From contig NZ_JAESVA010000003.1 of the NCBI RefSeq assembly GCF_020621385.1, positions 682,001 through 746,000 on the forward strand: a stretch of DNA of 64,000 nucleotides, given 5' to 3'. Each line of letters begins with the position of its first letter. The first letter of the stretch is position 1. The translations under genes were made by a program, and so were the position numbers. Under the pieces are notes generated by a model. That model saw only the letters and a program-made list of their open reading frames with translations. It ran no database searches and was not told the origin of the DNA. This stretch comes from Acidisoma cellulosilyticum (lineage in GTDB: Bacteria > Pseudomonadota > Alphaproteobacteria > Acetobacterales > Acetobacteraceae). Positions 1-64,000 of the stretch are shown piece after piece.

Positions 1-540
1 TTCCGGGGCCAGCCGCTGGCCGGGAAGGCTGATCAAAACCATCTGTATCCCTGACTTTCGTCCGTGCTTCATGGCAGGGATACAATCCGTGTCCCCGGTG
101 ATCAGAATGATCCGGTCCGTCAGACGCTCATCGGAATAGGTCGCGATGTCGAGACCGATGCGCATATCGACGCCCTTTTGCTCGAAGTCGGGCCTGAAGT
201 CATCATCCGACAGCGCGGCGGGAGAGATTGGAACACGCTTGGGCTTGAACCCTCTGAATTTCAGCACGCCCTCGCGAACCGCAAACAGGTCGCGGCGGGC
301 GAGATCCCTCAGCCAGTCGCCTGAGCCCGTAAACTGCACCATGGCACCGGAGACGGGCAAACGGGCCTGCCCGACATAGGGCGCACAATCATAGTACAGG
401 ATTCTGAGAAGCGCTTCCTGCGTCGGATCGGCGCAGGCATGGGCCAATTTTTCGATGAAGACGGGATCGTAGATCCGCTTGTTTTTCCGGGCGAGCACAC
501 GCAGATGGCCGCCATCGATCATCACTACAGAACGGATCAT
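1..540 (-). CDS. NYN-domain (LabA/PIN-like) protein, C-terminus cut by window edge
   Basis: The reverse strand is open for 180 codons from an ATG at 540 to the window edge, so the C-terminus is missing. The translation starts MIRSVVMIDGGHLRVL. It carries the acidic residues of NYN (Nedd4-BP1/YacP-like) domains: D9 near the N-terminus, FEQKGVDMRIGLDIA at about 119-133, and LITGDTDCIPAMK at about 147-158. Known NYN proteins belong to the PIN-like nuclease fold, bind a divalent metal and are thought to act on RNA. The RNase role here is inferred from family only. Upstream, a hairpin at 554-583 separates it from the dehydratase gene. No partner gene is visible. Confidence 0.85.
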   Translation of the reverse strand, partial: MIRSVVMIDGGHLRVLARKNKRIYDPVFIEKLAHACADPTQEALLRILYYDCAPYVGQARLPVSGAMVQFTGSGDWLRDLARRDLFAVREGVLKFRGFKPKRVPISPAALSDDDFRPDFEQKGVDMRIGLDIATYSDERLTDRIILITGDTDCIPAMKHGRKSGIQMVLISLPGQRLAPE

Positions 541-553
541 ATTCGAAACGATA

Positions 554-583
554 AAGCCCCTGAACCGGTGGGTCCAGGGGCTT
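554..583 (-). terminator. Candidate Rho-independent terminator of the dehydratase gene
   Basis: A perfect 9-bp stem AAGCCCCTG (554-562) / CAGGGGCTT (575-583) with a 12-nt loop lies about 90 bp after the stop of the minus-strand dehydratase gene. It also lies just before the NYN gene. The minus strand beyond the stem is only moderately T-rich, so termination is likely but not certain. Confidence 0.55.
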
Positions 584-671
584 GAATATAGAAACCCGCC
601 TACGGGCGTGCCGGATAGACGATCAATTTAGGCCAATGCATGGCCGAATTCAACGATAGCCTCGGCCGCGC

Positions 672-2468
672 CTAATGATTGTTGCGCGACTCGCCGCGGG
701 TTTCCAGGACGTTCAGATATTGCGTCGCCGGCTCCAGACAGGCGCCGGTCCCCATCTGGCCGACCATGCTGCGATAGATCTCTTCCCAGGGCGTCTTGTT
801 GTCGAGCACCGGCGGCGTATAGGCCGCGCGGCGCGTCGCCATTTCCTCGTCCGAAATCAGCACATCGACGCGACGGGCATTGAGGTCGATGCTGATGCGG
901 TCGCCGTTCTTCAACAGCGCCAGGTTGCCGCCGACGGCCGCTTCCGGGGAAATATTGAGGATCGACGGACTGCCGGACGTCCCGGACTGGCGGCCGTCAC
1001 CCATCGTCGGCAGGGCATTGACGCCGCGCTTCAGCAGCACGGCCGGCGGCTGCATGTTCACGACCTCGGCGCTGCCCGGATAGCCGACCGGGCCGACATT
1101 GCGGATGATGAGGACGGTATCCTCATCGACGCCCAGATCCGGGTCCTCGATCCGCTCATGATAATCTTCCGGCCCTTCGAAGATCACGGCCTTGCCGAGG
1201 AAGACATTGGGATGGTCGGGGTTGCTCAGGAAACGGCTGCGGAATTCCGCGTCGATAACGCTGGTCTTCATGACGGCGGTCTCGAAGATATTGCCGGACA
1301 GCACGACATAGCCGGCATGATCCTTCAGCGGCGCGTCATAGGCGCGGATCACCTCACGGTCGCCGTCCTCGGTCCCGGCCAGATTTTCGGCGATCGACTT
1401 GCCGGTGACGGTCAGCGCCGAACCGTCGATCTTCCCCTTGGCCAGCAGTTCCTTCATCACCGCCGGCACGCCGCCGGCGCGATGGAAGGATTCGCCCAGG
1501 AAACGGCCCGCCGGCTGCATATCGACCAGCAGCGGAATCTCCGGCCCCAGGCGCTGCCAGTCTTCCAGACTGTGATCGACGCCCATATGGCGGGCGATGG
1601 CGATCATGCTGATCGGGCAATTGGACGAGGCGCCCAGCGCCGCCGCCGCCACCACCGCATTGTCGAAGGCCGTCTTGGTCATGATGTCGGACGGGCGCAG
1701 GTTTTCATGCACCATCTGCACGATCCGCCGCCCGGTCTCGTAGGAAATCTGCCCGCGCTCCCGATAAGGGGCGGGAATGGCGGCACAGCCCGGCAGGGAC
1801 ATGCCGAGCGCTTCGGCCAGCGCGTTCATCGAACTCGCCGTACCCATCGTATTGCAATGGCCGATGGAGGGCGCGGAGGCCGAGACCATCTCCATATATT
1901 CCTCGTAGCCGATCTCGCCTTCGGCATAGAGTTTTCGTGCATGCCAGACGACGGTGCCGGAACCGGCGAGCTTGCCCTTGAACCAGCCGTCCAGCATCGG
2001 CCCGCCGGAGAGCACGATCGAGGGGATATTCACCGTCGCCGCGCCCATCAGCAAAGCGGGGGTCGTCTTGTCGCAGCCGGCCGTCAGCACCACGCCGTCC
2101 AGCGGATAGCCGTGCAGCACTTCGACCAGGCTGAGATAGGCGAGGTTGCGGTCCAGCGCGGCGGTCGGCCGCTTGCCGGTTTCCTGAATGGGGTGGCAGG
2201 GAAATTCCAGCGGCACACCGCCCGCTTCGCGGATGCCGTCGCGCACGCGATGGGCGAGGTCGAGATGGTGACGGTTGCAGGGGGACAGATCGGACCCCGT
2301 CTGCGCGATACCGATGATCGGCTTGTCGGATTGCAGCTCGGCCCGCGTCAGGCCGAAATTCATATAGCGCTCCAGATAGAGCGCGGTCATGCCGGGATCA
2401 TGAGGATTGTCGAACCAACGGCGGCTGCGCAGGCGCTTCGGCCCATTCTCATTATCGTTGTTGGCCAT
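672..2468 (-). CDS. IlvD/Edd-family dehydratase, probably sugar-acid (pentonate/hexonate) type
   Basis: This is a 598-aa member of the Fe-S dehydratase family that includes dihydroxy-acid dehydratase and 6-phosphogluconate dehydratase. The sequence follows the L-arabinonate/D-galactonate/xylonate branch, with [16 protein letters not shown] and [17 protein letters not shown] blocks, rather than classical IlvD. Putative cluster cysteines lie in SPCNRHH (about 64), AGCDKTTPA (about 132) and [13 protein letters not shown] (about 205). The ATG at 2468 is chosen because GAAGGGATAG lies just upstream; an in-frame start at 2507 has no good ribosome site. A role in sugar-acid breakdown would fit the SDR/zinc-dehydrogenase pair at 8.2-10 kb, but they are not adjacent. 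The exact substrate cannot be read from sequence. Confidence 0.88.
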
Positions 2469-2644
2469 CACTCTATCCCTTCGTCTCGTCTCGCCCGGCT
2501 TCGCCATTTTTACCAGATGGCTTAAAGTCCGAACATAGAACCGGCAGGCTGCCCCTCGACCATCGGCGTGTCAACCAAGCGCCATGTGGGAAAAAGGGTA
2601 AAAACGGCGCGCTGTCGGCGATAAAGATGGAAAGGACCGGACGC

Positions 2645-3433
2645 ATGGACCTCGCAATGGAGCTGACCTGCCTTATCCTGGAGCGGGAGGATGGTTACGC
2701 GACCATTCGCCTCAATCGCCCGGCCGCGCTCAATGCGCTGAACGGTCAGATGATGGACGAGCTATCGGCCGTCATCCCGGCGCTGGACGCCGATCGCAGC
2801 ATCCATGCCATCATCCTGACCGGATCGGACAAGGCTTTCGCCGCCGGCGCCGATATCAAGGACATGGCGACCAAAACCTTCGCCGAAGCGGTCGCGGAGG
2901 ATTTCATCACCCGCAACTGGGAGGTGGTCACGCGATGCCGCAAGCCGGTCATCGCCGCCGTCGCCGGCTATGCGCTCGGCGGCGGGTGCGAGCTTGCGAT
3001 GATGTGCGACATCATCCTGGCCGCTGATACCGCGCGCTTCTCCCAGCCGGAAATCACGCTGGGCATTCCGCCCGGCGCGGGTGGCACGCAGCGCCTGCCG
3101 CGCGCGGTCGGCAAGGCGAAGGCCATGGAAATGATCCTCACCGCCCGCATGATCGGCGCTGAAGAGGCTGAGCGCGCCGGTCTCGTCAGCCGCGTCGTGC
3201 CGGCCGACAAGCTTTTGGACGAAGCGCGTGCGGTCGCCGCCAAAATCGCGACGCTGCCGCCGGTCGCCGTTCAGCTGGCGAAGGAACTGGTCAATGCGGC
3301 TTATGAGACGCCGCTGGCGCAAGGCATAAGGCAGGAGCGCCGCATCTTCCATGCAGCCTTCGCGACGGAAGATCAGAAGGAAGGCATGGCCGCCTTTACC
3401 GAGAAGCGGAAACCCGCTTTCCAGGGAAAATAG
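2645..3433 (+). CDS. Enoyl-CoA hydratase (crotonase family)
   Basis: This 262-aa protein is the usual length for short-chain enoyl-CoA hydratase, which adds water to trans-2-enoyl-CoA in beta-oxidation. The oxyanion-hole region [10 protein letters not shown] and the block [15 protein letters not shown] are present. Both catalytic glutamates of the rat enzyme are conserved, in GCELAMMCD (about E116) and SQPEITLG (about E136), so true hydratase activity is likely. The ATG at 2645 is preferred because GGAAAGGA lies upstream at good spacing; an ATG 18 bp earlier lacks one. It diverges from the dehydratase gene. The next gene on the same strand is a GNAT acetyltransferase 47 bp away. Confidence 0.9.
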
Positions 3434-3480
3434 GCCAAAACCCAACCTGGCCAATCACCTTTCAGGACCTGACCGATCTC

Positions 3481-4095
3481 ATGGATAGCAATACCGCCCT
3501 GCCGCTGGGCTATTCCTCTGTCCCGCCGGGCCAGATCGCCAATGTCGTGACCTGTCTGGAAATGCTGGCGCGCCCTGCACTGCAGGCAGCGCCGCCATTC
3601 CCGCCCGATCTGCATCTGGTGGCACTCGACCGCTCGGACCTCGCGGCCTATCGCGCTTTGTTCCGCACGGTCGGCGAGGCCTGGCTTTGGTGTTCCAGGC
3701 TGGTCATGCCGGACACTGAGCTGGCAGAGATCCTGAACGATCCGCGTGTCGATATCCTGGTGCTCAGGCAGGCAAATCGCGATGTCGGTATTCTTGAACT
3801 CGATTTCCGGGAGGCGGGCGTCTGCGAACTGGCGTTCTTCGGCCTCGCACCAGGGCTCACGGGACAAAAACTGGGCCGGACAATGATGAATGTGGCGATC
3901 GAGCGCGCCTGGTCGCAGCAGATCGCGCGTTTCTGGGTGCATACTTGCACCTTCGACCATCCGGCAGCCGTCGCCTTTTACAAAAGCTCAGGCTTCACGC
4001 CTTTCGCTTTCCAGGTCGAACTATCGCCCGATCCGCGCTTGACCGGCGATCTGTCCGAAGACGCCGCGCCGCATGTGCCGCTGATTCGGCCCTAA
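3481..4095 (+). CDS. GNAT-family N-acetyltransferase
   Basis: This is a 204-aa protein. The region from about residue 50 to 180 reads as a GNAT fold, with the acetyl-CoA pyrophosphate loop in a degenerate form (LAPGLTGQKLGRTMM, about 121-135) and a typical strand 5/helix 4 ending HPAAVAFYKSSGF (about 160-172). Its substrate is unknown. It follows the enoyl-CoA hydratase by 47 bp on the same strand and may be co-transcribed, although no functional link is evident. The N-terminal 45 residues are proline-rich and not part of the fold. Confidence 0.82.
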   Translation: MDSNTALPLGYSSVPPGQIANVVTCLEMLARPALQAAPPFPPDLHLVALDRSDLAAYRALFRTVGEAWLWCSRLVMPDTELAEILNDPRVDILVLRQANRDVGILELDFREAGVCELAFFGLAPGLTGQKLGRTMMNVAIERAWSQQIARFWVHTCTFDHPAAVAFYKSSGFTPFAFQVELSPDPRLTGDLSEDAAPHVPLIRP

Positions 4096-4128
4096 CCATC
4101 AGTCTTTGGGCGGCAACCGGGGAGAGAG

Positions 4129-4434
4129 CTAGAACAGGCCCCGAACGACATAAAGCGTAGCAACGGCGGCCGCCCACCAGAGGGTGACGCGGCCTTGCGC
4201 CAGTGCAGCCTCAAGCAGGCCGCGAAAACCCAACAACTGGGCAAAAGGGTCGGCCAGGATAAGCAGTAAGGGGCCAAGAGAAATGCCGGACGCGAGCAGA
4301 GCCGTGACGCCCTGCATGGTTCGGCATTTTTTTCGTGTGGCCAGAAAAACCATAAGGACGAGGACGCCGATCCCGATGGATAAAAGATCCACGATCCCCC
4401 AGTCGGCGTCACCAAGACCCTGTGGGACCAGCAT
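4129..4434 (-). CDS. Small unknown membrane protein (3 predicted TM segments)
   Basis: The ORF gives 101 aa from the ATG at 4434. Three hydrophobic stretches are visible: about residues 12-33 (IVDLLSIGIGVLVLMVFLA), 43-62 and 84-101. I do not recognise a family. It starts 11 bp after the stop of another small membrane protein, so the two are probably translated together at the end of the minus-strand run from the GntR gene. A longer in-frame start at 4509 would overlap the upstream gene and is less likely. No clear ribosome-binding site is seen. Confidence 0.5.
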   Translation of the reverse strand: MLVPQGLGDADWGIVDLLSIGIGVLVLMVFLATRKKCRTMQGVTALLASGISLGPLLLILADPFAQLLGFRGLLEAALAQGRVTLWWAAAVATLYVVRGLF

Positions 4435-4445
4435 TCGGGAGGTCA

Positions 4446-4727
4446 CTAGCTCTTTCGCGTGGCAATCTGAAAAACGAGAGCTGCGGCTGCGCAAGCGATA
4501 CCCGCCCAAAGCCCAGCTGTATTCGCATGGTCGAAACGCAGGACCATCGTGGCGACAGTCACAAGCTCGGCGCCAACGGCCCCTGCTGACACTGGGAAAA
4601 TTGCAAGGTTGAACAAGCGCTGAGTAGCATTATCGGCGCTTTCGACCTGATGTCTTTGTGATTCCATTACGATCATGCACTCAATTTGAGCCGATGCCTC
4701 GATGCCGTCAATGCAAAGGGATGGCAC
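4446..4727 (-). CDS. Small unknown membrane protein (2 predicted TM segments)
   Basis: This is a 93-codon ORF with hydrophobic segments at about 41-64 (LFNLAIFPVSAGAVGAELVTV) and 72-88. The first start (GTG, 4727) lies right after the LysR stop codon. ATG codons at 4676 and 4667 are alternatives, and none has a convincing ribosome site. Family is unknown. Position between the LysR gene and another small membrane gene, all on one strand with gaps of 1-11 bp, suggests co-transcription. It could be an accessory membrane pair for the D-aminopeptidase operon; that is inference. Confidence 0.5.
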   Translation of the reverse strand: MPSLCIDGIEASAQIECMIVMESQRHQVESADNATQRLFNLAIFPVSAGAVGAELVTVATMVLRFDHANTAGLWAGIACAAAALVFQIATRKS

Positions 4728-4728
4728 C

Positions 4729-5640
4729 TTACGGCAGACTGCGCCTTGCCGTGCCGTCGATGATCGTGATCAGCGCTTCCGCCGCGCGGCTCAAATAACG
4801 TTCCGTCCGGCGCAATACATAGAAGGGCCGGTCCGGCAATTTCAGGTCGACCGTCTGCAGCAACCCGGCCTCAAGGCTCGGCGCGGCCACGGAGGCGGAC
4901 AGCGCGGTTGCCCCCAGCCCGGCCTCCACCGCCGCGCGCACCGCTTCGTTCGACGGCAGTTCCAGCAACACCTTCAACGATCCTGAAAAGATGCCGAAAC
5001 TGCTCATGGCAGCCTCGAAAGCCGAGCGCGTGCCGGACCCCTGCTCCCGCAAGACCCAGGGGCCATCCGCCAGCTGATCCAGCGTCAGGCTCTCGGCACT
5101 CAGCCAGGGGTGATTGGGCGAGACGAGGGTCACCAGCTGGTCGCGCGCCACCTCCTCCGCAATCAGCGCCGGATCGTTGATCGCCCCTTCGATGAAGCCC
5201 AATTCCGCCGTGCCCTCATGCACGGCCGCAGCCACCTGCGCGGTATTGCCGATGGAGAGTTTGATCTCCACGCCAGGATGCGCCTGCCGGAATTGAACCA
5301 GGAAGCGCGGCAGCCAATAGCTCGCGATGGTCTGGCTCGCCTGCACCGTCAGCGTGCCGCGCTTCAGATCGCCCAGTTCCGACAGGACCAGCTCCGCCCG
5401 TTCCGCGCGGGCCAGTACCGCCTGCGCCTCGGGCAGGAACAGCCCGCCCGCTTCCGTCAGCGCGATGCCGCGCCCGACGCGATGGAACAGTTTCGTGCCA
5501 TAGCGCTGCTCCAGATTGGCGATCGCACCGCTGACCGCCGATTGCGCCAGATTCAGCGCCTCCGCCGCCCGCGTCATATGCTGACGCTCGGCGGCCGCGA
5601 CGAAGATGCGAAGCTGTTCCAGGCTGAGCTGATGGCGCAT
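4729..5640 (-). CDS. LysR-family transcriptional regulator
   Basis: The 303-aa length is typical for the family. The winged helix-turn-helix lies at about 4-63 (LEQLRIFVAAAERQHMTRAA, with LNLAQSAVSGAIANLEQRYG as recognition part). A periplasmic-binding-like effector domain runs from about 90 to 295. The overall pattern resembles the CysB/CbbR-like branch. It starts 3 bp after the D-aminopeptidase stop codon on the same strand, so it is translated in the same run. LysR regulators usually control an adjacent or divergent gene using a small-molecule inducer; here the peptidase operon is the obvious candidate. The effector is unknown. Confidence 0.9.
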   Translation of the reverse strand: MRHQLSLEQLRIFVAAAERQHMTRAAEALNLAQSAVSGAIANLEQRYGTKLFHRVGRGIALTEAGGLFLPEAQAVLARAERAELVLSELGDLKRGTLTVQASQTIASYWLPRFLVQFRQAHPGVEIKLSIGNTAQVAAAVHEGTAELGFIEGAINDPALIAEEVARDQLVTLVSPNHPWLSAESLTLDQLADGPWVLREQGSGTRSAFEAAMSSFGIFSGSLKVLLELPSNEAVRAAVEAGLGATALSASVAAPSLEAGLLQTVDLKLPDRPFYVLRRTERYLSRAAEALITIIDGTARRSLP

Positions 5641-5643
5641 CGC

Positions 5644-7197
5644 TCAGGCGACGCGGCGATAGGGGATGCGCCGCGCCAGCCAGCAGCCGAGGGTGACGCC
5701 GTCCACCCGGCCGGCGGCGTCGCGCGTGAAGCGCAGGGTCCAGTCGCCCGGCGGGCTATAGTCCAGCGCGCGCGGGCAAGGCAGCAGCCAGCAATCCGGC
5801 CCGAAAGGTTCCAGAAGCTGCATGGCACCTTGGCCCAGGAAGCCCGAGAAGGCGCCGTACAGCGTGCCGCCGGCGGCGATGCAGGTGATCTCCGCGCCCA
5901 ATTCATCCGACCGGAAAACGCCTTCGATATCGGTCGCAGGCGCGCCATCATGGGGCGTCAGGGTCGTGAACAGGTTTTCGCCCGTCCGCGCCATCCTCAG
6001 CGCGCCATCGGCCCGCGTCAGACGAACGGAGGCGGAGGCGAATTCATCCGCGCTGACCGGCGACAGCATCTCGGCGCCATGGCCGAAATCGAGACGCAGC
6101 CGGCCGTCACCGGCCGCCGCGATCCGCGTCGCTATTCCGGTCTCCGGTTCCAGATAGGTCCCGACAAAGCGCTGCGTATCGGCGCTGATCGCGGGCGCAT
6201 CTGCCGTCTCGCCCAGCAGCGCCGCCAGGATATCGACCACCGGACCGCGCGGATCGCCCATATGGTTAAAGAGCGTGACGACGGAGATCCGCTCGCTCGG
6301 GACATGGGCGCGGAAGCTGCGGAACCCGCGTAGGGCGCCGCCGTGGCAGGTCGCGTCCCGGCCGAGGAATTGCGTACGGGCCAGGCCGAACCCATAGGAC
6401 GCCGGGGCGCCGTCGCGGAAGGTGACGGGTGCGGCCAGACGGCTATACAGCGCCGCCGGGTCATCCCGCGTCGCGTCGATATGCGTCTCCCAGGCGATCA
6501 TATCGTCCAGTGACGCGCCGATACCGGCGTCACCGGTCCATTGGATGCGGTTCACTGCCGGGCGAAAGCCTTCGGCGACGCTGCCCTCATACCCGACCGT
6601 GCCGCCCGCGACCCAGGACGTATCGGCATTGAGCAGCGCATAAGGCATGCCGGCGCGATCGAAGATGCGCCGACGCAGCAGGCTGGCGAAATCCTCACCG
6701 GTACGGGCTTCGATGATATCCGACAGCAGGCGGAAATTCTGATTGACGTAGGAATAGCGCGTGCCCGGGCTGAAATGCAGTGACCGCGTGCGGCTGATGA
6801 TGCGCTCGGCATCCTGCCCCGTGAACAGGCCTTCGACCGGCGCGCCATACAGCATCGCGACCGCCCAATAATCGCGCAGGCCCGACTGGTTATGGGCGAG
6901 GTCGAGGATGCCAGGGCGTTCGCCCTCCAGCAGCGGCAGGCGGCGATGCAGATCGCTGTCCATCACGGTCGGATCAGGGAACTGGTCGAGCAGGACAGCG
7001 CAGGTGAACTGTTTGGAGATGGAACAGATCAGGCTGATGGTCTGCGGCGTGAAGGGGATACGCCGCTCGGCATCCGCCCAGCCCCAGGCATGACGGGCCA
7101 GAACCGCGCCATCCTTCAACACGGCGACCGCACCGCCCGGCCCTGCATAGCGTTGCGGCAAACCAGCAAGGGCGCGATCGAGAGCGGAAGCGGACAT
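5644..7197 (-). CDS. dap: D-aminopeptidase (DAP-like serine hydrolase, peptidase S12)
   Basis: This 517-aa protein matches in length and layout the penicillin-recognising D-aminopeptidase of Ochrobactrum, which releases N-terminal D-amino acids from peptides. The beta-lactamase-fold triad is visible: S59-x-x-K62 (SISK), Y150-x-N152 (YVN) and H285-G286-G287 (HGG replacing the KTG box). Two beta-barrel C-terminal domains follow, at about 340-420 and 425-517. There is no signal peptide, so it is cytoplasmic. It lies between a GntR regulator (75 bp upstream) and a LysR regulator (3 bp downstream) on the same strand. A related esterase/amidase specificity is possible. Confidence 0.85.
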   Translation of the reverse strand: MSASALDRALAGLPQRYAGPGGAVAVLKDGAVLARHAWGWADAERRIPFTPQTISLICSISKQFTCAVLLDQFPDPTVMDSDLHRRLPLLEGERPGILDLAHNQSGLRDYWAVAMLYGAPVEGLFTGQDAERIISRTRSLHFSPGTRYSYVNQNFRLLSDIIEARTGEDFASLLRRRIFDRAGMPYALLNADTSWVAGGTVGYEGSVAEGFRPAVNRIQWTGDAGIGASLDDMIAWETHIDATRDDPAALYSRLAAPVTFRDGAPASYGFGLARTQFLGRDATCHGGALRGFRSFRAHVPSERISVVTLFNHMGDPRGPVVDILAALLGETADAPAISADTQRFVGTYLEPETGIATRIAAAGDGRLRLDFGHGAEMLSPVSADEFASASVRLTRADGALRMARTGENLFTTLTPHDGAPATDIEGVFRSDELGAEITCIAAGGTLYGAFSGFLGQGAMQLLEPFGPDCWLLPCPRALDYSPPGDWTLRFTRDAAGRVDGVTLGCWLARRIPYRRVA

Positions 7198-7272
7198 CAG
7201 GCAGGCTCCTTGGCAACGGGCGCGGTAGAAAGAGACCGCGCGGCGCCGGCTGGCAAGGGATTAAGCACAGGC

Positions 7273-8025
7273 CTATTCACGCGCGAATATTGCGATAACG
7301 GACTCGAGATGTGCTGCCATACGCGCCCGTGCCTGATCCGCATCGCGGCCGATGATCGCCTGTAAAACCGCCTCATGCTCGCGCTCGGACCGCAACGCCA
7401 TATTTTCGGGCGTATAGAGACGCTGCAAATGCTGAAACAGCGGGCTGTAGCGGTGGCCGAGCAGAAGCGTAATCAGCATCTCGTAGGCCGGATTGCCGCT
7501 CGCCTGGGCGATCGCGATATGGAATTGGCGATCACCGGGATTGGTACGCGATCCTTCGCGATTGTCGCGCTGGTTGCGTGCGAAAGCGGTGCGCAGATTG
7601 TCGATCTGTGCGGGCGTCGCATGGCGGGCGGCCAGCGCCGCCGTTTCCGGCTCAACCAGTCTTCGCGCCTGCAGCAAAGCGAAGGGCGGAATCTCTGCCG
7701 AAAGATCCAGCACCACCGGCAGTTCCGGATCGGGCTCCGAGAAATTGATGCGCACGAGCTGCGCCATGAGATCGCGCGTCGCCGCGGCGTCAGGCACGCG
7801 CAGCACCTCCATGCCGGCGCCGACACGCACATCGACGACGCCCAATACCTCCAATGCGATCAAAGCCTCGCGAACGGAGGAACGGCTGACCTCAAGGGCC
7901 GCCGCCAATTCGCGTTCGGAGGGCAGGAAACTGCCCGGTGGGTAATCGCCCGCACGGATCAGTTCGCATAGCCTGTCGGCAATCTGGCTGTAGAGCCGGC
8001 CCTTCTGGATGGCTTCGAGCGCCAT
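7273..8025 (-). CDS. FadR-type GntR transcriptional regulator (FCD domain)
   Basis: This is a 250-aa protein. The N-terminal winged helix at about 10-75 carries the GntR signature (PSERELAAALEVSRSSVREAL). An all-helical FCD ligand-binding domain spans about 110-240, with the metal/ligand histidine region DRQFHIAIAQASGN. FCD regulators typically sense carboxylic or sugar acids and repress a nearby catabolic operon. It is divergent from the SDR gene at 8165. The shared 139-bp gap contains a FadR-like half-palindrome at 8085-8095. It is also first in the minus-strand run leading to the D-aminopeptidase, so it could control either side. Confidence 0.9.
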   Translation of the reverse strand: MALEAIQKGRLYSQIADRLCELIRAGDYPPGSFLPSERELAAALEVSRSSVREALIALEVLGVVDVRVGAGMEVLRVPDAAATRDLMAQLVRINFSEPDPELPVVLDLSAEIPPFALLQARRLVEPETAALAARHATPAQIDNLRTAFARNQRDNREGSRTNPGDRQFHIAIAQASGNPAYEMLITLLLGHRYSPLFQHLQRLYTPENMALRSEREHEAVLQAIIGRDADQARARMAAHLESVIAIFARE

Positions 8026-8084
8026 TCTTTTTCCTATTTGGTTCCGCTTGGCAGGTCTTTGACGAACTACTACAACAGTTTGAG

Positions 8085-8095
8085 TGGTCCGGCCA
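8085..8095. promoter_or_regulatory. Candidate GntR/FadR-type operator
   Basis: TGGTCCGGCCA lies between the divergent GntR and SDR genes. It differs at one position from the FadR-group consensus TGGTCnGACCA and is nearly palindromic around 8090. A second TGGTCC follows at 8097-8102. Assignment to this regulator is by position and consensus only. Confidence 0.4.
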
Positions 8096-8164
8096 TTGGT
8101 CCTTCAGGACTCAAGAACGATAGACAATCACAGACATCCAAGCCGGATTCTGGAGAGATGCAGT

Positions 8165-8905
8165 ATGAGACTTCAGGGAAAGCGCGCCTTCATCACGGCG
8201 GCCGGACAGGGCATCGGCCGCACCACGGCAGAGCTGTTCCTACGCGAAGGTGCCGAGGTTATCGCCAGCGATATCAATGCCGCCGCGCTTGAGACGCTGC
8301 AGGGCGCCCGCACCATGGTGCTCGACGTGCTGTCACCCGAGGCCGTGCAGAAGGCGGCGGCAGAGGCCGGCACCGTCGATATCCTGTTCAATTGCGCGGG
8401 CTATGTGCATCAGGGCTCCATTCTCGATTGCGACGAAAAAGCCTGGCAGTTCTCCTTCGACCTCAATGTCACCGCCATGTATCGGATGATCCGCGCCTTC
8501 CTGCCGGCGATGCTCGACGCCGGCCGTGGCTCGATCGTCAACATGGCCTCCATCGCGTCGTCCGAGAAAGGTGCGCCCAATCGTGCCGCCTATGGCGCGT
8601 CCAAAGCCGCCGTCATCGGTCTCACGAAATCCGTCGCCGCCGATTACGTGACGAAGGGCATCCGCTGCAACGCGATCTGCCCCGGCACCGTGCAGTCGCC
8701 CTCGCTCAATGATCGGATCAAGGCGCAGGCCGATGCCGGACAGATCTCCGAGGACGATGCCCGCGCCGGCTTCGTGCGGCGCCAGCCGATGGGCCGCCTG
8801 GGATCGACCGCGGAAATCGCATATCTCGCGCTCTATCTGGCTTCCGACGAGAGCAGCTACACCACCGGCACGACGCAGATCATCGACGGCGGCTGGTCGA
8901 TCTGA
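8165..8905 (+). CDS. SDR-family oxidoreductase
   Basis: This 246-aa classical short-chain dehydrogenase/reductase shows the nucleotide-binding TAAGQGIG (about 10-17), NCAG (about 79-82), the catalytic Ser in NMASIASS (about 131), and YGASKAA with catalytic Tyr and Lys (about 147-151). The start of the N-terminus (MRLQGKRAFITAAGQGIG) resembles the SDR group of 2-keto-3-deoxy-L-fuconate dehydrogenases. The ATG at 8165 is chosen because GGAGAG (8152-8157) precedes it; an in-frame ATG at 8084 would run through the operator region. It pairs with the zinc dehydrogenase 93 bp downstream and is divergent from a GntR regulator. Role in sugar-acid oxidation is inferred. Confidence 0.88.
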   Translation: MRLQGKRAFITAAGQGIGRTTAELFLREGAEVIASDINAAALETLQGARTMVLDVLSPEAVQKAAAEAGTVDILFNCAGYVHQGSILDCDEKAWQFSFDLNVTAMYRMIRAFLPAMLDAGRGSIVNMASIASSEKGAPNRAAYGASKAAVIGLTKSVAADYVTKGIRCNAICPGTVQSPSLNDRIKAQADAGQISEDDARAGFVRRQPMGRLGSTAEIAYLALYLASDESSYTTGTTQIIDGGWSI

Positions 8906-8998
8906 TCGCCGGCCTCGACGGCCTTCGTTGCCGGATCAAATAACAAGGTCGGGGCGGACAGCGTTTTCGGTTCCGGCCTTGCCGCCTGGAAGCAAGTC

Positions 8999-10009
8999 AT
9001 GAAAGCACTCCTCTGCCCCGAACCCGGCAAGCTTCGCCTGATTGAGCGCGAGGCGCCCAAGGTGGGCGCGGGGGATGTGCTGCTGCGTGTCCGCCGTGTC
9101 GGCATCTGCGGCACGGACTATCATATCCTCGGCGGCACCCAGCCTTATCTCAGCTATCCGCGTATCATGGGCCACGAACTGGGCGCCGAGATCGTGGCGG
9201 CACCGGCGGGGTCGGGCCTGACCGCCGGCACCACGGCCGTGGTCATCCCTTATCTCAGCTGCGGCCAATGCCGCGCCTGCCAGCGCGGGCTGACCAATTG
9301 CTGCCGCCGCGTCAGCGTGCTCGGCGTACATCAGGACGGCGGCATGACCGAGTATATCGCGGTCCCGGCGCAGAACGTCATCGCGGCCCCTGAACTGACG
9401 CTCGATCAGGCGGCGATGGTGGAGTTTCTGGCGATCGGCGCGCATGGCATTCGCCGTGGCGCCGTACGGTCAGACGATCGCGTGCTGGTCGTGGGCGCGG
9501 GACCCATCGGCATTGCCGCGACGATCTTTGCCTGTGCGCGCGGGGCCGAGGTCACGGTCATGGACCTGCGGCAGGACCGACTGGATTTCGCGCAGCGGGA
9601 ATTGGGCGCTGCCCATACCGTCAAGGCCGGGCCAGAGGCGAAGGCGAAGTTCGAAGCGATCACCGAAGGCGAATTCTTCGACGTGGTGATCGACGCCACC
9701 GGCCATCCGCCGTCCATGAATGCCGGGCTTTTCTATCTCGGCCATGGCGGCCGCTATGTGCTGCTGAGCATCGTGGCAGCCGATATCGCCTTCCCGGACC
9801 CGGAATTCCACAAGCGGGAGACGACGCTCATCGCCAGCCGCAATGCGCTGCCGGATGATTTCGCCGAAGTCATGCGGGCCATCGCGGCGGGGCTGGTGCC
9901 GACATCCGTGCTCGCCAGCCATCGCGCGACGATGGCCGAGGGCGCAGACGCCATTCCGGTCTGGGCGCGGCCCGAGACCGGGGTCATCAAGGCGTTGCTG
10001 GAAGTTTAG
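8999..10009 (+). CDS. Zinc-dependent alcohol dehydrogenase (MDR family)
   Basis: This is a 336-aa medium-chain dehydrogenase. Catalytic zinc ligands C37, H59 and E60 (GICGTD; GHE) are present, as are structural-zinc cysteines C88, C91, C94 and C101/C102 (SCGQCRACQRGLTNCC). The NAD(P) Rossmann motif is VVGAGPIG (about 164-171). Such enzymes oxidise polyols or sugars such as sorbitol, threonine or galactitol; the substrate cannot be fixed. The gene follows the SDR in the same direction, consistent with a small catabolic operon under the divergent GntR regulator. A palindromic repeat begins right after its stop codon. Confidence 0.88.
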   Translation: MKALLCPEPGKLRLIEREAPKVGAGDVLLRVRRVGICGTDYHILGGTQPYLSYPRIMGHELGAEIVAAPAGSGLTAGTTAVVIPYLSCGQCRACQRGLTNCCRRVSVLGVHQDGGMTEYIAVPAQNVIAAPELTLDQAAMVEFLAIGAHGIRRGAVRSDDRVLVVGAGPIGIAATIFACARGAEVTVMDLRQDRLDFAQRELGAAHTVKAGPEAKAKFEAITEGEFFDVVIDATGHPPSMNAGLFYLGHGGRYVLLSIVAADIAFPDPEFHKRETTLIASRNALPDDFAEVMRAIAAGLVPTSVLASHRATMAEGADAIPVWARPETGVIKALLEV

Positions 10010-10010
10010 G

Positions 10011-10235
10011 GCCGTCAGGTTTAGTTGAAACGCCCCCAAATCCGTCGTGCGCGGCTTCATGCCGCGCATCTACCCGTTTGTATAGGCAAGCGGCCGTCTG
10101 GGCGCCTCATCGGGTAGGTCCGCGCAACAAGTGCGCGGATGACGAGGAATAGGATGAGCCATCAATAACAGCGTCGTCCCCGGGCTTGTCCCGGGGATCT
10201 ACCCGCCAGTGTAAAACACGCCGGTGTAAAACACG
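10011..10235. repeat. Palindromic intergenic repeat, two units
   Basis: The first unit (10011-10144) starts GTCAGGTTTAG and contains inverted ends of the form GGGTAGGTCCGCGC / GCGCGGATGA around an ACAAGT loop. It is closely similar to the unit at 60910-61073 and shares its core with those near 17.9, 22.8 and 27.2 kb. A second unit (10172-10205) is a CCCCGGG-cttgt-CCCGGGG hairpin. It is followed by two near copies of a GTGTAAAACACGCC element (about 10208-10238). No ORF is supported here. Confidence 0.75.
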
Positions 10236-10245
10236 CCACCCGAAC

Positions 10246-11031
10246 TCAGCTTTTCTTCATCAAGGTTTTGCGATGGGCCTCGACCACATCCATCGCCTTT
10301 GTCATCTCATCGAACCAGCCGACACGATTGAAATAGGCGCGGACCGTTTCATTCAACCCGCCCGGCGTCTCGTAATTCTGCGGCGGCAGGCCTTCGCCCT
10401 TGCGCTCGGCCGCCAGCGCCAATTCAGCCAGACCCGAATAGAGCGCGCGCACGAAGGGTGTCGCCACGCCGTCGGCGATATCGCGGCTCTTCAGCCAGTC
10501 GATCACCGTATTCTGTAGCTGGAAATGCGCTGACATCAGCCCCGTCGCCATGCTGATCGTATCGAGATCGGATTCCTGCGCCGGGATCACAAGTTCGCCG
10601 ACCGCACCGAACAGGTCTTCGACCGCGGCATCGGCGGGCGTCATCAGAATCGGCCCCTTGCAGAATTCGACGCCCGGAAGCGGGATCATGCGCACAACGC
10701 GGGTTGCGGGCGCGACATGCTGGCGCAGAACCGCCACCGGCACGCCGGCCAGGAAGCTCACCACGATCTGATCGGCACGGAAGGGCAAGGCGCCGAGATC
10801 GGCGATCTGCTTGGGCAGCACGCCGATGAGGACGATATCGCTTTTTTCGACCACCGCCGCATTGCTCTCCTCCCGCACCGTATTCTGCGGAAAGGCTTCG
10901 ACCAGCGCCTTTGACCGGCTCTCCGACCTTGGCGAGAGGTGATAGCGATGCTCGGCTGCCGCCGTCGTCTGCAGCCCGCGGATCACCGCATCCGCCAAAG
11001 TCCCCGTGCCCACAAATCCCAGATGCGCCAT
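10246..11031 (-). CDS. Pyrroline-5-carboxylate reductase-like protein
   Basis: This 261-aa protein has an N-terminal Rossmann domain (MAHLGFVGTGTLADAVIRGL), a central MIPLPGVEFCKGP segment and a C-terminal ETPGGLNETVRAYF block, like P5C reductase, which makes proline from pyrroline-5-carboxylate with NAD(P)H. The usual GxGNM of ProC is replaced by GTGTLADA, so this may be a paralogue with another imine substrate rather than the main ProC. Its stop lies 10 bp from the palindromic repeat region. The upstream neighbour is an FAD/NAD(P)-binding protein in the same direction, 76 bp away. Confidence 0.72.
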   Translation of the reverse strand: MAHLGFVGTGTLADAVIRGLQTTAAAEHRYHLSPRSESRSKALVEAFPQNTVREESNAAVVEKSDIVLIGVLPKQIADLGALPFRADQIVVSFLAGVPVAVLRQHVAPATRVVRMIPLPGVEFCKGPILMTPADAAVEDLFGAVGELVIPAQESDLDTISMATGLMSAHFQLQNTVIDWLKSRDIADGVATPFVRALYSGLAELALAAERKGEGLPPQNYETPGGLNETVRAYFNRVGWFDEMTKAMDVVEAHRKTLMKKS

Positions 11032-11107
11032 GACCCTGATCCCTGCCTTAAGCTGTATCGCGCGCTTAGGAAGCCGTGATCCGCGCCCATGCGCAACCCA
11101 CCAGCGG

Positions 11108-12544
11108 TCAGATGGACCAGGTGGCGTCGGACGCCTGGGCCGCGACCGCCGCCGGCTTGACCAGGGCAGCCAATTGGCCGGCCAGATATTCCGCCTGCTG
11201 GCGGATATCGGGCACCGCCGTCATCTCCCAGAATGCCCCCTTCGTCACCGGGCCGACCGCGAAAAGCCGGCGGGAAATACCGCCGTCGCGGCCCAGAAGA
11301 GCGCAGGTGCGGGTGATATCGAGGCCGAGCGACAGAGAATCGGGACGCACCATGCCCTGATCCAGCAACCGGCGGACCAGCGGATCGCGGATACGGCCGA
11401 AATCGCTTTCAGGTCCGGAACAATTGATGACACGGCCGACCGACAAGGTTTCCAGATGATCCTTGAAGCGCGGCCGATAGGTAACATCCACGTCACCGGT
11501 CGGTGTCACGGCATAGGTGCGGATACGGCCGGCCTGGATGCGCAACTGGCCGGTGCGCTGGGCTTCGGCGATCCGCGCGGCGACGGGCCCGGAAATGCGA
11601 TGGCGATGCGTATCCCACCAGGGCCGCAGATGGCGCAGGAAGCGCAGGCGATCCTCACGCGGCATGGCCTGCCAGATTTCGGTCGTCAGCGGCCGCAATT
11701 CGTCGATCACCGCCTGCCAGGACCCGCCAGCCTCACGCGCGCGGCGGCTGCGGTCGCGCAGGAACCGCGCCAGACTGGTCAGGCGCGTCGGGAATTCCTC
11801 TGTTTCCGGCAAAGCGGTTTTGACCGGCCCCAAAAGATGGTTCTGCGGCAGCAGGCCCCGGCGGGAGAGGGCGATGATCGGCCCGCGATGCTCCTGATCG
11901 AGCAGCGAGACCACGGTATCGACCGTCGTCAGCCCGGTGCCGATCAGCAGAAGCGGCGCTTGCGGGTCCAGATTGGCCAGCAGATCCGGCGCCCAGGGGT
12001 CAGACCGATAGCTGTCGGTATCATAGAAGCTGGAATCGGCGACCGGCGGCGGGGAAGGCGGGAAATTGCCCACCGCCAGCACCGCGCGGTCCACCTGCAA
12101 AGCCTCACCGTCGCCCAGCGTCAGGACCAGACCGCCACCACGCGGCGCAATATCCCGCACGCTCGCGCGCAGCAGTTCAAGCTGCCCGCAATGGAGGGTC
12201 GACTTCATCTCGGTTTCAAGAAGATCGCTGATATAGCGGCCGAAAATGGCACGCGGCACGAAGGTCGTGGCCAGCGGCTGCAATCCGCCCAATTCCTCTG
12301 ACGAGCGGGTCTTCAGCCAATCGAGGAAATCGGAGGGCCGCGCCTGAAAGGCGCTCATCTTCGCCGCCGGAACATTGAGAAGATGGGAGGAATTGCCAGT
12401 GGAATAAGCCGCACCGCGGCCGAAATGCTCGTTGCGCTCGATAAGAACGATGCGGGTATCGGGGGAACATTGCCGCATCAAATGAAGGGCGAGCAGGGTA
12501 CCGCTGAAGCCGGCGCCGACAATGGCGATGGTTTGTTGGGTCAT
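11108..12544 (-). CDS. FAD/NAD(P)-binding protein (YdhS/HI0933-like)
   Basis: This is a 478-aa protein. A dinucleotide-binding motif lies at the N-terminus (TIAIVGAGFSGTLLALHL, about 5-22), followed by ERNEHFGRGAAYST and LLNVPAAKMSAF. This matches the uncharacterised FAD-NAD(P)-binding family that includes E. coli YdhS. A second nucleotide motif (PLLLIGTGLTTVD) lies near residue 195, and there is a C-terminal GRVINCSGPESD segment. The reaction is unknown; the fold suggests a flavin monooxygenase or oxidoreductase. The ATG overlaps by 4 bp the stop of a doubtful 75-codon ORF. An Rrf2 regulator and an inverted repeat at 12789-12815 lie upstream, suggesting Rrf2 control. Confidence 0.8.
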   Translation of the reverse strand: MTQQTIAIVGAGFSGTLLALHLMRQCSPDTRIVLIERNEHFGRGAAYSTGNSSHLLNVPAAKMSAFQARPSDFLDWLKTRSSEELGGLQPLATTFVPRAIFGRYISDLLETEMKSTLHCGQLELLRASVRDIAPRGGGLVLTLGDGEALQVDRAVLAVGNFPPSPPPVADSSFYDTDSYRSDPWAPDLLANLDPQAPLLLIGTGLTTVDTVVSLLDQEHRGPIIALSRRGLLPQNHLLGPVKTALPETEEFPTRLTSLARFLRDRSRRAREAGGSWQAVIDELRPLTTEIWQAMPREDRLRFLRHLRPWWDTHRHRISGPVAARIAEAQRTGQLRIQAGRIRTYAVTPTGDVDVTYRPRFKDHLETLSVGRVINCSGPESDFGRIRDPLVRRLLDQGMVRPDSLSLGLDITRTCALLGRDGGISRRLFAVGPVTKGAFWEMTAVPDIRQQAEYLAGQLAALVKPAAVAAQASDATWSI

Positions 12545-12768
12545 CCTGATTTCCTGAATGAAAGGGGGTTTCTTTTCGGCCCTCGTCGCAGGGTTTTTCC
12601 GGTCGCGGGGACACGGAACCCGTATGATTTCGAGATCAGTCCTTTTGAAAACACCGTTCCCGAGCCGGCAAACTCCGCATGTGTCATCACGGCAAGGTGA
12701 TGCGCGTTCTGCGGCAGAGACTTTTCCGCCGGATGGCTCACAGGCTGGGGGCTGACATGCGTTTCCAT
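12541..12768 (-). CDS. Doubtful 75-aa ORF, possible leader of the FAD-protein gene
   Basis: This ORF runs from an ATG at 12768 to a TGA that overlaps the FAD-protein start as ATGA, a layout typical of translational coupling. The product is unlike anything I know and ends basic (LRRGPKRNPLSFRKSG). GTGGGGG lies only 1-2 nt before the ATG, which is poor spacing for a ribosome site. It fills most of the 288-bp gap between the Rrf2 gene and the FAD gene. It could equally be untranslated leader. Confidence 0.3.
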   Translation of the reverse strand: METHVSPQPVSHPAEKSLPQNAHHLAVMTHAEFAGSGTVFSKGLISKSYGFRVPATGKTLRRGPKRNPLSFRKSG

Positions 12769-12788
12769 GCCCCCACTATGCCATGATC

Positions 12789-12815
12789 TATTTCCTATTG
12801 GTCAAGTAGAAAATA
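12789..12815. promoter_or_regulatory. Candidate Rrf2-family operator
   Basis: Inverted repeat TATTTCCTA (12789-12797) / TAGAAAATA (12807-12815) has a 9-nt spacer, 8 of 9 positions matching. It is AT-rich in a GC-rich background. It lies just past the stop of the Rrf2 gene and upstream of the FAD-protein gene. Arm length and spacing suit a dimeric Rrf2 regulator; the link is positional. Confidence 0.45.
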
Positions 12816-12832
12816 ACATCACAACGCAAGTT

Positions 12833-13276
12833 TCAGAGAGAAAACACGGCTCCGGCCTCCGGCATGCGGGCCAGATCGGCGAGGGTGCAACCCTCCAGCA
12901 CCGCTGCCGCCGCGTCGCGCACCCGTCTCATCAGATCCGTCAGCTGACAGGTCTCGATGTCCTTGCAGTCCTTGCAGACGGCGAATCTCGTCCGGCTGGC
13001 GCAGGGTGTCAGCGCAATCGGCCCGTCGATGATGCGCATGACGTCGGCGACCGAGATCTGCTCGGGGGGCAGCAACAGCTTGTGACCGCCCACGGGACCG
13101 CGGCGGCTTTGAATGAAACCCTGGTCGCGTAGCTGCACCAGGATCGCCTCCAGAAACTTGCGGGGGGTATTGCTGCGCTCCGCGATGGTCTGCGCACTGG
13201 TCCAACGATCAGCCTCCGCTTCCTCCACAAGGATCAGGATGGCGCGGAGAGCGTATTTAGCGCGACTGGAAAGCAT
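12833..13276 (-). CDS. Rrf2-family transcriptional regulator
   Basis: This 147-aa protein starts at the ATG at 13276 (MLSSRAKYALRAILIL); an in-frame TTG 15 bp earlier is less likely. The winged helix includes NTPRKFLEAILVQLRDQGFIQSRRGPVGGHKL. The segment TPCASRTRFAVCKDCKDIETC carries four cysteines, three of them within CKDCKDIETC. This is typical of Rrf2 proteins that ligate an Fe-S cluster (IscR, NsrR, RirA type), so it may sense iron, nitric oxide or redox state. Downstream on the same strand are an AT-rich inverted repeat and the FAD/NAD(P)-binding protein gene, its probable target. Confidence 0.88.
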   Translation of the reverse strand: MLSSRAKYALRAILILVEEAEADRWTSAQTIAERSNTPRKFLEAILVQLRDQGFIQSRRGPVGGHKLLLPPEQISVADVMRIIDGPIALTPCASRTRFAVCKDCKDIETCQLTDLMRRVRDAAAAVLEGCTLADLARMPEAGAVFSL

Positions 13277-13365
13277 GGTCGGTCCGTACAAAGGCCAGGG
13301 ATTGGCTCATACAATGGAATTTCGGTTTTGGCCTTAGTCCATCTGGTGGGGAAGGGGCCATCAAC

Positions 13366-14265
13366 TCAAGGGCCGGCGGATGGGGTCACCCCAGCGTTAT
13401 TCGCCTTCCGCTCGGCTTCCGCCTTAAGGCGGCGCTCGGTCCAGGCATCCATCAGCTGGATGATCGTCGCGGCCGTCTCCTCGATCGACCGGCGGCTGAC
13501 GTCGATCACCGGCCAGCCACGGCTGGTGCAAAGGCGCTTGGCCCATAACAGCTCGGCCGTCACGGCTTCCAGATCGGTGTAATCGCCCCGGTCCGGCGCC
13601 TGGCCGACCGCGTTATGGGTGCCCAGCATGCGCAGCCGATGGCGGCGGATATCGATCAGCGATTGCGGGTCGAGCGTCAGGCCAACCACGGGGCAATTCG
13701 GCTTGTCCAGCGATTCCGGCACAGCAATGCCCGGCACCAGCGGAATATTGCCGGCCTTGATGCCGCGATTGGCGAGATAGAAGGAGGTCGGCGTTTTGGA
13801 GGAGCGCGAGACGCCGACCAGAATGACGTCGGCCTCGGCGATCCCCGCCTGGGCCTGCCCATCATCATGCGCCAGGACATAATGGATGGCGTCGATGCGC
13901 CGGAAATAGTCGGCGTCCAGAATATATTGCCGCCCCGGCCGGGCGGAGGCCTGCTCGCCCAAATGGTCCTGCAGCATGGTCATGACCTGATCCAGCACAT
14001 GCACGATCGGCACGCCTAACCGGTCGCAGGCCATATCCAATTCGCTGCGCAAGGCGCGATCGACCAGGCTGGACAGAACCGGACCCGGCTCCGCCTGCAA
14101 TCCGTCCAGCACCCGATGCAACTGAAACCGCGTCCGGATCAGGCTCCAGCGATGCGGGACGATCGTCAGATGCTCGAACTGTACGGTCGTCGCGCGGGCG
14201 ATGGCGTTCAGCGTTTCGCCGGTCGCGTCCGAGACAAGATGGAGGTTCAATCGATGCGTGGACAT
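13366..14265 (-). CDS. ppsR: Pyruvate,phosphate dikinase / PEP synthase regulatory protein (DUF299)
   Basis: This 299-aa bifunctional kinase/pyrophosphorylase inactivates and reactivates PEP synthase or pyruvate,phosphate dikinase by ADP-dependent phosphorylation and Pi-dependent dephosphorylation. The family start [18 protein letters not shown] and the P-loop [18 protein letters not shown] (about 153-170) are clear. The ATG at 14265 ([10 protein letters not shown]) fits the family start; the in-frame ATG 42 bp upstream would extend into the origin-like region. It diverges from hemE. The homologue (RP001) flanks the replication origin beside hemE in Caulobacter and Rickettsia, which supports the oriC call next door. 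Confidence 0.93.
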
Positions 14266-14573
14266 CTCGTGATCATAACGGGATAAGTGGGGATAAGGGA
14301 GAGCCATCCGGCTTGGGCCGGTGCCGAGCGGGGATAGATGCCGTTTCCAGCGTACATGTGAAGATGTGTACGACCCTAACCGATCTGTAACTGAGTCGTC
14401 ACAGAGTCTTGAGAAGAATCAGCAGTCTAATCACCCCCAAGCCTGTGGAAAACTCTGGGGAGAAAATCTGGGCGAACCGGGTACCCCGCTTTTCCACCCC
14501 CCATCTACCACCCCATCCTTCTTAAAATTCTATACTGACGTAGTAGGGTGTCAGGGCTTCTTTGGGGATAACC
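14266..14573. other. oriC: Candidate chromosomal replication origin (oriC)
   Basis: The 308-bp gap between divergent ppsR and hemE has no ORF. DnaA-box-like 9-mers are seen: TTATCCCCA on the minus strand at 14288-14296 and again at 14563-14571 (one mismatch from TTATCCACA), TTTTCCACA on the minus strand at 14444-14452 (one mismatch), and TTTTCCACC on the plus strand at 14490-14498 (two mismatches). An AT-rich stretch (CTTCTTAAAATTCTATACT, 14519-14537) could be an unwinding element. The hemE/RP001 gap is the established origin position in Caulobacter crescentus and Rickettsia prowazekii. It must also hold both divergent promoters. Confidence 0.65.
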
Positions 14574-15605
14574 GTGAAAAGACTTTTGGACGCATTTCTG
14601 GGGAAAACCACCTGGCCCCCACCTATTTGGCTCATGCGACAGGCCGGAAGATACCTCCCGGAGTATCGCGAACTCCGGTCACAAACTACTGATTTCGTTA
14701 GTTTTTGTCTGGACCCGACACGCGCCTCGACAGCCACGCTCCAGCCGATCCGCCGTTTCGGCATGGACGGCGCAATTCTCTTCAGCGACATCCTGATCCT
14801 GCCCTGGGCTATGGGCCGGGACCTGCGTTTCGATGAAGGCCATGGCCCGCGCCTGCCGCCGCTCCGGACTGTGGATGAAATGCGAAACCTGCAGGTTCAG
14901 GGATTCCTGGAGAAGGTGGAGCCGGTGCTGGAAACCATCCGCCTCACCCGTTCTCGGCTGGCAGCCGACCACCCTGAGACAGCCCTGATCGGCTTCGTTG
15001 GGGCACCCTTTACGGTCGCCTGCTATATGGTCGAGGGCGGCGGCTCGAAGGATTTCGCAGAGACGCGGAAGATGGCCGCCACCGATCCGGACCTGTTCGA
15101 CGCACTCATCGAGCGGATCACCGAGGCCAGCATCGCCTATCTGCTGGCCCAGATCGCGGCCGGCGCCGAAGCCGTCATGCTGTTCGACAGCTGGGCCGGC
15201 CTGCTGTCGCCGTCAGGTTTCGAGAAACATGTCATCCAGCCGACAGCGCGGATCGTGGCTGGCATCAGGCAGCATCACCCTACCATTCCGATCATCGGCT
15301 TTCCGCGTCTCGCCGGCACCATGGTCGCAGCCTATGCGGAAAAGACAGGGGTCAATACCGTGGGGGTCGATACGGCGGCGGACCTCAATCTTGTCAGGCA
15401 GTTGGTGCCGCAGACGGTCGGGCTGCAGGGCAACCTTGATCCCTTTGCTCTTCTAAGCGGGGGTCAGGTGATGGAACAGGAGGCGCGTGCTATCCTAGAC
15501 GCCATGAAGGGTCGCCCCTTCGTTTTCAATCTTGGCCATGGCGTCATGCCGCCGACGCCCCCCGATCATGTGGCAGCCTTGGTCGATTTTATTCGAGGTC
15601 AGTGA
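14574..15605 (+). CDS. hemE: Uroporphyrinogen decarboxylase
   Basis: This 343-aa enzyme converts uroporphyrinogen III to coproporphyrinogen III in heme synthesis. The N-terminal signature PIWLMRQAGRYLPEYRELR (about 17-35) is diagnostic, and the catalytic Asp lies in GAILFSDILILPWA. GFVGAPFTVACYMVEGGGSKDF follows near 140. GTG at 14574 is chosen: GGGG lies 6 nt upstream and the product then starts MKRLLDAFLG. Its stop abuts the GTG of hemH, so the two are an operon. A DnaA-box-like 9-mer lies over the ribosome-binding site, which could couple expression to replication; that is inference. Confidence 0.96.
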   Translation: MKRLLDAFLGKTTWPPPIWLMRQAGRYLPEYRELRSQTTDFVSFCLDPTRASTATLQPIRRFGMDGAILFSDILILPWAMGRDLRFDEGHGPRLPPLRTVDEMRNLQVQGFLEKVEPVLETIRLTRSRLAADHPETALIGFVGAPFTVACYMVEGGGSKDFAETRKMAATDPDLFDALIERITEASIAYLLAQIAAGAEAVMLFDSWAGLLSPSGFEKHVIQPTARIVAGIRQHHPTIPIIGFPRLAGTMVAAYAEKTGVNTVGVDTAADLNLVRQLVPQTVGLQGNLDPFALLSGGQVMEQEARAILDAMKGRPFVFNLGHGVMPPTPPDHVAALVDFIRGQ

Positions 15606-16748
15606 GTGGATCAGATTGCAACCCGTCAGACCGATGCGTCGGTACAGCCGGCTCGGCCGCGGGTTGCGGTCGTGCTCTTCAATCTCGGCGGGCCGGATAA
15701 TCAGGAGGCAGTCAGGCCTTTCCTGATGAACCTGTTCAAGGACCCGGCCATCCTGCGCGTGCCGCCCTTCATCCGCCCGTTTCTGGCCCGCTATATCGCC
15801 CATAAGCGGGTGCCGGTGGCGCAGGAGAATTATCGGCTGATGGGGGGCGGTTCGCCGCTACTGCCTTTGACCGAGCGTCAGGCAGACGCGCTGGAAGCGG
15901 ATCTCTCCCAGGATTGGGACATGAAATGCTTCATCGCCATGCGCTACTGGCATCCGTTCAGCGATGCCGCCGTGGCGGCCGTCAAGGCCTGGCAACCGGA
16001 GGAAATTCTTCTCCTGCCGCTTTATGCGCAATATTCCAGCACAACCACAGGTAGTTCTCTGACCGCCTGGCGGGAAGAAGCGGCCAAGGGCGGTCTCGCG
16101 GTCAAAACCACGACGCTTTGCTGCTGGTTCGAGGACGAGGCTGTGCTGGCCAATGCGGCGCAGCTCGTCCAAGGGACGATTGATGCCGCCAGGGCCGTCC
16201 TGCCCCCTGGCACGCCGCTCAGGGTGTTGTTTTCGGCCCATGGCCTGCCGCAGGTCATCGTCGATCGCGGCGACCCCTATCAGTTCCAGATCGAGGCCTA
16301 TGCGGCCGGCATCCAGCGCCGCCTCTCTGACCCGGGGATCGACAGCCTCGTCTGCTACCAGTCCCGCGCGACGCCGCAGCAATGGCTGACGCCGAGCACG
16401 GATGACGCGGTGATCGAAGCCGGGCGTGACGGTGTGGCGCTGGTCGTGGTGCCGGTCGCTTTCGTCTCCGACCATTCGGAAACCCTGGTCGAGCTCGATA
16501 TCGAATACCGTGACCTCGCGGCCAAGCACGGCGTCCCCGGCTATTTCCGGGCGCCGGTGCAGAATGACGATCCGGGCTTCATCGCGGCGCTGGCCGGGGT
16601 GGCGCGCCGGGCGCTGGCCGTGGGGCCTGGACTCTGCAGCAGCGCTGCCGGCCGACTATGCCCGACGACCCATGGCAACTGCCCCTATGCCCAGGCCGGC
16701 AAACCCGCTTCCGGCTATGACCTGACAAGGACGGCGACACGCGCATGA
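15606..16748 (+). CDS. hemH: Ferrochelatase
   Basis: This 380-aa enzyme inserts Fe(II) into protoporphyrin IX. The active-site histidine is in VLFSAHGLPQ, and the acidic cluster is in VSDHSETLVELDIEYRD. The start is a GTG directly abutting the hemE stop. A cysteine-bearing tail, C344-x7-C352-x6-C359 followed by about 20 residues, exceeds the core family and resembles ferrochelatases with a [2Fe-2S] cluster, as known in Caulobacter and animals. The cluster is inferred. The stop overlaps the HAD gene start by 4 bp (ATGA), indicating coupled translation. Confidence 0.95.
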   Translation: MDQIATRQTDASVQPARPRVAVVLFNLGGPDNQEAVRPFLMNLFKDPAILRVPPFIRPFLARYIAHKRVPVAQENYRLMGGGSPLLPLTERQADALEADLSQDWDMKCFIAMRYWHPFSDAAVAAVKAWQPEEILLLPLYAQYSSTTTGSSLTAWREEAAKGGLAVKTTTLCCWFEDEAVLANAAQLVQGTIDAARAVLPPGTPLRVLFSAHGLPQVIVDRGDPYQFQIEAYAAGIQRRLSDPGIDSLVCYQSRATPQQWLTPSTDDAVIEAGRDGVALVVVPVAFVSDHSETLVELDIEYRDLAAKHGVPGYFRAPVQNDDPGFIAALAGVARRALAVGPGLCSSAAGRLCPTTHGNCPYAQAGKPASGYDLTRTATRA

Positions 16749-17455
16749 TGACGGCTTCTGAAGTTCTGGCCTTACGCGATCAGCCGATCGACCTGGTGAT
16801 TTTCGACTGTGACGGCGTGCTGATCGACAGCGAGGGTCTGGCCAGCATCGTCCTCTCGCGGGAGCTGAACGGGCTCGGCTGGATGATCACGCCGGAAGAA
16901 TGTGAGACGGCCTTTCTGGGCACCTCGCTCCGCGACATCATCCGCCGGACGGAGGAGGCGATCGGTCGCCCGGTGCCGGTCGATTTCGCGCCCCGTTTCT
17001 CGGCTGCCATGGTCAAGGCGCTGAGCGAGGAGGTCGGTGCCATTCCCGGCGCCGCCCAGGCGCTGGAGCAGTTGACCGAAGCCGGCATGGCCTGGCGCGT
17101 CGCCTCCAATTCCAGCCATGCCGAAATGGCGGTCAAGTTCGGCCGCAACGGCATGAAGCATCTGGTCGGCGACCGTCAGCATAGTGCCGAGGACATGATC
17201 AAGATCGGCCTCAACGGCAAGCCGGATCCGCATCTGTTCCTGGCCGCCGCTGCCGCCGCCGGTGTGCCGCCCGAACGCTGCGTCGTGATCGAGGATTCGG
17301 TGCCTGGCTCGCGCGCCGCTAAGGCCGCCGGCATGACCTGCCTCGGCTTTTCGCCGCATGGGTCGGGGACAGAACTCGTCGTGGAAGGCGCCGGCATTTT
17401 CAAGGACATGGCGCAATTGCCGGCGCTGCTCGGGCTGAAACTAGGGCTCGCGTAA
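16745..17455 (+). CDS. HAD-IA family phosphatase
   Basis: This 236-aa haloacid dehalogenase-like hydrolase has motif I FDCDGVLIDSE (about 19-29), motif II VASNSS (about 119-124), a lysine in GLNGKPDPHLF and motif IV VVIEDSVPG. It resembles phosphoglycolate phosphatase and sugar-phosphatase members. The substrate is not determined. It is locked inside the heme cluster by 4-bp and 1-bp overlaps with hemH and hemJ, so it is co-expressed with them. No known heme step needs such an enzyme; removal of a phosphorylated side product is possible but unproven. Confidence 0.88.
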   Translation: MMTASEVLALRDQPIDLVIFDCDGVLIDSEGLASIVLSRELNGLGWMITPEECETAFLGTSLRDIIRRTEEAIGRPVPVDFAPRFSAAMVKALSEEVGAIPGAAQALEQLTEAGMAWRVASNSSHAEMAVKFGRNGMKHLVGDRQHSAEDMIKIGLNGKPDPHLFLAAAAAAGVPPERCVVIEDSVPGSRAAKAAGMTCLGFSPHGSGTELVVEGAGIFKDMAQLPALLGLKLGLA

Positions 17456-17898
17456 TGCTGTTGATCAGCCTCTATCCCTGGATCAAGGCCTTTCACGTTA
17501 TCAGCCTCATCGCCTGGATGGCAGCGACCTTCTATCTGCCGCGCCTCTATGTCTATCACTGCCAGGTGCCTATCGGATCGGCGGAAAGCGAGCGTTTCAA
17601 GATCATGGAACGGCGCCTGCTGAAGCAGATCATGACGCCGGCGATGATCGCGACCTGGGTCTTCGGCATCATCCTGCTGATGACGCCCGGCGTTGTCGTC
17701 TGGAGCACGGGCTGGTGGTATGTGAAGCTGATCTGCGTTCTCGGGCTCACCGGTTTTCACGGTGCGACATCAAAATGGCGCAAGGATTTTCTCAACGACC
17801 GCAATCGGCGCTCGGAGAAATTCTATCGGATTGCCAATGAAGTGCCGACCGTTCTGATGGTCATCGTCGTCATCATGGTGATCGTGAAACCGTTCTGA
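17455..17898 (+). CDS. hemJ: Protoporphyrinogen IX oxidase, HemJ type
   Basis: This 147-aa integral membrane protein has four hydrophobic segments. The family N-terminus YPWIKAFHVISLIAWMA contains the conserved His (H14) thought to bind heme, and LPRLYVYH follows. HemJ is the main protoporphyrinogen oxidase of alphaproteobacteria and cyanobacteria. It overlaps the HAD gene by one base (TAATG) and completes hemE-hemH-HAD-hemJ. There is no terminator hairpin with a T-run; the downstream gap is filled by a palindromic repeat. Confidence 0.94.
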   Translation: MLLISLYPWIKAFHVISLIAWMAATFYLPRLYVYHCQVPIGSAESERFKIMERRLLKQIMTPAMIATWVFGIILLMTPGVVVWSTGWWYVKLICVLGLTGFHGATSKWRKDFLNDRNRRSEKFYRIANEVPTVLMVIVVIMVIVKPF

Positions 17899-17904
17899 GG
17901 CAGG

Positions 17905-18045
17905 TCCGGGGACGACAAATTCAGAATGTCGCCCGCGGACTTGTTCCGCGGGTCTACCCGCTGGGGTAGGTCCCGCTACGGCGTCGAAGGCTGTCTTGCC
18001 ACCGCAGCGGGTAGGTCCGCGCAACGAGTGCGCGGATGACAATGC
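17905..18045. repeat. Palindromic intergenic repeat
   Basis: The unit contains CCCGCGGACTTGTTCCGCGGG near its left end and GGGTAGGTCCGCGC / GCGCGGATGACA at its right end, with nested inverted arms between. It shares the core and orientation of elements at about 10.0 and 60.9 kb. It separates hemJ from the convergent aldehyde dehydrogenase gene and may serve as a bidirectional transcription end. Confidence 0.7.
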
Positions 18046-18054
18046 TAGGCTGGC

Positions 18055-19575
18055 TCAGAAGAACCCAAGCGCCTTCGGGCTATAGCTGACCAGAAGGTTC
18101 TTGGTCTGCTGGTAGTGATCCAGCATCATCTTATGCGTCTCGCGACCGATGCCGGACTGCTTATAGCCGCCGAAGGCGGCATGGGCCGGATAGGCATGAT
18201 AGCAATTGGTCCAGACGCGGCCGGCCTGTATGCCACGGCCGAAGCGATAGGCGCGGCTGCCGTCGCGGGTCCAGACACCGGCACCAAGGCCGTAGAGCGT
18301 GTCATTGGCCATTTCCATCGCTTCCGCCTCGGTCTTGAAGGTCGTGACGGAAACGACCGGCCCGAAGATTTCCTCCTGGAAGACGCGCATTTTGTTATGG
18401 CCCTGCAGGATCGTCGGCTTGATGTAGAAGCCGTCCTTCAGATCGCCCTCCAGCACGTTGCGCTCACCACCGGTCAGCACCTTCGCCCCTTCCTGACGGC
18501 CGATATCGAAATAGCTGAGGATCTTCTCCAGCTGTTCGGACGAGGCCTGGGCGCCGATCATGGTGGAAGGGTCCAGCGGATTGCCCTGGCGGATTGCCTC
18601 CACCCGCTTGATCGCGCGTTCCATGAAGCGGTCATAGACCGATTCCTGGATCAGCGCCCGGCTGGGGCAGGTGCAGACCTCACCCTGGTTCAGGGCGAAC
18701 ATGGTGAAGCCCTCAAGCGCCTTGTCGAGGAAGTCGTCATCCTCGGCCGCCACATCGGCGAAGAAGATGTTGGGCGATTTGCCGCCCAGTTCCAGCGTCA
18801 CCGGGATCAGGTTCTGACTGGCATATTGCATGATCAGGCGACCGGTCGTCGTCTCGCCGGTGAAGGCGATCTTGGCGATGCGGGTGCTGGATGCCAGCGG
18901 CTTGCCGGCTTCCAGGCCGAAACCGTTGACGATGTTCAGCACCCCGGGCGGCAGCAGGTCGGCGATCAGGTCAGCCAGGACCAGAATGCTGGCGGGCGTC
19001 TGTTCGGCCGGCTTCAGAACCACGCAGTTCCCGGCGGCGATCGCCGGCGCCAGCTTCCAGCAGGCCATCAGGATCGGGAAGTTCCAGGGAATGATCTGGC
19101 CGACGACGCCGAGCGGCTCATGGAAATGATAGGCGATGGTGTGATGGTCGATTTCGCTGAGCGAGCCTTCCTGGGCGCGCACGCAGCTCGCGAAATAACG
19201 GAAATGGTCGATGGCGAGCGGAATATCGGCGGCGGTCGTTTCGCGGATGGGTTTGCCATTGTCCCAGGCTTCCGCCAAAGCCAGCTTTTCCAGATTGTCT
19301 TCCATCACTTGCGCGATGCGCAGCAGGACCAGCGCGCGGTCGGCGGCCGGGGTGCGGCCCCAGGCATCCTTCGCCGCATGGGCGGCATCGAGGGCGAGTT
19401 CGATATCGTCCTTGTCCGAGCGGGGAACCTCGCAGATGACGCGGCCGTTGATGGAGGATGTGTTTTCGAAATAGCGGCCGCCGACGGGTGCCACCCATTT
19501 GCCGCCGATGAAGTTTTCATAACGCTTTGCGAAAGGCGGAGCCTGTAGCAGGCTGTTCGGAGCCATCTGGTCCAT
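18055..19575 (-). CDS. NAD-dependent aldehyde dehydrogenase (acetaldehyde dehydrogenase type)
   Basis: This 506-aa member of the ALDH superfamily is close to the ExaC/AcoD group, which oxidises acetaldehyde and other short aldehydes to acids. The catalytic glutamate motif LELGGKSPN and the cysteine motif [12 protein letters not shown] are intact, as is the cofactor motif FTGETTTGR. The C-terminal [13 protein letters not shown] is typical. AAGGGAG lies 8 nt before the ATG at 19575. It is a single gene, convergent with hemJ. The 432-bp upstream gap holds a palindrome that may be its operator. Confidence 0.93.
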
Positions 19576-20007
19576 CTTTTGTCTCTCCCTTGAGCGTTTG
19601 TTGTTTCCGCTCGTTTTACTTGCCCTGTCTTGTGACAGGATAATCCTTTGACAGATTTGCCCGCTGACGGGCTTAGGTTCGGCAGTTGTTTGCGATTTTT
19701 TAATCTTGCCGAGCGACTGACAGAATATCAGGCCGAGCAGGGCGACCGCAATTGGCGTCTAGGGCAGGGCTGCTCTTTTTCGCGCGAGCCCCTTATTCCC
19801 GCGCATTCTGGGTCTTGACTTGTGACGCGTGACGGGCCAGTTGAAACCTATATGAGTGGTTGGAGTCCTTCCAGCCTCAGAGCGGCGGTGTCCATCACCG
19901 GCTTCAGCCGCCTCCCTGATCATATCCGTCCAATCAACCCATCAAGCACGTCCCGTCGCTTGTAGGCCATAAAATCCCGGCCGATTTGATCCCCCGAAGG
20001 CGTTCCT
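19576..20007. other. Gene-free gap: divergent promoter region of ALDH and rho leader
   Basis: No supported ORF. On the ALDH side are the palindrome CCTGTC-ttgt-GACAGG (19624-19639) and a small hairpin GCCCG-ctga-CGGGC (19659-19672), either of which could act in ALDH control. The half nearest rho (about 19840-20007) is probably the rho 5' leader. rho leaders are often long and autoregulated, but I see no specific motif. No convincing -35/-10 pair could be fixed for either gene. Confidence 0.5.
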
Positions 20008-21282
20008 ATGCATCTCGCCGAGCTTAAAGCCAAAAGCCCCACCGATCTGCTCAGCCTTGCTGAGTCTCTTCAGATCGAGAACGCATCGTCCTTGCGCAAG
20101 CAGGAGATGATGTTCGCCATTCTCAAAAGCCTGGCAGAGAATGATCAGGCTATTCATGGCGAGGGGACGCTGGAAATCCTGCCCGACGGGTTCGGCTTCC
20201 TGCGCAGCCCGCAGTCGAACTATCTGCCCGGTCCCGATGACATCTATGTCAGCCCGCATCAGGTGCGCCGCTTCGGCCTGCGCACCGGCGATTCGGTCGA
20301 AGGTCAGATCCGGGCGCCCAAGGACGGCGAACGCTATTTCGCCATGTATAAAATTAATACGATCAATTACGAGGCGCCCGAAGCGGTGCGCCATCGCACC
20401 AATTTCGACAATCTGACGCCGCTTTATCCGAACGACCGCCTGAAGATGGAGATGGAGCTACCGCCCTCTCCCGTCAAAGGGGCGGCGAAGGATTATACGC
20501 CGCGCGTCATCGACCTCATCTCCCCCATCGGCAAGGGCCAGCGCGCGCTGATCGTCGCCCCGCCCCGCACCGGCAAGACCGTGATGCTGCAAAGCATCGC
20601 GACCGCGATTTCGCATAATCACCCGGAAGTCTTCCTAATCGTTCTGTTGATCGATGAGCGGCCCGAGGAAGTGACCGACATGGCCCGCAGCGTGAAGGGT
20701 GAGGTTATCAGCTCAACCTTCGACGAGCCGGCGACCCGCCATGTTCAGGTGACGGAAATGGTGATCGAAAAGGCCAAGCGCCTGGTTGAGCACAAGCGGG
20801 ACGTGGTCATCCTGCTCGACAGCATCACCCGTCTGGCCCGCGCCTATAACGCGGTCGTGCCCAGCTCGGGCAAGGTGCTGACCGGCGGTGTCGACAGCAA
20901 CGCCTTGCAACGCCCGAAGCGCTTCTTCGGTGCGGCCCGCAATATCGAGGAAGGCGGCAGCCTGACCATCATCGCGACCGCGCTGATCGATACCGGCAGC
21001 CGCATGGACGAAGTGATCTTTGAAGAGTTCAAGGGCACTGGCAATTCGGAAATCATCCTCGACCGCAAGATCTCCGACAAGCGCACTTTCCCGGCCATCG
21101 ACATCACTAAATCGGGCACTCGCAAAGAAGAGCTCTTGGTGGAGCGCGCGACCTTGTCCAAGATGTGGGTGCTGCGCCGTATCCTCAACCCGATGGGTTC
21201 GACGGACGGTATGGAATTCCTGCTCGACAAGCTGAAATACAGCAAGACGAACCAGGACTTCTTCGACGCGATGAATACCTGA
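20008..21282 (+). CDS. rho: Transcription termination factor Rho
   Basis: This 424-aa protein is the typical length for a Rho without a large insertion. It has an N-terminal helical region, an OSB-fold primary RNA-binding site ([11 protein letters not shown], about 58-68), Walker [10 protein letters not shown] (K190) and a hexameric ATPase core with [13 protein letters not shown] and [13 protein letters not shown]. The [20 protein letters not shown] block contains the secondary RNA-binding loop. It is a single gene with a long 5' leader. rho lying close to the hem cluster and origin is common in alphaproteobacteria. Confidence 0.97.
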
Positions 21283-21340
21283 CGCTCGTCTGGCAGCGAG
21301 GCGGGGTCAGGTGCTTGGACCGAAAGAAAGATAGCACCGT

Positions 21341-22744
21341 ATGGCCCAGCCTCCTCTGCCGGCGACCCCTCTGGATGATGCCGACGCGCTTTGTCGTCTG
21401 AGCGCCACTGAACTCGTTGATCTTTACGGAAAAGGCGAGCTTTCCCCGGTCGAGGTCACGCGCGCGACCCTGGCACGGGCCGAGGTGGTGCAGGACCGCT
21501 TCAATGCCTTCGTGCGTATCGACCATGACGCGGCGCTTGCGGCTGCGACCTTGTCCGAGACGCGCTGGCGCAACGGCAATCCCATCGGTCCGCTGGACGG
21601 CGTTCCCACCACCATCAAAGACATCGTCTACGTTAAGGACAGCTTGGCCCAGTATGGGTCGCGCTCGCCGGGCGTGACCTCGACGGTCGATGCGCCGTCG
21701 GTAGCCCTGCTGCGCCAGGCCGGCGCGGTTTTCCTGGGCCTGACGACGACCCCGGAATTCGGCTGGAAGGCGCTGACCGATGGTCCGCTGACCGGCATTA
21801 CCCGCAATCCCTGGAACCCTGATCTGACACCGGGCGGCTCCTCGGGTGGCGCGGCCGTTGCGGCCGCAACCGGCGCCGGCGCGCTGCATATCGGCACCGA
21901 CGGCGGCGGCTCCATCCGTGTGCCTGCCGCCTTCACCGGTATCGTCGGCCATAAGCCGACCTTCAGCCGCGTGCCGGCCTATCCGGCCAGCGCCTTCGGC
22001 ACCGTCGCCCATATCGGACCGATGACCCGGACCGTCGCCGACGCGCAGCTTATGCTGCAGGCCATGTCCGGTCGGGATCTGCGCGACTGGTTCCAGAATC
22101 CGCTGTCTTTCTCGCCGGCCGATGGCGCTACGCCCACGGACCTGAACGGCCTCGTCTTCGGTGTCTGGCGCACGCCGCCCTCCGGCACTGTCGATCCTGA
22201 GATCGCCGAGGCTTTCGACCGTGCGCTGGCACGCCTGGAAGCGGCAGGCGTGGAGCTTGTCCCCGTCGACCTGCCGGCGGAGGAGAATCTGCTCGACCTC
22301 TTCCATCGCCATTGGTTCGCGGGTGCGGCGGCGCGTCTCTCGGCGCTGTCCGAGGCCGATATGGCCAATGTCGATCCCGGCCTGCGTCAGATCGCGGCGC
22401 AGGGGGCGACCTATAGCGCCGTCGATCTCATCAAGGCGCATGGCCGCCGGGCGGCTTTCGGCGCCGGTTTCGATATGCTGTTGGACGGGTTTGACGCCAT
22501 CATTTCCCCCGCTTGCTCGGTCCTGCCCTTCACGGCGGGCGAGGAAGTGCCGCTGGGGTCCGGCCTGGCGCGTTGGACGGAATGGGCGGGCTTCAGCTAC
22601 CCGGTCAATCTCGCGCAGGCGCCGGCCGCCATCATCCGCTCCGAAATCCTGCCGTCCGGCCTGCCGGTCGGCTTGCAGATCATCGGACCGCGCGGCGAGG
22701 ACGGCGATGTCCTGTCCATCGCGGCGGCGATCGAGAGCCTTTAG
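21341..22744 (+). CDS. Amidase-signature family amidase
   Basis: This is a 467-aa protein. The Ser-cisSer-Lys triad of the family is visible: K93 (TIKDIV), S167/S168 (PGGSSGGAA) and nucleophile S191 (TDGGGSIRVPAA). The family includes GatA, acylamidases and nicotinamidase-like enzymes; the lack of gatB/gatC neighbours and overall divergence argue against GatA. The substrate is unknown. It follows rho by 58 bp on the same strand and ends just before a palindromic repeat. A second amidase-signature protein (AtzF-like) lies at 29-31 kb. Confidence 0.88.
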   Translation: MAQPPLPATPLDDADALCRLSATELVDLYGKGELSPVEVTRATLARAEVVQDRFNAFVRIDHDAALAAATLSETRWRNGNPIGPLDGVPTTIKDIVYVKDSLAQYGSRSPGVTSTVDAPSVALLRQAGAVFLGLTTTPEFGWKALTDGPLTGITRNPWNPDLTPGGSSGGAAVAAATGAGALHIGTDGGGSIRVPAAFTGIVGHKPTFSRVPAYPASAFGTVAHIGPMTRTVADAQLMLQAMSGRDLRDWFQNPLSFSPADGATPTDLNGLVFGVWRTPPSGTVDPEIAEAFDRALARLEAAGVELVPVDLPAEENLLDLFHRHWFAGAAARLSALSEADMANVDPGLRQIAAQGATYSAVDLIKAHGRRAAFGAGFDMLLDGFDAIISPACSVLPFTAGEEVPLGSGLARWTEWAGFSYPVNLAQAPAAIIRSEILPSGLPVGLQIIGPRGEDGDVLSIAAAIESL

Positions 22745-22765
22745 GCTCAACCGCCGTCAATTAAA

Positions 22766-22840
22766 AACGTCATCCGCGCACTTGTTGCGCGGACCTACCC
22801 AGCGCGGCGCCTCAACGGGGGCAGGCGACCGGTAAAGGGC
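22766..22840. repeat. Palindromic intergenic repeat
   Basis: The hairpin CCGCGCACTTGTTGCGCGG is flanked by GTCAT on the left and ACCTACCC on the right, in inverted orientation relative to the copies at 10.1 and 61.0 kb. It fills the gap between the convergent amidase and MFS/acyl-synthetase genes. Confidence 0.7.
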
Positions 22841-22848
22841 AAAACGCC

Positions 22849-25668
22849 TCAAGCCGCCTGGCCGCTGGCGACACTGCTCAGCGCCAGGCGCTGAACCCCG
22901 GCAAAATCGACCTTGCCGGACCCGAGGATCGGCACGGCGGGGATCACGCGGATTTCCGCCGGCACCATCAGTTCCGTCGCGCCTTGGGCGCGTGCGAAAG
23001 CCAGGAAGCGGCCGCGCTCGGCATCCGTCTGTTCCGTGAACAGAATGACCTTCTCGCCCTTGCGCGCGTCGGGAATGGCGGCGGCGACCGATACCGCATC
23101 CGGCCAAAGCTCGGCCGCCAGCAAATCGATCGCCTGTAGAGAGATCATCTCGCCGCCCAGTTTTGCGAAGCGCTTCGCACGGCCCTTGATGGTGATGAAC
23201 CCCTCCGCGTCGATCGTTACGATATCGCCGGTATCGTGCCAGCCCTCGACCAGCGGTTCGATCATCCCCGGCGCGTCCACCCGCAGATAGCCGAGCATGA
23301 TATTGGGGCCGCGCACCACCAGCCGCCCGCCTTCGGCGATGCCGGGCACAGGGTCCAGCCGCAGCTCGATCCCCGGCAGCATCTGACCCACCGTGCCGAT
23401 GCGGCTGAAGGCCGGGGTGTTCAGCGCCAGAACGGGACCGGTCTCGGTCACGCCATAGCCTTCCAGCAGCGCGATGCCGAATTTCTCCTGATACAGCGCA
23501 CGGGTCGCGGCCTTCACCGGCTCGGCCCCGGCCACGACATAGCGCAGCGTGCGGAAATCATCCGGTTTCGCCTGGCGGCCGTAGCCTGCCAGGAAGGTAT
23601 CGGTGCCGATCAGTGCCGTCGCCCCGCTTTTGCGGATCAGCTCCGGGATCGTCTTGTAATGCAGCGGCGAGGGGTATTGGAACACCCGCAGGCCGTAGAA
23701 CAGCGGCAGTACCAGCCCGGCCGTCAGGCCGAAGGAATGGAACATCGGCAGGACGTTGAAGATCCTGTCCGAGGTATCGAAATCGATCCGCGCGGCGACC
23801 TGGGCGATATTGGCCAGCATATTGCGGTGGCTGATGGCGACCCCCTTCGGCACGCCTTCCGAGCCCGAGGTGAAGACGATCGCGGCCGTATCGTCGGCGC
23901 GACCCTTCGCCATCGGCCGGCTGGCCTGCAGGATGCCGCGCAGCTTGTCGACGGTCGTGATCTGCTTGCGGATGTCTTCCAGATAGACGATGCGCAAGCG
24001 CTCGCCGTCCGGTGACGCCTCCAGTCCTTCGATCAGCTTTTCCAGCTCGCCCTTCTGGATGAAGACGCGCGAGGTGATGATGGTGCGGACCTTCGCGGCG
24101 CGGCAGGCATGCAGCAGATTGGCCGCCCCCGCCGTGAAGTTCAGCATGGTCGGCACCCGGCCGGAGGAGACCAGGCCCAGCACCAGCGCCATGGTCGCAT
24201 TGGCATTGGGCATCAGCACGCCCACCGCCTCCCGCGCGGCGGAGAGCGGCGCCAGCTTGCGGCCCAGAATGGCGGCACCGAGCAGCAGACGCTTATAGGT
24301 GATGCTGCCCGAGGTCGCGTCTTCCGCCGCCAGGCTGTTGCGGCCATGTTTGCGCGCGGCCTGGGCCGTCGCCTCGAAAATGGTCATGTCCATCGTGGCT
24401 TCCCCATGATTTTGTTGTTTCGGTTGGGTCGCCATCATCCAGGCCGCGACCGTCAGACAGGCAATGCCGAGCAGGCCGTAGATAAGCGATACGCCAAGCC
24501 CCGCCCCGAGCAGGGCCGCCGTCAATATAGCGCCGATCGCCATGGCGCCCGCGCCCACGACATTCGCGCCGGCCACGATGCGCGCGCGATGGTCGGGCTT
24601 GGCCCAGGCCTGAAGGGCCGCGAAGGTCGGCACGGCCAGCAACCCGCCGGAGATCGAGATCAGAAGCAGATCGATGAAGACATGGGTGGTCAAGTCACGC
24701 TGGCCTGCCGCGCTATGGGTGACGCGCCATAGGTCGAGCATGAAGATGCCGACCAGTGCCGTCCCAATGACCGAGGGCATCAGCTTCACGCGGCCGCCCG
24801 TCAGGCGCGCGGCCAGCAGCGACCCGGCGGCGATGCCGAAGCAGAACAGCAGCAGGGCGAGCGTCGCCGTCTCCCGGTCGCCGCCGAGCGATTGCTTGAT
24901 CAGGCCAGGCAGCAGGCCGAGGGCGATGGCGCCGACCAGCCAGAACCAGGAATTCGCCAGCGCCACCCACCAGATGCGCCGGTCGCCTTTCAGATCCCTG
25001 ACGAGGGAGAAGGTCGAGGCGAAGATATTGCGCTGGATGCTGAGGCTCGGTGCGGACTCGCCGGTCGGCGGAATTTGCCGTGCGGCCAGCCAGCTCAGCA
25101 CCGCGAAGATTAGAACGGTGCCGGCCAGGATCAGCCGGCCATGGGGCAAGGCAGAGGCGAAGCCACCGGCCGCCGTGCCGCCGATAATGGCGAGGAAGGT
25201 CGCCCCTTCGACCAGGGCATTGGCGGTCGGCAGGGCTTCGGATGGCAGATGGTCCGGCAGGATGCCGTATTTCACCGGGCCGAACAGCGCGCTCAAGGTG
25301 CCGAAGGCGAAAAGGGCGATGAACAAAATCGGCACGCTCTGCACCAGGAAGCCCAGGACCGCGAGGACGGCGACGGCGATTTCGACCAGCTTGATCCGCT
25401 GGCACAGCAGCGCCTTGTCGTAGCGGTCGGCCATTTCGCCGCCGATGGCCGAGAGCAGGAAGAAGGGCAAAATGAAGATCGCCCCCGCCAAAGTGATCAG
25501 CACATTGGCTGCATGCGGCGGTTCCCCGCCATGGATGCCCGCGCCGATCGCACCCCATAGAATGAGGAACAGCAGCGCGTTCTTCAGGAAATTGTCATTG
25601 AAGGCGGCGAAGAACTGGCACCAGAACAGCGGCGCGAAGCGGCGCCCGGTCAGCAGCGATCGGATCAT
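22849..25668 (-). CDS. MFS transporter / acyl-ACP synthetase fusion (Aas-LplT-like without acyltransferase domain)
   Basis: This is a 939-aa fusion. Residues 1-413 form an LplT-like major-facilitator domain ([26 protein letters not shown]), which in relatives flips lysophospholipid across the inner membrane. Residues 427-939 form an AMP-binding acyl-ACP/CoA synthetase with [14 protein letters not shown] (598-611), [10 protein letters not shown] and GWHDTGDI. Related alphaproteobacterial fusions usually carry a PlsC acyltransferase domain between these parts for lysophospholipid re-acylation. Here the linker is only about 13 residues and no HxxxxD acyltransferase motif is visible. An internal ATG at residue 426 could give a separate synthetase. 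Role in phospholipid repair or acyl uptake is inferred. Confidence 0.85.
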
Positions 25669-25726
25669 AACCTAGCGGTCTCCTCAGGCTTCCCGCGATC
25701 CTGCCGCGGCAAGCTTGGCTTAGTAC

Positions 25727-25770
25727 GGGCCGGATCAGGCATCGGATGTGACGCCCGCGCCTGCCGGCCC
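25727..25770 (+). other. Stable hairpin upstream of ahcY
   Basis: GGGCCGG (25727-25733), a 2-nt bulge and CAGGC (25736-25740) pair with GCCTG (25759-25763) and CCGGCCC (25764-25770). This gives a 12-bp stem with an 18-nt loop. It lies 73 bp before the ahcY start and between divergent genes. It could be leader structure or chance in GC-rich DNA. It does not match the SAH riboswitch consensus. Confidence 0.35.
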
Positions 25771-25842
25771 TGCTTGGAAAAACTTTCCCTCAGGCGGGCA
25801 CTCGGCTATTCCGCTTTCAGAGATCGAACGGAACGAACACCT

Positions 25843-27162
25843 ATGCCAGATACTGCCATCACCTCCCCGGCCGCCGATTACAAGGTCCGTGATTTCAGCC
25901 TCGCCGATTGGGGCCGCAAGGAAATCTCGATGGCCGAGGATGAAATGCCCGGCCTGATGGCCCTGCGCGCGGAATATGGGGCGAGCAAGCCGCTCGCCGG
26001 TGCCCGCATCGCCGGCTGTCTGCACATGACCATTCAGACCGCCGTTCTCATCGAGACGCTGGTGGTTCTGGGTGCGACCGTGCGCTGGTCCTCCTGCAAC
26101 ATCTTCTCGACCCAGGACCATGCCGCCGCCGGCGTCGCCGCCGCCGGCATTCCGGTCTTCGCCTGGAAGGGCATGAACGAGGAAGAGTTCTGGTGGTGCA
26201 TCGAGCAGACGGTGCGCGGCCCGGACGGCTGGACGCCGAACATGATCCTGGATGATGGCGGCGATCTCACGGTGCTGATGCACGACAAATACCCTGAAAT
26301 GCTGGCCGATGTGCGTGGCATTTCCGAGGAAACGACGACGGGCGTGCATCGCCTCTGGGAAATGGCCAAGGCCGGCAAGCTGCTGGTCCCCGCCATCAAC
26401 GTGAACGACAGCGTCACCAAGTCGAAATTCGACAACCTCTATGGCTGCCGTGAAAGCCTGGTCGACGCCATCCGCCGGGGCACGGACGTGATGATGGCCG
26501 GCAAGGTCGCGGTCGTCGCCGGCTTCGGCGATGTCGGCAAGGGTTCTTCCGCGTCGCTCCGCAACGGCGGTTGCCGCGTGCTGGTGACGGAAGCCGATCC
26601 CATCTGCGCCCTGCAGGCGGCGATGGAAGGCTATGAGGTCGTGACCATGGAAGACGCCGCCCCGCGCGGTGATATTTTCGTGACCGCGACCGGCAATGTC
26701 GACGTCATCACGATCGAGCATATGCGGGCGATGAAGCACCGCGCCATCGTCTGCAATATCGGCCATTTCGACTCTGAGATTCAGATCGACGCGCTGCGCA
26801 ATCTGCAATGGGACAATGTGAAGCCGCAGGTCGATGAGGTCATCTTCCCGGACGGCAAGCGCCTGATCCTGCTCAGCGAAGGCCGTCTCGTGAACCTCGG
26901 CAATGCCACGGGTCACCCGAGCTTCGTGATGTCCGCGTCCTTCACCAACCAGGTCCTGGCGCAGCTGGAACTGTGGATGGCGAAGCCGGGCCAGTATGAG
27001 AAGCAGGTCTATACCCTGCCGAAGGTGCTGGACGAGAAGGTTGCTGCCCTGCATCTGGCCAAGGTCGGCGCCGCGCTGACCAAGCTGAGCCAGAAGCAGG
27101 CCGACTACATCGGTGCCGGCAGCGTCAACGGCCCCTTCAAGCACGACCTCTATCGCTACTAA
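25843..27162 (+). CDS. ahcY: Adenosylhomocysteinase (SAH hydrolase)
   Basis: This 439-aa cytoplasmic tetramer splits S-adenosylhomocysteine to adenosine and homocysteine, relieving inhibition of methyltransferases. The start ATG at 25843 gives [24 protein letters not shown], the usual family beginning; an in-frame ATG 69 bp upstream is not supported. Motifs: [28 protein letters not shown], the NAD-binding [11 protein letters not shown] and C-terminal KHDLYRY that contributes Lys and Tyr to the neighbouring subunit's NAD. It is a single gene with a structured leader. Confidence 0.97.
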
Positions 27163-27176
27163 GACCGACTGACGAC

Positions 27177-27605
27177 TTACTCTCGACCTCGCCCGCGCAC
27201 CTGTTGCGCGGGCGAAGCCGCCTGGGCGCCTGGGCGGGTAGGTTGCCGGACTGCCCCACCGGAAACATGAATTCCACCCGATGTGACGCGGATCTGGAAA
27301 GCAGCGAAGCCGCCGAGGCCGATTGCTAGAATCCAGCTGACGATGGCGATGGCCCAGACCAAAAATCCTCGGTCGTTCGGCGCCAAAATCGCAAGCACCG
27401 TTGTCAGGGCGCAGGTCGCGCCGATCAGCACCGCGATAGTCAGCATGCCGAGAAAATCGAAAAGCCGATTTGTGTGATTGATTTTGGCGACGGATACCGC
27501 ATCGCCCCAGAAATTCTGCGGGCCGCCATAAATGACCAGCAATGGTTCAACATGGGGGGTCGAGGCACCGGGACTGTTGTCGTCATCGTCTGGCATCCCG
27601 GTCAC
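27177..27605 (-). CDS. Unknown small membrane protein with repeat-derived C-terminus
   Basis: This is a 142-codon ORF. An acidic N-terminus is followed by two strong hydrophobic segments, about residues 50-74 (FLGMLTIAVLIGATCALTTV) and 83-104 (VWAIAIVSWILAIGLGGFAA). I do not recognise a family. The last 25 or so residues (from GGAVRQPTRPG on) are encoded inside the palindromic repeat at 27183-27246, so the original C-terminus was probably shorter. It ends close to the convergent ahcY stop. The start could also be the ATG for MPDDDD, 4 codons in. Confidence 0.55.
   Translation of the reverse strand: MTGMPDDDDNSPGASTPHVEPLLVIYGGPQNFWGDAVSVAKINHTNRLFDFLGMLTIAVLIGATCALTTVLAILAPNDRGFLVWAIAIVSWILAIGLGGFAAFQIRVTSGGIHVSGGAVRQPTRPGAQAASPAQQVRGRGRE
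27183..27246. repeat. Palindromic intergenic repeat, read through by an ORF
   Basis: GCCCGCGCACCTGTTGCGCGGGC forms a strong hairpin and is followed by CTGGGCGCC and GGGTAGGTTG, as in the other family members. It lies between ahcY and a convergent membrane-protein ORF whose reading frame runs through it. Confidence 0.65.
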
Positions 27606-27842
27606 AAATCAAAACTCTGGCCGCGTCGGCTGAATCGCGGTCCAGTTTCTGGCCTTGATGGCGTGACAACACTTGGTTGAGACGCGCCGGGCGAAATTCC
27701 CCAATCGAGAGGACTGTCGTTATCGACGGTCGGCTCCGTCGAGCCTGGGGATTGGCCCCAGTCGCTTTCCGCGCCGGACATAACGGGACAGCCTCGTCAT
27801 TTCGTATTCAGTATGACCGAGAATACCGAGGCCGCGCAAACG

Positions 27843-28076
27843 TTAAACGTTAACGCTTCCCACAGCCGCCAGTTCGGTCATCACCACTCTTTGGAGTTCA
27901 CCGTTGGGCAAACGAAGGCAGAGTTCATGTCCCTGCTGGAGCTGACCGACGAGAAAGCTTGTCAGCGAGAGGGCAATGCTCACGGCATGTGCGTTGCTGC
28001 GGGCGTCCAAAGCCTGCCGCAGATTGTCGGTATTGGCGACATCGCGATCGGTGAGCGACATGGTCACTTTGGGCAT
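27843..28076 (-). CDS. Small protein with ribbon-helix-helix-like N-terminus
   Basis: This is a 77-aa protein. The pattern KVTMSLTDRDVANTDNLRQAL followed by RSNAHAVSIALSLTSFLV is that of small ribbon-helix-helix-like proteins often annotated as putative antitoxins or regulators. The C-terminus (LPNGELQRVVMTEL) is of a type seen in these proteins. No toxin gene is adjacent: the 136 bp upstream on its strand hold no supported ORF. Function unknown. An overlapping frame on the plus strand is rejected because this strand matches a recognisable pattern. Confidence 0.65.
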   Translation of the reverse strand: MPKVTMSLTDRDVANTDNLRQALDARSNAHAVSIALSLTSFLVGQLQQGHELCLRLPNGELQRVVMTELAAVGSVNV

Positions 28077-28213
28077 GGACGGCTCCTGCTGATCAGCAGC
28101 GCTATCTGAATACCGATCGATGGCAAAATGCCATACTTTTTATGGTATTTCGCTGGCAACAGCCGTCCCCGTGCTTGTCACGCGGATGACGAAAGATAAT
28201 CAGACAGAAAAGT

Positions 28214-28783
28214 TCAAAGCCCCAGCAGCTGGGCCGTCTCATGCAGCGGCAGGCCGACCACGCCGGAATAGCTGCCCGCGATATAGCGGATGAACCGCGC
28301 GGCCTTGCCTTGAATGGCATAGCCGCCGGCTTTGCCGCGCCATTCCCCGCTTGCGATATAGGCGTCGATGTCAGGCTTGGAGAGGCGAGCGAAGATCACC
28401 ACCGTCTCGACCAGCTTCTCCCGCAGCTTCCCGTCCTCGGCGAGAACGACCGCCGTCAGAACCCGATGCCGCCGGCCGGAGAGAAAACCCAGGCATTGCC
28501 TTGCCTGCTCTTCCGTTTCCGCTTTGGGCAGGATGCGGCGACCGACCGAAACCACGGTATCGGCAGCCAGGATCAGATTGTCGGGCAGAGATCCGGCAAC
28601 GGCGAGGGCCTTGGCCTGCGCGATGCGCTTGGCATAGACGCGCGGCAACTCGCCCCGAACCGGTGTCTCATCGACATCGGGGGTGCGAATAAGATCAGGC
28701 GTCAGACCAAGCTGGGCAAGGAGTTCAAGGCGGCGGGGACTGGCAGAGGCCAGAACCAGGCCGCGATTAGCCGAGGTTCTTAT
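28214..28783 (-). CDS. maf: Maf-family nucleotide pyrophosphatase, start codon unclear
   Basis: This Maf/Ham1-like nucleoside triphosphate pyrophosphatase is expected to hydrolyse non-canonical or excess dNTP/UTP. The diagnostic [14 protein letters not shown] is encoded at about 28759-28716, and ILAADTVV plus [11 protein letters not shown] are present downstream. The frame upstream of this motif has no ATG, GTG or TTG. Candidates are ATA at 28783 (overlapping the infA stop) or CTG at 28759. The first normal start (TTG, 28648) would delete the conserved motif. Either a rare start is used, the start codon mutated, or there is a base error. It lies directly after infA. Confidence 0.8.
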
Positions 28784-29001
28784 TACTTGAACCGGAAGGT
28801 GATGCGACCCTTGGTGAGGTCGTAAGGCGTCATTTCAACATTGACGCGATCGCCGGCGAGCACGCGGATACGGTTCTTACGCATCTTGCCGCTGGTATGA
28901 GCCAGAATCACGTGGTCATTGTCGAGTTTCACGCGGAACATGGCGTTGGGCAGAAGCTCCGCAACCATACCGCTGAACTCGATCATGTCCTCTTTTGACA
29001 T
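28783..29001 (-). CDS. infA: Translation initiation factor IF-1
   Basis: This 72-aa protein of exact family length begins [22 protein letters not shown] and ends [10 protein letters not shown] single OB-fold domain occupies the ribosomal A site during initiation. The stop codon touches the maf reading frame, forming an infA-maf pair common in alphaproteobacteria. Its 158-bp upstream region contains two tandem copies of GGACGCCCGGTCAG (29126-29153) near the atzF stop. Confidence 0.97.
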
Positions 29002-29159
29002 AGATCGGTAATATTCCTCTTATTGTCGTCGGTACTGCCGTAAATGGCGCGCTGCCTCGTCCCGGTCAAGCTTTCAGTCAGTTTGACAGGACTTGGCGCT
29101 GGCAGGGCTGTCACTCGGCCTTTGCAGGACGCCCGGTCAGGGACGCCCGGTCAGGGCTG

Positions 29160-30974
29160 CTATGTCGCGAGCGATTGCAGATAGGCGGGCCAGTGGCCGA
29201 AGGCACTGACATCGGCGGCGCCGTCGGTCAGAACGCCGCCTTCGCAGATGAAGCCGAGCGACGACTGCCCTTCCGCCAGACGCACCGTGCCGAGTCCGAG
29301 GGGCGGCGTGATGGTCGCCAGGAAGGCAGCGAGCGACGCGCTGGGCAAGGACCAGATTTCACCCTCGATCACCTGCCCCGCGTCGCCGATATCGATCAGA
29401 CCGGGGCGCAGAATCCGGCCCGGGATCGCCACCATGCGGTAGCGATCGGCGGTGCGGCAGGTCCGCTGAAACTTGCCCCCGAACCCGCGTAGCTGGGGGT
29501 TGAGCGGCTGGCCGGTCAGATGCGCGCCGAAGACCGCGATCTCGATCTCCGGCTGGCTGATGACGGCCGGAACAGCGGTCGTCTCCGGCTGCGGAAAGCC
29601 GGTGGCACCCATGGTCCCGCACATGGCCCGGTGCAGGCTGTGCGCCACGGCAGCGAGCTTCGCGTCATGCCAGGCTGGGCCGATCAGCGTCACGCCGGCC
29701 GGAAACCCGTTCGGCTTGAAGCCGCTGGGCACCGCGATCGCCGAGAGGTCGAGCAGGTTGGTGAAGTTGGTGTAATAGCCGAGGTCGGTATTGCGGGCGA
29801 CGGGGGCTGCCTCCAGATCGGCGAGGCTGAAAGCCGTGCCGGTGGTCGGCACGAGAAGAAAGTCCGCCGTCTGCCACAGCGGTGCGATGACCTGCCGCAA
29901 CTCCTGCAACCGGTATTGCGCCTGGAAAATCTCGACCGCCGTGGGCTTCAGCCCGACTTCGACGATCTGCCGTGTGACCGGGTGCAGCACATCGGGTTCC
30001 ACTGCCAGCAGCGGGCCGACGGCGGCCGTGCGCTCGGCCGTCCAGGGACCGTAGAGAAGGTTAGCCGTCTCCACCCAAGGCGCGAAATCGATCTCCATGC
30101 GCGTCCCGCCAAGGGCTTCCGCACGGGCGACGGCTTCGGCGAAGAGCGCTCGGGCCGCTTCGTCACCGAAAAATTCCAGCTCGGCCTGATGCGGCACGGC
30201 GAAGGTGAAGGTGCCGGGGGCGGCCCGCAGCGTCGCGGAGAAGCCGGCTGGCGCCGCCACCGAATAGGCGTCAGTCGCGTCGAACCCGCCCGCCACATCC
30301 AGCACCGCCAGCGCGTCCGGCACCGTCAGCGCGAAGATGGAGACGCAGTCGATCGACCGGCAGGCCGGCACCATGCCGCTATTGCTGATCAGTCCTCGCG
30401 TGGGTTTTACCCCGACGAGATTGTTGAAGGCCGCCGGCACCCGGCCGGACCCGGCCGTATCGGTGCCGAGCGCGAAGCTCACCAGCCCGCCGGCGACGGA
30501 AACGGCGGAGCCCGAGCTTGATCCGCCCGGCACCATTTTGGGGTCGAAGCTATTGCGGGGAATGCCGTAGGGCGAGCGGACACCGACCAGCCCGGTCGCG
30601 AACTGGTCCAGATTGGTCTTGCCGATGACGATGGCGCCGGCCGCAACCAGCTTGGCGACGACCGTCGCCGAGGCCGAGGGATGATATTCGAAGGCCGGGC
30701 AGGCGGCGGTCGTGGGCTGGCCCGCGACGTCGATATTGTCCTTGACCGAGAAGGGGATGCCGTAAAGCGGCAGCTTTGCGATCTCGTCCGCGCGCGCGGT
30801 CAGCGCCTCGGCCTCGGCCATCAGCACCTTGTCGGCGGGCCGGGAAATCCAAATCGCGGGATCGTCGATGGCAGCGATGCGCCGCAGAACTTCGGCCATA
30901 ACCTGCGCAGGCGTCAGGCTGCCGCTCAGATAAGCGGCACGCAGGCTGGCGATATCGAAGGAAAATTCAGACAT
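29160..30974 (-). CDS. atzF: Allophanate hydrolase (AtzF type)
   Basis: This 604-aa protein has nearly the exact length of AtzF, which hydrolyses allophanate (urea-1-carboxylate) to ammonia and CO2. The N-terminal amidase-signature domain (to about residue 440) has the Lys in FSVKDNID, cis-Ser in PGGSSSGSA and nucleophile in GTDTAGSGRVPA. The C-terminal domain with GAHLTGQPLNPQLRGFGG is the AtzF-specific part. The ATG at 30974 has GGGG upstream; a start 39 bp earlier is less likely. No urea carboxylase, biuret or cyanurate genes are in the window, so the allophanate source is unknown. A perfect inverted repeat covers the ribosome-binding site. Confidence 0.9.
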   Translation of the reverse strand: MSEFSFDIASLRAAYLSGSLTPAQVMAEVLRRIAAIDDPAIWISRPADKVLMAEAEALTARADEIAKLPLYGIPFSVKDNIDVAGQPTTAACPAFEYHPSASATVVAKLVAAGAIVIGKTNLDQFATGLVGVRSPYGIPRNSFDPKMVPGGSSSGSAVSVAGGLVSFALGTDTAGSGRVPAAFNNLVGVKPTRGLISNSGMVPACRSIDCVSIFALTVPDALAVLDVAGGFDATDAYSVAAPAGFSATLRAAPGTFTFAVPHQAELEFFGDEAARALFAEAVARAEALGGTRMEIDFAPWVETANLLYGPWTAERTAAVGPLLAVEPDVLHPVTRQIVEVGLKPTAVEIFQAQYRLQELRQVIAPLWQTADFLLVPTTGTAFSLADLEAAPVARNTDLGYYTNFTNLLDLSAIAVPSGFKPNGFPAGVTLIGPAWHDAKLAAVAHSLHRAMCGTMGATGFPQPETTAVPAVISQPEIEIAVFGAHLTGQPLNPQLRGFGGKFQRTCRTADRYRMVAIPGRILRPGLIDIGDAGQVIEGEIWSLPSASLAAFLATITPPLGLGTVRLAEGQSSLGFICEGGVLTDGAADVSAFGHWPAYLQSLAT

Positions 30975-30976
30975 AG

Positions 30977-31004
30977 TCGACCCCGATCGGATAATCGGGG
31001 TCGA
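30977..31004 (-). promoter_or_regulatory. Inverted repeat covering the atzF ribosome-binding site
   Basis: TCGACCCCGAT (30977-30987) and ATCGGGGTCGA (30994-31004) form an 11-bp perfect stem with a 6-nt loop, ending 2 bp before the atzF ATG. In the mRNA the GGGG of the Shine-Dalgarno site would be paired. It may block translation or be an operator. Confidence 0.45.
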
Positions 31005-31090
31005 TCCATTCAAGATCAGGGCCAGACGTCAAGATCAAGATCACCATCAAGATCTGGCCGGGCCTGAAATCAGTCGGATGCTGGCCGCGC

Positions 31091-31630
31091 TCAGCGCGGG
31101 GTCAGCACCATGACCATCTGACGGTTTTCCATCTTTGGCATCTGCTCGACCTTGCTTTCCTCGTCCATATCCCCGCGGATACGTTCGAGTACGCGCACGC
31201 CGATATCCTGATGCGCCATTTCACGACCACGGAACCGAAGGGTGACCTTCACCTTGTCGCCCTCCCCGATGAAGGACTTCATGGCGCGAAGCTTCACCTG
31301 GTAGTCGTTCTCGTCGATATTCGGCCGAACCTTGACCTCTTTGATCTCGACGACCTTCTGGCGCTTCTTGGCTTCGTTCTTCTTCTTTTGTTGTTCGTAT
31401 TTGAACTTGCCGAAATCCAGGATCTTCACGACCGGCGGTTCAGCGTTCGGGCTGATTTCCAGCAGGTCGAGACCAACCTGAAACGCGCGCTGCATGGCAT
31501 CGCGGGCGCTCATCACGCCGATCATCTCGCCGTCCTGGTCGATAAGGCGGACCTGAGCCGAGCGGATTTCTTCGTTCACACGCGGGCCGTCGTTGCGCGG
31601 CGGTGTGGGCGCTTGGGGTGGCCTAGGGAT
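31091..31630 (-). CDS. infC: Translation initiation factor IF-3, AUC start
   Basis: This 179-aa protein is the usual IF-3 length. The N-domain starts [17 protein letters not shown]; a lysine-rich linker (about 78-95) leads to the C-domain with [17 protein letters not shown]. The start is set at ATC 31630, because AGGAG lies 6 nt upstream (31641-31637) and the in-frame ATG/GTG/TTG codons upstream have no such site and would add 27 residues of non-family sequence. infC is known to use rare AUU/AUC starts for self-repression by IF-3. It lies downstream of thrS on the same strand, separated by a strong hairpin. Confidence 0.93.
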
Positions 31631-31741
31631 GGAGCTCTCCTGTCGATGTGTAGGACGTGTCGGCAATGTTGATAGGGTGGAACGGATAGCGCTCCGCACG
31701 GCGGGATGCAATCACATCCACCCAGACGCGGCATATATCAA

Positions 31742-31778
31742 TGATCACGGCGCCTCTTCGCAAGAGGCGCCGTGATCA
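31742..31778 (-). terminator. Strong hairpin between thrS and infC
   Basis: A perfect 17-bp stem, TGATCACGGCGCCTCTT (31742-31758) with AAGAGGCGCCGTGATCA (31762-31778), has a CGC loop. It lies 31 bp after the thrS stop. The minus-strand sequence after it (TTGATATATG) is AT-rich but not a clean T-run. It is a probable terminator for thrS, or a processing site before infC. Confidence 0.65.
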
Positions 31779-31808
31779 AGCCAGCTTTGTCCAGATCTGG
31801 GTCGGGGG

Positions 31809-33755
31809 TTATGCGGCCTTAGGCGCGACGGTGCGCAGGTCCGGCGGCAGAGCCTCGGTACCCAGCAGGTCGACCGCCTCCATCAGGCCCATTACCGCCT
31901 GTTTGTCGTCACCCAGGCGGCGCAGGCTGACCTGTTCCAGCTCCGCCTCGCGGCGGCCGACGACGGCGATCACCGGCACATGCGCCAGGCTATGCTCGCG
32001 CACCTTGGCGTTGATCTTCTCATTGCGCAGGTCGGTCTGCACCGACAATCCGCGCGCCCGCAGCAGGGCGGCGACTTCCTCGGCATAGTCATTGGCGTCC
32101 GAGACGATCGGCGCGACCACAACCTGCACCGGCGCCAGCCAAAGCGGGAAGCGGCCGGCATATTGCTCGATCAGGATACCCAGGAAGCGTTCGAAACTGC
32201 CCAGGATGGCCCGGTGCAGCATGACAGGGCGGTGTTTCGCGCCGTCTTCGCCGATGAATTCGGCGTCCAGACGTTCCGGCAGGATATAGTCCACCTGCAG
32301 GGTGCCGCATTGCCAGTCCCGGCCGATGGCGTCGCGCAGCACGAATTCCAGCTTGGGGCCATAGAAGGCGCCTTCGCCGGGATTGTCCTCATAGGCGATG
32401 CCAGCCTCGCGGCAGGCTTCGTGCAGCGCCTTCTCGGCCCGGTCCCACTGGTCGTCGCTGCCGGCGCGCGAGTCCGGCCGGTCCGAGAATTTCACGCGGA
32501 ATTCCTCGAAGCCGAGGTCGCGGTAGATCGAGGACAGCAGCGTCACGAAGCGCACTGTCTCCGACCCGATCTGGTCTTCCGTGCAGAAAATATGCGCATC
32601 GTCCTGAGTGAAGGCGCGCACGCGCATGATGCCGTGCAGCGCGCCCGAGGGCTCGTAGCGGTGGCAGGCGCCGAACTCCGCCATGCGCATCGGCAGCTCG
32701 CGGTAAGACCGCAGGCCCTGGTTGAAGATCTGCACATGGCAGGGGCAATTCATCGGCTTCAGCGCCAGCGTGACGTCGGGCTCTTCATCCACCGTCGCCA
32801 CGAACATGTTCTGGCGATACTTCTCCCAATGGCCCGACCGCTCCCACAGGACACGATCGACCAACTGCGGCGTCTTCACCTCGGCATAGCCGTTCGCGTC
32901 CAGGCGGCGGCGCATATAGTCTTCCAGCGTCCGATACAGGCGCCAGCCCTTGGAATGCCAGAAGACGGAGCCCTGGGCCTCGGATTGCATATGGAAAAGG
33001 TCCATGGCGCGGCCGATGCGGCGATGGTCCCGACGCTCCGCCTCTTCCAGCATCTTCAGATAGGCGTCGAGCTCTTTCTGGTCGCGCCAGGCGGTGCCGT
33101 AGATACGGCTGAGCATGGCGTTGCGATGATCGCCGCGCCAATAGGCACCGGCCACCTTGGTCAGCTTGAAGGCGGTGCCGACATCGCCGGTGCCGCGCAT
33201 ATGCGGGCCTCGGCAAAGGTCGATCCAGTCGCCCTGCTTGTAGAAGGTGATGGTCTCCGTCACCGGCAGGTCCTGGATCAGCTCGGCCTTGTAGCGCTCG
33301 CCCTTCTCCCGGAAGAAGGCGATGGCGTCGTCCCGGTCCCAAACTTCGCGGGTAAAGGGCGCGTTGGCGGCAATGATTTCCTTCATCTTCGCTTCGATCT
33401 TGGGCAGATCTTCCAGCGTGAAGGGCTCGTTGCGGGCGAAATCGTAATAGAAGCCGTTTTCGATGGACGGGCCGATCGTCACCTGCGTGCCGGGATAAAG
33501 CGCCTGCACGGCCTCGGCCAGGACATGCGCCGTATCGTGGCGGATCATCTCCAGCGCTTCGGGGTCGCGGCGGGTGATGAAGGCGAGGTTCACATCGGAA
33601 TCGATTTCGCGCGCCAGATCCAGGATCTTGCCGTCGACGCGCATGGCAAGCGCCGCGCGGGCCAGACCGGGTCCGATATCAGCCGCCACCGTAGTGCCGG
33701 TGACGGGACCCGCGAAGTGTCGCACGGAGCCGTCAGGCAGGGTGATGGCGGGCAT
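31809..33755 (-). CDS. thrS: Threonyl-tRNA synthetase
   Basis: This 648-aa class II aminoacyl-tRNA synthetase contains a TGS domain (about 1-60, [13 protein letters not shown]), an editing domain with [10 protein letters not shown] and a cysteine/histidine set, a catalytic core with zinc-binding LKPMNCPCH and a C-terminal anticodon-binding domain ([12 protein letters not shown]). The ATG at 33755 with GGAAGA upstream is the true start; a longer frame to 33893 overlaps the end of purK. The thrS-infC order on one strand matches many bacteria. Confidence 0.97.
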
Positions 33756-33837
33756 GGCAAATCTTCCGGTTAAAGGCCGCGAGTGATAGGGGCGCTTATC
33801 TAGGGTGCGAGCCAAGCGGCCGGCAACCCTCAGACGC

Positions 33838-34986
33838 TCAGTCCTGCTGCGTGCTGACCTCGGCCAGGGGGCCCAGGGCCGCGTCGATGCCAAAGGGACC
33901 GGGCAGGCTGCCCTTCGGGAACAGCCGGTTCACATGGCCCATCTTGCGGCCGGCGCGGGCTTCCGCCTTGCCGTAATGATGCGGGATGAGGCCGTCGGCC
34001 GCGACGATCCGGGGCCAAAGCGCCATGTCGTCCGGCCCGATGAGGTTTTTCATCACGGCGTCCGAATGACGCCTCGCTTCCGGCAGAGGCAGGCCCGCGA
34101 CGGCGCGGATATGCAGCGCGAACTGGCTGGCCGGGCAGGCGTCCATCGTCCAATGGCCGGAATTATGCGGCCGTGGTGCTATCTCATTCACCCGCAGGCT
34201 GCCGTCACGGTCGACGAACATCTCGACCGCCAGCAATCCGACGAGGTCGAGCGCTTCCGCGACGCGCCGAGCCAATGCCTGGGCGCCGGCGGCCGCATCT
34301 TCGGTGATGCGGGCCGGGGCGAAGGTAAGATCGAGGATGCCGTTCTTGTGCTGGTTCTCGACCGTGTCGAAACTCGCCATTTGCCCATCGGCGCCGCGTG
34401 CCACGATGACGCTGACCTCGCAGGCGAAATTGACCAGGCCTTCCAGCACCAGCGGCTTCGGCTCCAGGTGATGGAACGCTGCCAACGCTTCCTCAGGCGT
34501 CGAGACGCGGGCTTGGCCGCGCCCGTCATAGCCGAGGCGGCTGGTCTTGAGGATCGCCGGCAGGCCGATGGCCGCGATGGCAGCCTCAAGGCTCGCCGCG
34601 TCCGTCACTTCAGCCCAAGGGGCGGTCGCGATGCCGGCCCCGTTCAGGAAGGTCTTCTCCTGCACCCGGTCCTGGCTGATGCCGAGGATCTTCGGAGACG
34701 GATGGACAGGCTTGAGGTCGGCGAGAAGAGAAAGCCCTTCGGCGCTGACATTCTCGAACTCGAAGGTCACGACATCGACGGCAGCCGCGAAGGCGCGCAG
34801 GGCGGCCGGATCGTCATAGCCGCCAAGGGTGATCCCGGCGGAGACCTGCGCCGCCGGGCCGTCGGCCTCCTGCGTCAGGATATGCGCGCGATAGCCGAGG
34901 CGGGCAGCCGCCATGGCCAGCATGCGGCCGAGCTGGCCGCCACCGACGATGCCGATGGTGCTTCCGGGCCGCAAAGTCAAAGTCAC
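33838..34986 (-). CDS. purK: 5-(carboxyamino)imidazole ribonucleotide synthase
   Basis: This 382-aa ATP-grasp enzyme converts AIR, bicarbonate and ATP to N5-CAIR in purine synthesis. The start [22 protein letters not shown] is diagnostic; later [19 protein letters not shown] contains metal-binding acidic residues. Its ATG overlaps the purE stop (ATGA), so the pair is translationally coupled and the two proteins act in successive steps. thrS follows 82 bp downstream on the same strand. Confidence 0.97.
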
Positions 34987-35522
34987 GCCGCCGGCTCCTC
35001 GACCGGTTCCAGGGCCACGGCCGCACTTTGCGCGGCACGCCAGGATTCCAATGCGTCCGCCAGATGCGGATCGGACAGAGAGAGGATGGCGGCGGCGGTC
35101 AGGGCCGCGTTGATGGCACCGGCGCGACCGATGGCGAAGGTGCTGACCGGCACGCCGCCCGGCATCTGGACGATGGAGAGCAGGCTATCCATGCCCTTCA
35201 GCGCATGGCTTTCCACCGGCACGCCGAGTACGGGCAGAATGGTCCAGGCGGCGCACATGCCCGGCAGATGGGCCGCACCGCCGGCACCGGCGATAATGAC
35301 CTTCAACCCGCGTCCGCGCGCGGTCTTGGCGTAGTCCGCCAGCCGGTCCGGGGTGCGATGGGCCGAGACGATCCGCGTCTCGTAGGGAATGTGCAGCGCC
35401 GCCAGGGTCTCGGTCGTGTTGCGCATGGTCACCCAGTCGGACTGGCTACCCATGATCACGCCGACCAAAGGCGGCAGCTTCTCAGCCTCGTGGCTGGGAA
35501 AAGCGGGGGTGTGGAGCGTCAT
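34983..35522 (-). CDS. purE: N5-carboxyaminoimidazole ribonucleotide mutase
   Basis: This 179-aa protein rearranges N5-CAIR to CAIR. The family start [17 protein letters not shown] and the SAHRTPDRL and [11 protein letters not shown] motifs hold the active site residues (Ser, Asp, His). About 18 residues precede the core, and a proline/glutamate tail (VEEPAA) follows it. It lies 9 bp after a small YdcH-like gene and overlaps purK by 4 bp. Confidence 0.97.
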
Positions 35523-35531
35523 GATGATCCG

Positions 35532-35735
35532 TCACGCGATATTATCGGGGATGAGGCGGCTTTCCAGCCGCGCGATCTCATCCTTCAGGGAAAGCTTGCG
35601 CTTCTTGAGGCGCTGGACGTTGAGCAGATCCTGCGCCCCGATATCGGTCATCCGAATGATGACGGTATCCAGGTCGCGGTGCTCGCTCCGAAGCTCATGC
35701 AGGCGGCGCAGCACGGTGTCACGATCAGAGAGCAT
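35532..35735 (-). CDS. YdcH-family (DUF465) small coiled-coil protein
   Basis: This 67-aa basic/acidic alternating helical protein has the DUF465 pattern LRRLHELRSEHRDLDTVI at the front and RLKKRKLSLKDEIARLESR at the rear, which should form a helical hairpin. The function of the family is unknown. It is 9 bp upstream of purE on the same strand and probably heads a ydcH-purEK operon. A second DUF465 gene starts 186 bp away on the opposite strand. Confidence 0.85.
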   Translation of the reverse strand: MLSDRDTVLRRLHELRSEHRDLDTVIIRMTDIGAQDLLNVQRLKKRKLSLKDEIARLESRLIPDNIA

Positions 35736-35920
35736 GGAACCTGCTTAGCATGGGGTCTCGGTCGCTCATACCCTTCGCGGTTGCAGCGACGCAATCGCGA
35801 TATTGTGTGCGTTTCCGCTGGAATATGACAGTGCGATGGCAGTAGCGTTTGGGGGTCCGCCTGGTTCCATCCTGGATGGGCGGGCTTATGACCCTAAGTG
35901 CTTGTTAGAAGGGAGATCCC

Positions 35921-36097
35921 ATGTCTCTACAGGCCCGAATTGATACCCTCAAAGATCGTCATGCCAGCCTGGAAGCGCGCTTGGCATCCGAAGACAGACG
36001 ACCGGCTCCGGATAGCGAAACCATCGGTACGCTCAAACGCGAAAAACTTCGACTGAAGGAAGAAATGGCCAGGCTTTCCGCCAATAAAGGCCACTAG
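35921..36097 (+). CDS. YdcH-family (DUF465) small protein
   Basis: This is a 58-aa protein. GGGAGA (35911-35916) lies 4 nt before the ATG. The sequence MSLQARIDTLKDRHASLEAR and the C-terminal half TLKREKLRLKEEMARL match the DUF465 helical-hairpin pattern with HASLE in the usual place. It ends with a TAG followed 39 bp later by a good Rho-independent terminator (36136-36163), so it is a single-gene transcript. It is divergent from the other DUF465 gene; the function is unknown. Confidence 0.82.
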   Translation: MSLQARIDTLKDRHASLEARLASEDRRPAPDSETIGTLKREKLRLKEEMARLSANKGH

Positions 36098-36135
36098 TTC
36101 CGGGATCGGCACAATCCCCACACAGACATGAGACA

Positions 36136-36163
36136 GGGGTAGGCGCATCGCCTGCCCCTTTTT
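36136..36163 (+). terminator. Rho-independent terminator
   Basis: GGGGTAGGCG (36136-36145), loop CAT and CGCCTGCCCC (36149-36158) form a 10-bp stem with one G-U pair. It is followed by TTTTT (36159-36163). It ends the plus-strand DUF465 transcript. Confidence 0.85.
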
Positions 36164-36187
36164 CGTGTCAGGCCCTCGACGCGGCGA

Positions 36188-36769
36188 TCAGGCTGCGTCG
36201 TGTTCGGTCATCGGCGGCGGAGGCGGCGGCACCTGGCGGCCTTCCTTCAGCAGCCGGTCATTCGCCTGAGAGATGGCCTCGTTCAGATCGCTCTGCTTGC
36301 ACAGGCCCAGGATGACAGGGTCACGCGGCTTGATATTGGGGCTGTTCCAATGGCTGCGCTCCCGCACCTTCTGGATCGTCTCCTTGGTCGTGCCGAGGAG
36401 CTTCGACAGCTGCAGTTCCGACAATTGCGGATAGTTGCGCAGCAGGAAGGCGATGGCGTCCGGCCGGTCATTGCGCTTGGCGACCGGCGTATAGCGGCCG
36501 CCGCGTGTCTTCTTGGTGGCCGGCACGGCAGAGGCCAGGATGCGCAGACGTGCATTCGGGTCGGCCTCGCACCGGGTGATGTCGGCCGCCGTCACCTGGC
36601 TATTGGCAACCGGATCATAGCCCATGATGCCCTGGGCGACTTCACCATCGGCAATAGCCTGCACTTCCAGCGGATGCATGCCGCAGAAATCCGCGACCTG
36701 CTCGAAGGTCAGAGCGGTCTTGTCGATCAGCCAGACGGCAGTGGCTTTAGGCATCAAAGGAAGGGTCAT
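36188..36769 (-). CDS. trcR: DUF1013 transcriptional regulator TrcR
   Basis: This 193-aa protein of a family restricted to alphaproteobacteria was first described in Rickettsia as TrcR and is annotated as a cell-cycle regulator. The start TLPLMPKATAVWLIDKTALTFEQVADFCG is characteristic. A helix-turn-helix-like QLSELQLSKLLGTTKETIQKVRERSHWN lies at about 113-140. A proline-rich tail (PPPPPP) ends the protein. ATG 36769 is preferred over 36790 by family alignment. Target genes are unknown. Downstream is the convergent terminator of the DUF465 gene. Confidence 0.88.
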   Translation of the reverse strand: MTLPLMPKATAVWLIDKTALTFEQVADFCGMHPLEVQAIADGEVAQGIMGYDPVANSQVTAADITRCEADPNARLRILASAVPATKKTRGGRYTPVAKRNDRPDAIAFLLRNYPQLSELQLSKLLGTTKETIQKVRERSHWNSPNIKPRDPVILGLCKQSDLNEAISQANDRLLKEGRQVPPPPPPMTEHDAA

Positions 36770-36837
36770 TGTCGAAACACCTAGAATCACCCGCAGGGCG
36801 GATGTGAGGTAAGCGGTTCATGTCCGGATCAGCGCCG

Positions 36838-36866
36838 ATATGGACGTCCGCCCCTTCGCCGGTCAA
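36838..36866 (-). promoter_or_regulatory. Candidate promoter for trcR
   Basis: On the minus strand TTGACC (36866-36861) is followed after 17 bp by CCATAT (36843-36838). The gene starts about 60 bp further. The -35 is good. The -10 is weak by sigma-70 standards but similar to alphaproteobacterial boxes. Confidence 0.3.
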
Positions 36867-36953
36867 GTCGCGAAACTCTGTTATGATAGAGGGGCAGAGG
36901 CCACAAAACCGGATTTGCCCGGCTCGTTCCTCGGTCGGATTTATTCCGCAGGT

Positions 36954-37562
36954 CTAGCCACTGCCGCAGGCTGCCTTGTCCGAATACCAGTTTTCCACCT
37001 TGTATAGTTTGGGTTCGCTGACGAAGACCAGCATCCGGTAGCCATCGCGTGTGAAGGCGAGGTCCGGCGCCTCGCGCATGCCGATGCTGGCCAGCAGCAT
37101 GCCGGAGGCCGCATTCGTTTCGCGCGCGACGGCGATGACGCGGGCGATCCCGGCGCGTTCGTGGGCGAAATGCAGGGCGGCGATGGCGGCCTCCCGCGCC
37201 AGACCTTTACCGCGCGCCTCCGTCTCGAAGGCGAAGCGCAGCGCCATGCCACGGCCGTCAGGCCGCCGCATGATGCCGGCGATGCCGTGGAATTCGTCAC
37301 TCTCCCGGTCCCGCGCCGACCACATGCCGATGCCATGCGCGCCCCAGGCGCGGACATCGGCCGCCAATTCCTCGGTCGCCTGTTCATGGTTGCGCACGCC
37401 GCCCAGCATCATGGCGTATTCGCGCGGGTCCGCCTTCAGCGCGGCGATCTCGGCCGCGTCCCGGCCGGAGACGGGACGCATGATCAAACGCCCGGTGCGC
37501 AGGACCCAGGCAGGATTCCACCCCTCGGCGGCCGGAGGGGGAAGCGTCGATGGCTCGGTCAA
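36954..37562 (-). CDS. GNAT-family acetyltransferase (RimJ/RimL-like)
   Basis: This 202-aa protein has the Acetyltransf_3 pattern: LRTGRLIMRPVSGRDAAEIAAL at the start, a central FHGIAGIMRR strand and the acetyl-CoA loop EARGKGLAREAAIAALHFA (about 113-131), then NAASGMLLASIGM. Relatives acetylate ribosomal protein N-termini or small molecules; the target here is unknown. It lies 60 bp downstream of ettA on the same strand. Confidence 0.85.
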   Translation of the reverse strand: MTEPSTLPPPAAEGWNPAWVLRTGRLIMRPVSGRDAAEIAALKADPREYAMMLGGVRNHEQATEELAADVRAWGAHGIGMWSARDRESDEFHGIAGIMRRPDGRGMALRFAFETEARGKGLAREAAIAALHFAHERAGIARVIAVARETNAASGMLLASIGMREAPDLAFTRDGYRMLVFVSEPKLYKVENWYSDKAACGSG

Positions 37563-37622
37563 GATTGCAGGCCTTCCAGCGGAAGGACGGGCCAGCCTGA
37601 TGCGGCGAGACCCGCCTGCCGC

Positions 37623-39302
<1,680 letters not shown>

Positions 39303-39390
39303 GGCGATGCTCCGAATGCGGGCGGGGACGTGCTTGCTGCTCTAGGCAATGTCGGGGTTAGGGGCAACCGCCAAGCAATGGCGGCTTCAC

Positions 39391-39463
39391 TGCGCCTGGC
39401 AGGAATCGAACCCGCAACCAAGCCGTTATGAGCGGCCCGCTCTAACCGTTGAGCTACAGGCGC
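39391..39463 (-). tRNA. tRNA with CAU anticodon, probably tRNA-Ile2 (lysidine type)
   Basis: The 73-nt cloverleaf reads: acceptor GCGCCTG/CAGGCGC, D stem GCTC/GAGC, anticodon stem GGCCG/CGGCT with loop CTCATAA, T stem GCGGG/CCTGC with TTCGATT, and A73. CCA is not encoded. The CAU anticodon could be elongator Met or Ile2. The G27-U43 pair, the D loop ending GGTTA and variable loop TTGGT resemble E. coli tRNA-Ile2, whose C34 becomes lysidine. It is not an initiator: the acceptor starts with a G-C pair and the GGG/CCC anticodon-stem pairs are absent. Confidence 0.9.
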
Positions 39464-39583
39464 AGAAGACTGGATATCTCTCACCCCAGGGGGCTTTGGC
39501 AAGCCGTCCTCTGACCAATGCCCCCTTTCCCCGGACGCGCGACGCGCTAAAACCGTCCGCAATACAGGGAGAGAAACGAATTC

Positions 39584-40891
39584 ATGTCTGCCATCACAGG
39601 GGCAGGCCGCGATCAGGCGGCCGCACCCAGGACCGGGCGCATCGTCATCGCCAGCCTGATCGGCACCACGGTCGAGTTCTATGACTTCTATATCTACGGC
39701 ACGGCGGCGGCCCTGGTGCTTGGGTCGGTCTTCTTTCCGGCCCATGTGCCGGAGGCCGAACAGCTGGCGGCCTTCCTGACCTTCGGCATCGCTTTCCTGG
39801 CGCGGCCCGTGGGCGCCTTCCTGTTCGGGCATTTCGGCGACCGCGTCGGGCGCAAATCCACCCTGGTCGCGTCGATGCTGGTGATGGGGATTTCCACGAC
39901 CTTGATCGGGCTGCTGCCGGGCTATGCCACGGCCGGCTTCCTGGCCCCGCTTCTGCTTTGCCTGCTGCGTCTGGGCCAAGGCATTGGCCTCGGCGGCGAA
40001 TGGGGCGGGGCCGCTTTGCTCGCGACCGAAAGCGCGCCGGCCGGAAAGCGCGCATGGTACGGCATGTTCCCGCAGCTTGGCCCCTCGATCGGGTTTCTGC
40101 TCTCCAATGGCCTGTTTCTCCTGTTGTTCAGCGTGCTGACGAACGCGCAGTTCCTGGCCTGGGGCTGGCGGATTCCCTTCCTGGCGAGTGCGGTGCTGGT
40201 CGCGATCGGCCTTTATGTGCGTGGCCGCCTGCCGGAGACGATCGCCTTCCAGAAGACGCTGGCGCGACAAGGCCGGGTGCGCCTGCCGGTGCGCGACGTC
40301 ATCGCCCGGCAATGGCGGCCGCTGCTGCAGGGCGCCTTCGCCATGGTCGTCTGCTACGCGCTTTTCTATATCTCGACCGTCTTCGCGCTGGGCTACGGCA
40401 CCAAGGTCGGCCATATCCCGCGCCAGACCTTCCTGGGCCTGCTGTGCATCGCGATCCTGGGCATGGCGATCGCCACGCCGATCGCGGCTATCCTGGCGGA
40501 TCGGTTCGGCCGCCGCCCTGTGCTGATCGCCGCGGCGGTCGCCGCCGCATTCTCGGGCTTTCTCGTGGCGCCCCTGCTGGGCAGCGGAGACCCGGCGCTG
40601 GTGCTGGTCTTTTTGGTGATCGAGCTCGCGCTGATGGGCTTCACCTTCGCGCCGATGGGCGCGCTGCTGCCGGAACTGTTCCCGACCAATCTGCGCTACT
40701 CGGGCGCCTCCGCCGCCTATAGTCTGGGCGGCATCCTGGGCGGGTCGCTCGCCCCCTATATCGCGCAAAAACTGGTGGTGCTGGGTGGTCTGGCCTGGGT
40801 CGGCCATTACATTACGGCGGCGGCCGTCATCAGCCTGATCGCCGTCCTGACCATGGCCGAGACATCCAAGCGGGATCTGTCGGGAAGCTGA
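39584..40891 (+). CDS. MFS transporter, metabolite:proton symporter family
   Basis: This 435-aa protein has about 12 hydrophobic segments. The N-terminal [19 protein letters not shown] and the loop motif [13 protein letters not shown] are typical of the MHS branch (ShiA, ProP, KgtP, CitA), which imports organic acids or betaines with protons. A second motif [10 protein letters not shown] lies in the middle loop. The substrate cannot be predicted. GGGAGAGAAACGAATTC precedes the ATG. It stands alone between the tRNA gene and ppa. Confidence 0.9.
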
Positions 40892-40973
40892 GGGGTTTCG
40901 GCTTGGCAAGCCGGCGCGAATAGACGAGGGTGCGCCGCACTTTATTAAACTTGAGACAAGTCCGGAGACCGTC

Positions 40974-41507
40974 ATGGATGTGACCAAGATTCCCACGGGT
41001 AAGGCCCCGCCGGGCGACGTCAATGTGGTGATCGAAATCCCGCAGGGTTCGGCCGTGAAATACGAGGTCGACAAGGACAGCGGCGCCATTTTCGTCGATC
41101 GCTTCCTGTTCACGCCCATGGCCTATCCGGCGGCCTATGGCTTCATCCCCGGTACCTTGTCCGAGGACGGCGACCCGGCCGACGCGCTCGTTCTGGTCCC
41201 GGCGCAGGTCGTGCCTGGCGCGGTGATCCGCGCGCGGCCCATCGGCGTGCTGTTCATGGAAGACGAATCCGGCAAGGACGAGAAGATCGTCTGCGTGCCG
41301 CATGACAAGGTGCATCCGCAGTTCAAGGACCATACCGAGCTTTCGACCTTGCCTGAGATCACCCGCAAGGTGATCGAGCATTTCTTCACCCGCTATAAGG
41401 ATCTGGAGCCCGGCAAATGGGTGAAGGTCATTGGCTGGGGTGATCGTGCGGCGGCGGAAAAGGCGATCACCGAGGCGATGGCGGCTTACGCGGCGACCAA
41501 GGCCTGA
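40974..41507 (+). CDS. ppa: Inorganic pyrophosphatase (family I)
   Basis: This 177-aa cytoplasmic hexameric enzyme hydrolyses pyrophosphate and drives biosynthetic reactions forward. The signature DGDPADALV (metal-binding aspartates) is intact, as are the [17 protein letters not shown] segment and [12 protein letters not shown]. It is the usual length. The gene stands alone; an 18-bp perfect palindrome lies 20 bp after its stop. Confidence 0.97.
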
Positions 41508-41526
41508 TTGCCGGCAATCTGCAGAA

Positions 41527-41544
41527 AGTTGACAGCTGTCAACT
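41527..41544. promoter_or_regulatory. 18-bp perfect palindrome, candidate operator
   Basis: AGTTGACAGCTGTCAACT lies between ppa and the unknown gene at 41662. It has no spacer, which suits a dimeric repressor (MarR/PadR/TetR type) more than a terminator. Its TTGACA could also be a -35 box for the downstream gene. No regulator gene is adjacent. Confidence 0.45.
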
Positions 41545-41661
41545 GTTTGCGATCAAAGGCTTAACGGATTAAAATTTCTCCATATTGCCTCGGCGAGCGG
41601 GGAAATCGGGCTTAGGAAAAGGGTGGCGCAAGCCGCCCTTTTTTTATGGGACCCTGCCGGG

Positions 41662-42648
41662 ATGGCTGAACCTGAGACGCTGGACCTGACCGCCGCCCGC
41701 GCTGCCGTAGAGGATGGCGCGCGGCGCTATTTCGCGGCCCGGCGCGCGATGGTGGGTCCCTTCGTCGACCGGAATTTTTCCTTCGCCGGATCGCTCGCGC
41801 TGCATCGCGCGGCGGTGGGCTGGGATATTGCCCGCGCGCCGCTGAACCTGACGCTGGCCATGCCGCAGGTCGCCATGCAGCTGGGCGCCCGCGCGGCCCG
41901 GCGCCTGCATGCAAGCCGGGTGGAGAGGCTGCTGGACCGCTCCATCCTGCTGCGCACCGATGTGGCGGAGGAGATCGAGTGGCGGATCATGACGGTCCTT
42001 CTTGAACTGCCGATGTCCCAAAAGCACCGCACCAGCGCGCGCAACGCGCTGACCGATGCCATTCTGGAAAGCCCTGTCCTGGACGGGACGATCGAGAGCG
42101 TATTGCAGGAGATCGGGCGGCATCGGGCGGACCCGCATTTTGCGGCCAGGCTGCGGGAGGCGATGACGGAATACGGCATCACGCGCGGGGCGGCGGCCGA
42201 GATCACCACCGGGCTGCTCAATCTCGGCGCCGGGGCGCTGGCCGTGCAGAAGCTGACGCCGGGCGCGGTGACGCTGGGGCCCGCGCTCGCCGGGGTGATT
42301 TCGCAACATGTGGCGGCCAGCAGCTTTCCGCTCGGCGCCTGGGCGGCCTCCGCCTGGTATGTGGTCTTCCCCATCGCGCCGCCCGCGGCCGGGCTGGTGA
42401 TGACGACCACGGGGGGTCTGATGCTGGCCTCGGCGTCGCTGGCCGCTTTCGCCGGAATCATTGCCGATCCGGTTCAGCGCCGCCTGGGCCTGCACCAGAA
42501 ACGATTGACCAAGATGGTGGATGCGCTGGAACGGCAGTTCTTTGACCCCACCGCCGCCGGCTTCGCGGTGCATGACCATTACGTGGCCCGGCTGCTGGAC
42601 CTGTTCGATATCCTGGGCGCGGCGGCGCGGTTTGCGGGTAGGGGGTGA
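41662..42648 (+). CDS. Unknown 328-aa protein with C-terminal hydrophobic region
   Basis: No family is assigned with confidence; it resembles uncharacterised alphaproteobacterial proteins of about this size. Residues about 1-170 are charged and helical. Residues about 190-290 contain several glycine/alanine-rich hydrophobic stretches (GLLNLGAGALAVQKL; WYVVFPIAPPAAGLVMTTTG; LMLASASLAAFAGII) that could be membrane-embedded. The end is charged again. ATG 41662 is chosen over an earlier in-frame start at 41623. A palindrome lies upstream and a G/C hairpin follows the stop. Confidence 0.65.
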   Translation: MAEPETLDLTAARAAVEDGARRYFAARRAMVGPFVDRNFSFAGSLALHRAAVGWDIARAPLNLTLAMPQVAMQLGARAARRLHASRVERLLDRSILLRTDVAEEIEWRIMTVLLELPMSQKHRTSARNALTDAILESPVLDGTIESVLQEIGRHRADPHFAARLREAMTEYGITRGAAAEITTGLLNLGAGALAVQKLTPGAVTLGPALAGVISQHVAASSFPLGAWAASAWYVVFPIAPPAAGLVMTTTGGLMLASASLAAFAGIIADPVQRRLGLHQKRLTKMVDALERQFFDPTAAGFAVHDHYVARLLDLFDILGAAARFAGRG

Positions 42649-42675
42649 GGGGGGGAGCGGACGGCTTTCCCCCCA
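42649..42675. terminator. Possible terminator hairpin
   Basis: A 7-bp stem, GGGGGGA (42650-42656) with TCCCCCC (42668-42674), starts right after the stop of the preceding gene. It lacks a T-run, so termination is uncertain. It marks the left edge of the lower-GC helicase segment. Confidence 0.35.
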
Positions 42676-42844
42676 CTTAGATGCTAGGTGCTTCTCGGGA
42701 GTTTGGTTGAGATGTGTCGGTCCACACGACGGTAATGGATTTTTGCGCTTTGTTTGTTTGTCATTGCCGGAGATGCGCAACGGCTTGCCATTTTGAAGTG
42801 GACCCGACAAAGTTCTTGCAATTGAGACATCGAGTGGCAAAGCT

Positions 42845-45800
42845 ATGGCGATAAGACCGTATGCACAAAAATCAGTCTTTGACCTAGAAGTTATCTTCGA
42901 GCGGTCGCGTAACGATGCCAGTGAACTTGGCCAGCTGTCCAAAGAGCTCGCTTTTCGCAATACCATCAAAGCACGTTCTTTGGCGACGAAAGTTGGTGAG
43001 GCTCTGACCAAGCTTGCAAGCCACAGAGGCGGGCCAGGGTTGCCGCCGGATACACCAACTCCTCCCTTGGTGCTTGGCTCGCTTCCATTCTTTTCACCTT
43101 CGGGCAAAACGAACGATGCTTTTGCAATACTTGCAGCTTGGACAGCCCTCGAAGCACTATCCCCCCAAGCATACAAGCGCCCCGAGGAAATGGCCTCGGG
43201 TGACCGATCTCGCATCGTTCTGCTGGAGCGCGGCATTCCGTGGGGGCCGCAGGCCCGCAGTAAGCCAGACCACAAGCTTTATTTCGAGATCATTCTCGGT
43301 GCCATCGCGCTGGACAAGGCCACAGACGAGTTGGTCAAGGTGTTTGGCGAGGATGAGGAGCGTTCACGCCCAAATGGCAAAAAGGCAGCCATTGGCTCGT
43401 TTTTGGTCGACAAGGACGGATACCTACTCAAGGACAACGGCATAGCCGTTTCTAGCTTTGCATGGGCGCTAAGGCCCGCGCTGGACCTCAAACTTGGGAG
43501 CCTGGGCGCTTGGCCAAAGGTCGAGCAGCATATCTTGGAATCCTTGGATCGAATGGTTCGCAGTTATGACAAAGATGGGGAACCGGTGCCTATCGACATA
43601 AATATCGTCGATAGGGCGCATCGGTGGCTCGTGGCACAGTTCGACGTGCCCAACTCTTTAGTCGAGCCTCCAACATTTGCGGTGAAAGTCTTCCATTATT
43701 TCAAGGTCAAGACACCACCTGAGCCGTCACTATTAAATTCCTTCTATCTGGAGGATCTTGCTAAAGCATCGGAGTTGACCGGTGCCGGAAAGGCGGGGGT
43801 CGGTTTACAGCGCTACATAGGAATTCAGCGACCCGACAAGAAAGTCGACGTTCTCTCGCCACCCTCTGCGGTCGAGCAATTCGTTGCGCCGTCGCTTATG
43901 CCACAGGCTCGTTGGCCCTCGGCCGGCGGTCATCCATTGGTTTTGCTGCAACAAGCCGCTGTGAATGCCGCGCGGACAGAACTGCGTGATAATCCAGGCA
44001 TCATAGGCGTCAATGGGCCACCAGGAACCGGAAAGACCACACTTCTCAGGGATATTGTCGCCGGGTGTGTTCTTGATCGAGCAACGGCCATGGCCAGATT
44101 CGACAAACCGCAGGATGCGTTTTCTACAACTGGCGAGCGGTTGGCGTTCGGCTCAAATGTTTTCCTTCACTTCTACAAACTGGATTCGTCGCTAAAGGGG
44201 CATGAAATCGTCATCGCATCCTCAAACAACAAAGCCGTTGAGAACGTCAGCAAAGAGCTGCCCTTGAAGGAAGCGAATGGCCGCCACGAACAGATGTCTT
44301 ATTTTAGGTCCATCAGTAACCTGATAGCGAACTCCAAACGCGGCGACATTTTTGAAGCGGATGAAAATGCCGCCACGAACCCGGTCGAAACCTGGGGATT
44401 GATCGCTGCTGCGCTTGGTAATAGCCGCAATCGAGGAGCATTCCAGCAAGGGTTCTGGTGGAACCAGGATGGCGGCTTTCTTACCTACTTGAAGGCCGCT
44501 CGCGGCAAGAATGTCATGCGTGAGATTAAGGACCCACGGACTGGCGAAGTCGTTGACCGCGTAATGCCCAGCGTCGTGGCCAATGAACAGCCCAGCACCA
44601 ATGAAGTGGACGCCGCTGCTGCCTGGCGTAAGGCAAGGGCCTCATTCCTCAGGCTTAAAAAGTCCATAGACTCCGAAATTGCCAATATCGAGGGAATGCG
44701 CCGAGATATCCAAGCGCTTAAGGGCGCTATCGTCGAACTAGAGCAGCTAAACGGACGGCATTCTTGCGTAACGGATGCCGTCGCAATGGCGCGTCTGATT
44801 GTCGAGTCTCGCAGTCAGGACCAAGTCCGGACAAAATCTCAGCTTGAACAAGATAAGATCTTACTAGTTGGCCATCTTGCGAGTCGCCCAGGTTTTTTCT
44901 CTCGATTATTTTCTACGACAGTTTGGAAAAAATGGAACTCTGATCAAGGGGAGTTATCGCTAAACCTGCAGCAATCGGCCAAGCAAGCGGGAGTTGCGGA
45001 GAGTGCTTCAGAACTCGCCGAGACAGAGTTAGGCAAAGCTCAATCTCAACTGCAGCGATTGGACCATGCGATATCCGGGAAGCAGAATGCGGTCACGCAA
45101 TTGCGCGTGAGGTCAGCCGCGGCGCGCAATCGGTTGGGCGATCGTGTCATCGATGAGGTATTCTTTGAGCGCAAGCATGAAGACATCCACCTCACGGCAC
45201 CATGGCTTCCTGATGACGTTCACCGTATGCGTGAAGATCTGTTCGCTGCTGCATTGATGTTGCACAAGGCGTTCATCGATGCCTCAGCTAGCCGCCTACA
45301 GCACAATCTCGGGTTGCTGATGTCGGCTATGACGGCCGGCGCCTTCCAATCGCCCGCCCACCGCGCGCTACTCCCCGAACTTTGGTCCAGTCTTTTCATG
45401 GTCGTGCCAACCGTTTCAACAACATTTGCCTCAGTGAGTGCAATGTTTGGCGACCTGCCTCCCGAAAGCATCGGCTGGCTCTTAGTCGATGAAGCAGGCC
45501 AAGCGATTCCTCAGGCAGCCGTCGGGGCAATCATGCGCGCTAAACGCTCCATTATGGTGGGTGATCCATTGCAGATTCCCCCCGTCGTTTCACTGCCCGA
45601 GAAGCTGAATACCGAAATTTGTAAGTTCTTCAATATCGACATGGCAGAATGGTCTGCGCCCGTCGCCTCTACGCAGACACTTGCGGATCGTGCGTCGCAC
45701 TTCAAATCCCCCATTGATACCGACATTGGCGATCGAGAGGTTGGGCTGCCACTCCTCGTTCACAGACGTTGTCAGAGCCCGATGTTCGATGTCTCTAACA

Positions 45801-46357
45801 CCATCGCCTATGCCGGCCAGATGGTCCAAGCGGTTGGGCCGAAACGTCCTGGGCCTATCGGTTTGGCCTTGGGGCGATCATGCTGGATCGACGTGAATGG
45901 TAGCGCCGAGACGAAATGGTGTCCTGAAGAAGGTGACGCTGTCGTGCAGATGCTAAAGACTTTGACTGCGTCCGATGTAAAAAATCCAGACTTATTCATA
46001 ATCACGCCATTCAAGGTCATCGAGCAAGAGATGCGTCGTCGTATCGAAAAAGAAACAGACATGCTGCGAGCTTTCAGCGTAAAAGCCCATGAATGGAGCC
46101 GTGATCGTATCGGCACCGTTCACACGTTCCAGGGTCGTGAAGCTGATACAGTCATTCTGCTGCTGGGTGCGCCGAATGCTAGTCAGCACCGGGCACGTCA
46201 ATGGGCGGCGAGCCCACCCAACATAGTCAATGTTGCGGTCTCGCGCGCTAAGCAGAATTTATATGTAGTTGGCTCATCTGCTGCATGGGCGGGGGGCCGG
46301 GACCAGTCTGCAGGTTTTGCAGCGTCAGTTGGCAGGATCAGCGTAAACTATCTCTGA
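42845..46357 (+). CDS. Large SF1 (UPF1/DNA2-like) helicase, candidate defence gene
   Basis: This is a 1170-aa protein. The helicase core is clear: Walker A GPPGTGKTT (391-399), Walker B VDEAGQA (881-887), motif III GDPLQIPP (906-913), a Q/R-containing LVHRRCQSPM (971-980), motif V TVHTFQGREADTV (1091-1103) and motif VI NVAVSRAK (1129-1136). This is the COG1112-type SF1 group. Residues 1-370 match no domain I know. A long helical, probably coiled-coil insertion lies between motifs I and II (about 595-765). No PLD or other nuclease motif is visible. Base composition is lower in GC than its neighbours and codon use differs. It stands alone between convergent core genes, suggesting transfer; an anti-phage role is inference only. 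Confidence 0.85.
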   Translation: MAIRPYAQKSVFDLEVIFERSRNDASELGQLSKELAFRNTIKARSLATKVGEALTKLASHRGGPGLPPDTPTPPLVLGSLPFFSPSGKTNDAFAILAAWTALEALSPQAYKRPEEMASGDRSRIVLLERGIPWGPQARSKPDHKLYFEIILGAIALDKATDELVKVFGEDEERSRPNGKKAAIGSFLVDKDGYLLKDNGIAVSSFAWALRPALDLKLGSLGAWPKVEQHILESLDRMVRSYDKDGEPVPIDINIVDRAHRWLVAQFDVPNSLVEPPTFAVKVFHYFKVKTPPEPSLLNSFYLEDLAKASELTGAGKAGVGLQRYIGIQRPDKKVDVLSPPSAVEQFVAPSLMPQARWPSAGGHPLVLLQQAAVNAARTELRDNPGIIGVNGPPGTGKTTLLRDIVAGCVLDRATAMARFDKPQDAFSTTGERLAFGSNVFLHFYKLDSSLKGHEIVIASSNNKAVENVSKELPLKEANGRHEQMSYFRSISNLIANSKRGDIFEADENAATNPVETWGLIAAALGNSRNRGAFQQGFWWNQDGGFLTYLKAARGKNVMREIKDPRTGEVVDRVMPSVVANEQPSTNEVDAAAAWRKARASFLRLKKSIDSEIANIEGMRRDIQALKGAIVELEQLNGRHSCVTDAVAMARLIVESRSQDQVRTKSQLEQDKILLVGHLASRPGFFSRLFSTTVWKKWNSDQGELSLNLQQSAKQAGVAESASELAETELGKAQSQLQRLDHAISGKQNAVTQLRVRSAAARNRLGDRVIDEVFFERKHEDIHLTAPWLPDDVHRMREDLFAAALMLHKAFIDASASRLQHNLGLLMSAMTAGAFQSPAHRALLPELWSSLFMVVPTVSTTFASVSAMFGDLPPESIGWLLVDEAGQAIPQAAVGAIMRAKRSIMVGDPLQIPPVVSLPEKLNTEICKFFNIDMAEWSAPVASTQTLADRASHFKSPIDTDIGDREVGLPLLVHRRCQSPMFDVSNTIAYAGQMVQAVGPKRPGPIGLALGRSCWIDVNGSAETKWCPEEGDAVVQMLKTLTASDVKNPDLFIITPFKVIEQEMRRRIEKETDMLRAFSVKAHEWSRDRIGTVHTFQGREADTVILLLGAPNASQHRARQWAASPPNIVNVAVSRAKQNLYVVGSSAAWAGGRDQSAGFAASVGRISVNYL

Positions 46358-46421
46358 AATGAACATTTGTCGTCAGAAAGCTAGCGCGGTCGGCTGCCCA
46401 TCGCAGGCCCCAACATACGAA

Positions 46422-46442
46422 TGCCCGGCTCAAGCCCGGGCA
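46422..46442 (+). repeat. Hairpin after the helicase gene (repeat-family variant)
   Basis: TGCCCGG (46422-46428), loop CTCAAGC and CCGGGCA (46436-46442). It has the CCCGGGCTTG-type core seen in the dispersed repeats and sits 65 bp after the helicase stop, so it may end that transcript. Confidence 0.45.
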
Positions 46443-46476
46443 GACCAGATTGGCAGGCGATCCCAATCAGTACACC

Positions 46477-46507
46477 CAGGCTTAAGCGCGACCCGCGCTT
46501 AAGCCTG
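46477..46507 (-). terminator. Perfect 14-bp hairpin after a minus-strand gene
   Basis: CAGGCTTAAGCGCG (46477-46490), loop ACC and CGCGCTTAAGCCTG (46494-46507). It starts 9 bp after the stop of the minus-strand gene at 46517. There is no T-run, but position and stability suggest a transcript end. Confidence 0.5.
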
Positions 46508-46516
46508 CGCCTGTAA

Positions 46517-46957
46517 TCAGCCCTCGTCGCCGGCCGGATGCTCGGCCGCCGGGGTTTCGTCTTCCGCCGGTGCGGCTTCGGCTTCCTCGGCCGGTGCGGC
46601 CGCAGGCTCCGGCTTCTCGGGCGGGGCTTCCTTGGCGCGGTCGCGGGCTGCGCTCAGGTAATCGAAGGACAGCGGATCATGCCCGTCGAAGACCAGGCGG
46701 TATTCCGCGCCCATGGCGGCCTTGGAATTCTGATCGATCTTGCCGATCTTCTGGATGACCCAGCCGGTGCCACGATCGACCGTGGTGGCCGGCAGCGTGA
46801 TGATATGCACGGGCGGGCGCTTCTCGTCCCGGCCGCGGCCGGGACCGCCCGGACGGCCTTTGCCGCCGCCACCGGGCTTCCGATCGCGGGCGTTCATGTC
46901 GAACTGCGCGGGTGCCGCTGTCTTGCCCTTCGGGGTTCCACCGGGTGCTTTAGCCAT
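46517..46957 (-). CDS. Unknown low-complexity protein
   Basis: This 146-aa protein has a Gly/Arg/Lys-rich N-terminal part (about 1-48), a short conserved-looking centre (VHIITLPATTVDRGTGWVIQ and AEYRLVFDGHDPLSFDYLSAA), and a C-terminal third of Ala/Glu/Pro repeats (about 108-146). It resembles no family I know; the basic and acidic ends suggest a disordered nucleic-acid or ribosome-associated protein, which is a guess. AAGGAG lies 7 nt before the ATG at 46957. A perfect hairpin follows its stop. Confidence 0.6.
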   Translation of the reverse strand: MAKAPGGTPKGKTAAPAQFDMNARDRKPGGGGKGRPGGPGRGRDEKRPPVHIITLPATTVDRGTGWVIQKIGKIDQNSKAAMGAEYRLVFDGHDPLSFDYLSAARDRAKEAPPEKPEPAAAPAEEAEAAPAEDETPAAEHPAGDEG

Positions 46958-47047
46958 AACCATTCTCCTTATCTGGCCGAAGCCAATAAGGCGTCTCTTA
47001 TAACGGTCTTGTCTTTCTCACCATTGTCATCTTCGTCACTGGTGCCA

Positions 47048-47995
47048 TCAGGTGCTGGCCAGCACTGCCTGGCTGACATCGATCCGGCGCGGAATGAGGT
47101 GCAGGCTCGCGAAAGTATCGGCAATCACCTGCTGGTCAGCGATGATGGCGGGGGTCAAGGGTTCGACGCCGTATTTCTGCCGGGTGAACCAGACTTTCAG
47201 GATTTCCGGCGGCACGCCGATGGTCTTGGACAGGTCGGACGCGATCTGGTCGACATGCGCAGGCTCCCAGGCTTCGATCTCCTGAATGGCGCCGATGGCT
47301 GCCTTCAGCGCCGGCGCGTTGGTCGTCGCGAAGTCCCGGCTGGACAGATAGAAGGCGCGGTTGGGCATCAGCCCGGTGCCGTCCGTCAGAACTGTCGCGC
47401 CCGCCACCTCGGCCGCCGCCTCAAACGGGTCCCACACGGCCCAGGCATCGACCGAGCCCGATTGCAGGGCGATGCGCCCGTCCGGCGGCTGGAGATAGAC
47501 AGGCTGGATATCGGACCACGAGAGACCTGCATGCCGGACGGCGGCGACGAGCAGGTAATGCGCGCTGGAGCCTTTGGCGACCGCGACCTTCTTTCCCTTC
47601 AGATCGGCGACCTTATGCACGGCGCTGCCGGGCTCGATCAGGATCGCGACGGAGCGCGGCGAGGGCTGCGTCGCGGCGGCATAGACCACCGGCACGCCGG
47701 CGGCCTGGGCGAAGATCGGCGGCGGCTCCCCCGTGAAAGCCAGGTCCACCGCGCCATCGTTCAGCGCTTCCAGGATCGGCGGGCCGGAGGTGAAGATCGC
47801 CCAACTGACGCCATAGCCGAGCGGCTTGAGCCGCTGTTCCAGCAGCCCCTGCGCCTTGAGCAGGGACAGCGCCACCGAGGCCTTCTGGTAGCCGACTTTC
47901 AGCACGCGGTCCTCGGCCCGCGCTTCGGACCCCAGCGCCAAGGCCGGCAGCAGGGCCGCCGAGGCCTGAAGTATTCTACGTCGTGTGATCGCCAT
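47048..47995 (-). CDS. Aliphatic sulfonate / ABC substrate-binding protein (SsuA-like)
   Basis: This 315-aa protein begins with a twin-arginine signal (TRRRILQASAALLPALALG, ending SEARA-ED at about 27), so it is exported to the periplasm. The mature part is an NMT1/SsuA-type binding fold (VGYQKASVALSLLKAQG; DGAVDLAFTGEPPPIFAQAAG). Relatives bind alkanesulfonates, taurine or nitrate for an ABC importer. No permease or ATPase gene (ssuB/ssuC) is in the window, so it is an orphan or works with a distant system. It diverges from the decarboxylase; a 19-nt palindrome lies in the gap. Confidence 0.82.
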   Translation of the reverse strand: MAITRRRILQASAALLPALALGSEARAEDRVLKVGYQKASVALSLLKAQGLLEQRLKPLGYGVSWAIFTSGPPILEALNDGAVDLAFTGEPPPIFAQAAGVPVVYAAATQPSPRSVAILIEPGSAVHKVADLKGKKVAVAKGSSAHYLLVAAVRHAGLSWSDIQPVYLQPPDGRIALQSGSVDAWAVWDPFEAAAEVAGATVLTDGTGLMPNRAFYLSSRDFATTNAPALKAAIGAIQEIEAWEPAHVDQIASDLSKTIGVPPEILKVWFTRQKYGVEPLTPAIIADQQVIADTFASLHLIPRRIDVSQAVLAST

Positions 47996-48059
47996 ATAAT
48001 CGGGTTTCCCGCTTTTATGCGCGAGAAATATGCGCTGCCATCGCGTCAGTCAAATCGTA

Positions 48060-48078
48060 TAGCGATTTAAAATCGCTA
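48060..48078. promoter_or_regulatory. 19-nt palindrome between divergent genes, candidate operator
   Basis: TAGCGATTTAAAATCGCTA has 9-bp perfect arms. It lies 65 bp upstream of the ssuA-like gene and 105 bp upstream of the decarboxylase gene. A shorter palindrome ATAGCGCTAT follows at 48113-48122. The AT-rich centre suits a dimeric repressor. The bound protein is unknown. Confidence 0.45.
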
Positions 48079-48182
48079 ATAATGAAAGAAATTTGTCACA
48101 CGGCTGAGGTCGATAGCGCTATGCGCTCGGAGGCAGTCCCATCGAGCCGCGTCGGCTCCCTGCACCCCCCGAGGACATCCGG

Positions 48183-50546
48183 ATGGAATATTCGCGCCGC
48201 TTCAAGTTTCTCATCTGCGTTCCCTCGTTCAACGAGGGCGATCTGGAGGGCGCGCGGCTGACCCAGATCGTGGGCGAGATCGAGCAGGACGGTTACGCGG
48301 TCCTGCGCGCGCGGCGGGAGGAGGATGCCGAGCTGGTCATCCGCACGGATTCCGCGCTCGGCTGTATCGTGGTCGATTGGGGCAAGAAGGGCGTCGGCGG
48401 CAAATCCACGGGCCTGATCGATCTGGTGCGCAAGCGCGGTCTGGACGTGCCGATCATCATCCTGGTCCGCCGCCAGACGCTGGAGCAGATCCCGGTCGAG
48501 GTTCTGGACAATGTCGACGGTTTCGTCTTCCTGGCCGAGGAGACGCCGGACTTCATCGCCAAGAACCTCGTCGCCCGTCTGCGGCAATATGCCGACAGCC
48601 TCAAAACCCCGTTTTTCGGGACGCTGGTCGACTATGCCGAGCAAGGCAATATGCTCTGGACCTGTCCCGGCCATAATGGCGGCGCCTTCTACCGCCGCAG
48701 CCCGATCGGCCGCATTTTCGTGGAGCATCTGGGCGAGGCGGTGTTCCGCGACGACCTGGACAATTCCGTGCTGCAACTCGGCGACCTGCTGACCCATGAG
48801 GGGCCCGCCCTTCGCGCGGAACAGGAAGCCGCGAAAATCTTCGGGGCCGAGCGCACCTATTTCGTGCTCAACGGGACCTCGGCCTCCAACAAGATCGTGC
48901 TCAACGCGCTGCTCGCCGAGGGCGATCTGGTGTTGTTCGATCGGAACAACCATAAGGCCGCGCATCACGGCGCGTTGCTGCTGGCTGGTGCCACGCCGGT
49001 CTATATCGAAACCACGCGCAACCCGCATGGCATGATCGGGCCGATGCAACTGGCCGCGCTCGACGAGGACCGGCTGCGCGACGCGATCCGCAATAACCCT
49101 GGGGTGGCCGACAAGGACGCCTGGCAGAAGCCGCGCCCCTTCCGCGCGGCGGTGGTCGAACAATGCACCTATGACGGCACCATCATCTCGGCCGAGGAGA
49201 TCATCGCCCGCATCGGTCATCTGTGCGATTACATTTTGTTCGACGAAGCCTGGGCCGGCTTCATGAAATTCCATCCGCTGTTCCGCGGTCGCTTCGGCAT
49301 GGGCCTGGATAAGCTCGGGCCGAACGATCCCGGTATTATCGTGACGCAAAGCTCGCATAAGCAGCTGGCGAGCTTCTCCCAGGCGAGCCAGATCCATGTG
49401 AAGGATTCCCACCTTGCCGGGCAGCGCCGTCAGGTGACCTCGCAACGCTTCAACGAGTTCTTTCTGCTGCATGCCTCCACCAGCCCCTTCTATCCGCTGT
49501 TCGCGTCATTGGATGTCGGCGCGCAGATGATGAAGGGCCGCTCGGGCGAAGTGCTGTGGGACGATACCGTTCGTCTGGGCATCGAACTGCGCAAGAAGAT
49601 CCGCCTCGCCGCCCGCGAATATGGCGAGCATGAGACCGACCCGACCCGCCGCTGGTTCTTCGAGCCCTTCGTGCCGCGTTTCGTGCAGCCGTCGGAGGCC
49701 GCGCGGGGGTCGGAAGGCATGCGCTGGGAAGACGCCGAGACCGATCTGCTGGCCAGCGATCCGGCGCAATGGGAATTGGTGCCGGAAGAGTTCTGGCACG
49801 GCTTCCCCAATCTGGAAAAAGGCTGGGCCATCACCGACCCGAACAAGCTGACGGTGCTGACGCCGGGCTTCAGCGACGGCACCGAGGATCGGTATGCCGA
49901 TCACGGCATTCCGGCCCCGGTCGTCGCCGAATATCTGCGCGAAAACCGCATCGTGCCGGAGAAGAACGACCTCAATTCGCTGCTGTTCCTGCTGACGCCG
50001 GGCGTGGAGAGCAGCAAGGCCGGCACGCTTCTGTCCCACCTTGTCACCTTCAAGAAGCTGCATGACGAGAACCGGCCGCTGGAGGAGGTTTTCCCCGGCT
50101 TCGTCGCCCGCCGTCCGCAGCGCTATACGGGCATCGGCCTGCGCGACCTTTGCGCCGAGATGCATGCCTTCTATCGGCAGAGCGGCACCAGCGCCCTGCA
50201 GGCGGCGCAGTTTCGTGCGGAGCATCTGCCCGAAATGGTCCTGCATCCGCATGAGGCGACGCGGGAACTGGTGCGCAACAATGTTGATTACGTGCCGCTG
50301 GACGAGGCCGCCGGGCGCATTGCGGCGACCCTTTGGCTGGTCTATCCGCCGGGCATCGCGACCGTGGTGCCGGGCGAGCGCGTCGGCGGCCGCGCCCAGC
50401 CGATGATCGATTACCTGAAGGTTTTCGAGCGCGCGGCGAACCTGTTTCCGGGCTTCGAGTCCGAGGTTCAGGGCCTCTATCGTGAGACAAGCGATGGGGT
50501 TATGCGCTTCTATACCTATGTCATTCGGGAGAAGGGTGAGGCGTGA
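48183..50546 (+). CDS. Orn/Lys/Arg decarboxylase (AdiA/SpeC-type, PLP)
   Basis: This is a 787-aa protein. A response-regulator-like wing domain (about 1-140) precedes the aminotransferase-fold PLP core (about 150-590, PLP lysine K393 in [13 protein letters not shown]) and a C-terminal domain. Members decarboxylate arginine, ornithine or lysine, consuming protons; biodegradative forms serve acid resistance and others make polyamines. Length is nearest to AdiA-type arginine decarboxylase, but substrate choice cannot be made from sequence alone. No amino-acid antiporter is adjacent. Its stop overlaps the queC GTG start by 4 bp. Confidence 0.9.
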
Positions 50547-51262
50547 CGTCGACGGACGACAAGGCTCTGGTGCTGTTTTCGGGCGGGCAGGATTCCGCGA
50601 CCTGCCTTGCCTGGGCGCTTGACCGCTTTCCGGCCGTGGAGACCATCGGCTTCGACTACGGCCAGCGCCATCGGGTGGAGTTGGACGTGCGCGCGCCCTT
50701 CCTGACGAAGCTGCGCGCGGATTTCCCGGCCTGGGACGGCAAGCTCGGGCAGGATCACATGGTCGATGCCGGGATCATCGGGACGCTGAGCGAGACCGCG
50801 CTGACGCGGGAGACCGAAATCGCCATGCAGGCGGACGGGCTGCCCAATACCTTCGTGCCCGGCCGCAATCTGCTGTTCCTGACCATGGCGGCGACCGTCG
50901 CCTATCGCCGGGGCATCAAGCATATCGTGACCGGGGTCTGCGAGACCGATTATTCCGGCTACCCGGACTGTCGGGACGATACCATCAAGGCGCTACAACT
51001 GGCGCTGAACCTGGGTATGGACCGCCGCTTCGTGCTGCACACGCCCTTGATGTGGATCGACAAGGCTGCGACCTGGGATATGGCGTCGGACCTCGGCGGT
51101 GACGCGCTGGTCAACCTCATCAACCGGGAGACCCATACCTGCTATCTGGGTGACCGCAGCAGGCTGCACCCCTGGGGCTATGGCTGCGGCCATTGCCCGG
51201 CCTGCCAATTGCGGGCGGACGGCTGGGCGCGTTTCGTGGCGAGCGATCCTCAGACCGGCTGA
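50543..51262 (+). CDS. queC: 7-cyano-7-deazaguanine synthase
   Basis: This 239-aa PP-loop ATPase converts 7-carboxy-7-deazaguanine to preQ0 for queuosine. The PP-loop [16 protein letters not shown] (about 11-26) is present, together with the zinc-binding cysteines in CYLGDR and [11 protein letters not shown]. It starts with a GTG overlapping the decarboxylase stop (GTGA), which implies coupled translation. No queD, queE or folE is nearby. In the same direction a small membrane protein follows 57 bp later. Confidence 0.94.
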
Positions 51263-51319
51263 CACTTGGCAGGGGCGTTCTCGGCGCCAGCTAATAGGCA
51301 TGTCGGATAAGGACCTCCC

Positions 51320-51607
51320 ATGGATTCCGCGATCAATTTCGTGCTTACCCTCATCCTGCGGCTGGTCGGCGTCGTCATGGCGGTGATCGCGATCGTTGAG
51401 AACGCCCTGCGGCACCTGTTGGAGCAGGCGGGCATTCACGGTCAGACGCAGTCGGCCGTGCTGGTGGTGGCGGCCATCCTGGTCATCGTCGCGGCCTTGC
51501 GGCTGCTCGGCGGTATCTTCGGCCTGCTGATCACGGTGCTGCTGATCCTCATGATCCTCAACCTGCTGATGCCCGGCTTCCATGTGCCGATGAACGCGCA
51601 TGCCTGA
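51320..51607 (+). CDS. Unknown small membrane protein (2 TM)
   Basis: This 95-aa protein has two strongly hydrophobic segments, about 6-27 (NFVLTLILRLVGVVMAVIAI) and 43-84 (a long run AVLVVAAILVIVAALRLLGG then IFGLLITVLLILMILNLL), separated by a short polar loop. It is not recognised. GGACCTCCC precedes the ATG at moderate spacing. It lies between queC and another small ORF on the same strand; a role in either pathway is not evident. Confidence 0.65.
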   Translation: MDSAINFVLTLILRLVGVVMAVIAIVENALRHLLEQAGIHGQTQSAVLVVAAILVIVAALRLLGGIFGLLITVLLILMILNLLMPGFHVPMNAHA

Positions 51608-51681
51608 GCGCACGGAGACGTGACTTGGCCGCCTGCGGGGTCCAAAGTGCCGGGGTCCAAAACGGATAGAGAGGATGAACG

Positions 51682-51870
51682 ATGGCCGAAGTCAGCTACA
51701 CCCGCGAGACGCTTATCAAGGATCTCATCAACACGATCAGCCTCGCGGACGGTAAGGGGATCCATCTCGGCTATGGAACCCCTGAGGAGGGGGCTGACCG
51801 CGACTATATTCTGGACGTTGCGACCGTGGCGATCGAGGTCGTCAATGCGCTGAGAATCAAGACGGCCTGA
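51682..51870 (+). CDS. Unknown 62-aa soluble protein
   Basis: This small ORF (MAEVSYTRETLIKDLINTIS onward) has GAGAGGATG about 8 nt before the ATG. The residue mix is ordinary for a soluble mixed alpha/beta protein and codon use resembles the neighbours, which supports it being real. No family is recognised. It lies between a small membrane protein and aspA, 115 bp before the latter. Confidence 0.6.
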   Translation: MAEVSYTRETLIKDLINTISLADGKGIHLGYGTPEEGADRDYILDVATVAIEVVNALRIKTA

Positions 51871-51985
51871 CGGATAGGCCCGGCAGAGACCTAGTGGGGG
51901 AGCAGCCAAGCTTCGCGAGGGCTTCAACGACCGGTGGGGGAGAAGCATTTTCGTGAGGCCGCAACCATAATAACGAGCCAAGACC

Positions 51986-53506
51986 ATGACGGCTGAGCTT
52001 TCCCCCCTGGATGACACCACCCCCGCCGATACGCTGCATCTGGCGACGACGCGGAAGGTCAATCTTTCCGACGTCGAGACCCGCACCGAGCATGATCTGC
52101 TTGGGGAGGCAGCCGTTCCCGCCTCCGCCTATTGGGGCATCCATTCCCTCCGCGCTGTCGAGAATTTCCCGATAACCGGCGTGCCGATCGGCCATTTTCC
52201 GGATCTGGTCCGCGCGCTGGCCATGGTCAAACAGGCAGCGGCGCGGGCCAACCGGACGCTGGGTGCGCTGCCGCCCGAGAAGGCCGCGATGATCGAGCGC
52301 GCCTGCGAGGTGCTCAAGACCGGGACCGAATATCACGGCCAATTCGTGGTCGATGCCGTGCAGGGCGGCGCCGGGACTTCCACCAATATGAACGCCAATG
52401 AGGTTGTCGCGAACCTCGCTTTGACATTGGCGGGCCATGCGCGCGGGCGTTACGACCTGCTGCACCCCAATGACGACGTCAACATGGCGCAGTCGACCAA
52501 CGACGCCTATCCGACCGCGCTGCGGGTCGCGACGCTGGAGGGGGTGAAGCCTTTGCAGCGGGCGCTACGCGACCTGTCGCTGGAGCTGAAGAAGAAGGGC
52601 GCGGAATTCGCCGATGTCCTGAAGATGGGCCGCACCCAGTTGCAGGATGCGGTGCCGATGACGCTGGGCCAGGAATTCGACGCCTTCCATGTGACGGTGA
52701 AGGAAGACGTGCAGCGCCTGGGCGAGGTGGCGGCCTTGTTCCATGAGGTCAATCTGGGCGCGACCGCCATCGGCACGGGCATCAATGCCGATCCGCGCTA
52801 TGCGCCTTTGGTGGTGGAGGAATTGGCGGCGATCAGCGGCCATCCGTTGTCGCTCGCGCCCAATCTGATCGAAGCGACGTCGGATATGGGCGCCTTCGTC
52901 CTGTTCTCGGGCCTGCTGAAGCGCATCGCCGTGAAACTCTCCAAGATCTGCAATGACCTGCGGCTGCTCTCCAGCGGTCCGCGCACGGGTTTTGGGGAGA
53001 TCAACCTGCCGGCGCGGCAGGCGGGGTCTTCCATCATGCCGGGCAAGGTCAATCCGGTGATCCCGGAAGTGGTCAGCCAGGTCGCCTATCTCGTCATCGG
53101 GCATGACCTGACGGTGACGATGTGCGCCGAGGGCGGTCAATTGCAGCTGAATGCCTTCGAACCGACCATCGCCTATAGCATCATGACATCGCTGCGCATG
53201 CTGACGGCCGCGATCGACAGCCTGACCCTGCGCTGCATTGCCGGCATTACCGCCAATCGGGAGCATTGCCTGGATCTGGTCAATCACAGTATCGGCCTGG
53301 TGACGGCCCTGGCGCCGACGCTGGGTTACGAGGTGACGTCGCGCATCGCCAAGCGCGCCCTGGCCGAGGGGCGGGGCGTGCGCGAGATTGTGCTGGAGGA
53401 AGGCTTGCTGGAGGAACCCGTGCTGGATGAGCTGCTGCGGATTGAGGCGATGACCCGGCCGTCCCGCCATATAACGCCGCGCGTCATCGCTGCCGCCAAA
53501 GGATGA
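51986..53506 (+). CDS. aspA: Aspartate ammonia-lyase
   Basis: This 506-aa protein of the fumarase/aspartase superfamily converts aspartate to fumarate and ammonia. The signature GSSIMPGKVNP (flexible SS loop) is present, as are the TNMNANEVVANLA and TNDAYPTALRV blocks typical of aspartase. The N-terminal 35 residues precede the usual start (TRTEHDLLGE) and are extra compared with E. coli AspA. Fumarase C is the main alternative, but the SIMPGKVNP context and MCAEGGQLQLN favour aspartase. The stop overlaps the next gene by 4 bp. Confidence 0.9.
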   Translation: MTAELSPLDDTTPADTLHLATTRKVNLSDVETRTEHDLLGEAAVPASAYWGIHSLRAVENFPITGVPIGHFPDLVRALAMVKQAAARANRTLGALPPEKAAMIERACEVLKTGTEYHGQFVVDAVQGGAGTSTNMNANEVVANLALTLAGHARGRYDLLHPNDDVNMAQSTNDAYPTALRVATLEGVKPLQRALRDLSLELKKKGAEFADVLKMGRTQLQDAVPMTLGQEFDAFHVTVKEDVQRLGEVAALFHEVNLGATAIGTGINADPRYAPLVVEELAAISGHPLSLAPNLIEATSDMGAFVLFSGLLKRIAVKLSKICNDLRLLSSGPRTGFGEINLPARQAGSSIMPGKVNPVIPEVVSQVAYLVIGHDLTVTMCAEGGQLQLNAFEPTIAYSIMTSLRMLTAAIDSLTLRCIAGITANREHCLDLVNHSIGLVTALAPTLGYEVTSRIAKRALAEGRGVREIVLEEGLLEEPVLDELLRIEAMTRPSRHITPRVIAAAKG

Positions 53507-55077
53507 GCGCTGCCGATTCTGCGCGCCTGGAACAAGGACCGCGTCTTCTGCCTTGGCTGATCGGGGCTGCGCTGGTTCTGGTGACGCTTCTGTCCCGCGC
53601 GCCCGCTTTCGTCATGAGCGTGGTGGATTGGGACGAGAGCCTGTATTTCATCATGGCCCAGCAATGGCGGGCGGGGCATCTGCCCTATACCGCCGTCTGG
53701 GACAATAAGCCCATCGGCATCTATGCGATCTTCGCTGTCTTCCAACGCATCTTTGGCGGCGGCATCCTGTCCATGCGCCTGGCCGGGACGAGTGCGATCG
53801 TGGCCATGGCGTTGCTGACCTGGCGCATCGCGCGGCATTATTTGCGCGATCAACCTGCGGTCAGGGCGGAGCTTTTTGCCGGTATCGCCGGGCTGCTGGT
53901 GATCGGCACGACGATCCCGGACGATGGGATCGCGGCCAATACCGAAATCTTCATGGAGAGTTTTACCCTCCTCGGCATGCTATGGGCGCTGACGCCTGTG
54001 GGCCGCATCGGGGCAGGCCGGTCTATCGCCATCGGCTTGGCGCTCGGCCTTGCCTTCATGGTCAAGTACGTCGCTGTCTTCGATATGTTTGCGGTTTATG
54101 CCGCTATGCTGATCATGCCGGGACGATTGCGGCGCGGCGCGCTTGGTGTGTGGGATATGCTCCGCCTCGGCCTGCTGTTCAGCGTCGGTGCCTTAGCACC
54201 CTTCCTCGCGACCCTTGGCCTTTATGCCGTTCACGGTGAGCTTCCGGCGATGCTGTCCGCCAGTATCCTGTCCAATATGCGGCGGGTCGCGGTGCCGGTC
54301 TCAGGCCATCTCGCGACCCGCGCCTTCCACGCGCAGATGCTGATCTTCCCGGCGCTTTATCTTTCGTTGCTCTGGCTGTTGGGCGAAATGCGGCATCTGT
54401 CGCATCGTGCGCTGCCGCGCGGGCCGTTGATCCTCGGCCTATGGTTCGTCACCAGCCTTCTGGGTGTCGCCTCCGGCGGGCTTTATTTCAGCCATTACTT
54501 CCTGCAGCTTCTGCCGGTGCTGTGCATCACGACGGCGCTGATGCTGGCAGCACTTTTTCGGAGTCCGTCGCGCGCGCTGCGATGGGCGGTGGCGGTGCTT
54601 TTCCTCCTCAGCCTCATCCCCATGCTATCGCGCAGTGCCGCCGATATGCGGCGTATGGTGGAAGACATGGGACGGCCGCCGGTCGCGGGCTTCGGCCTGC
54701 TGCGCGATACGCCGGCCGAGGTCGCGGCCGACCTCAACCCTGCGCTGGCGGCCATGCCGGGGTCTGAAGCCTATGTCTTCGACGGCGAGCCCATCCTCTA
54801 CGCGCTGTTGCGCGAGCCATTGCCGACGAAATTCGTCTTTCCGTCCTTTCTGTTGTCGAAGCTGCTGGCCCATACGGTCGGCATCGATCCGTTGGCGGAG
54901 CTGAACCATATTCTGGCGCAGAAGCCGCTGTTCATCATCCGCCGCACCAACCCGGACGATCAGAATTCTTCCGCGCGCAATCTCGACGTCTATGCGGCGA
55001 TGAATGCTGCGCTTGGGGCGGATTACACGGTGTGGAAACGCTATGACACGATGGTGGTGTATCGGCGCAAGCCCTGA
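53503..55077 (+). CDS. Membrane glycosyltransferase, GT39/ArnT-like
   Basis: This 524-aa protein has about 10-12 hydrophobic segments. The first periplasmic loop contains VDWDESLYFIMAQQW, which matches the catalytic DE motif of GT39/PMT-ArnT enzymes, followed by VWDNKPIGIY. Such enzymes transfer sugars from undecaprenyl phosphate to lipid A, glycans or proteins. The donor and acceptor are unknown. It overlaps aspA by 4 bp (ATGA), so it is co-transcribed although functionally unrelated. The ParDE operon starts 67 bp downstream. Confidence 0.85.
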   Translation: MSAADSARLEQGPRLLPWLIGAALVLVTLLSRAPAFVMSVVDWDESLYFIMAQQWRAGHLPYTAVWDNKPIGIYAIFAVFQRIFGGGILSMRLAGTSAIVAMALLTWRIARHYLRDQPAVRAELFAGIAGLLVIGTTIPDDGIAANTEIFMESFTLLGMLWALTPVGRIGAGRSIAIGLALGLAFMVKYVAVFDMFAVYAAMLIMPGRLRRGALGVWDMLRLGLLFSVGALAPFLATLGLYAVHGELPAMLSASILSNMRRVAVPVSGHLATRAFHAQMLIFPALYLSLLWLLGEMRHLSHRALPRGPLILGLWFVTSLLGVASGGLYFSHYFLQLLPVLCITTALMLAALFRSPSRALRWAVAVLFLLSLIPMLSRSAADMRRMVEDMGRPPVAGFGLLRDTPAEVAADLNPALAAMPGSEAYVFDGEPILYALLREPLPTKFVFPSFLLSKLLAHTVGIDPLAELNHILAQKPLFIIRRTNPDDQNSSARNLDVYAAMNAALGADYTVWKRYDTMVVYRRKP

Positions 55078-55102
55078 TCGACGGAGGAAATAAATTGGCA
55101 AA

Positions 55103-55121
55103 TGTACTGATTTTTAGTACA
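55103..55121. promoter_or_regulatory. Candidate ParD operator
   Basis: Inverted repeat TGTACT (55103-55108) / AGTACA (55116-55121) has a 7-nt AT-rich spacer, 24 bp before the antitoxin ATG. It is placed for autorepression by the antitoxin, as is usual for parDE. Confidence 0.6.
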
Positions 55122-55144
55122 AATGCCTTAGAGGAGAACCGCCG

Positions 55145-55396
55145 ATGGCCAGAACTACATCTGTCAGCCTGGGTGATCACTTCACCAGTTTCGTGGAACG
55201 TCAGGTGACTGAAGGGCGTTACGGAAGCGCGACTGATGTCATGCGCGCAGGTCTAAGACTTCTCGAAGACCATGAAACGAAATTGGCGGCTTTGCGTGCA
55301 GCCTTGACCGAGGGGGAGGAAAGCGGACAAGCGACGGAATTCGACGTTGAAGCATTCATTGCGCGGAAGCAGGATCGTCGATCCTCGACCGCATGA
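55145..55396 (+). CDS. parD: ParD-family antitoxin
   Basis: This 83-aa protein has an N-terminal ribbon-helix-helix ([38 protein letters not shown]), followed by a flexible acidic region that wraps the toxin (about 50-83). GAGGAGAA lies 6-7 nt before the ATG. It is expected to bind the ParE-like toxin and the operator at 55103-55121. The gene overlaps the toxin gene by 4 bp (ATGA). The pair lies between core genes at an insertion-prone site. Confidence 0.9.
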
Positions 55397-55689
55397 CAGG
55401 CCGTCTGAGACTTTCTCCAAAGGCTCAGAGCGATATCGAAGACATCTGGAATCACACCTCCGACCGCTGGGGACTTACCCAAGCTGAAATCTACTTGCGC
55501 CGACTTGGTGAGCGCATGGAATTGCTTAGCGAGCATCCTCATATGGGACATCCATGCCCGGACATTCGTGTTGGGTATTATCGTTTCTCCTATGAGGCGC
55601 ACATTCTATTTTATCGCTTCGTTGGCGCCGGCATCGAGGTTGTCCGCATTCTCCATAAAGCCATGGACGTTAGCCGTCACCTAGACTGA
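55393..55689 (+). CDS. parE: ParE/RelE-superfamily toxin
   Basis: This 98-aa protein has the plasmid-stabilisation (ParE) pattern: [18 protein letters not shown] at the start, [16 protein letters not shown] in the middle and [30 protein letters not shown] at the end. ParE toxins inhibit DNA gyrase; RelE relatives cut mRNA. The ParE reading is favoured by the ParD partner. The last 20 bp overlap the 3' end of the convergent opgH gene. Confidence 0.88.
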
Positions 55690-57832
55690 GCACCGCAAAA
55701 GCCGTCGCCAGTTCCTGCAACCGGTCCAGCCCATCGGCTGAGCCGAGGACAGCGGCGGTTTCCTGTTTCGACAATTGATCGATCGCCTTTTGCAGCGTGT
55801 CGGCCTCGGCGATTTTGGTGAGGCCGACCAGCAGCGGCACGTCGATCGGGTCCTGTCCCGGCCGGCGGGCCGGCGGCAGCATGGCGCGATGGGCAGCGAG
55901 CAGCGCCGCATCCCCCAATAGATGCCGGATGGCGCCCTGCATGGATGCGCCGGGAACAGACGGCGCCTCAGCCGCGCGCAGGCCGGCAGCGCTCCGCAAT
56001 ATGGCATTGGGCTGCCGTTCCTCGGGGATGCTCAGAAGGCCCATGCGCTGGAGGGCCAAACCCACGCCGCTGGAGGCCGTCAGCATGACCAGCGGCACGG
56101 CCAGCACGAGGCCGACCAGAACCGGCGTCATCCAGAGGAACAAAGCCGGGGAAACCGCATAGGCGATGACGGCGAGCCCGATGCCGAAGGCCATGAAGCG
56201 CCAATATTGCCGCCAGACCAGGCGCAGCGGTGCGGCATCGCTGTCCCGCCGCTGGGCGTTCCAGCCGCTGTCGCGCCCGGCCAGGATCTGCATCACGCCT
56301 TCCGTCTGGATCAGCATGGCGACAGGGGCGACCAACCCGCCGATGAGCGTTTCGAGCAGCAGGCTGAGAAGCGCGCGGAGAGCGCCGCCCGAGCCACGGC
56401 GCATCGGCCCGTTCACCAGCAGCAGGATATAGGCAAAGAGCTTTGGTGCCAGCAGCACGGCCATGGTGCCGATGAAGACCCATTTCGCGAGCACCGGATC
56501 GACCTGCGGCCAGCGCGGAAACAGCGACTTGGTGGCGCCGAAATATTGCGGCTGCACGAAGCGGGATTGCAGCGAGACCAGCACGCCGACGAGCAGGAAG
56601 CAGAGCCAGAGCGGCGAGGTGATATAGCTGCCGATGCCCATCAGCAGATGCAGCCGGCTGACCCAATGCAGGCCGCGCGTCGGCAGCACGCCCGCATGTT
56701 GCAGATTGCCCTGCGCCCATCGGCGGTCGCGGATGGCGACATCGGTCAGCGACGGCGGGCTTTCCTCGTAACTGCCGCCCAAGGCCGGGACCATATGGAT
56801 GGCCCAGCCGCCGCGCCGCATCAGCGCGGCCTCGACAAAGTCATGGCTCAGAATAGCCCCGCCGAAGGGTTTGCGTCCCTTGAGGTGCGGCAATCCGGCC
56901 TGCTCCGCGAAAGCCTGGGTGCGGATGACGGCGTTATGGCCCCAGTAATTGCCTTCCGACCCATGCCACCAGGCGATGCCCTGGGCGATGACCGGACCGT
57001 AAACGCGCCCGGCGAATTGCTGCATGCGGGCAAAGAGCGATGTGCCGCCCGCGATGACCGGCAGCGTCTGGATGAGGCCGACACCGGGATGGGCTTCCAT
57101 GGCGGCGGCCATGCGCAAGACGGTCTCACCCTCCATCAGGCTATCGGCGTCGAGCGTCAGCATCTGCGGATAGGCGCCACCGAAGCGCCGCACCCATTCC
57201 GCGATATTGCCGGCCTTGCGATCGGTATTCCTGGCCCGCCGCCGGTAGAACAGGCGCGGGGCGGCAGGCCCGATCTCCGCCCGAAAGGCGAGGAAGGCGG
57301 CTTCCTCCGCGATCCAGACATCGGGGTCCGTGGTGTCGCTGAGGATGAAGATGTCGAAATGCTCGCTTTGGCCGGTGGCCGTGAGCGAGCCGTGGATCGC
57401 CTTCAGCCCGGCCATGACCCGCGCCGGTTCCTCGTTATAGGTCGGCATCAGCAGCGCCGTGCGGTCGCGGAGTGCGGGTAGCGGCCCGGTTTTAGCGATG
57501 CCGAGCCCGAGACCGCCGCCCGCGAGGCTCGCGCAAAATCCGCCGACCGCGCTCATGAAGGAGAGCGCGATCCAGGCGAACAGCACGACGAATAGAACGA
57601 GGATGAGGATACCGAGGACGCTTGGCCCATTGCCGTTGAAGACCCTGTACATCTCGGCGCCACCGCCGGCGGTCATGATGACGGCGCCGCCGATGACGAA
57701 GAGGCGACGGAGAAAGAGCCCGCGCGGCGCTGTGGTCGGGCGGCCGCTATGAGGCGGCGCCTGATGCAGGGACTGCACCGGCATCGCCAGCGGCGCTTCC
57801 GCGGGCAGGAAGCGGGGCTGGGTCATCGTCAC
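55670..57832 (-). CDS. opgH: Glucan glucosyltransferase OpgH (MdoH)
   Basis: This 720-aa inner-membrane GT2 enzyme polymerises glucose from UDP-glucose into the osmoregulated periplasmic glucan backbone. It has hydrophobic segments near 45-105 and four to six after residue 400. The cytoplasmic catalytic domain includes LLMPTYNEEPARV, TLDADSLM and RDRRWAQGN. It is shorter than E. coli OpgH (847 aa), mainly at the N-terminus. The start overlaps the opgG stop by 4 bp (ATGA). The 3' end overlaps parE by 20 bp. Confidence 0.94.
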   Translation of the reverse strand: MTMTQPRFLPAEAPLAMPVQSLHQAPPHSGRPTTAPRGLFLRRLFVIGGAVIMTAGGGAEMYRVFNGNGPSVLGILILVLFVVLFAWIALSFMSAVGGFCASLAGGGLGLGIAKTGPLPALRDRTALLMPTYNEEPARVMAGLKAIHGSLTATGQSEHFDIFILSDTTDPDVWIAEEAAFLAFRAEIGPAAPRLFYRRRARNTDRKAGNIAEWVRRFGGAYPQMLTLDADSLMEGETVLRMAAAMEAHPGVGLIQTLPVIAGGTSLFARMQQFAGRVYGPVIAQGIAWWHGSEGNYWGHNAVIRTQAFAEQAGLPHLKGRKPFGGAILSHDFVEAALMRRGGWAIHMVPALGGSYEESPPSLTDVAIRDRRWAQGNLQHAGVLPTRGLHWVSRLHLLMGIGSYITSPLWLCFLLVGVLVSLQSRFVQPQYFGATKSLFPRWPQVDPVLAKWVFIGTMAVLLAPKLFAYILLLVNGPMRRGSGGALRALLSLLLETLIGGLVAPVAMLIQTEGVMQILAGRDSGWNAQRRDSDAAPLRLVWRQYWRFMAFGIGLAVIAYAVSPALFLWMTPVLVGLVLAVPLVMLTASSGVGLALQRMGLLSIPEERQPNAILRSAAGLRAAEAPSVPGASMQGAIRHLLGDAALLAAHRAMLPPARRPGQDPIDVPLLVGLTKIAEADTLQKAIDQLSKQETAAVLGSADGLDRLQELATAFAVLSLGDG

Positions 57833-59385
57833 GGTGTCCAGCGATAGAGCCAGGTTTCGGAGAGCGGCGTTTGATCGTTCATCAGGATGCAGCTGAGTTC
57901 GGCCAGCTTGGCGTCACCGGCATTGAGCGTGAACATGATGCGATAGCCGCCCGTTGCCAGGTTGGGCTCGACCACCACAGCGTCGATCTTGCCGGCGCTG
58001 GTCGAAACCTGCGCATGCGGCTTCGCGTCCGGGGCCAAGGTTTTTACCGCGTCGCCGACAATATCGAGAACGATTTCCAGCCCCTGGTGATCGTCGGAAT
58101 TGCCGATGCGCGTATCGACGATGCGGCCGAGTTTCGTCGGTTGCGGATTATCCCAGCCCCAATGCATGCGGTAGGTGAAGCTGTATTCGCCCTTGGCCGA
58201 CAGCTTGTCCTTGGGCCGCCAGAAGCTGACGATATTGTCGTTGACCTCATTCGGGCTGGGGATTTCGACCAAATCAACGGCACCTTGGCCCCAATCGCCG
58301 ATCGGCTCGATCCACAGGCTGGGCCGCTTCTCATACTGCAACGCGACGTCCTGGTAATCGAAGAAGCTGCGCTTGCGCTGCATCAGGCCGAAACCATGCG
58401 GATTGGCATCCGAAAAGGCGCTGAATTGCAGGGCTGTCGGGTCATTCAAGGGCCGCCAGATCTGCGTGCCCGAACCGGTCCACATAGACAGCCCCTCGGA
58501 ATCATGGGCCGCCGGCCGCCAGTCATTCACTTTGTTACGATTATTGGCATCGAAATAGAACATGCCGGTGAGCGTCGCGATGCCGGGCTCGGTGATATCC
58601 ACACGGGGAAAAATACTGCTTTCGACATCGAAAACGGTTTCCGCACCTGGCGTGATGGTGAATTTGAACGCGCCCGTGACGCTTTGGCTGTCGAGCAGGG
58701 CATGGACGACGAGGGAGTTTTGACCCGCCGTCGGCTTTTCCAGCCAGAAGGCGCTGAAACGGGCGAATTCCTCGCCCTTCGGGTCGCCGGTGCCGATGGC
58801 CAGCCCGCGCGCGGACAGGCCGTAGACCTGACCCTTGGCGACGGCGCGGAAGTAGCTGGCGCCCAGAAAGACGCAGAATTCGTCGAAGACATTGGGCGTA
58901 TTGATGGGGGTGAGGATGCGCAGGCCGGAATAGCCCAGCATATCCGGCACCTTCAGCTTGGGATTGTCATAGGTGAAGATATCCGGGCTGTAGGGGACGG
59001 GCGCGGCCTTGCCGTCCACCACCTCGAACATGTCGACCTTGGCGGGGTACAGAAAGCCGCGCGGAAAGAACTGGACCTGGAAGGGTAGATTGTCGGCCTT
59101 CCACAGCGCCTGATCCGGCCGATAGGTGACGGCGCGGAAATCATCGTAATTCATATGCGCGATGGCGCTGGGCAATGAGGTATTCGGCGCCTGATAGGGT
59201 TCGGTCGCCATCTTCTGCGCCAGCTGCCGGACGGAGGAACCGTCGAAAGGACCGGGCGCGGGCGCCGTATGTGGCGCAGACGCGGCGCGCCCCGGCTTGA
59301 CGCCCAGGGCAGACAGCAGGGCGACACCGGTGACGCCCAGGCCAACCCGACCCAAATCCCGACGCAGCAATTCTCGACCCAGCAC
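57829..59385 (-). CDS. opgG: Periplasmic glucan biosynthesis protein OpgG/OpgD
   Basis: This 518-aa MdoG family protein has a Tat-like leader (LLRRDLGRVGLGVTGVALLSALG, about 6-28), which favours the OpgD branch. The mature part begins FDGSSVRQLAQKMATEPYQ, and later blocks WKADNLPFQVQFFPRG, GDPKGEEFARFSAFWLEKP and NDNIVSFWRPK are characteristic. GTG 59385 is chosen because AGGAT lies 6-7 nt upstream; a longer in-frame start (59433) has no site. It acts with OpgH in glucan synthesis or branching and is translationally coupled to it. Confidence 0.92.
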   Translation of the reverse strand: MLGRELLRRDLGRVGLGVTGVALLSALGVKPGRAASAPHTAPAPGPFDGSSVRQLAQKMATEPYQAPNTSLPSAIAHMNYDDFRAVTYRPDQALWKADNLPFQVQFFPRGFLYPAKVDMFEVVDGKAAPVPYSPDIFTYDNPKLKVPDMLGYSGLRILTPINTPNVFDEFCVFLGASYFRAVAKGQVYGLSARGLAIGTGDPKGEEFARFSAFWLEKPTAGQNSLVVHALLDSQSVTGAFKFTITPGAETVFDVESSIFPRVDITEPGIATLTGMFYFDANNRNKVNDWRPAAHDSEGLSMWTGSGTQIWRPLNDPTALQFSAFSDANPHGFGLMQRKRSFFDYQDVALQYEKRPSLWIEPIGDWGQGAVDLVEIPSPNEVNDNIVSFWRPKDKLSAKGEYSFTYRMHWGWDNPQPTKLGRIVDTRIGNSDDHQGLEIVLDIVGDAVKTLAPDAKPHAQVSTSAGKIDAVVVEPNLATGGYRIMFTLNAGDAKLAELSCILMNDQTPLSETWLYRWTP

Positions 59386-59481
59386 TGGCAATCCTTTCGC
59401 GGTCAGACCATCCGCCTGGACGTGGTATCGCAATGCAGCATGGCAAGCGTAAGGCTGGGCGATGCAGGGTTTGTGGCGAAA

Positions 59482-59901
59482 TCAGGCCAGCGCTTCGCTG
59501 GGTATAAAAGCTGACGGGTCCGCCAATTCCTCTATGATGGGGCAACCCGGCCGGTCGCTTGTTTCGCAGGCATGGGCGAGGGAGCGGAGTGCCGCGCTCA
59601 TCTCCGCGATCTCGCGGGCTTTGGCCTCCAGCGCGGCGGCGTGGGACAAGGCCAGCCTCTGCACTTCGGGCTTGGACCGGCTTTCATCCCGCCACAGCGC
59701 CAGCAGGTCTCGCATCTGTTGCACGGAAAAACCCAGGTTGCGGGCGCGTTTGAGGAAGCGCAGCGTCTGCACGTCCATCTCCCCATAGCGCCGATAGCCG
59801 GCAGCCGAACGGCCGGCCGGGGCGATGAGGGTCACTTTCTCATAATAGCGGATCATCTTGGCCGACACGCCCGATGCCGCTGCCGCTTCACCGATATTCA
59901 T
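59482..59901 (-). CDS. cueR: MerR-family copper-responsive regulator CueR
   Basis: This 139-aa protein has an N-terminal winged helix (MNIGEAAAASGVSAKMIRYYE), a dimerisation coiled coil (about 80-108) and the metal loop C-ETSDRPG-C, whose C-x7-C spacing matches the Cu(I) site of CueR (Cys112/Cys120 in E. coli). It should activate copper export genes by untwisting a 19-bp spacer promoter. No copA or cueO is nearby, so its targets are elsewhere. It is upstream of, and in the same direction as, opgG (gap about 96 bp). Confidence 0.9.
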   Translation of the reverse strand: MNIGEAAAASGVSAKMIRYYEKVTLIAPAGRSAAGYRRYGEMDVQTLRFLKRARNLGFSVQQMRDLLALWRDESRSKPEVQRLALSHAAALEAKAREIAEMSAALRSLAHACETSDRPGCPIIEELADPSAFIPSEALA

Positions 59902-60032
59902 CATCCCCGTCAGGATAGGATTGCGGCCGATACCGGTCAACGCGCTGGGCCCTGGCCTGCCCAGACTGGTCGGTAGCCAGAGCGACGTTGTTAGGGCAAA
60001 GTCACGTTCTTGTGACGACCGGGCGGATTTCC

Positions 60033-60908
60033 ATGACAGACTGGTTTCAGCTTAACGCGCAATTGCGGGCCTTGGCCGAGCGGCAGATCTTTTTCGTCGG
60101 CGGTGCGCCGCGATCCGGCACGACCTGGCTACAGCAGATCATCGACCAGCATCCGCAGGCCTCCTGTCGCGGCGAGGGGCTGTTCGCCAAGGATTTTTTT
60201 CCGCTTTTCGACGACAGCATGGCGAAGCGGCGCCAATCCCTGGAGAACAAGAACAGGGAAGTTTTCAGCCACACCAAGGGCTATCCCTTGCCGGGCGCGG
60301 GCGACAGCCGCTTTCTGGCAGCGACCGCGATGCTGCTCGCCCTGCATCAGCAGGCGGAGGGCAAGGATTGCCTCGCCTATGGCGAGAAGACACCCGAAAA
60401 CGTCTTCGCCTTTCCCGAGCTCAAGCAGCTTTTCCCGCGGGCGAAGTTGATTGCGATCATCCGCGACCCGCGCGATCTGTTGACCTCCGCCTGGCATTTC
60501 TTTCAGAAGAAGAAAAAGTCGGATGATGAAGCAAAATTCGATTTCATTCGGATGGCTTTGCCATCGATCAATCATGGGATGAAGGTGACGCTTCACCTTG
60601 GCCAGACCGACCCGGCATCCTGCCGGATCGTGACTTATGAGCGGTTGCACCAGGATCCGGTGCCACCGATGGCGGCGATTTTTCGCTTTCTCGGATTGGA
60701 CGCGACGGATGAAATCGTTGCAGCCTGTCTGGAGGCAACGCGTTTCGACAAGATGACCGGCGGCAGGCAGGCGGGTGACAGCGCCGACGGTTCCTTTCTC
60801 AGGAAAGGCGTCGTCGGCGATTGGCGGTCGACCCTTAGCCCCGCGATGAATGCGCTGATCCTGCAGGAACTGGGCTGGGCTTTTCCGCATTTCGGATGGG
60901 TGGCCTAG
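60033..60908 (+). CDS. PAPS-dependent sulfotransferase-family protein
   Basis: This 291-aa protein has the 5'-phosphosulfate loop GAPRSGTTWLQQII (about 23-36) and the 3'-phosphate motif IRDPRDLLTSAWHF (about 140-153), with RKGVVGDW near residue 255. Together these identify the sulfotransferase fold. The substrate could be a carbohydrate, lipid or protein tyrosine; it is not predictable. ATG 60033 fits the fold start; a longer frame to 59988 crosses the region towards cueR. It is divergent from cueR. A palindromic repeat begins right after the stop. Confidence 0.88.
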   Translation: MTDWFQLNAQLRALAERQIFFVGGAPRSGTTWLQQIIDQHPQASCRGEGLFAKDFFPLFDDSMAKRRQSLENKNREVFSHTKGYPLPGAGDSRFLAATAMLLALHQQAEGKDCLAYGEKTPENVFAFPELKQLFPRAKLIAIIRDPRDLLTSAWHFFQKKKKSDDEAKFDFIRMALPSINHGMKVTLHLGQTDPASCRIVTYERLHQDPVPPMAAIFRFLGLDATDEIVAACLEATRFDKMTGGRQAGDSADGSFLRKGVVGDWRSTLSPAMNALILQELGWAFPHFGWVA

Positions 60909-60909
60909 A

Positions 60910-61073
60910 GTCCGTCAGGTTTAGGTGGAAACGCCAAAAAATCTGTCGTGCGCGGGCCTGGCCGGCCGCACCCCGACCCGCGCATCTACCCGACGCAGCA
61001 AGCAATCGGCCGGCTGGGCGCCGCGGCGGGTAGGTCCGGGGCGCGTAGCCCGCGCAACAAGTGCGCGGATGAC
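60910..61073. repeat. Palindromic intergenic repeat
   Basis: It starts GTCCGTCAGGTTTAG just after the sulfotransferase stop and ends GCGCAACAAGTGCGCGGATG. It aligns along its length with the first unit at 10011-10144, with an extra G/C hairpin inserted (GGGCCTGGCCGGCCGCACCC region). It is one of at least six such elements in the window. Confidence 0.75.
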
Positions 61074-61102
61074 AAATTATCTATTAAAATCAGACAAACT
61101 CT

Positions 61103-61159
61103 AGAGCCTGTCCGGAAATGCTACTACGGCGGCGAGAAGCGCATTATCGAACAGGCTCT
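61103..61159. mobile_element. MITE-like insertion-sequence remnant
   Basis: AGAGCCTGT (61103-61111) and ACAGGCTCT (61151-61159) are perfect 9-bp inverted ends of a 57-bp segment. These ends resemble those of IS5-group elements (GAGCCTGTTCG type). No transposase is present. No clear target duplication could be read. Confidence 0.4.
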
Positions 61160-61205
61160 TTGAGAATTACCGCTGCCCCGACAAGCACCTGGATGATTGC
61201 TCAAG

Positions 61206-61240
61206 AAAAAGACCCAGGACGCGCGCGCATCCTGGGTCTT
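61206..61240 (-). terminator. Rho-independent terminator of a small minus-strand transcript
   Basis: AAGACCCAGGA (61209-61219) pairs with TCCTGGGTCTT (61230-61240) around a GC loop. On the minus strand it is followed by TTTTT (61210-61206). It is 41 bp after the stop of the 23-codon ORF and marks the end of a minus-strand transcription unit. Confidence 0.85.
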
Positions 61241-61280
61241 CAGCATTGTTGACGGCCGCTTGAGGGGGCCGGACGAGGAA

Positions 61281-61352
61281 TTAGACGGCCGCGGAAACTC
61301 CGGCGGCGATCATCCAGGTCATAACACCCTGCGGCATCACACAATGAGACAC
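61281..61352 (-). CDS. 23-aa hydrophobic peptide ORF with perfect Shine-Dalgarno
   Basis: The GTG-started ORF encodes MSHCVMPQG... ending AAGVSAAV. The mRNA reads AAAGGAGGTGATCC then A and GTG, which is fully complementary to the 16S rRNA 3' end, an unusually strong ribosome site. A Rho-independent terminator follows 41 bp after the stop. The C-terminal half is hydrophobic with a single Cys near the front. It could be a small membrane peptide, a toxin-like peptide or the last gene of the unit that includes the secreted protein at 61433-62041. No downstream gene exists for it to attenuate. Confidence 0.5.
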   Translation of the reverse strand: MSHCVMPQGVMTWMIAAGVSAAV

Positions 61353-61432
61353 TGGATCACCTCCTTTCAGTTGGTTTCGACTAAAAGCAATTTGTCACCG
61401 GCTTTCGCGTCGATGCAACATAAATCGTGTGG

Positions 61433-62041
61433 TCAAAAATCCATCGTCAAAGCGGCAAGGAAATTATTGCCGCTGATCGCACTGTCCATGGTGTAGGCAA
61501 GACCTTGCTCGGTCAGGCTGGCGATCAGTTTGACGCGATCCCGTTCCATCAGGCGGTAGTGCAGCGTGACATCGACATCATATTGCCCTGCACGGCTGGT
61601 CGGCGGCGGCGCCAGCGCCGGGTCCTGTACCAGAACCACGGGAATGCCGGCGGTATCCGTGGGACAGCCGACCAGGCCGTGTTCCAGGGTCATCGGCGGG
61701 CCGGACATGACGGCCGGGTTCACGCTGACACCCGCGCGGATGCAAAGCGCCGGATCGGTCACGTCCTGCGGATGTGCGAGGGAGACCGCGACCATCACCG
61801 GCTGCGCGTCAGGCTTGGCTATGAAGGGAATGCCGGCCTCGGCCGACAGGGCGGCCAGCATGGCCAGGGCCTTGCTGTTATCTGCCGACGTCACTTTGAA
61901 GACCTTGACGGCATCAATGGTGACTTGGGCCGGCGATCCATAGCCGAGGGTCTGCGCGACGGCGCCGACACTCGGTAAGATCACCAGGGCGCCTAGGATC
62001 GCTATTTGCCGGAAGGCTCGTCCAAATCGGGGCCAGAACAT
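61433..62041 (-). CDS. Unknown secreted protein
   Basis: This 202-aa protein has a Sec signal peptide, with basic start MFWPRFGRAFRQ, hydrophobic core IAILGALVILPSVGA and probable cleavage AVA-Q near residue 30. The mature part has a pair of cysteines (ALCIRAG and LVGCPTD) likely to form a disulfide. No family is recognised. ATG 62041 with GGAG 5-7 nt upstream is chosen over an ATG 27 bp earlier. The 23-codon ORF and a terminator follow in the same direction, so these may be one transcript. Confidence 0.7.
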   Translation of the reverse strand: MFWPRFGRAFRQIAILGALVILPSVGAVAQTLGYGSPAQVTIDAVKVFKVTSADNSKALAMLAALSAEAGIPFIAKPDAQPVMVAVSLAHPQDVTDPALCIRAGVSVNPAVMSGPPMTLEHGLVGCPTDTAGIPVVLVQDPALAPPPTSRAGQYDVDVTLHYRLMERDRVKLIASLTEQGLAYTMDSAISGNNFLAALTMDF

Positions 62042-62201
62042 GGCAGCTCCAACACAATTTTGCCTCAATTGCGCCCTGGTGCCTTATTCTAACCATGAAT
62101 TGCAATTCCAAAGTTGCGGAATTGATGATCTACTTGCGAAGGCTTCCTCAAGCCTTTGAAACTGCTAAGTTAATGTTTATAAACTTTTGTTGCGGTGCAG
62201 T

Positions 62202-62948
62202 ATGACAGATGAGAGCAAGGCCCTGGCGGAGCGGTTACTGGCCGCAAGGGCAAAAAGCGAAGCCATAGACCTAAGTCCGGCGGAGAGGCCGATGACCGAG
62301 GCGGAAGGCTATGCCGTTCAGGTCGAGGTGACCTCCGTCCTGGGTGAGATCGGCGGTTGGAAGGTCGGCGCGCCCGGCCCGGATGCGCCGCCCTCCTGCG
62401 CGCCGCTGCCAGCGGCGGGCATTCTGCCGTCCGGCACGGCGCTGGACGCGCGCTTTTCGGATCGCCTGGTCGAGGCCGAAATCGCTTTCATGCTGGCCGC
62501 CGACCTGCCGCCGCGTGACGCGCCCTATTCCCGTGCCGAGGTGATCGCGGCGATCGGCAGCTGCCACTCCGTCATCGAAATCGTGCAATGGCGCATCCGC
62601 GATTACGCGACGGCCACAAACCCGGTGAAGCTCGCCGACAGCACCGGCAATGGCGCGCTGATCGTGGGTGACGCGATCGAAGGCTGGCAGGCTATCGATT
62701 TTCCCAATCTCACCGTGACGCAGGATGTCGAGGGCGAGGCGCCGAAGCTGGGTAAGGGCAATCCGGGCGGCGATATGATCCGCCTGATTGCTTGGCTGGC
62801 CGATGTCGGGACGGTCTGGGCCGGTGGTCTGAAGGCCGGGCAGATCGTCACCTGCGGGTCCTGGACCGGTTGCCTGCCCGCGCCGGCCGGTGCCGGCGTG
62901 AGCGTGACATTTGCGGGGCAGACGCCGGTCAGGACAAGCTTCGCTTGA
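62202..62948 (+). CDS. 2-keto-4-pentenoate hydratase-like protein (FAH superfamily)
   Basis: This 248-aa protein has the MhpD/HpcG pattern: PMTEAEGYAVQVEVTS, GWKVGAP, then VEAEIAFMLAADLP containing the metal-binding Glu pair and SVIEIVQWR. The ends KLADSTGNGALIVGD and GQIVTCGSWTG are typical. Members hydrate 2-oxo-4-enoates in aromatic meta-cleavage pathways, or are decarboxylases. No other ring-cleavage gene is present. An aldo/keto reductase follows 66 bp later on the same strand. Confidence 0.88.
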   Translation: MTDESKALAERLLAARAKSEAIDLSPAERPMTEAEGYAVQVEVTSVLGEIGGWKVGAPGPDAPPSCAPLPAAGILPSGTALDARFSDRLVEAEIAFMLAADLPPRDAPYSRAEVIAAIGSCHSVIEIVQWRIRDYATATNPVKLADSTGNGALIVGDAIEGWQAIDFPNLTVTQDVEGEAPKLGKGNPGGDMIRLIAWLADVGTVWAGGLKAGQIVTCGSWTGCLPAPAGAGVSVTFAGQTPVRTSFA

Positions 62949-63014
62949 GATAGGCTTCACGGCGGCTGCTATCATCCCCATCTTCCAGCGGTACGTCAGA
63001 CACGGAGAGAAAAA

Positions 63015-63884
63015 ATGGCAGCGGCCAATGCCCGCGACGCGGGTGATTTCACGATCGGCGGCGATCTGACCGTCACCCGCCTCGGTTTCGGAGCTATGCG
63101 CATCACCGGCCGCGGCATCTGGGATCAGCCGGCCGATATCCCCGAGGCGAAACGCACGCTGGCGATGCTCAGCGACCTCGGCATCGATTTCATCGATACC
63201 GCCGATAGCTACGGCCCTTACGTCAGCGAGGATCTGATCGCCGAGGTGCTGGCGCCGTATAAGGGCATGACCATCGCCACCAAGGGTGGGTTGACCCGGC
63301 ATGGTCCCGATATCTGGATGCCGGTCGGGCGGCCGGAATACCTGCGCCAATGCGTGTTGATGAGCCTGCGCCGCCTGAAGCTGGAGCGGATCGATCTGTG
63401 GCAGTTGCATCGGGTCGATCCGAAAGTACCGGCGGAGGAGCAGTTCGGCGTTATCGAGGCCATGCAGAAGGAGGGGCTGATCCGTCATGTCGGCCTGAGC
63501 GAGGTTTCGGTCGAGCAGATCGAGGCCGCGCAGAAGCATTTCCCGGTCGTCACCGTGCAAAATCAGTACAACCTCGTGAACCGCAAAAGCGAGGCTGTGC
63601 TGGATTACTGCGAGGCCAAGGGTATCGGCTTCATTCCCTGGGCGCCGCTGGCCTCCGGCAGCCTTGCCAAGCCAGGCTCGGTTCTCACCAAAATCGCGGA
63701 AAAACTCGGCACGGGTCCAAGCCAGGTGGCGCTGGCCTGGGTGCTGAAACGCTCACCGGTGATGCTGCCGATCCCGGGCACCGGCAGCACGGCGCATCTG
63801 GCCGAGAATGTGGCCGGCGCTTCGATCCATCTCAGCGACGAGGATTTCGCCGCGCTGGACGCGCAGGGCAAGGCGGAAGCCTGA
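63015..63884 (+). CDS. Aldo/keto reductase
   Basis: This 289-aa NADPH-dependent oxidoreductase forms a TIM barrel. The catalytic tetrad is recognisable: Asp and Tyr in [10 protein letters not shown], Lys in IATKGG and His in LWQLHRVD. The C-terminal [15 protein letters not shown] binds the cofactor phosphate. Relatives reduce aldehydes or sugars, and the substrate is unknown. GGAGAGAAAA lies before the ATG. It probably shares a transcript with the upstream hydratase; a symmetrical hairpin follows 40 bp after its stop. Confidence 0.93.
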
Positions 63885-63924
63885 CAGCGGTGCCGGGACA
63901 AGGCGTGAATGATCGAAAATTTTT

Positions 63925-63950
63925 TGGTTCTTTTTTATAAAAAAGAACCA
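63925..63950. terminator. Bidirectional-type terminator palindrome
   Basis: TGGTTCTTTTTT (63925-63936) and AAAAAAGAACCA (63939-63950) form a 12-bp stem with a 2-nt centre. There is a T-run on entry from either side. It probably ends the aldo/keto reductase transcript. Confidence 0.6.
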
Positions 63951-64000
63951 CCTGCCTTCGGCGGATCCGCATGAGCGAGACAATACAACAAAGCCAGGCG

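Follow-up and report, generated by a model that had tools for sequence, protein, structure and literature searches.

A probable chromosomal replication origin beside hemE in Acidisoma, and a putative period-3 unwinding module in Alphaproteobacteria

The gap between ppsR and hemE

The window analysed here is a stretch of 64 kb on contig C3 of the genome of an Acidisoma host (Acetobacteraceae), an assembly of 6.0 Mb in 59 contigs. An earlier sequence-only reading had reported an ORF-free gap at 14266-14573, and these limits are exact: ppsR starts at 14265 on the minus strand and hemE begins with a GTG at 14574 on the plus strand. The gene names are those assigned in that reading; the ppsR of the window is 94% identical to its match in Acidisoma silvae. 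All four DnaA-box-like 9-mers described for the gap are present (two copies of TTATCCCCA, one of TTTTCCACA and one of TTTTCCACC), and the AT-rich stretch noted there is real, with 41.7% GC at 14520-14579 vs about 61-62% around it. Three further box-like sites had been overlooked: TTTTCCCCA at 14599-14607, CTATCCCCG at 14329-14337 and TTCTCCCCA at 14456-14464. The features of the locus are as follows.

13366..14265, minus strand: ppsR (COG1806/RP001-type), left neighbour, an ORF
14266..14573: oriC gap between ppsR and hemE, 308 bp
14278..14286, minus strand: box-like TTATCCCGT, aligning with the family box TTATCCCCG that adjoins ppsR
14288..14296, minus strand: DnaA box TTATCCCCA, a motif match
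14329..14337, minus strand: box CTATCCCCG, aligning with the best conserved box of the family, TTATCCCCG
14393, 14404 and 14416 (14393..14420, 28 bp): three GANTC sites
14417..14429, plus strand: weak IHF-like site AATCAGCAGTCTA, one mismatch to consensus
14444..14452, minus strand: DnaA box TTTTCCACA, family counterpart TTGTCCACA
14456..14464, minus strand: weak box TTCTCCCCA, in a family-type array
14479..14486: palindrome GGGTACCC; the first-box slot GGTACCCCG is 14480-14488
14490..14498, plus strand: second box TTTTCCACC, family counterpart TTATCCACA, facing the unwinding tract
14505..14519, plus strand: C-phased triplets CTA CCA CCC CAT CCT, a degenerate copy of the period-3 tract
14518..14560, plus strand: probable unwinding element, rich in AT, where family sequences have few G on the same strand
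14563..14571, minus strand: second copy of TTATCCCCA, a DnaA box confined to the genus and covering the hemE ribosome-binding site
14574..15605, plus strand: hemE, constant neighbour of the core, an ORF
14599..14607, minus strand: DnaA-box-like TTTTCCCCA within hemE, a motif match

The boxes are concentrated beyond expectation. TTATCCCCA is expected 0.21 times in 64 kb, and two copies were reached by 2 of 100 shuffles. Seven sites in the window fit the pattern TTWTNCMCA; the gap holds three of these, and one more (TTTTCCCCA) falls within hemE. With a box matrix built from the family gaps, the window's own gap among them, the four top sites of the 64 kb fall at the gap, one of these inside hemE, and the densest 350-bp stretch of the window begins at 14250-14275. 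By the same matrix the box beside the tract is weak in the window genome; this box, TTTTCCACC, is the weakest of the four originally listed and lies one base off the family position of TTATCCACA. The DnaA protein of the host carries the box-reading signature NRDHTTV. The dnaA gene itself lies on contig C1 near 268 kb (L001 1045-2526), a long way from the origin.

Conservation in Acetobacteraceae and known hemE-type origins

We inspected 110 ppsR loci of the family, 82 of which have a divergent hemE across a gap of mostly 292-345 bp; at the other 28 hemE is not nearby, some lying at contig ends and others apparently reflecting rearrangement. Dropping 12 exact duplicates and two long gaps left 68 distinct gaps, seven of which were left out of the alignment (A1). 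DnaA boxes are enriched 20-fold or more in the 68 gaps: TTATCCCCR occurs 82 times vs 0.7 in shuffled sequence, TTATCCACA 24 times vs 0.1, and TTWTNCMCR 125 times vs 5.7. Their orientation is conserved as well. Of the 146 boxes in the family gaps, the ppsR half contains 95, with 93 in minus-strand orientation; a group of 17 lies 60-99 bp before hemE, with 16 in plus-strand orientation.

Other origin-associated motifs gave mixed results. Scanned with the IHF consensus, 7 of the 68 gaps hold an IHF-like motif vs 0.7 shuffled, the window site being one mismatch away. Counts of TTAA, taken alone rather than as the CtrA pattern TTAA-N7-TTAA, do not exceed shuffles (108 vs 108.3), so that TTAA alone gives no sign of CtrA sites in Acetobacteraceae gaps. 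GANTC occurs 298 times in the gaps vs 174.5 shuffled, each site being counted on both strands. In the window, three GANTC sites fall within the 28 bp of 14393-14420, and over the window as a whole GANTC is depleted (67 vs 301 shuffled); the cluster and the depletion together suggest CcrM-type methylation control.

To describe the right half of the gap we used R1, a model of 61 rows made from sequence alone. In the window genome R1 has one match at 3.2e-13, the next standing at 1.2. Among 150 family genomes, including some that had contributed training rows, R1 finds the core in 140 and has no match in the other 10. We fetched 20 family genomes, picked for a lost or moved ppsR or for a good assembly: the core precedes hemE in all 20, with ppsR inside the stretch in six. 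The 14 in which the core sits with hemE and ppsR is not in the stretch are L185-L193, L195, L196, L199, L202 and L203. At 30 further family loci hemE adjoins the core in 29, the remaining one being cut by a contig end. Conversely, R1 found no core at 27 of 30 ppsR loci that have no nearby hemE or have a long gap, some of these at contig ends. What has been conserved is the association of the core with hemE, not with ppsR, and R1 offers a way of locating oriC in draft genomes, including those in which ppsR has been lost. Loci with ppsR and neither hemE nor the core nearby include L082, L085, L086, L090, L104 and others, Rhodopila-named and similar.

The earlier reading had stated that the same gene pair flanks known origins, and this is borne out: hemE and COG1806 are described at the origins of Caulobacter crescentus (Cori) and Rickettsia (PMC1914354). 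According to that description, the Acidisoma gap shares with them the flanking genes, the boxes, an AT-rich stretch and a possible IHF site. The origins of Wolbachia and Ehrlichia are described there as adjoining hemE without COG1806. In this respect they resemble the Acetobacteraceae, where hemE likewise remains the neighbour when ppsR/COG1806 is elsewhere; compared by description, the second neighbour differs between the two groups. The boxes also differ, again as far as the descriptions go: those of Acetobacteraceae are of the TTATCCCCR type, whereas Caulobacter is reported with G-boxes (a T to G change) and W-boxes (PMC4468827, PMC10797057). A further difference is the palindromic first-box slot of Acetobacteraceae, unlike Cori as described. 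Our text search of the literature returned no dedicated origin study for Acetobacteraceae, and an origin type described from a few model genera is now placed in this family.

Skew, parS and the position of the origin

The sequence-only reading had claimed that the gap is the oriC of the organism and had named GC skew as a check, a minimum elsewhere counting against the claim. We ran this check by sampling, and the outcome favours the gap, the skew being weak and computed from samples. On the window's own contig the skew is negative in 18 of 18 samples of 10 kb left of the window (pooled -0.036); inside the window it is -0.011 left of the gap and +0.016 right of it. The change is not sharp, since the 10 kb directly right of the gap is still at -0.010, and the minimum inside the window lies near 22-26 kb. 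For a congener, G003, we sampled 40 stretches (600 kb) of a 4.54-Mb contig, took the contig as circular and fitted two states. The fit puts the origin at 4.08-4.10 Mb and the terminus at 1.62-1.74 Mb, with the gap at 4.171 Mb; the best fit is thus 70-90 kb from the gap, and positions within 10% of it span 3.88-4.20 Mb. In G029, a family genome with no ppsR match, the core is at 1,874,517; the skew is -0.016 in the sample at 1.80 Mb and has turned to +0.071 in the one at 1.91 Mb.

Another check on the location is the position of parS. The exact 14-mer GTTTCACGTGAAAC lies on the gap's contig, on the ppsR side and 60-99 kb off, in all five Acidisoma genomes; because of synteny, these five cases are not independent. 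The window genome has a lone exact copy at G000:C3:602623-602636, about 94 kb from the gap, and in G003 the 14-mer is the sole match genome-wide with up to one mismatch allowed. A search pattern tried earlier, TGTTCCACGTGGAACA, returned only an unrelated match and was discarded; it overlooks sites with other outer bases, and GTTYCACGTGRAAC was used instead. At zero mismatch this degenerate pattern gives one match per genome on the gap's contig in the five Acidisoma genomes, plus a second in G002 (GTTTCACGTGGAAC) on another contig, C45. One-mismatch matches are scattered, and none was counted as support.

The gap thus has what is found at hemE-type origins: an intergenic position between hemE and ppsR, a conserved and above-chance box cluster, an AT-rich stretch and a minus-to-plus skew. 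With the skew of its own contig, the parS site, the footprint, a single strong match genome-wide and a relative in which the core occurs without ppsR, the original claim is well backed, and we put the probability that 14266-14573 is the oriC of the Acidisoma host at about 95%.

The competing account is that the conserved gap is only a divergent promoter for ppsR and hemE, that DnaA regulates transcription there and that replication starts elsewhere. DnaA boxes are described in promoters too (PMC4468827), and one box of the window does lie over the hemE ribosome-binding site. However, the core stays at hemE with no ppsR in the stretch in 14 of the 20 fetched genomes, the skew flips at the core both in the window's own contig and in G029, parS is nearby, and the genome contains just one strong match to R1; we give this account hardly any credence. 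The box over the ribosome-binding site, TTATCCCCA at 14563-14571, overlaps it as had been reported, and from this overlap the sequence-only reading had suggested that heme synthesis and initiation might be linked. As a general feature the link is not supported. Scanning the 68 distinct gaps in minus-strand orientation with up to two mismatches, we found a box on the hemE start in four, all Acidisoma: the window genome and L004 have it exactly, L005 and L006 in degenerate form. On that strand the box was found neither in L007, the fifth Acidisoma gap, nor in the other 63. A regulatory role of the box within Acidisoma is possible. The more specific proposal, that DnaA bound there couples heme synthesis to initiation in the genus, draws on the two exact and two degenerate copies and is set against the gaps in which the minus-strand scan found none; we regard it as improbable.

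The box pair, the period-3 tract and DnaA

Read toward hemE, the core of the family starts with a 9-mer slot, against which lies TTATCCACA with a G directly behind it; a short GC spacer then leads into a stretch nearly free of G, at first rich in C and later in T, and hemE comes last. The first-box slot holds GTACC, which gives the palindrome, in 55 of the 68 gaps; in 11 it is box-like (NNNTCCMC), and several of these 11 end in the same CCCCG. Abutting pairs of the form TCCMC-N4-TCC number 72 vs 3.9 by chance. Pairs with one or three extra bases (28 and 32 vs about 4) are above chance and below the abutting pairs. We also tried, on eight genomes, the idea that the palindrome GGGGTACCCC is avoided outside oriC: it occurs only at oriC in two genomes and nowhere in the other six, the reversed control occurring 1-10 times per genome. 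The idea was dropped because GTAC is simply rare and GGTACC and GGGTACCC are not consistently below Markov expectation.

At the level of the class, R1 matched 60 of 289 genomes, three of them Acetobacteraceae. Among the out-of-family loci, one of which comes from a training-row genome, hemE adjoins the match in 25 of 27. Read by eye, these loci often carry a C-type box (NAATCCCCG) in the slot and show a clear tract, as in CAACTACAACTACAACC. For a motif-blind sample we took 60 regions upstream of hemE, one per alphaproteobacterial family outside Acetobacteraceae, drawn in match order and with a complete N-terminus from 119 out-of-family genomes with a hemE match. The letter rule applied to them asks for a box and, beginning 3-12 nt behind it, for 'AC' repeated with period 3 in at least 3 of 5 places; it is post hoc, having been set after the R1-selected loci, and 13 of the 60 regions come from those genomes. 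On the hemE-facing strand 30 of the 60 regions match the rule vs 1.6 shuffled (maximum 5), and on the other strand none does. In the hold-out of 47 regions the count is 21 vs 1.2 shuffled. Two of the 30 tract matches, L272 and L282, look spurious at the place found. In Acetobacteraceae alone the rule is weaker, at 14 of 68 vs 0.5 shuffled.

The periodicity is also seen without a letter rule. Lag-3 base identity behind box pairs picked blind to the tract gives z values of 4.7 (the 60 regions), 3.2 (the 47) and 5.6 (the 68 family gaps). When the single best A-type box per region was used, a tract lay behind only part of the 60, and this was not counted. As for the letters, C[ACT]A x3 is found in 22 of the 60 regions vs 0.2 shuffled, and 5 regions vs 0.8 have the canonical form [CT]T[AT] x3 behind a box; the tract units are CAC (41), TAC (34), AAC (32) and GAC (4). 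Two control patterns are also above shuffles, A[ACT]C x3 in 11 of 60 vs 0.17 and CC[AT] x3 in 4 of 60 vs 0.07, which makes the period of 3 firmer than the exact letters. The box pair, spacer and period-3 tract are thus present in family and class and degenerate in the window, whose own tract is read by way of its relatives. In a literature search with subscription journals and supplements outside its scope, we recognised no paper describing the tract.

The closest known system is the basal unwinding system (BUS) of B. subtilis, boxes 6/7 plus DnaA-trios, which as described has the same tandem same-direction boxes, short GC-rich spacer and period-3 tract running into the unwinding element (PMC8287927, PMC10721633). 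It differs in the unit: the B. subtilis trio is given as 3'-GAT-5', while the alphaproteobacterial triplet would be 3'-GNT-5' with the middle base free. The BUS search rule is described as three or more middle-adenine triplets, (.A.){3,} (PMC8287927); 4 of the 30 class tracts keep three consecutive middle-A triplets in tract phase. We regard the core, with its two abutting boxes, GC spacer and period-3 tract, as a putative unwinding module that is conserved across Alphaproteobacteria; the part concerned with unwinding appears to represent a variant of the B. subtilis system found throughout the class. The comparison suggests that the opening element of class origins follows a looser three-letter code than that of Bacillus. 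In other words, the hemE-type origin is of an already known kind, and on a comparative basis its unwinding code looks like a new variation.

Both parts of the core admit other explanations. The GGTACC palindrome might be the site of an unknown dimeric origin-binding regulator instead of a remodelled DnaA box: the dyad is kept in many lineages, and GGTACC is found in 49 of the 68 gaps vs 4.4 shuffled. Yet the 11 box-like slots, with their recurring CCCCG end, and the C-type box that usually fills the slot in class loci (read by eye) argue for an origin as a box; no regulator was identified, and GGTACC is not specially avoided elsewhere in the sampled sequence. We think a separate regulator unlikely. 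The tract, for its part, could be a coded leader or an extended hemE N-terminus and not a single-strand code for DnaA, period 3 being typical of coding sequence. Over the 30 tracts, however, the three phases relative to the hemE frame are taken by 9, 13 and 8, and 21 have an in-frame stop before hemE; moreover, the tract keeps to 3-12 nt after a box, on one strand in 30 of 60 regions and on the other in none. A coding origin was rejected on the phase spread and the in-frame stops, and we rate it as very improbable.

With the core taken as an unwinding module, opening might proceed as follows. DnaA would bind the minus-strand box array from ppsR to mid-gap, possibly bent by IHF, and also the plus-strand box at 14490-14498 that adjoins the palindromic slot. 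From there it would polymerise rightward onto one strand of the G-poor, C-phased triplet tract, and we infer that the polymer opens the AT-rich stretch before hemE.

The DnaA protein shows a clade-specific difference at a position relevant to the tract. In B. subtilis, Asn187 is described as contacting the middle adenine of the trio; changing that adenine to T or G impairs opening, and changing it to C does not (PMC10721633). In an alignment on 8btg, the residue of Acidisoma DnaA that corresponds to Asn187 is Tyr, and Ile190, Ile193 and Glu228 are unchanged. In 30 class genomes, all tract-positive, the residue is Tyr in 27, Phe in two and His in one, never Asn, which sets alphaproteobacterial DnaA apart from that of the BUS. 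Asn is not the general state elsewhere either, because, of the 30 loci that scored best in 120 phylum genomes, the 29 from Pseudomonadota outside the class have Thr (12), Ala (9) or Gln (8), and E. coli DnaA has Gln. Tyr is present as well in G192, a class genome whose region (L273) does not satisfy the letter rule. Tyr/Phe/His is accordingly a marker of the class; it fits with the looser triplet, which is likewise specific to the class, but the association between the two is a correlation within one clade.

One model that would join these observations is that, in Alphaproteobacteria, DnaA on a C-type/A-type box pair reads 3'-GNT-5', only G and T mattering, by means of Tyr, Phe or His in place of the Asn187 amide, and that the palindrome GGGGTACCCC of Acetobacteraceae arose afterwards by remodelling of the first box of the pair. 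We offer it tentatively and somewhat short of an even bet, because two control triplet patterns are above chance and the residue was compared in tract-positive genomes. In the account of Pelliciari et al., trios without a middle adenine were only suspected (PMC8287927); the present comparison gives them a concrete form beside a clade-specific DnaA residue, and makes DnaA recognition of single-stranded origin DNA testable by residue and base swaps. At the Arg202 place Acidisoma has Lys, which is uninformative because 29 of 30 in the phylum sample share it.
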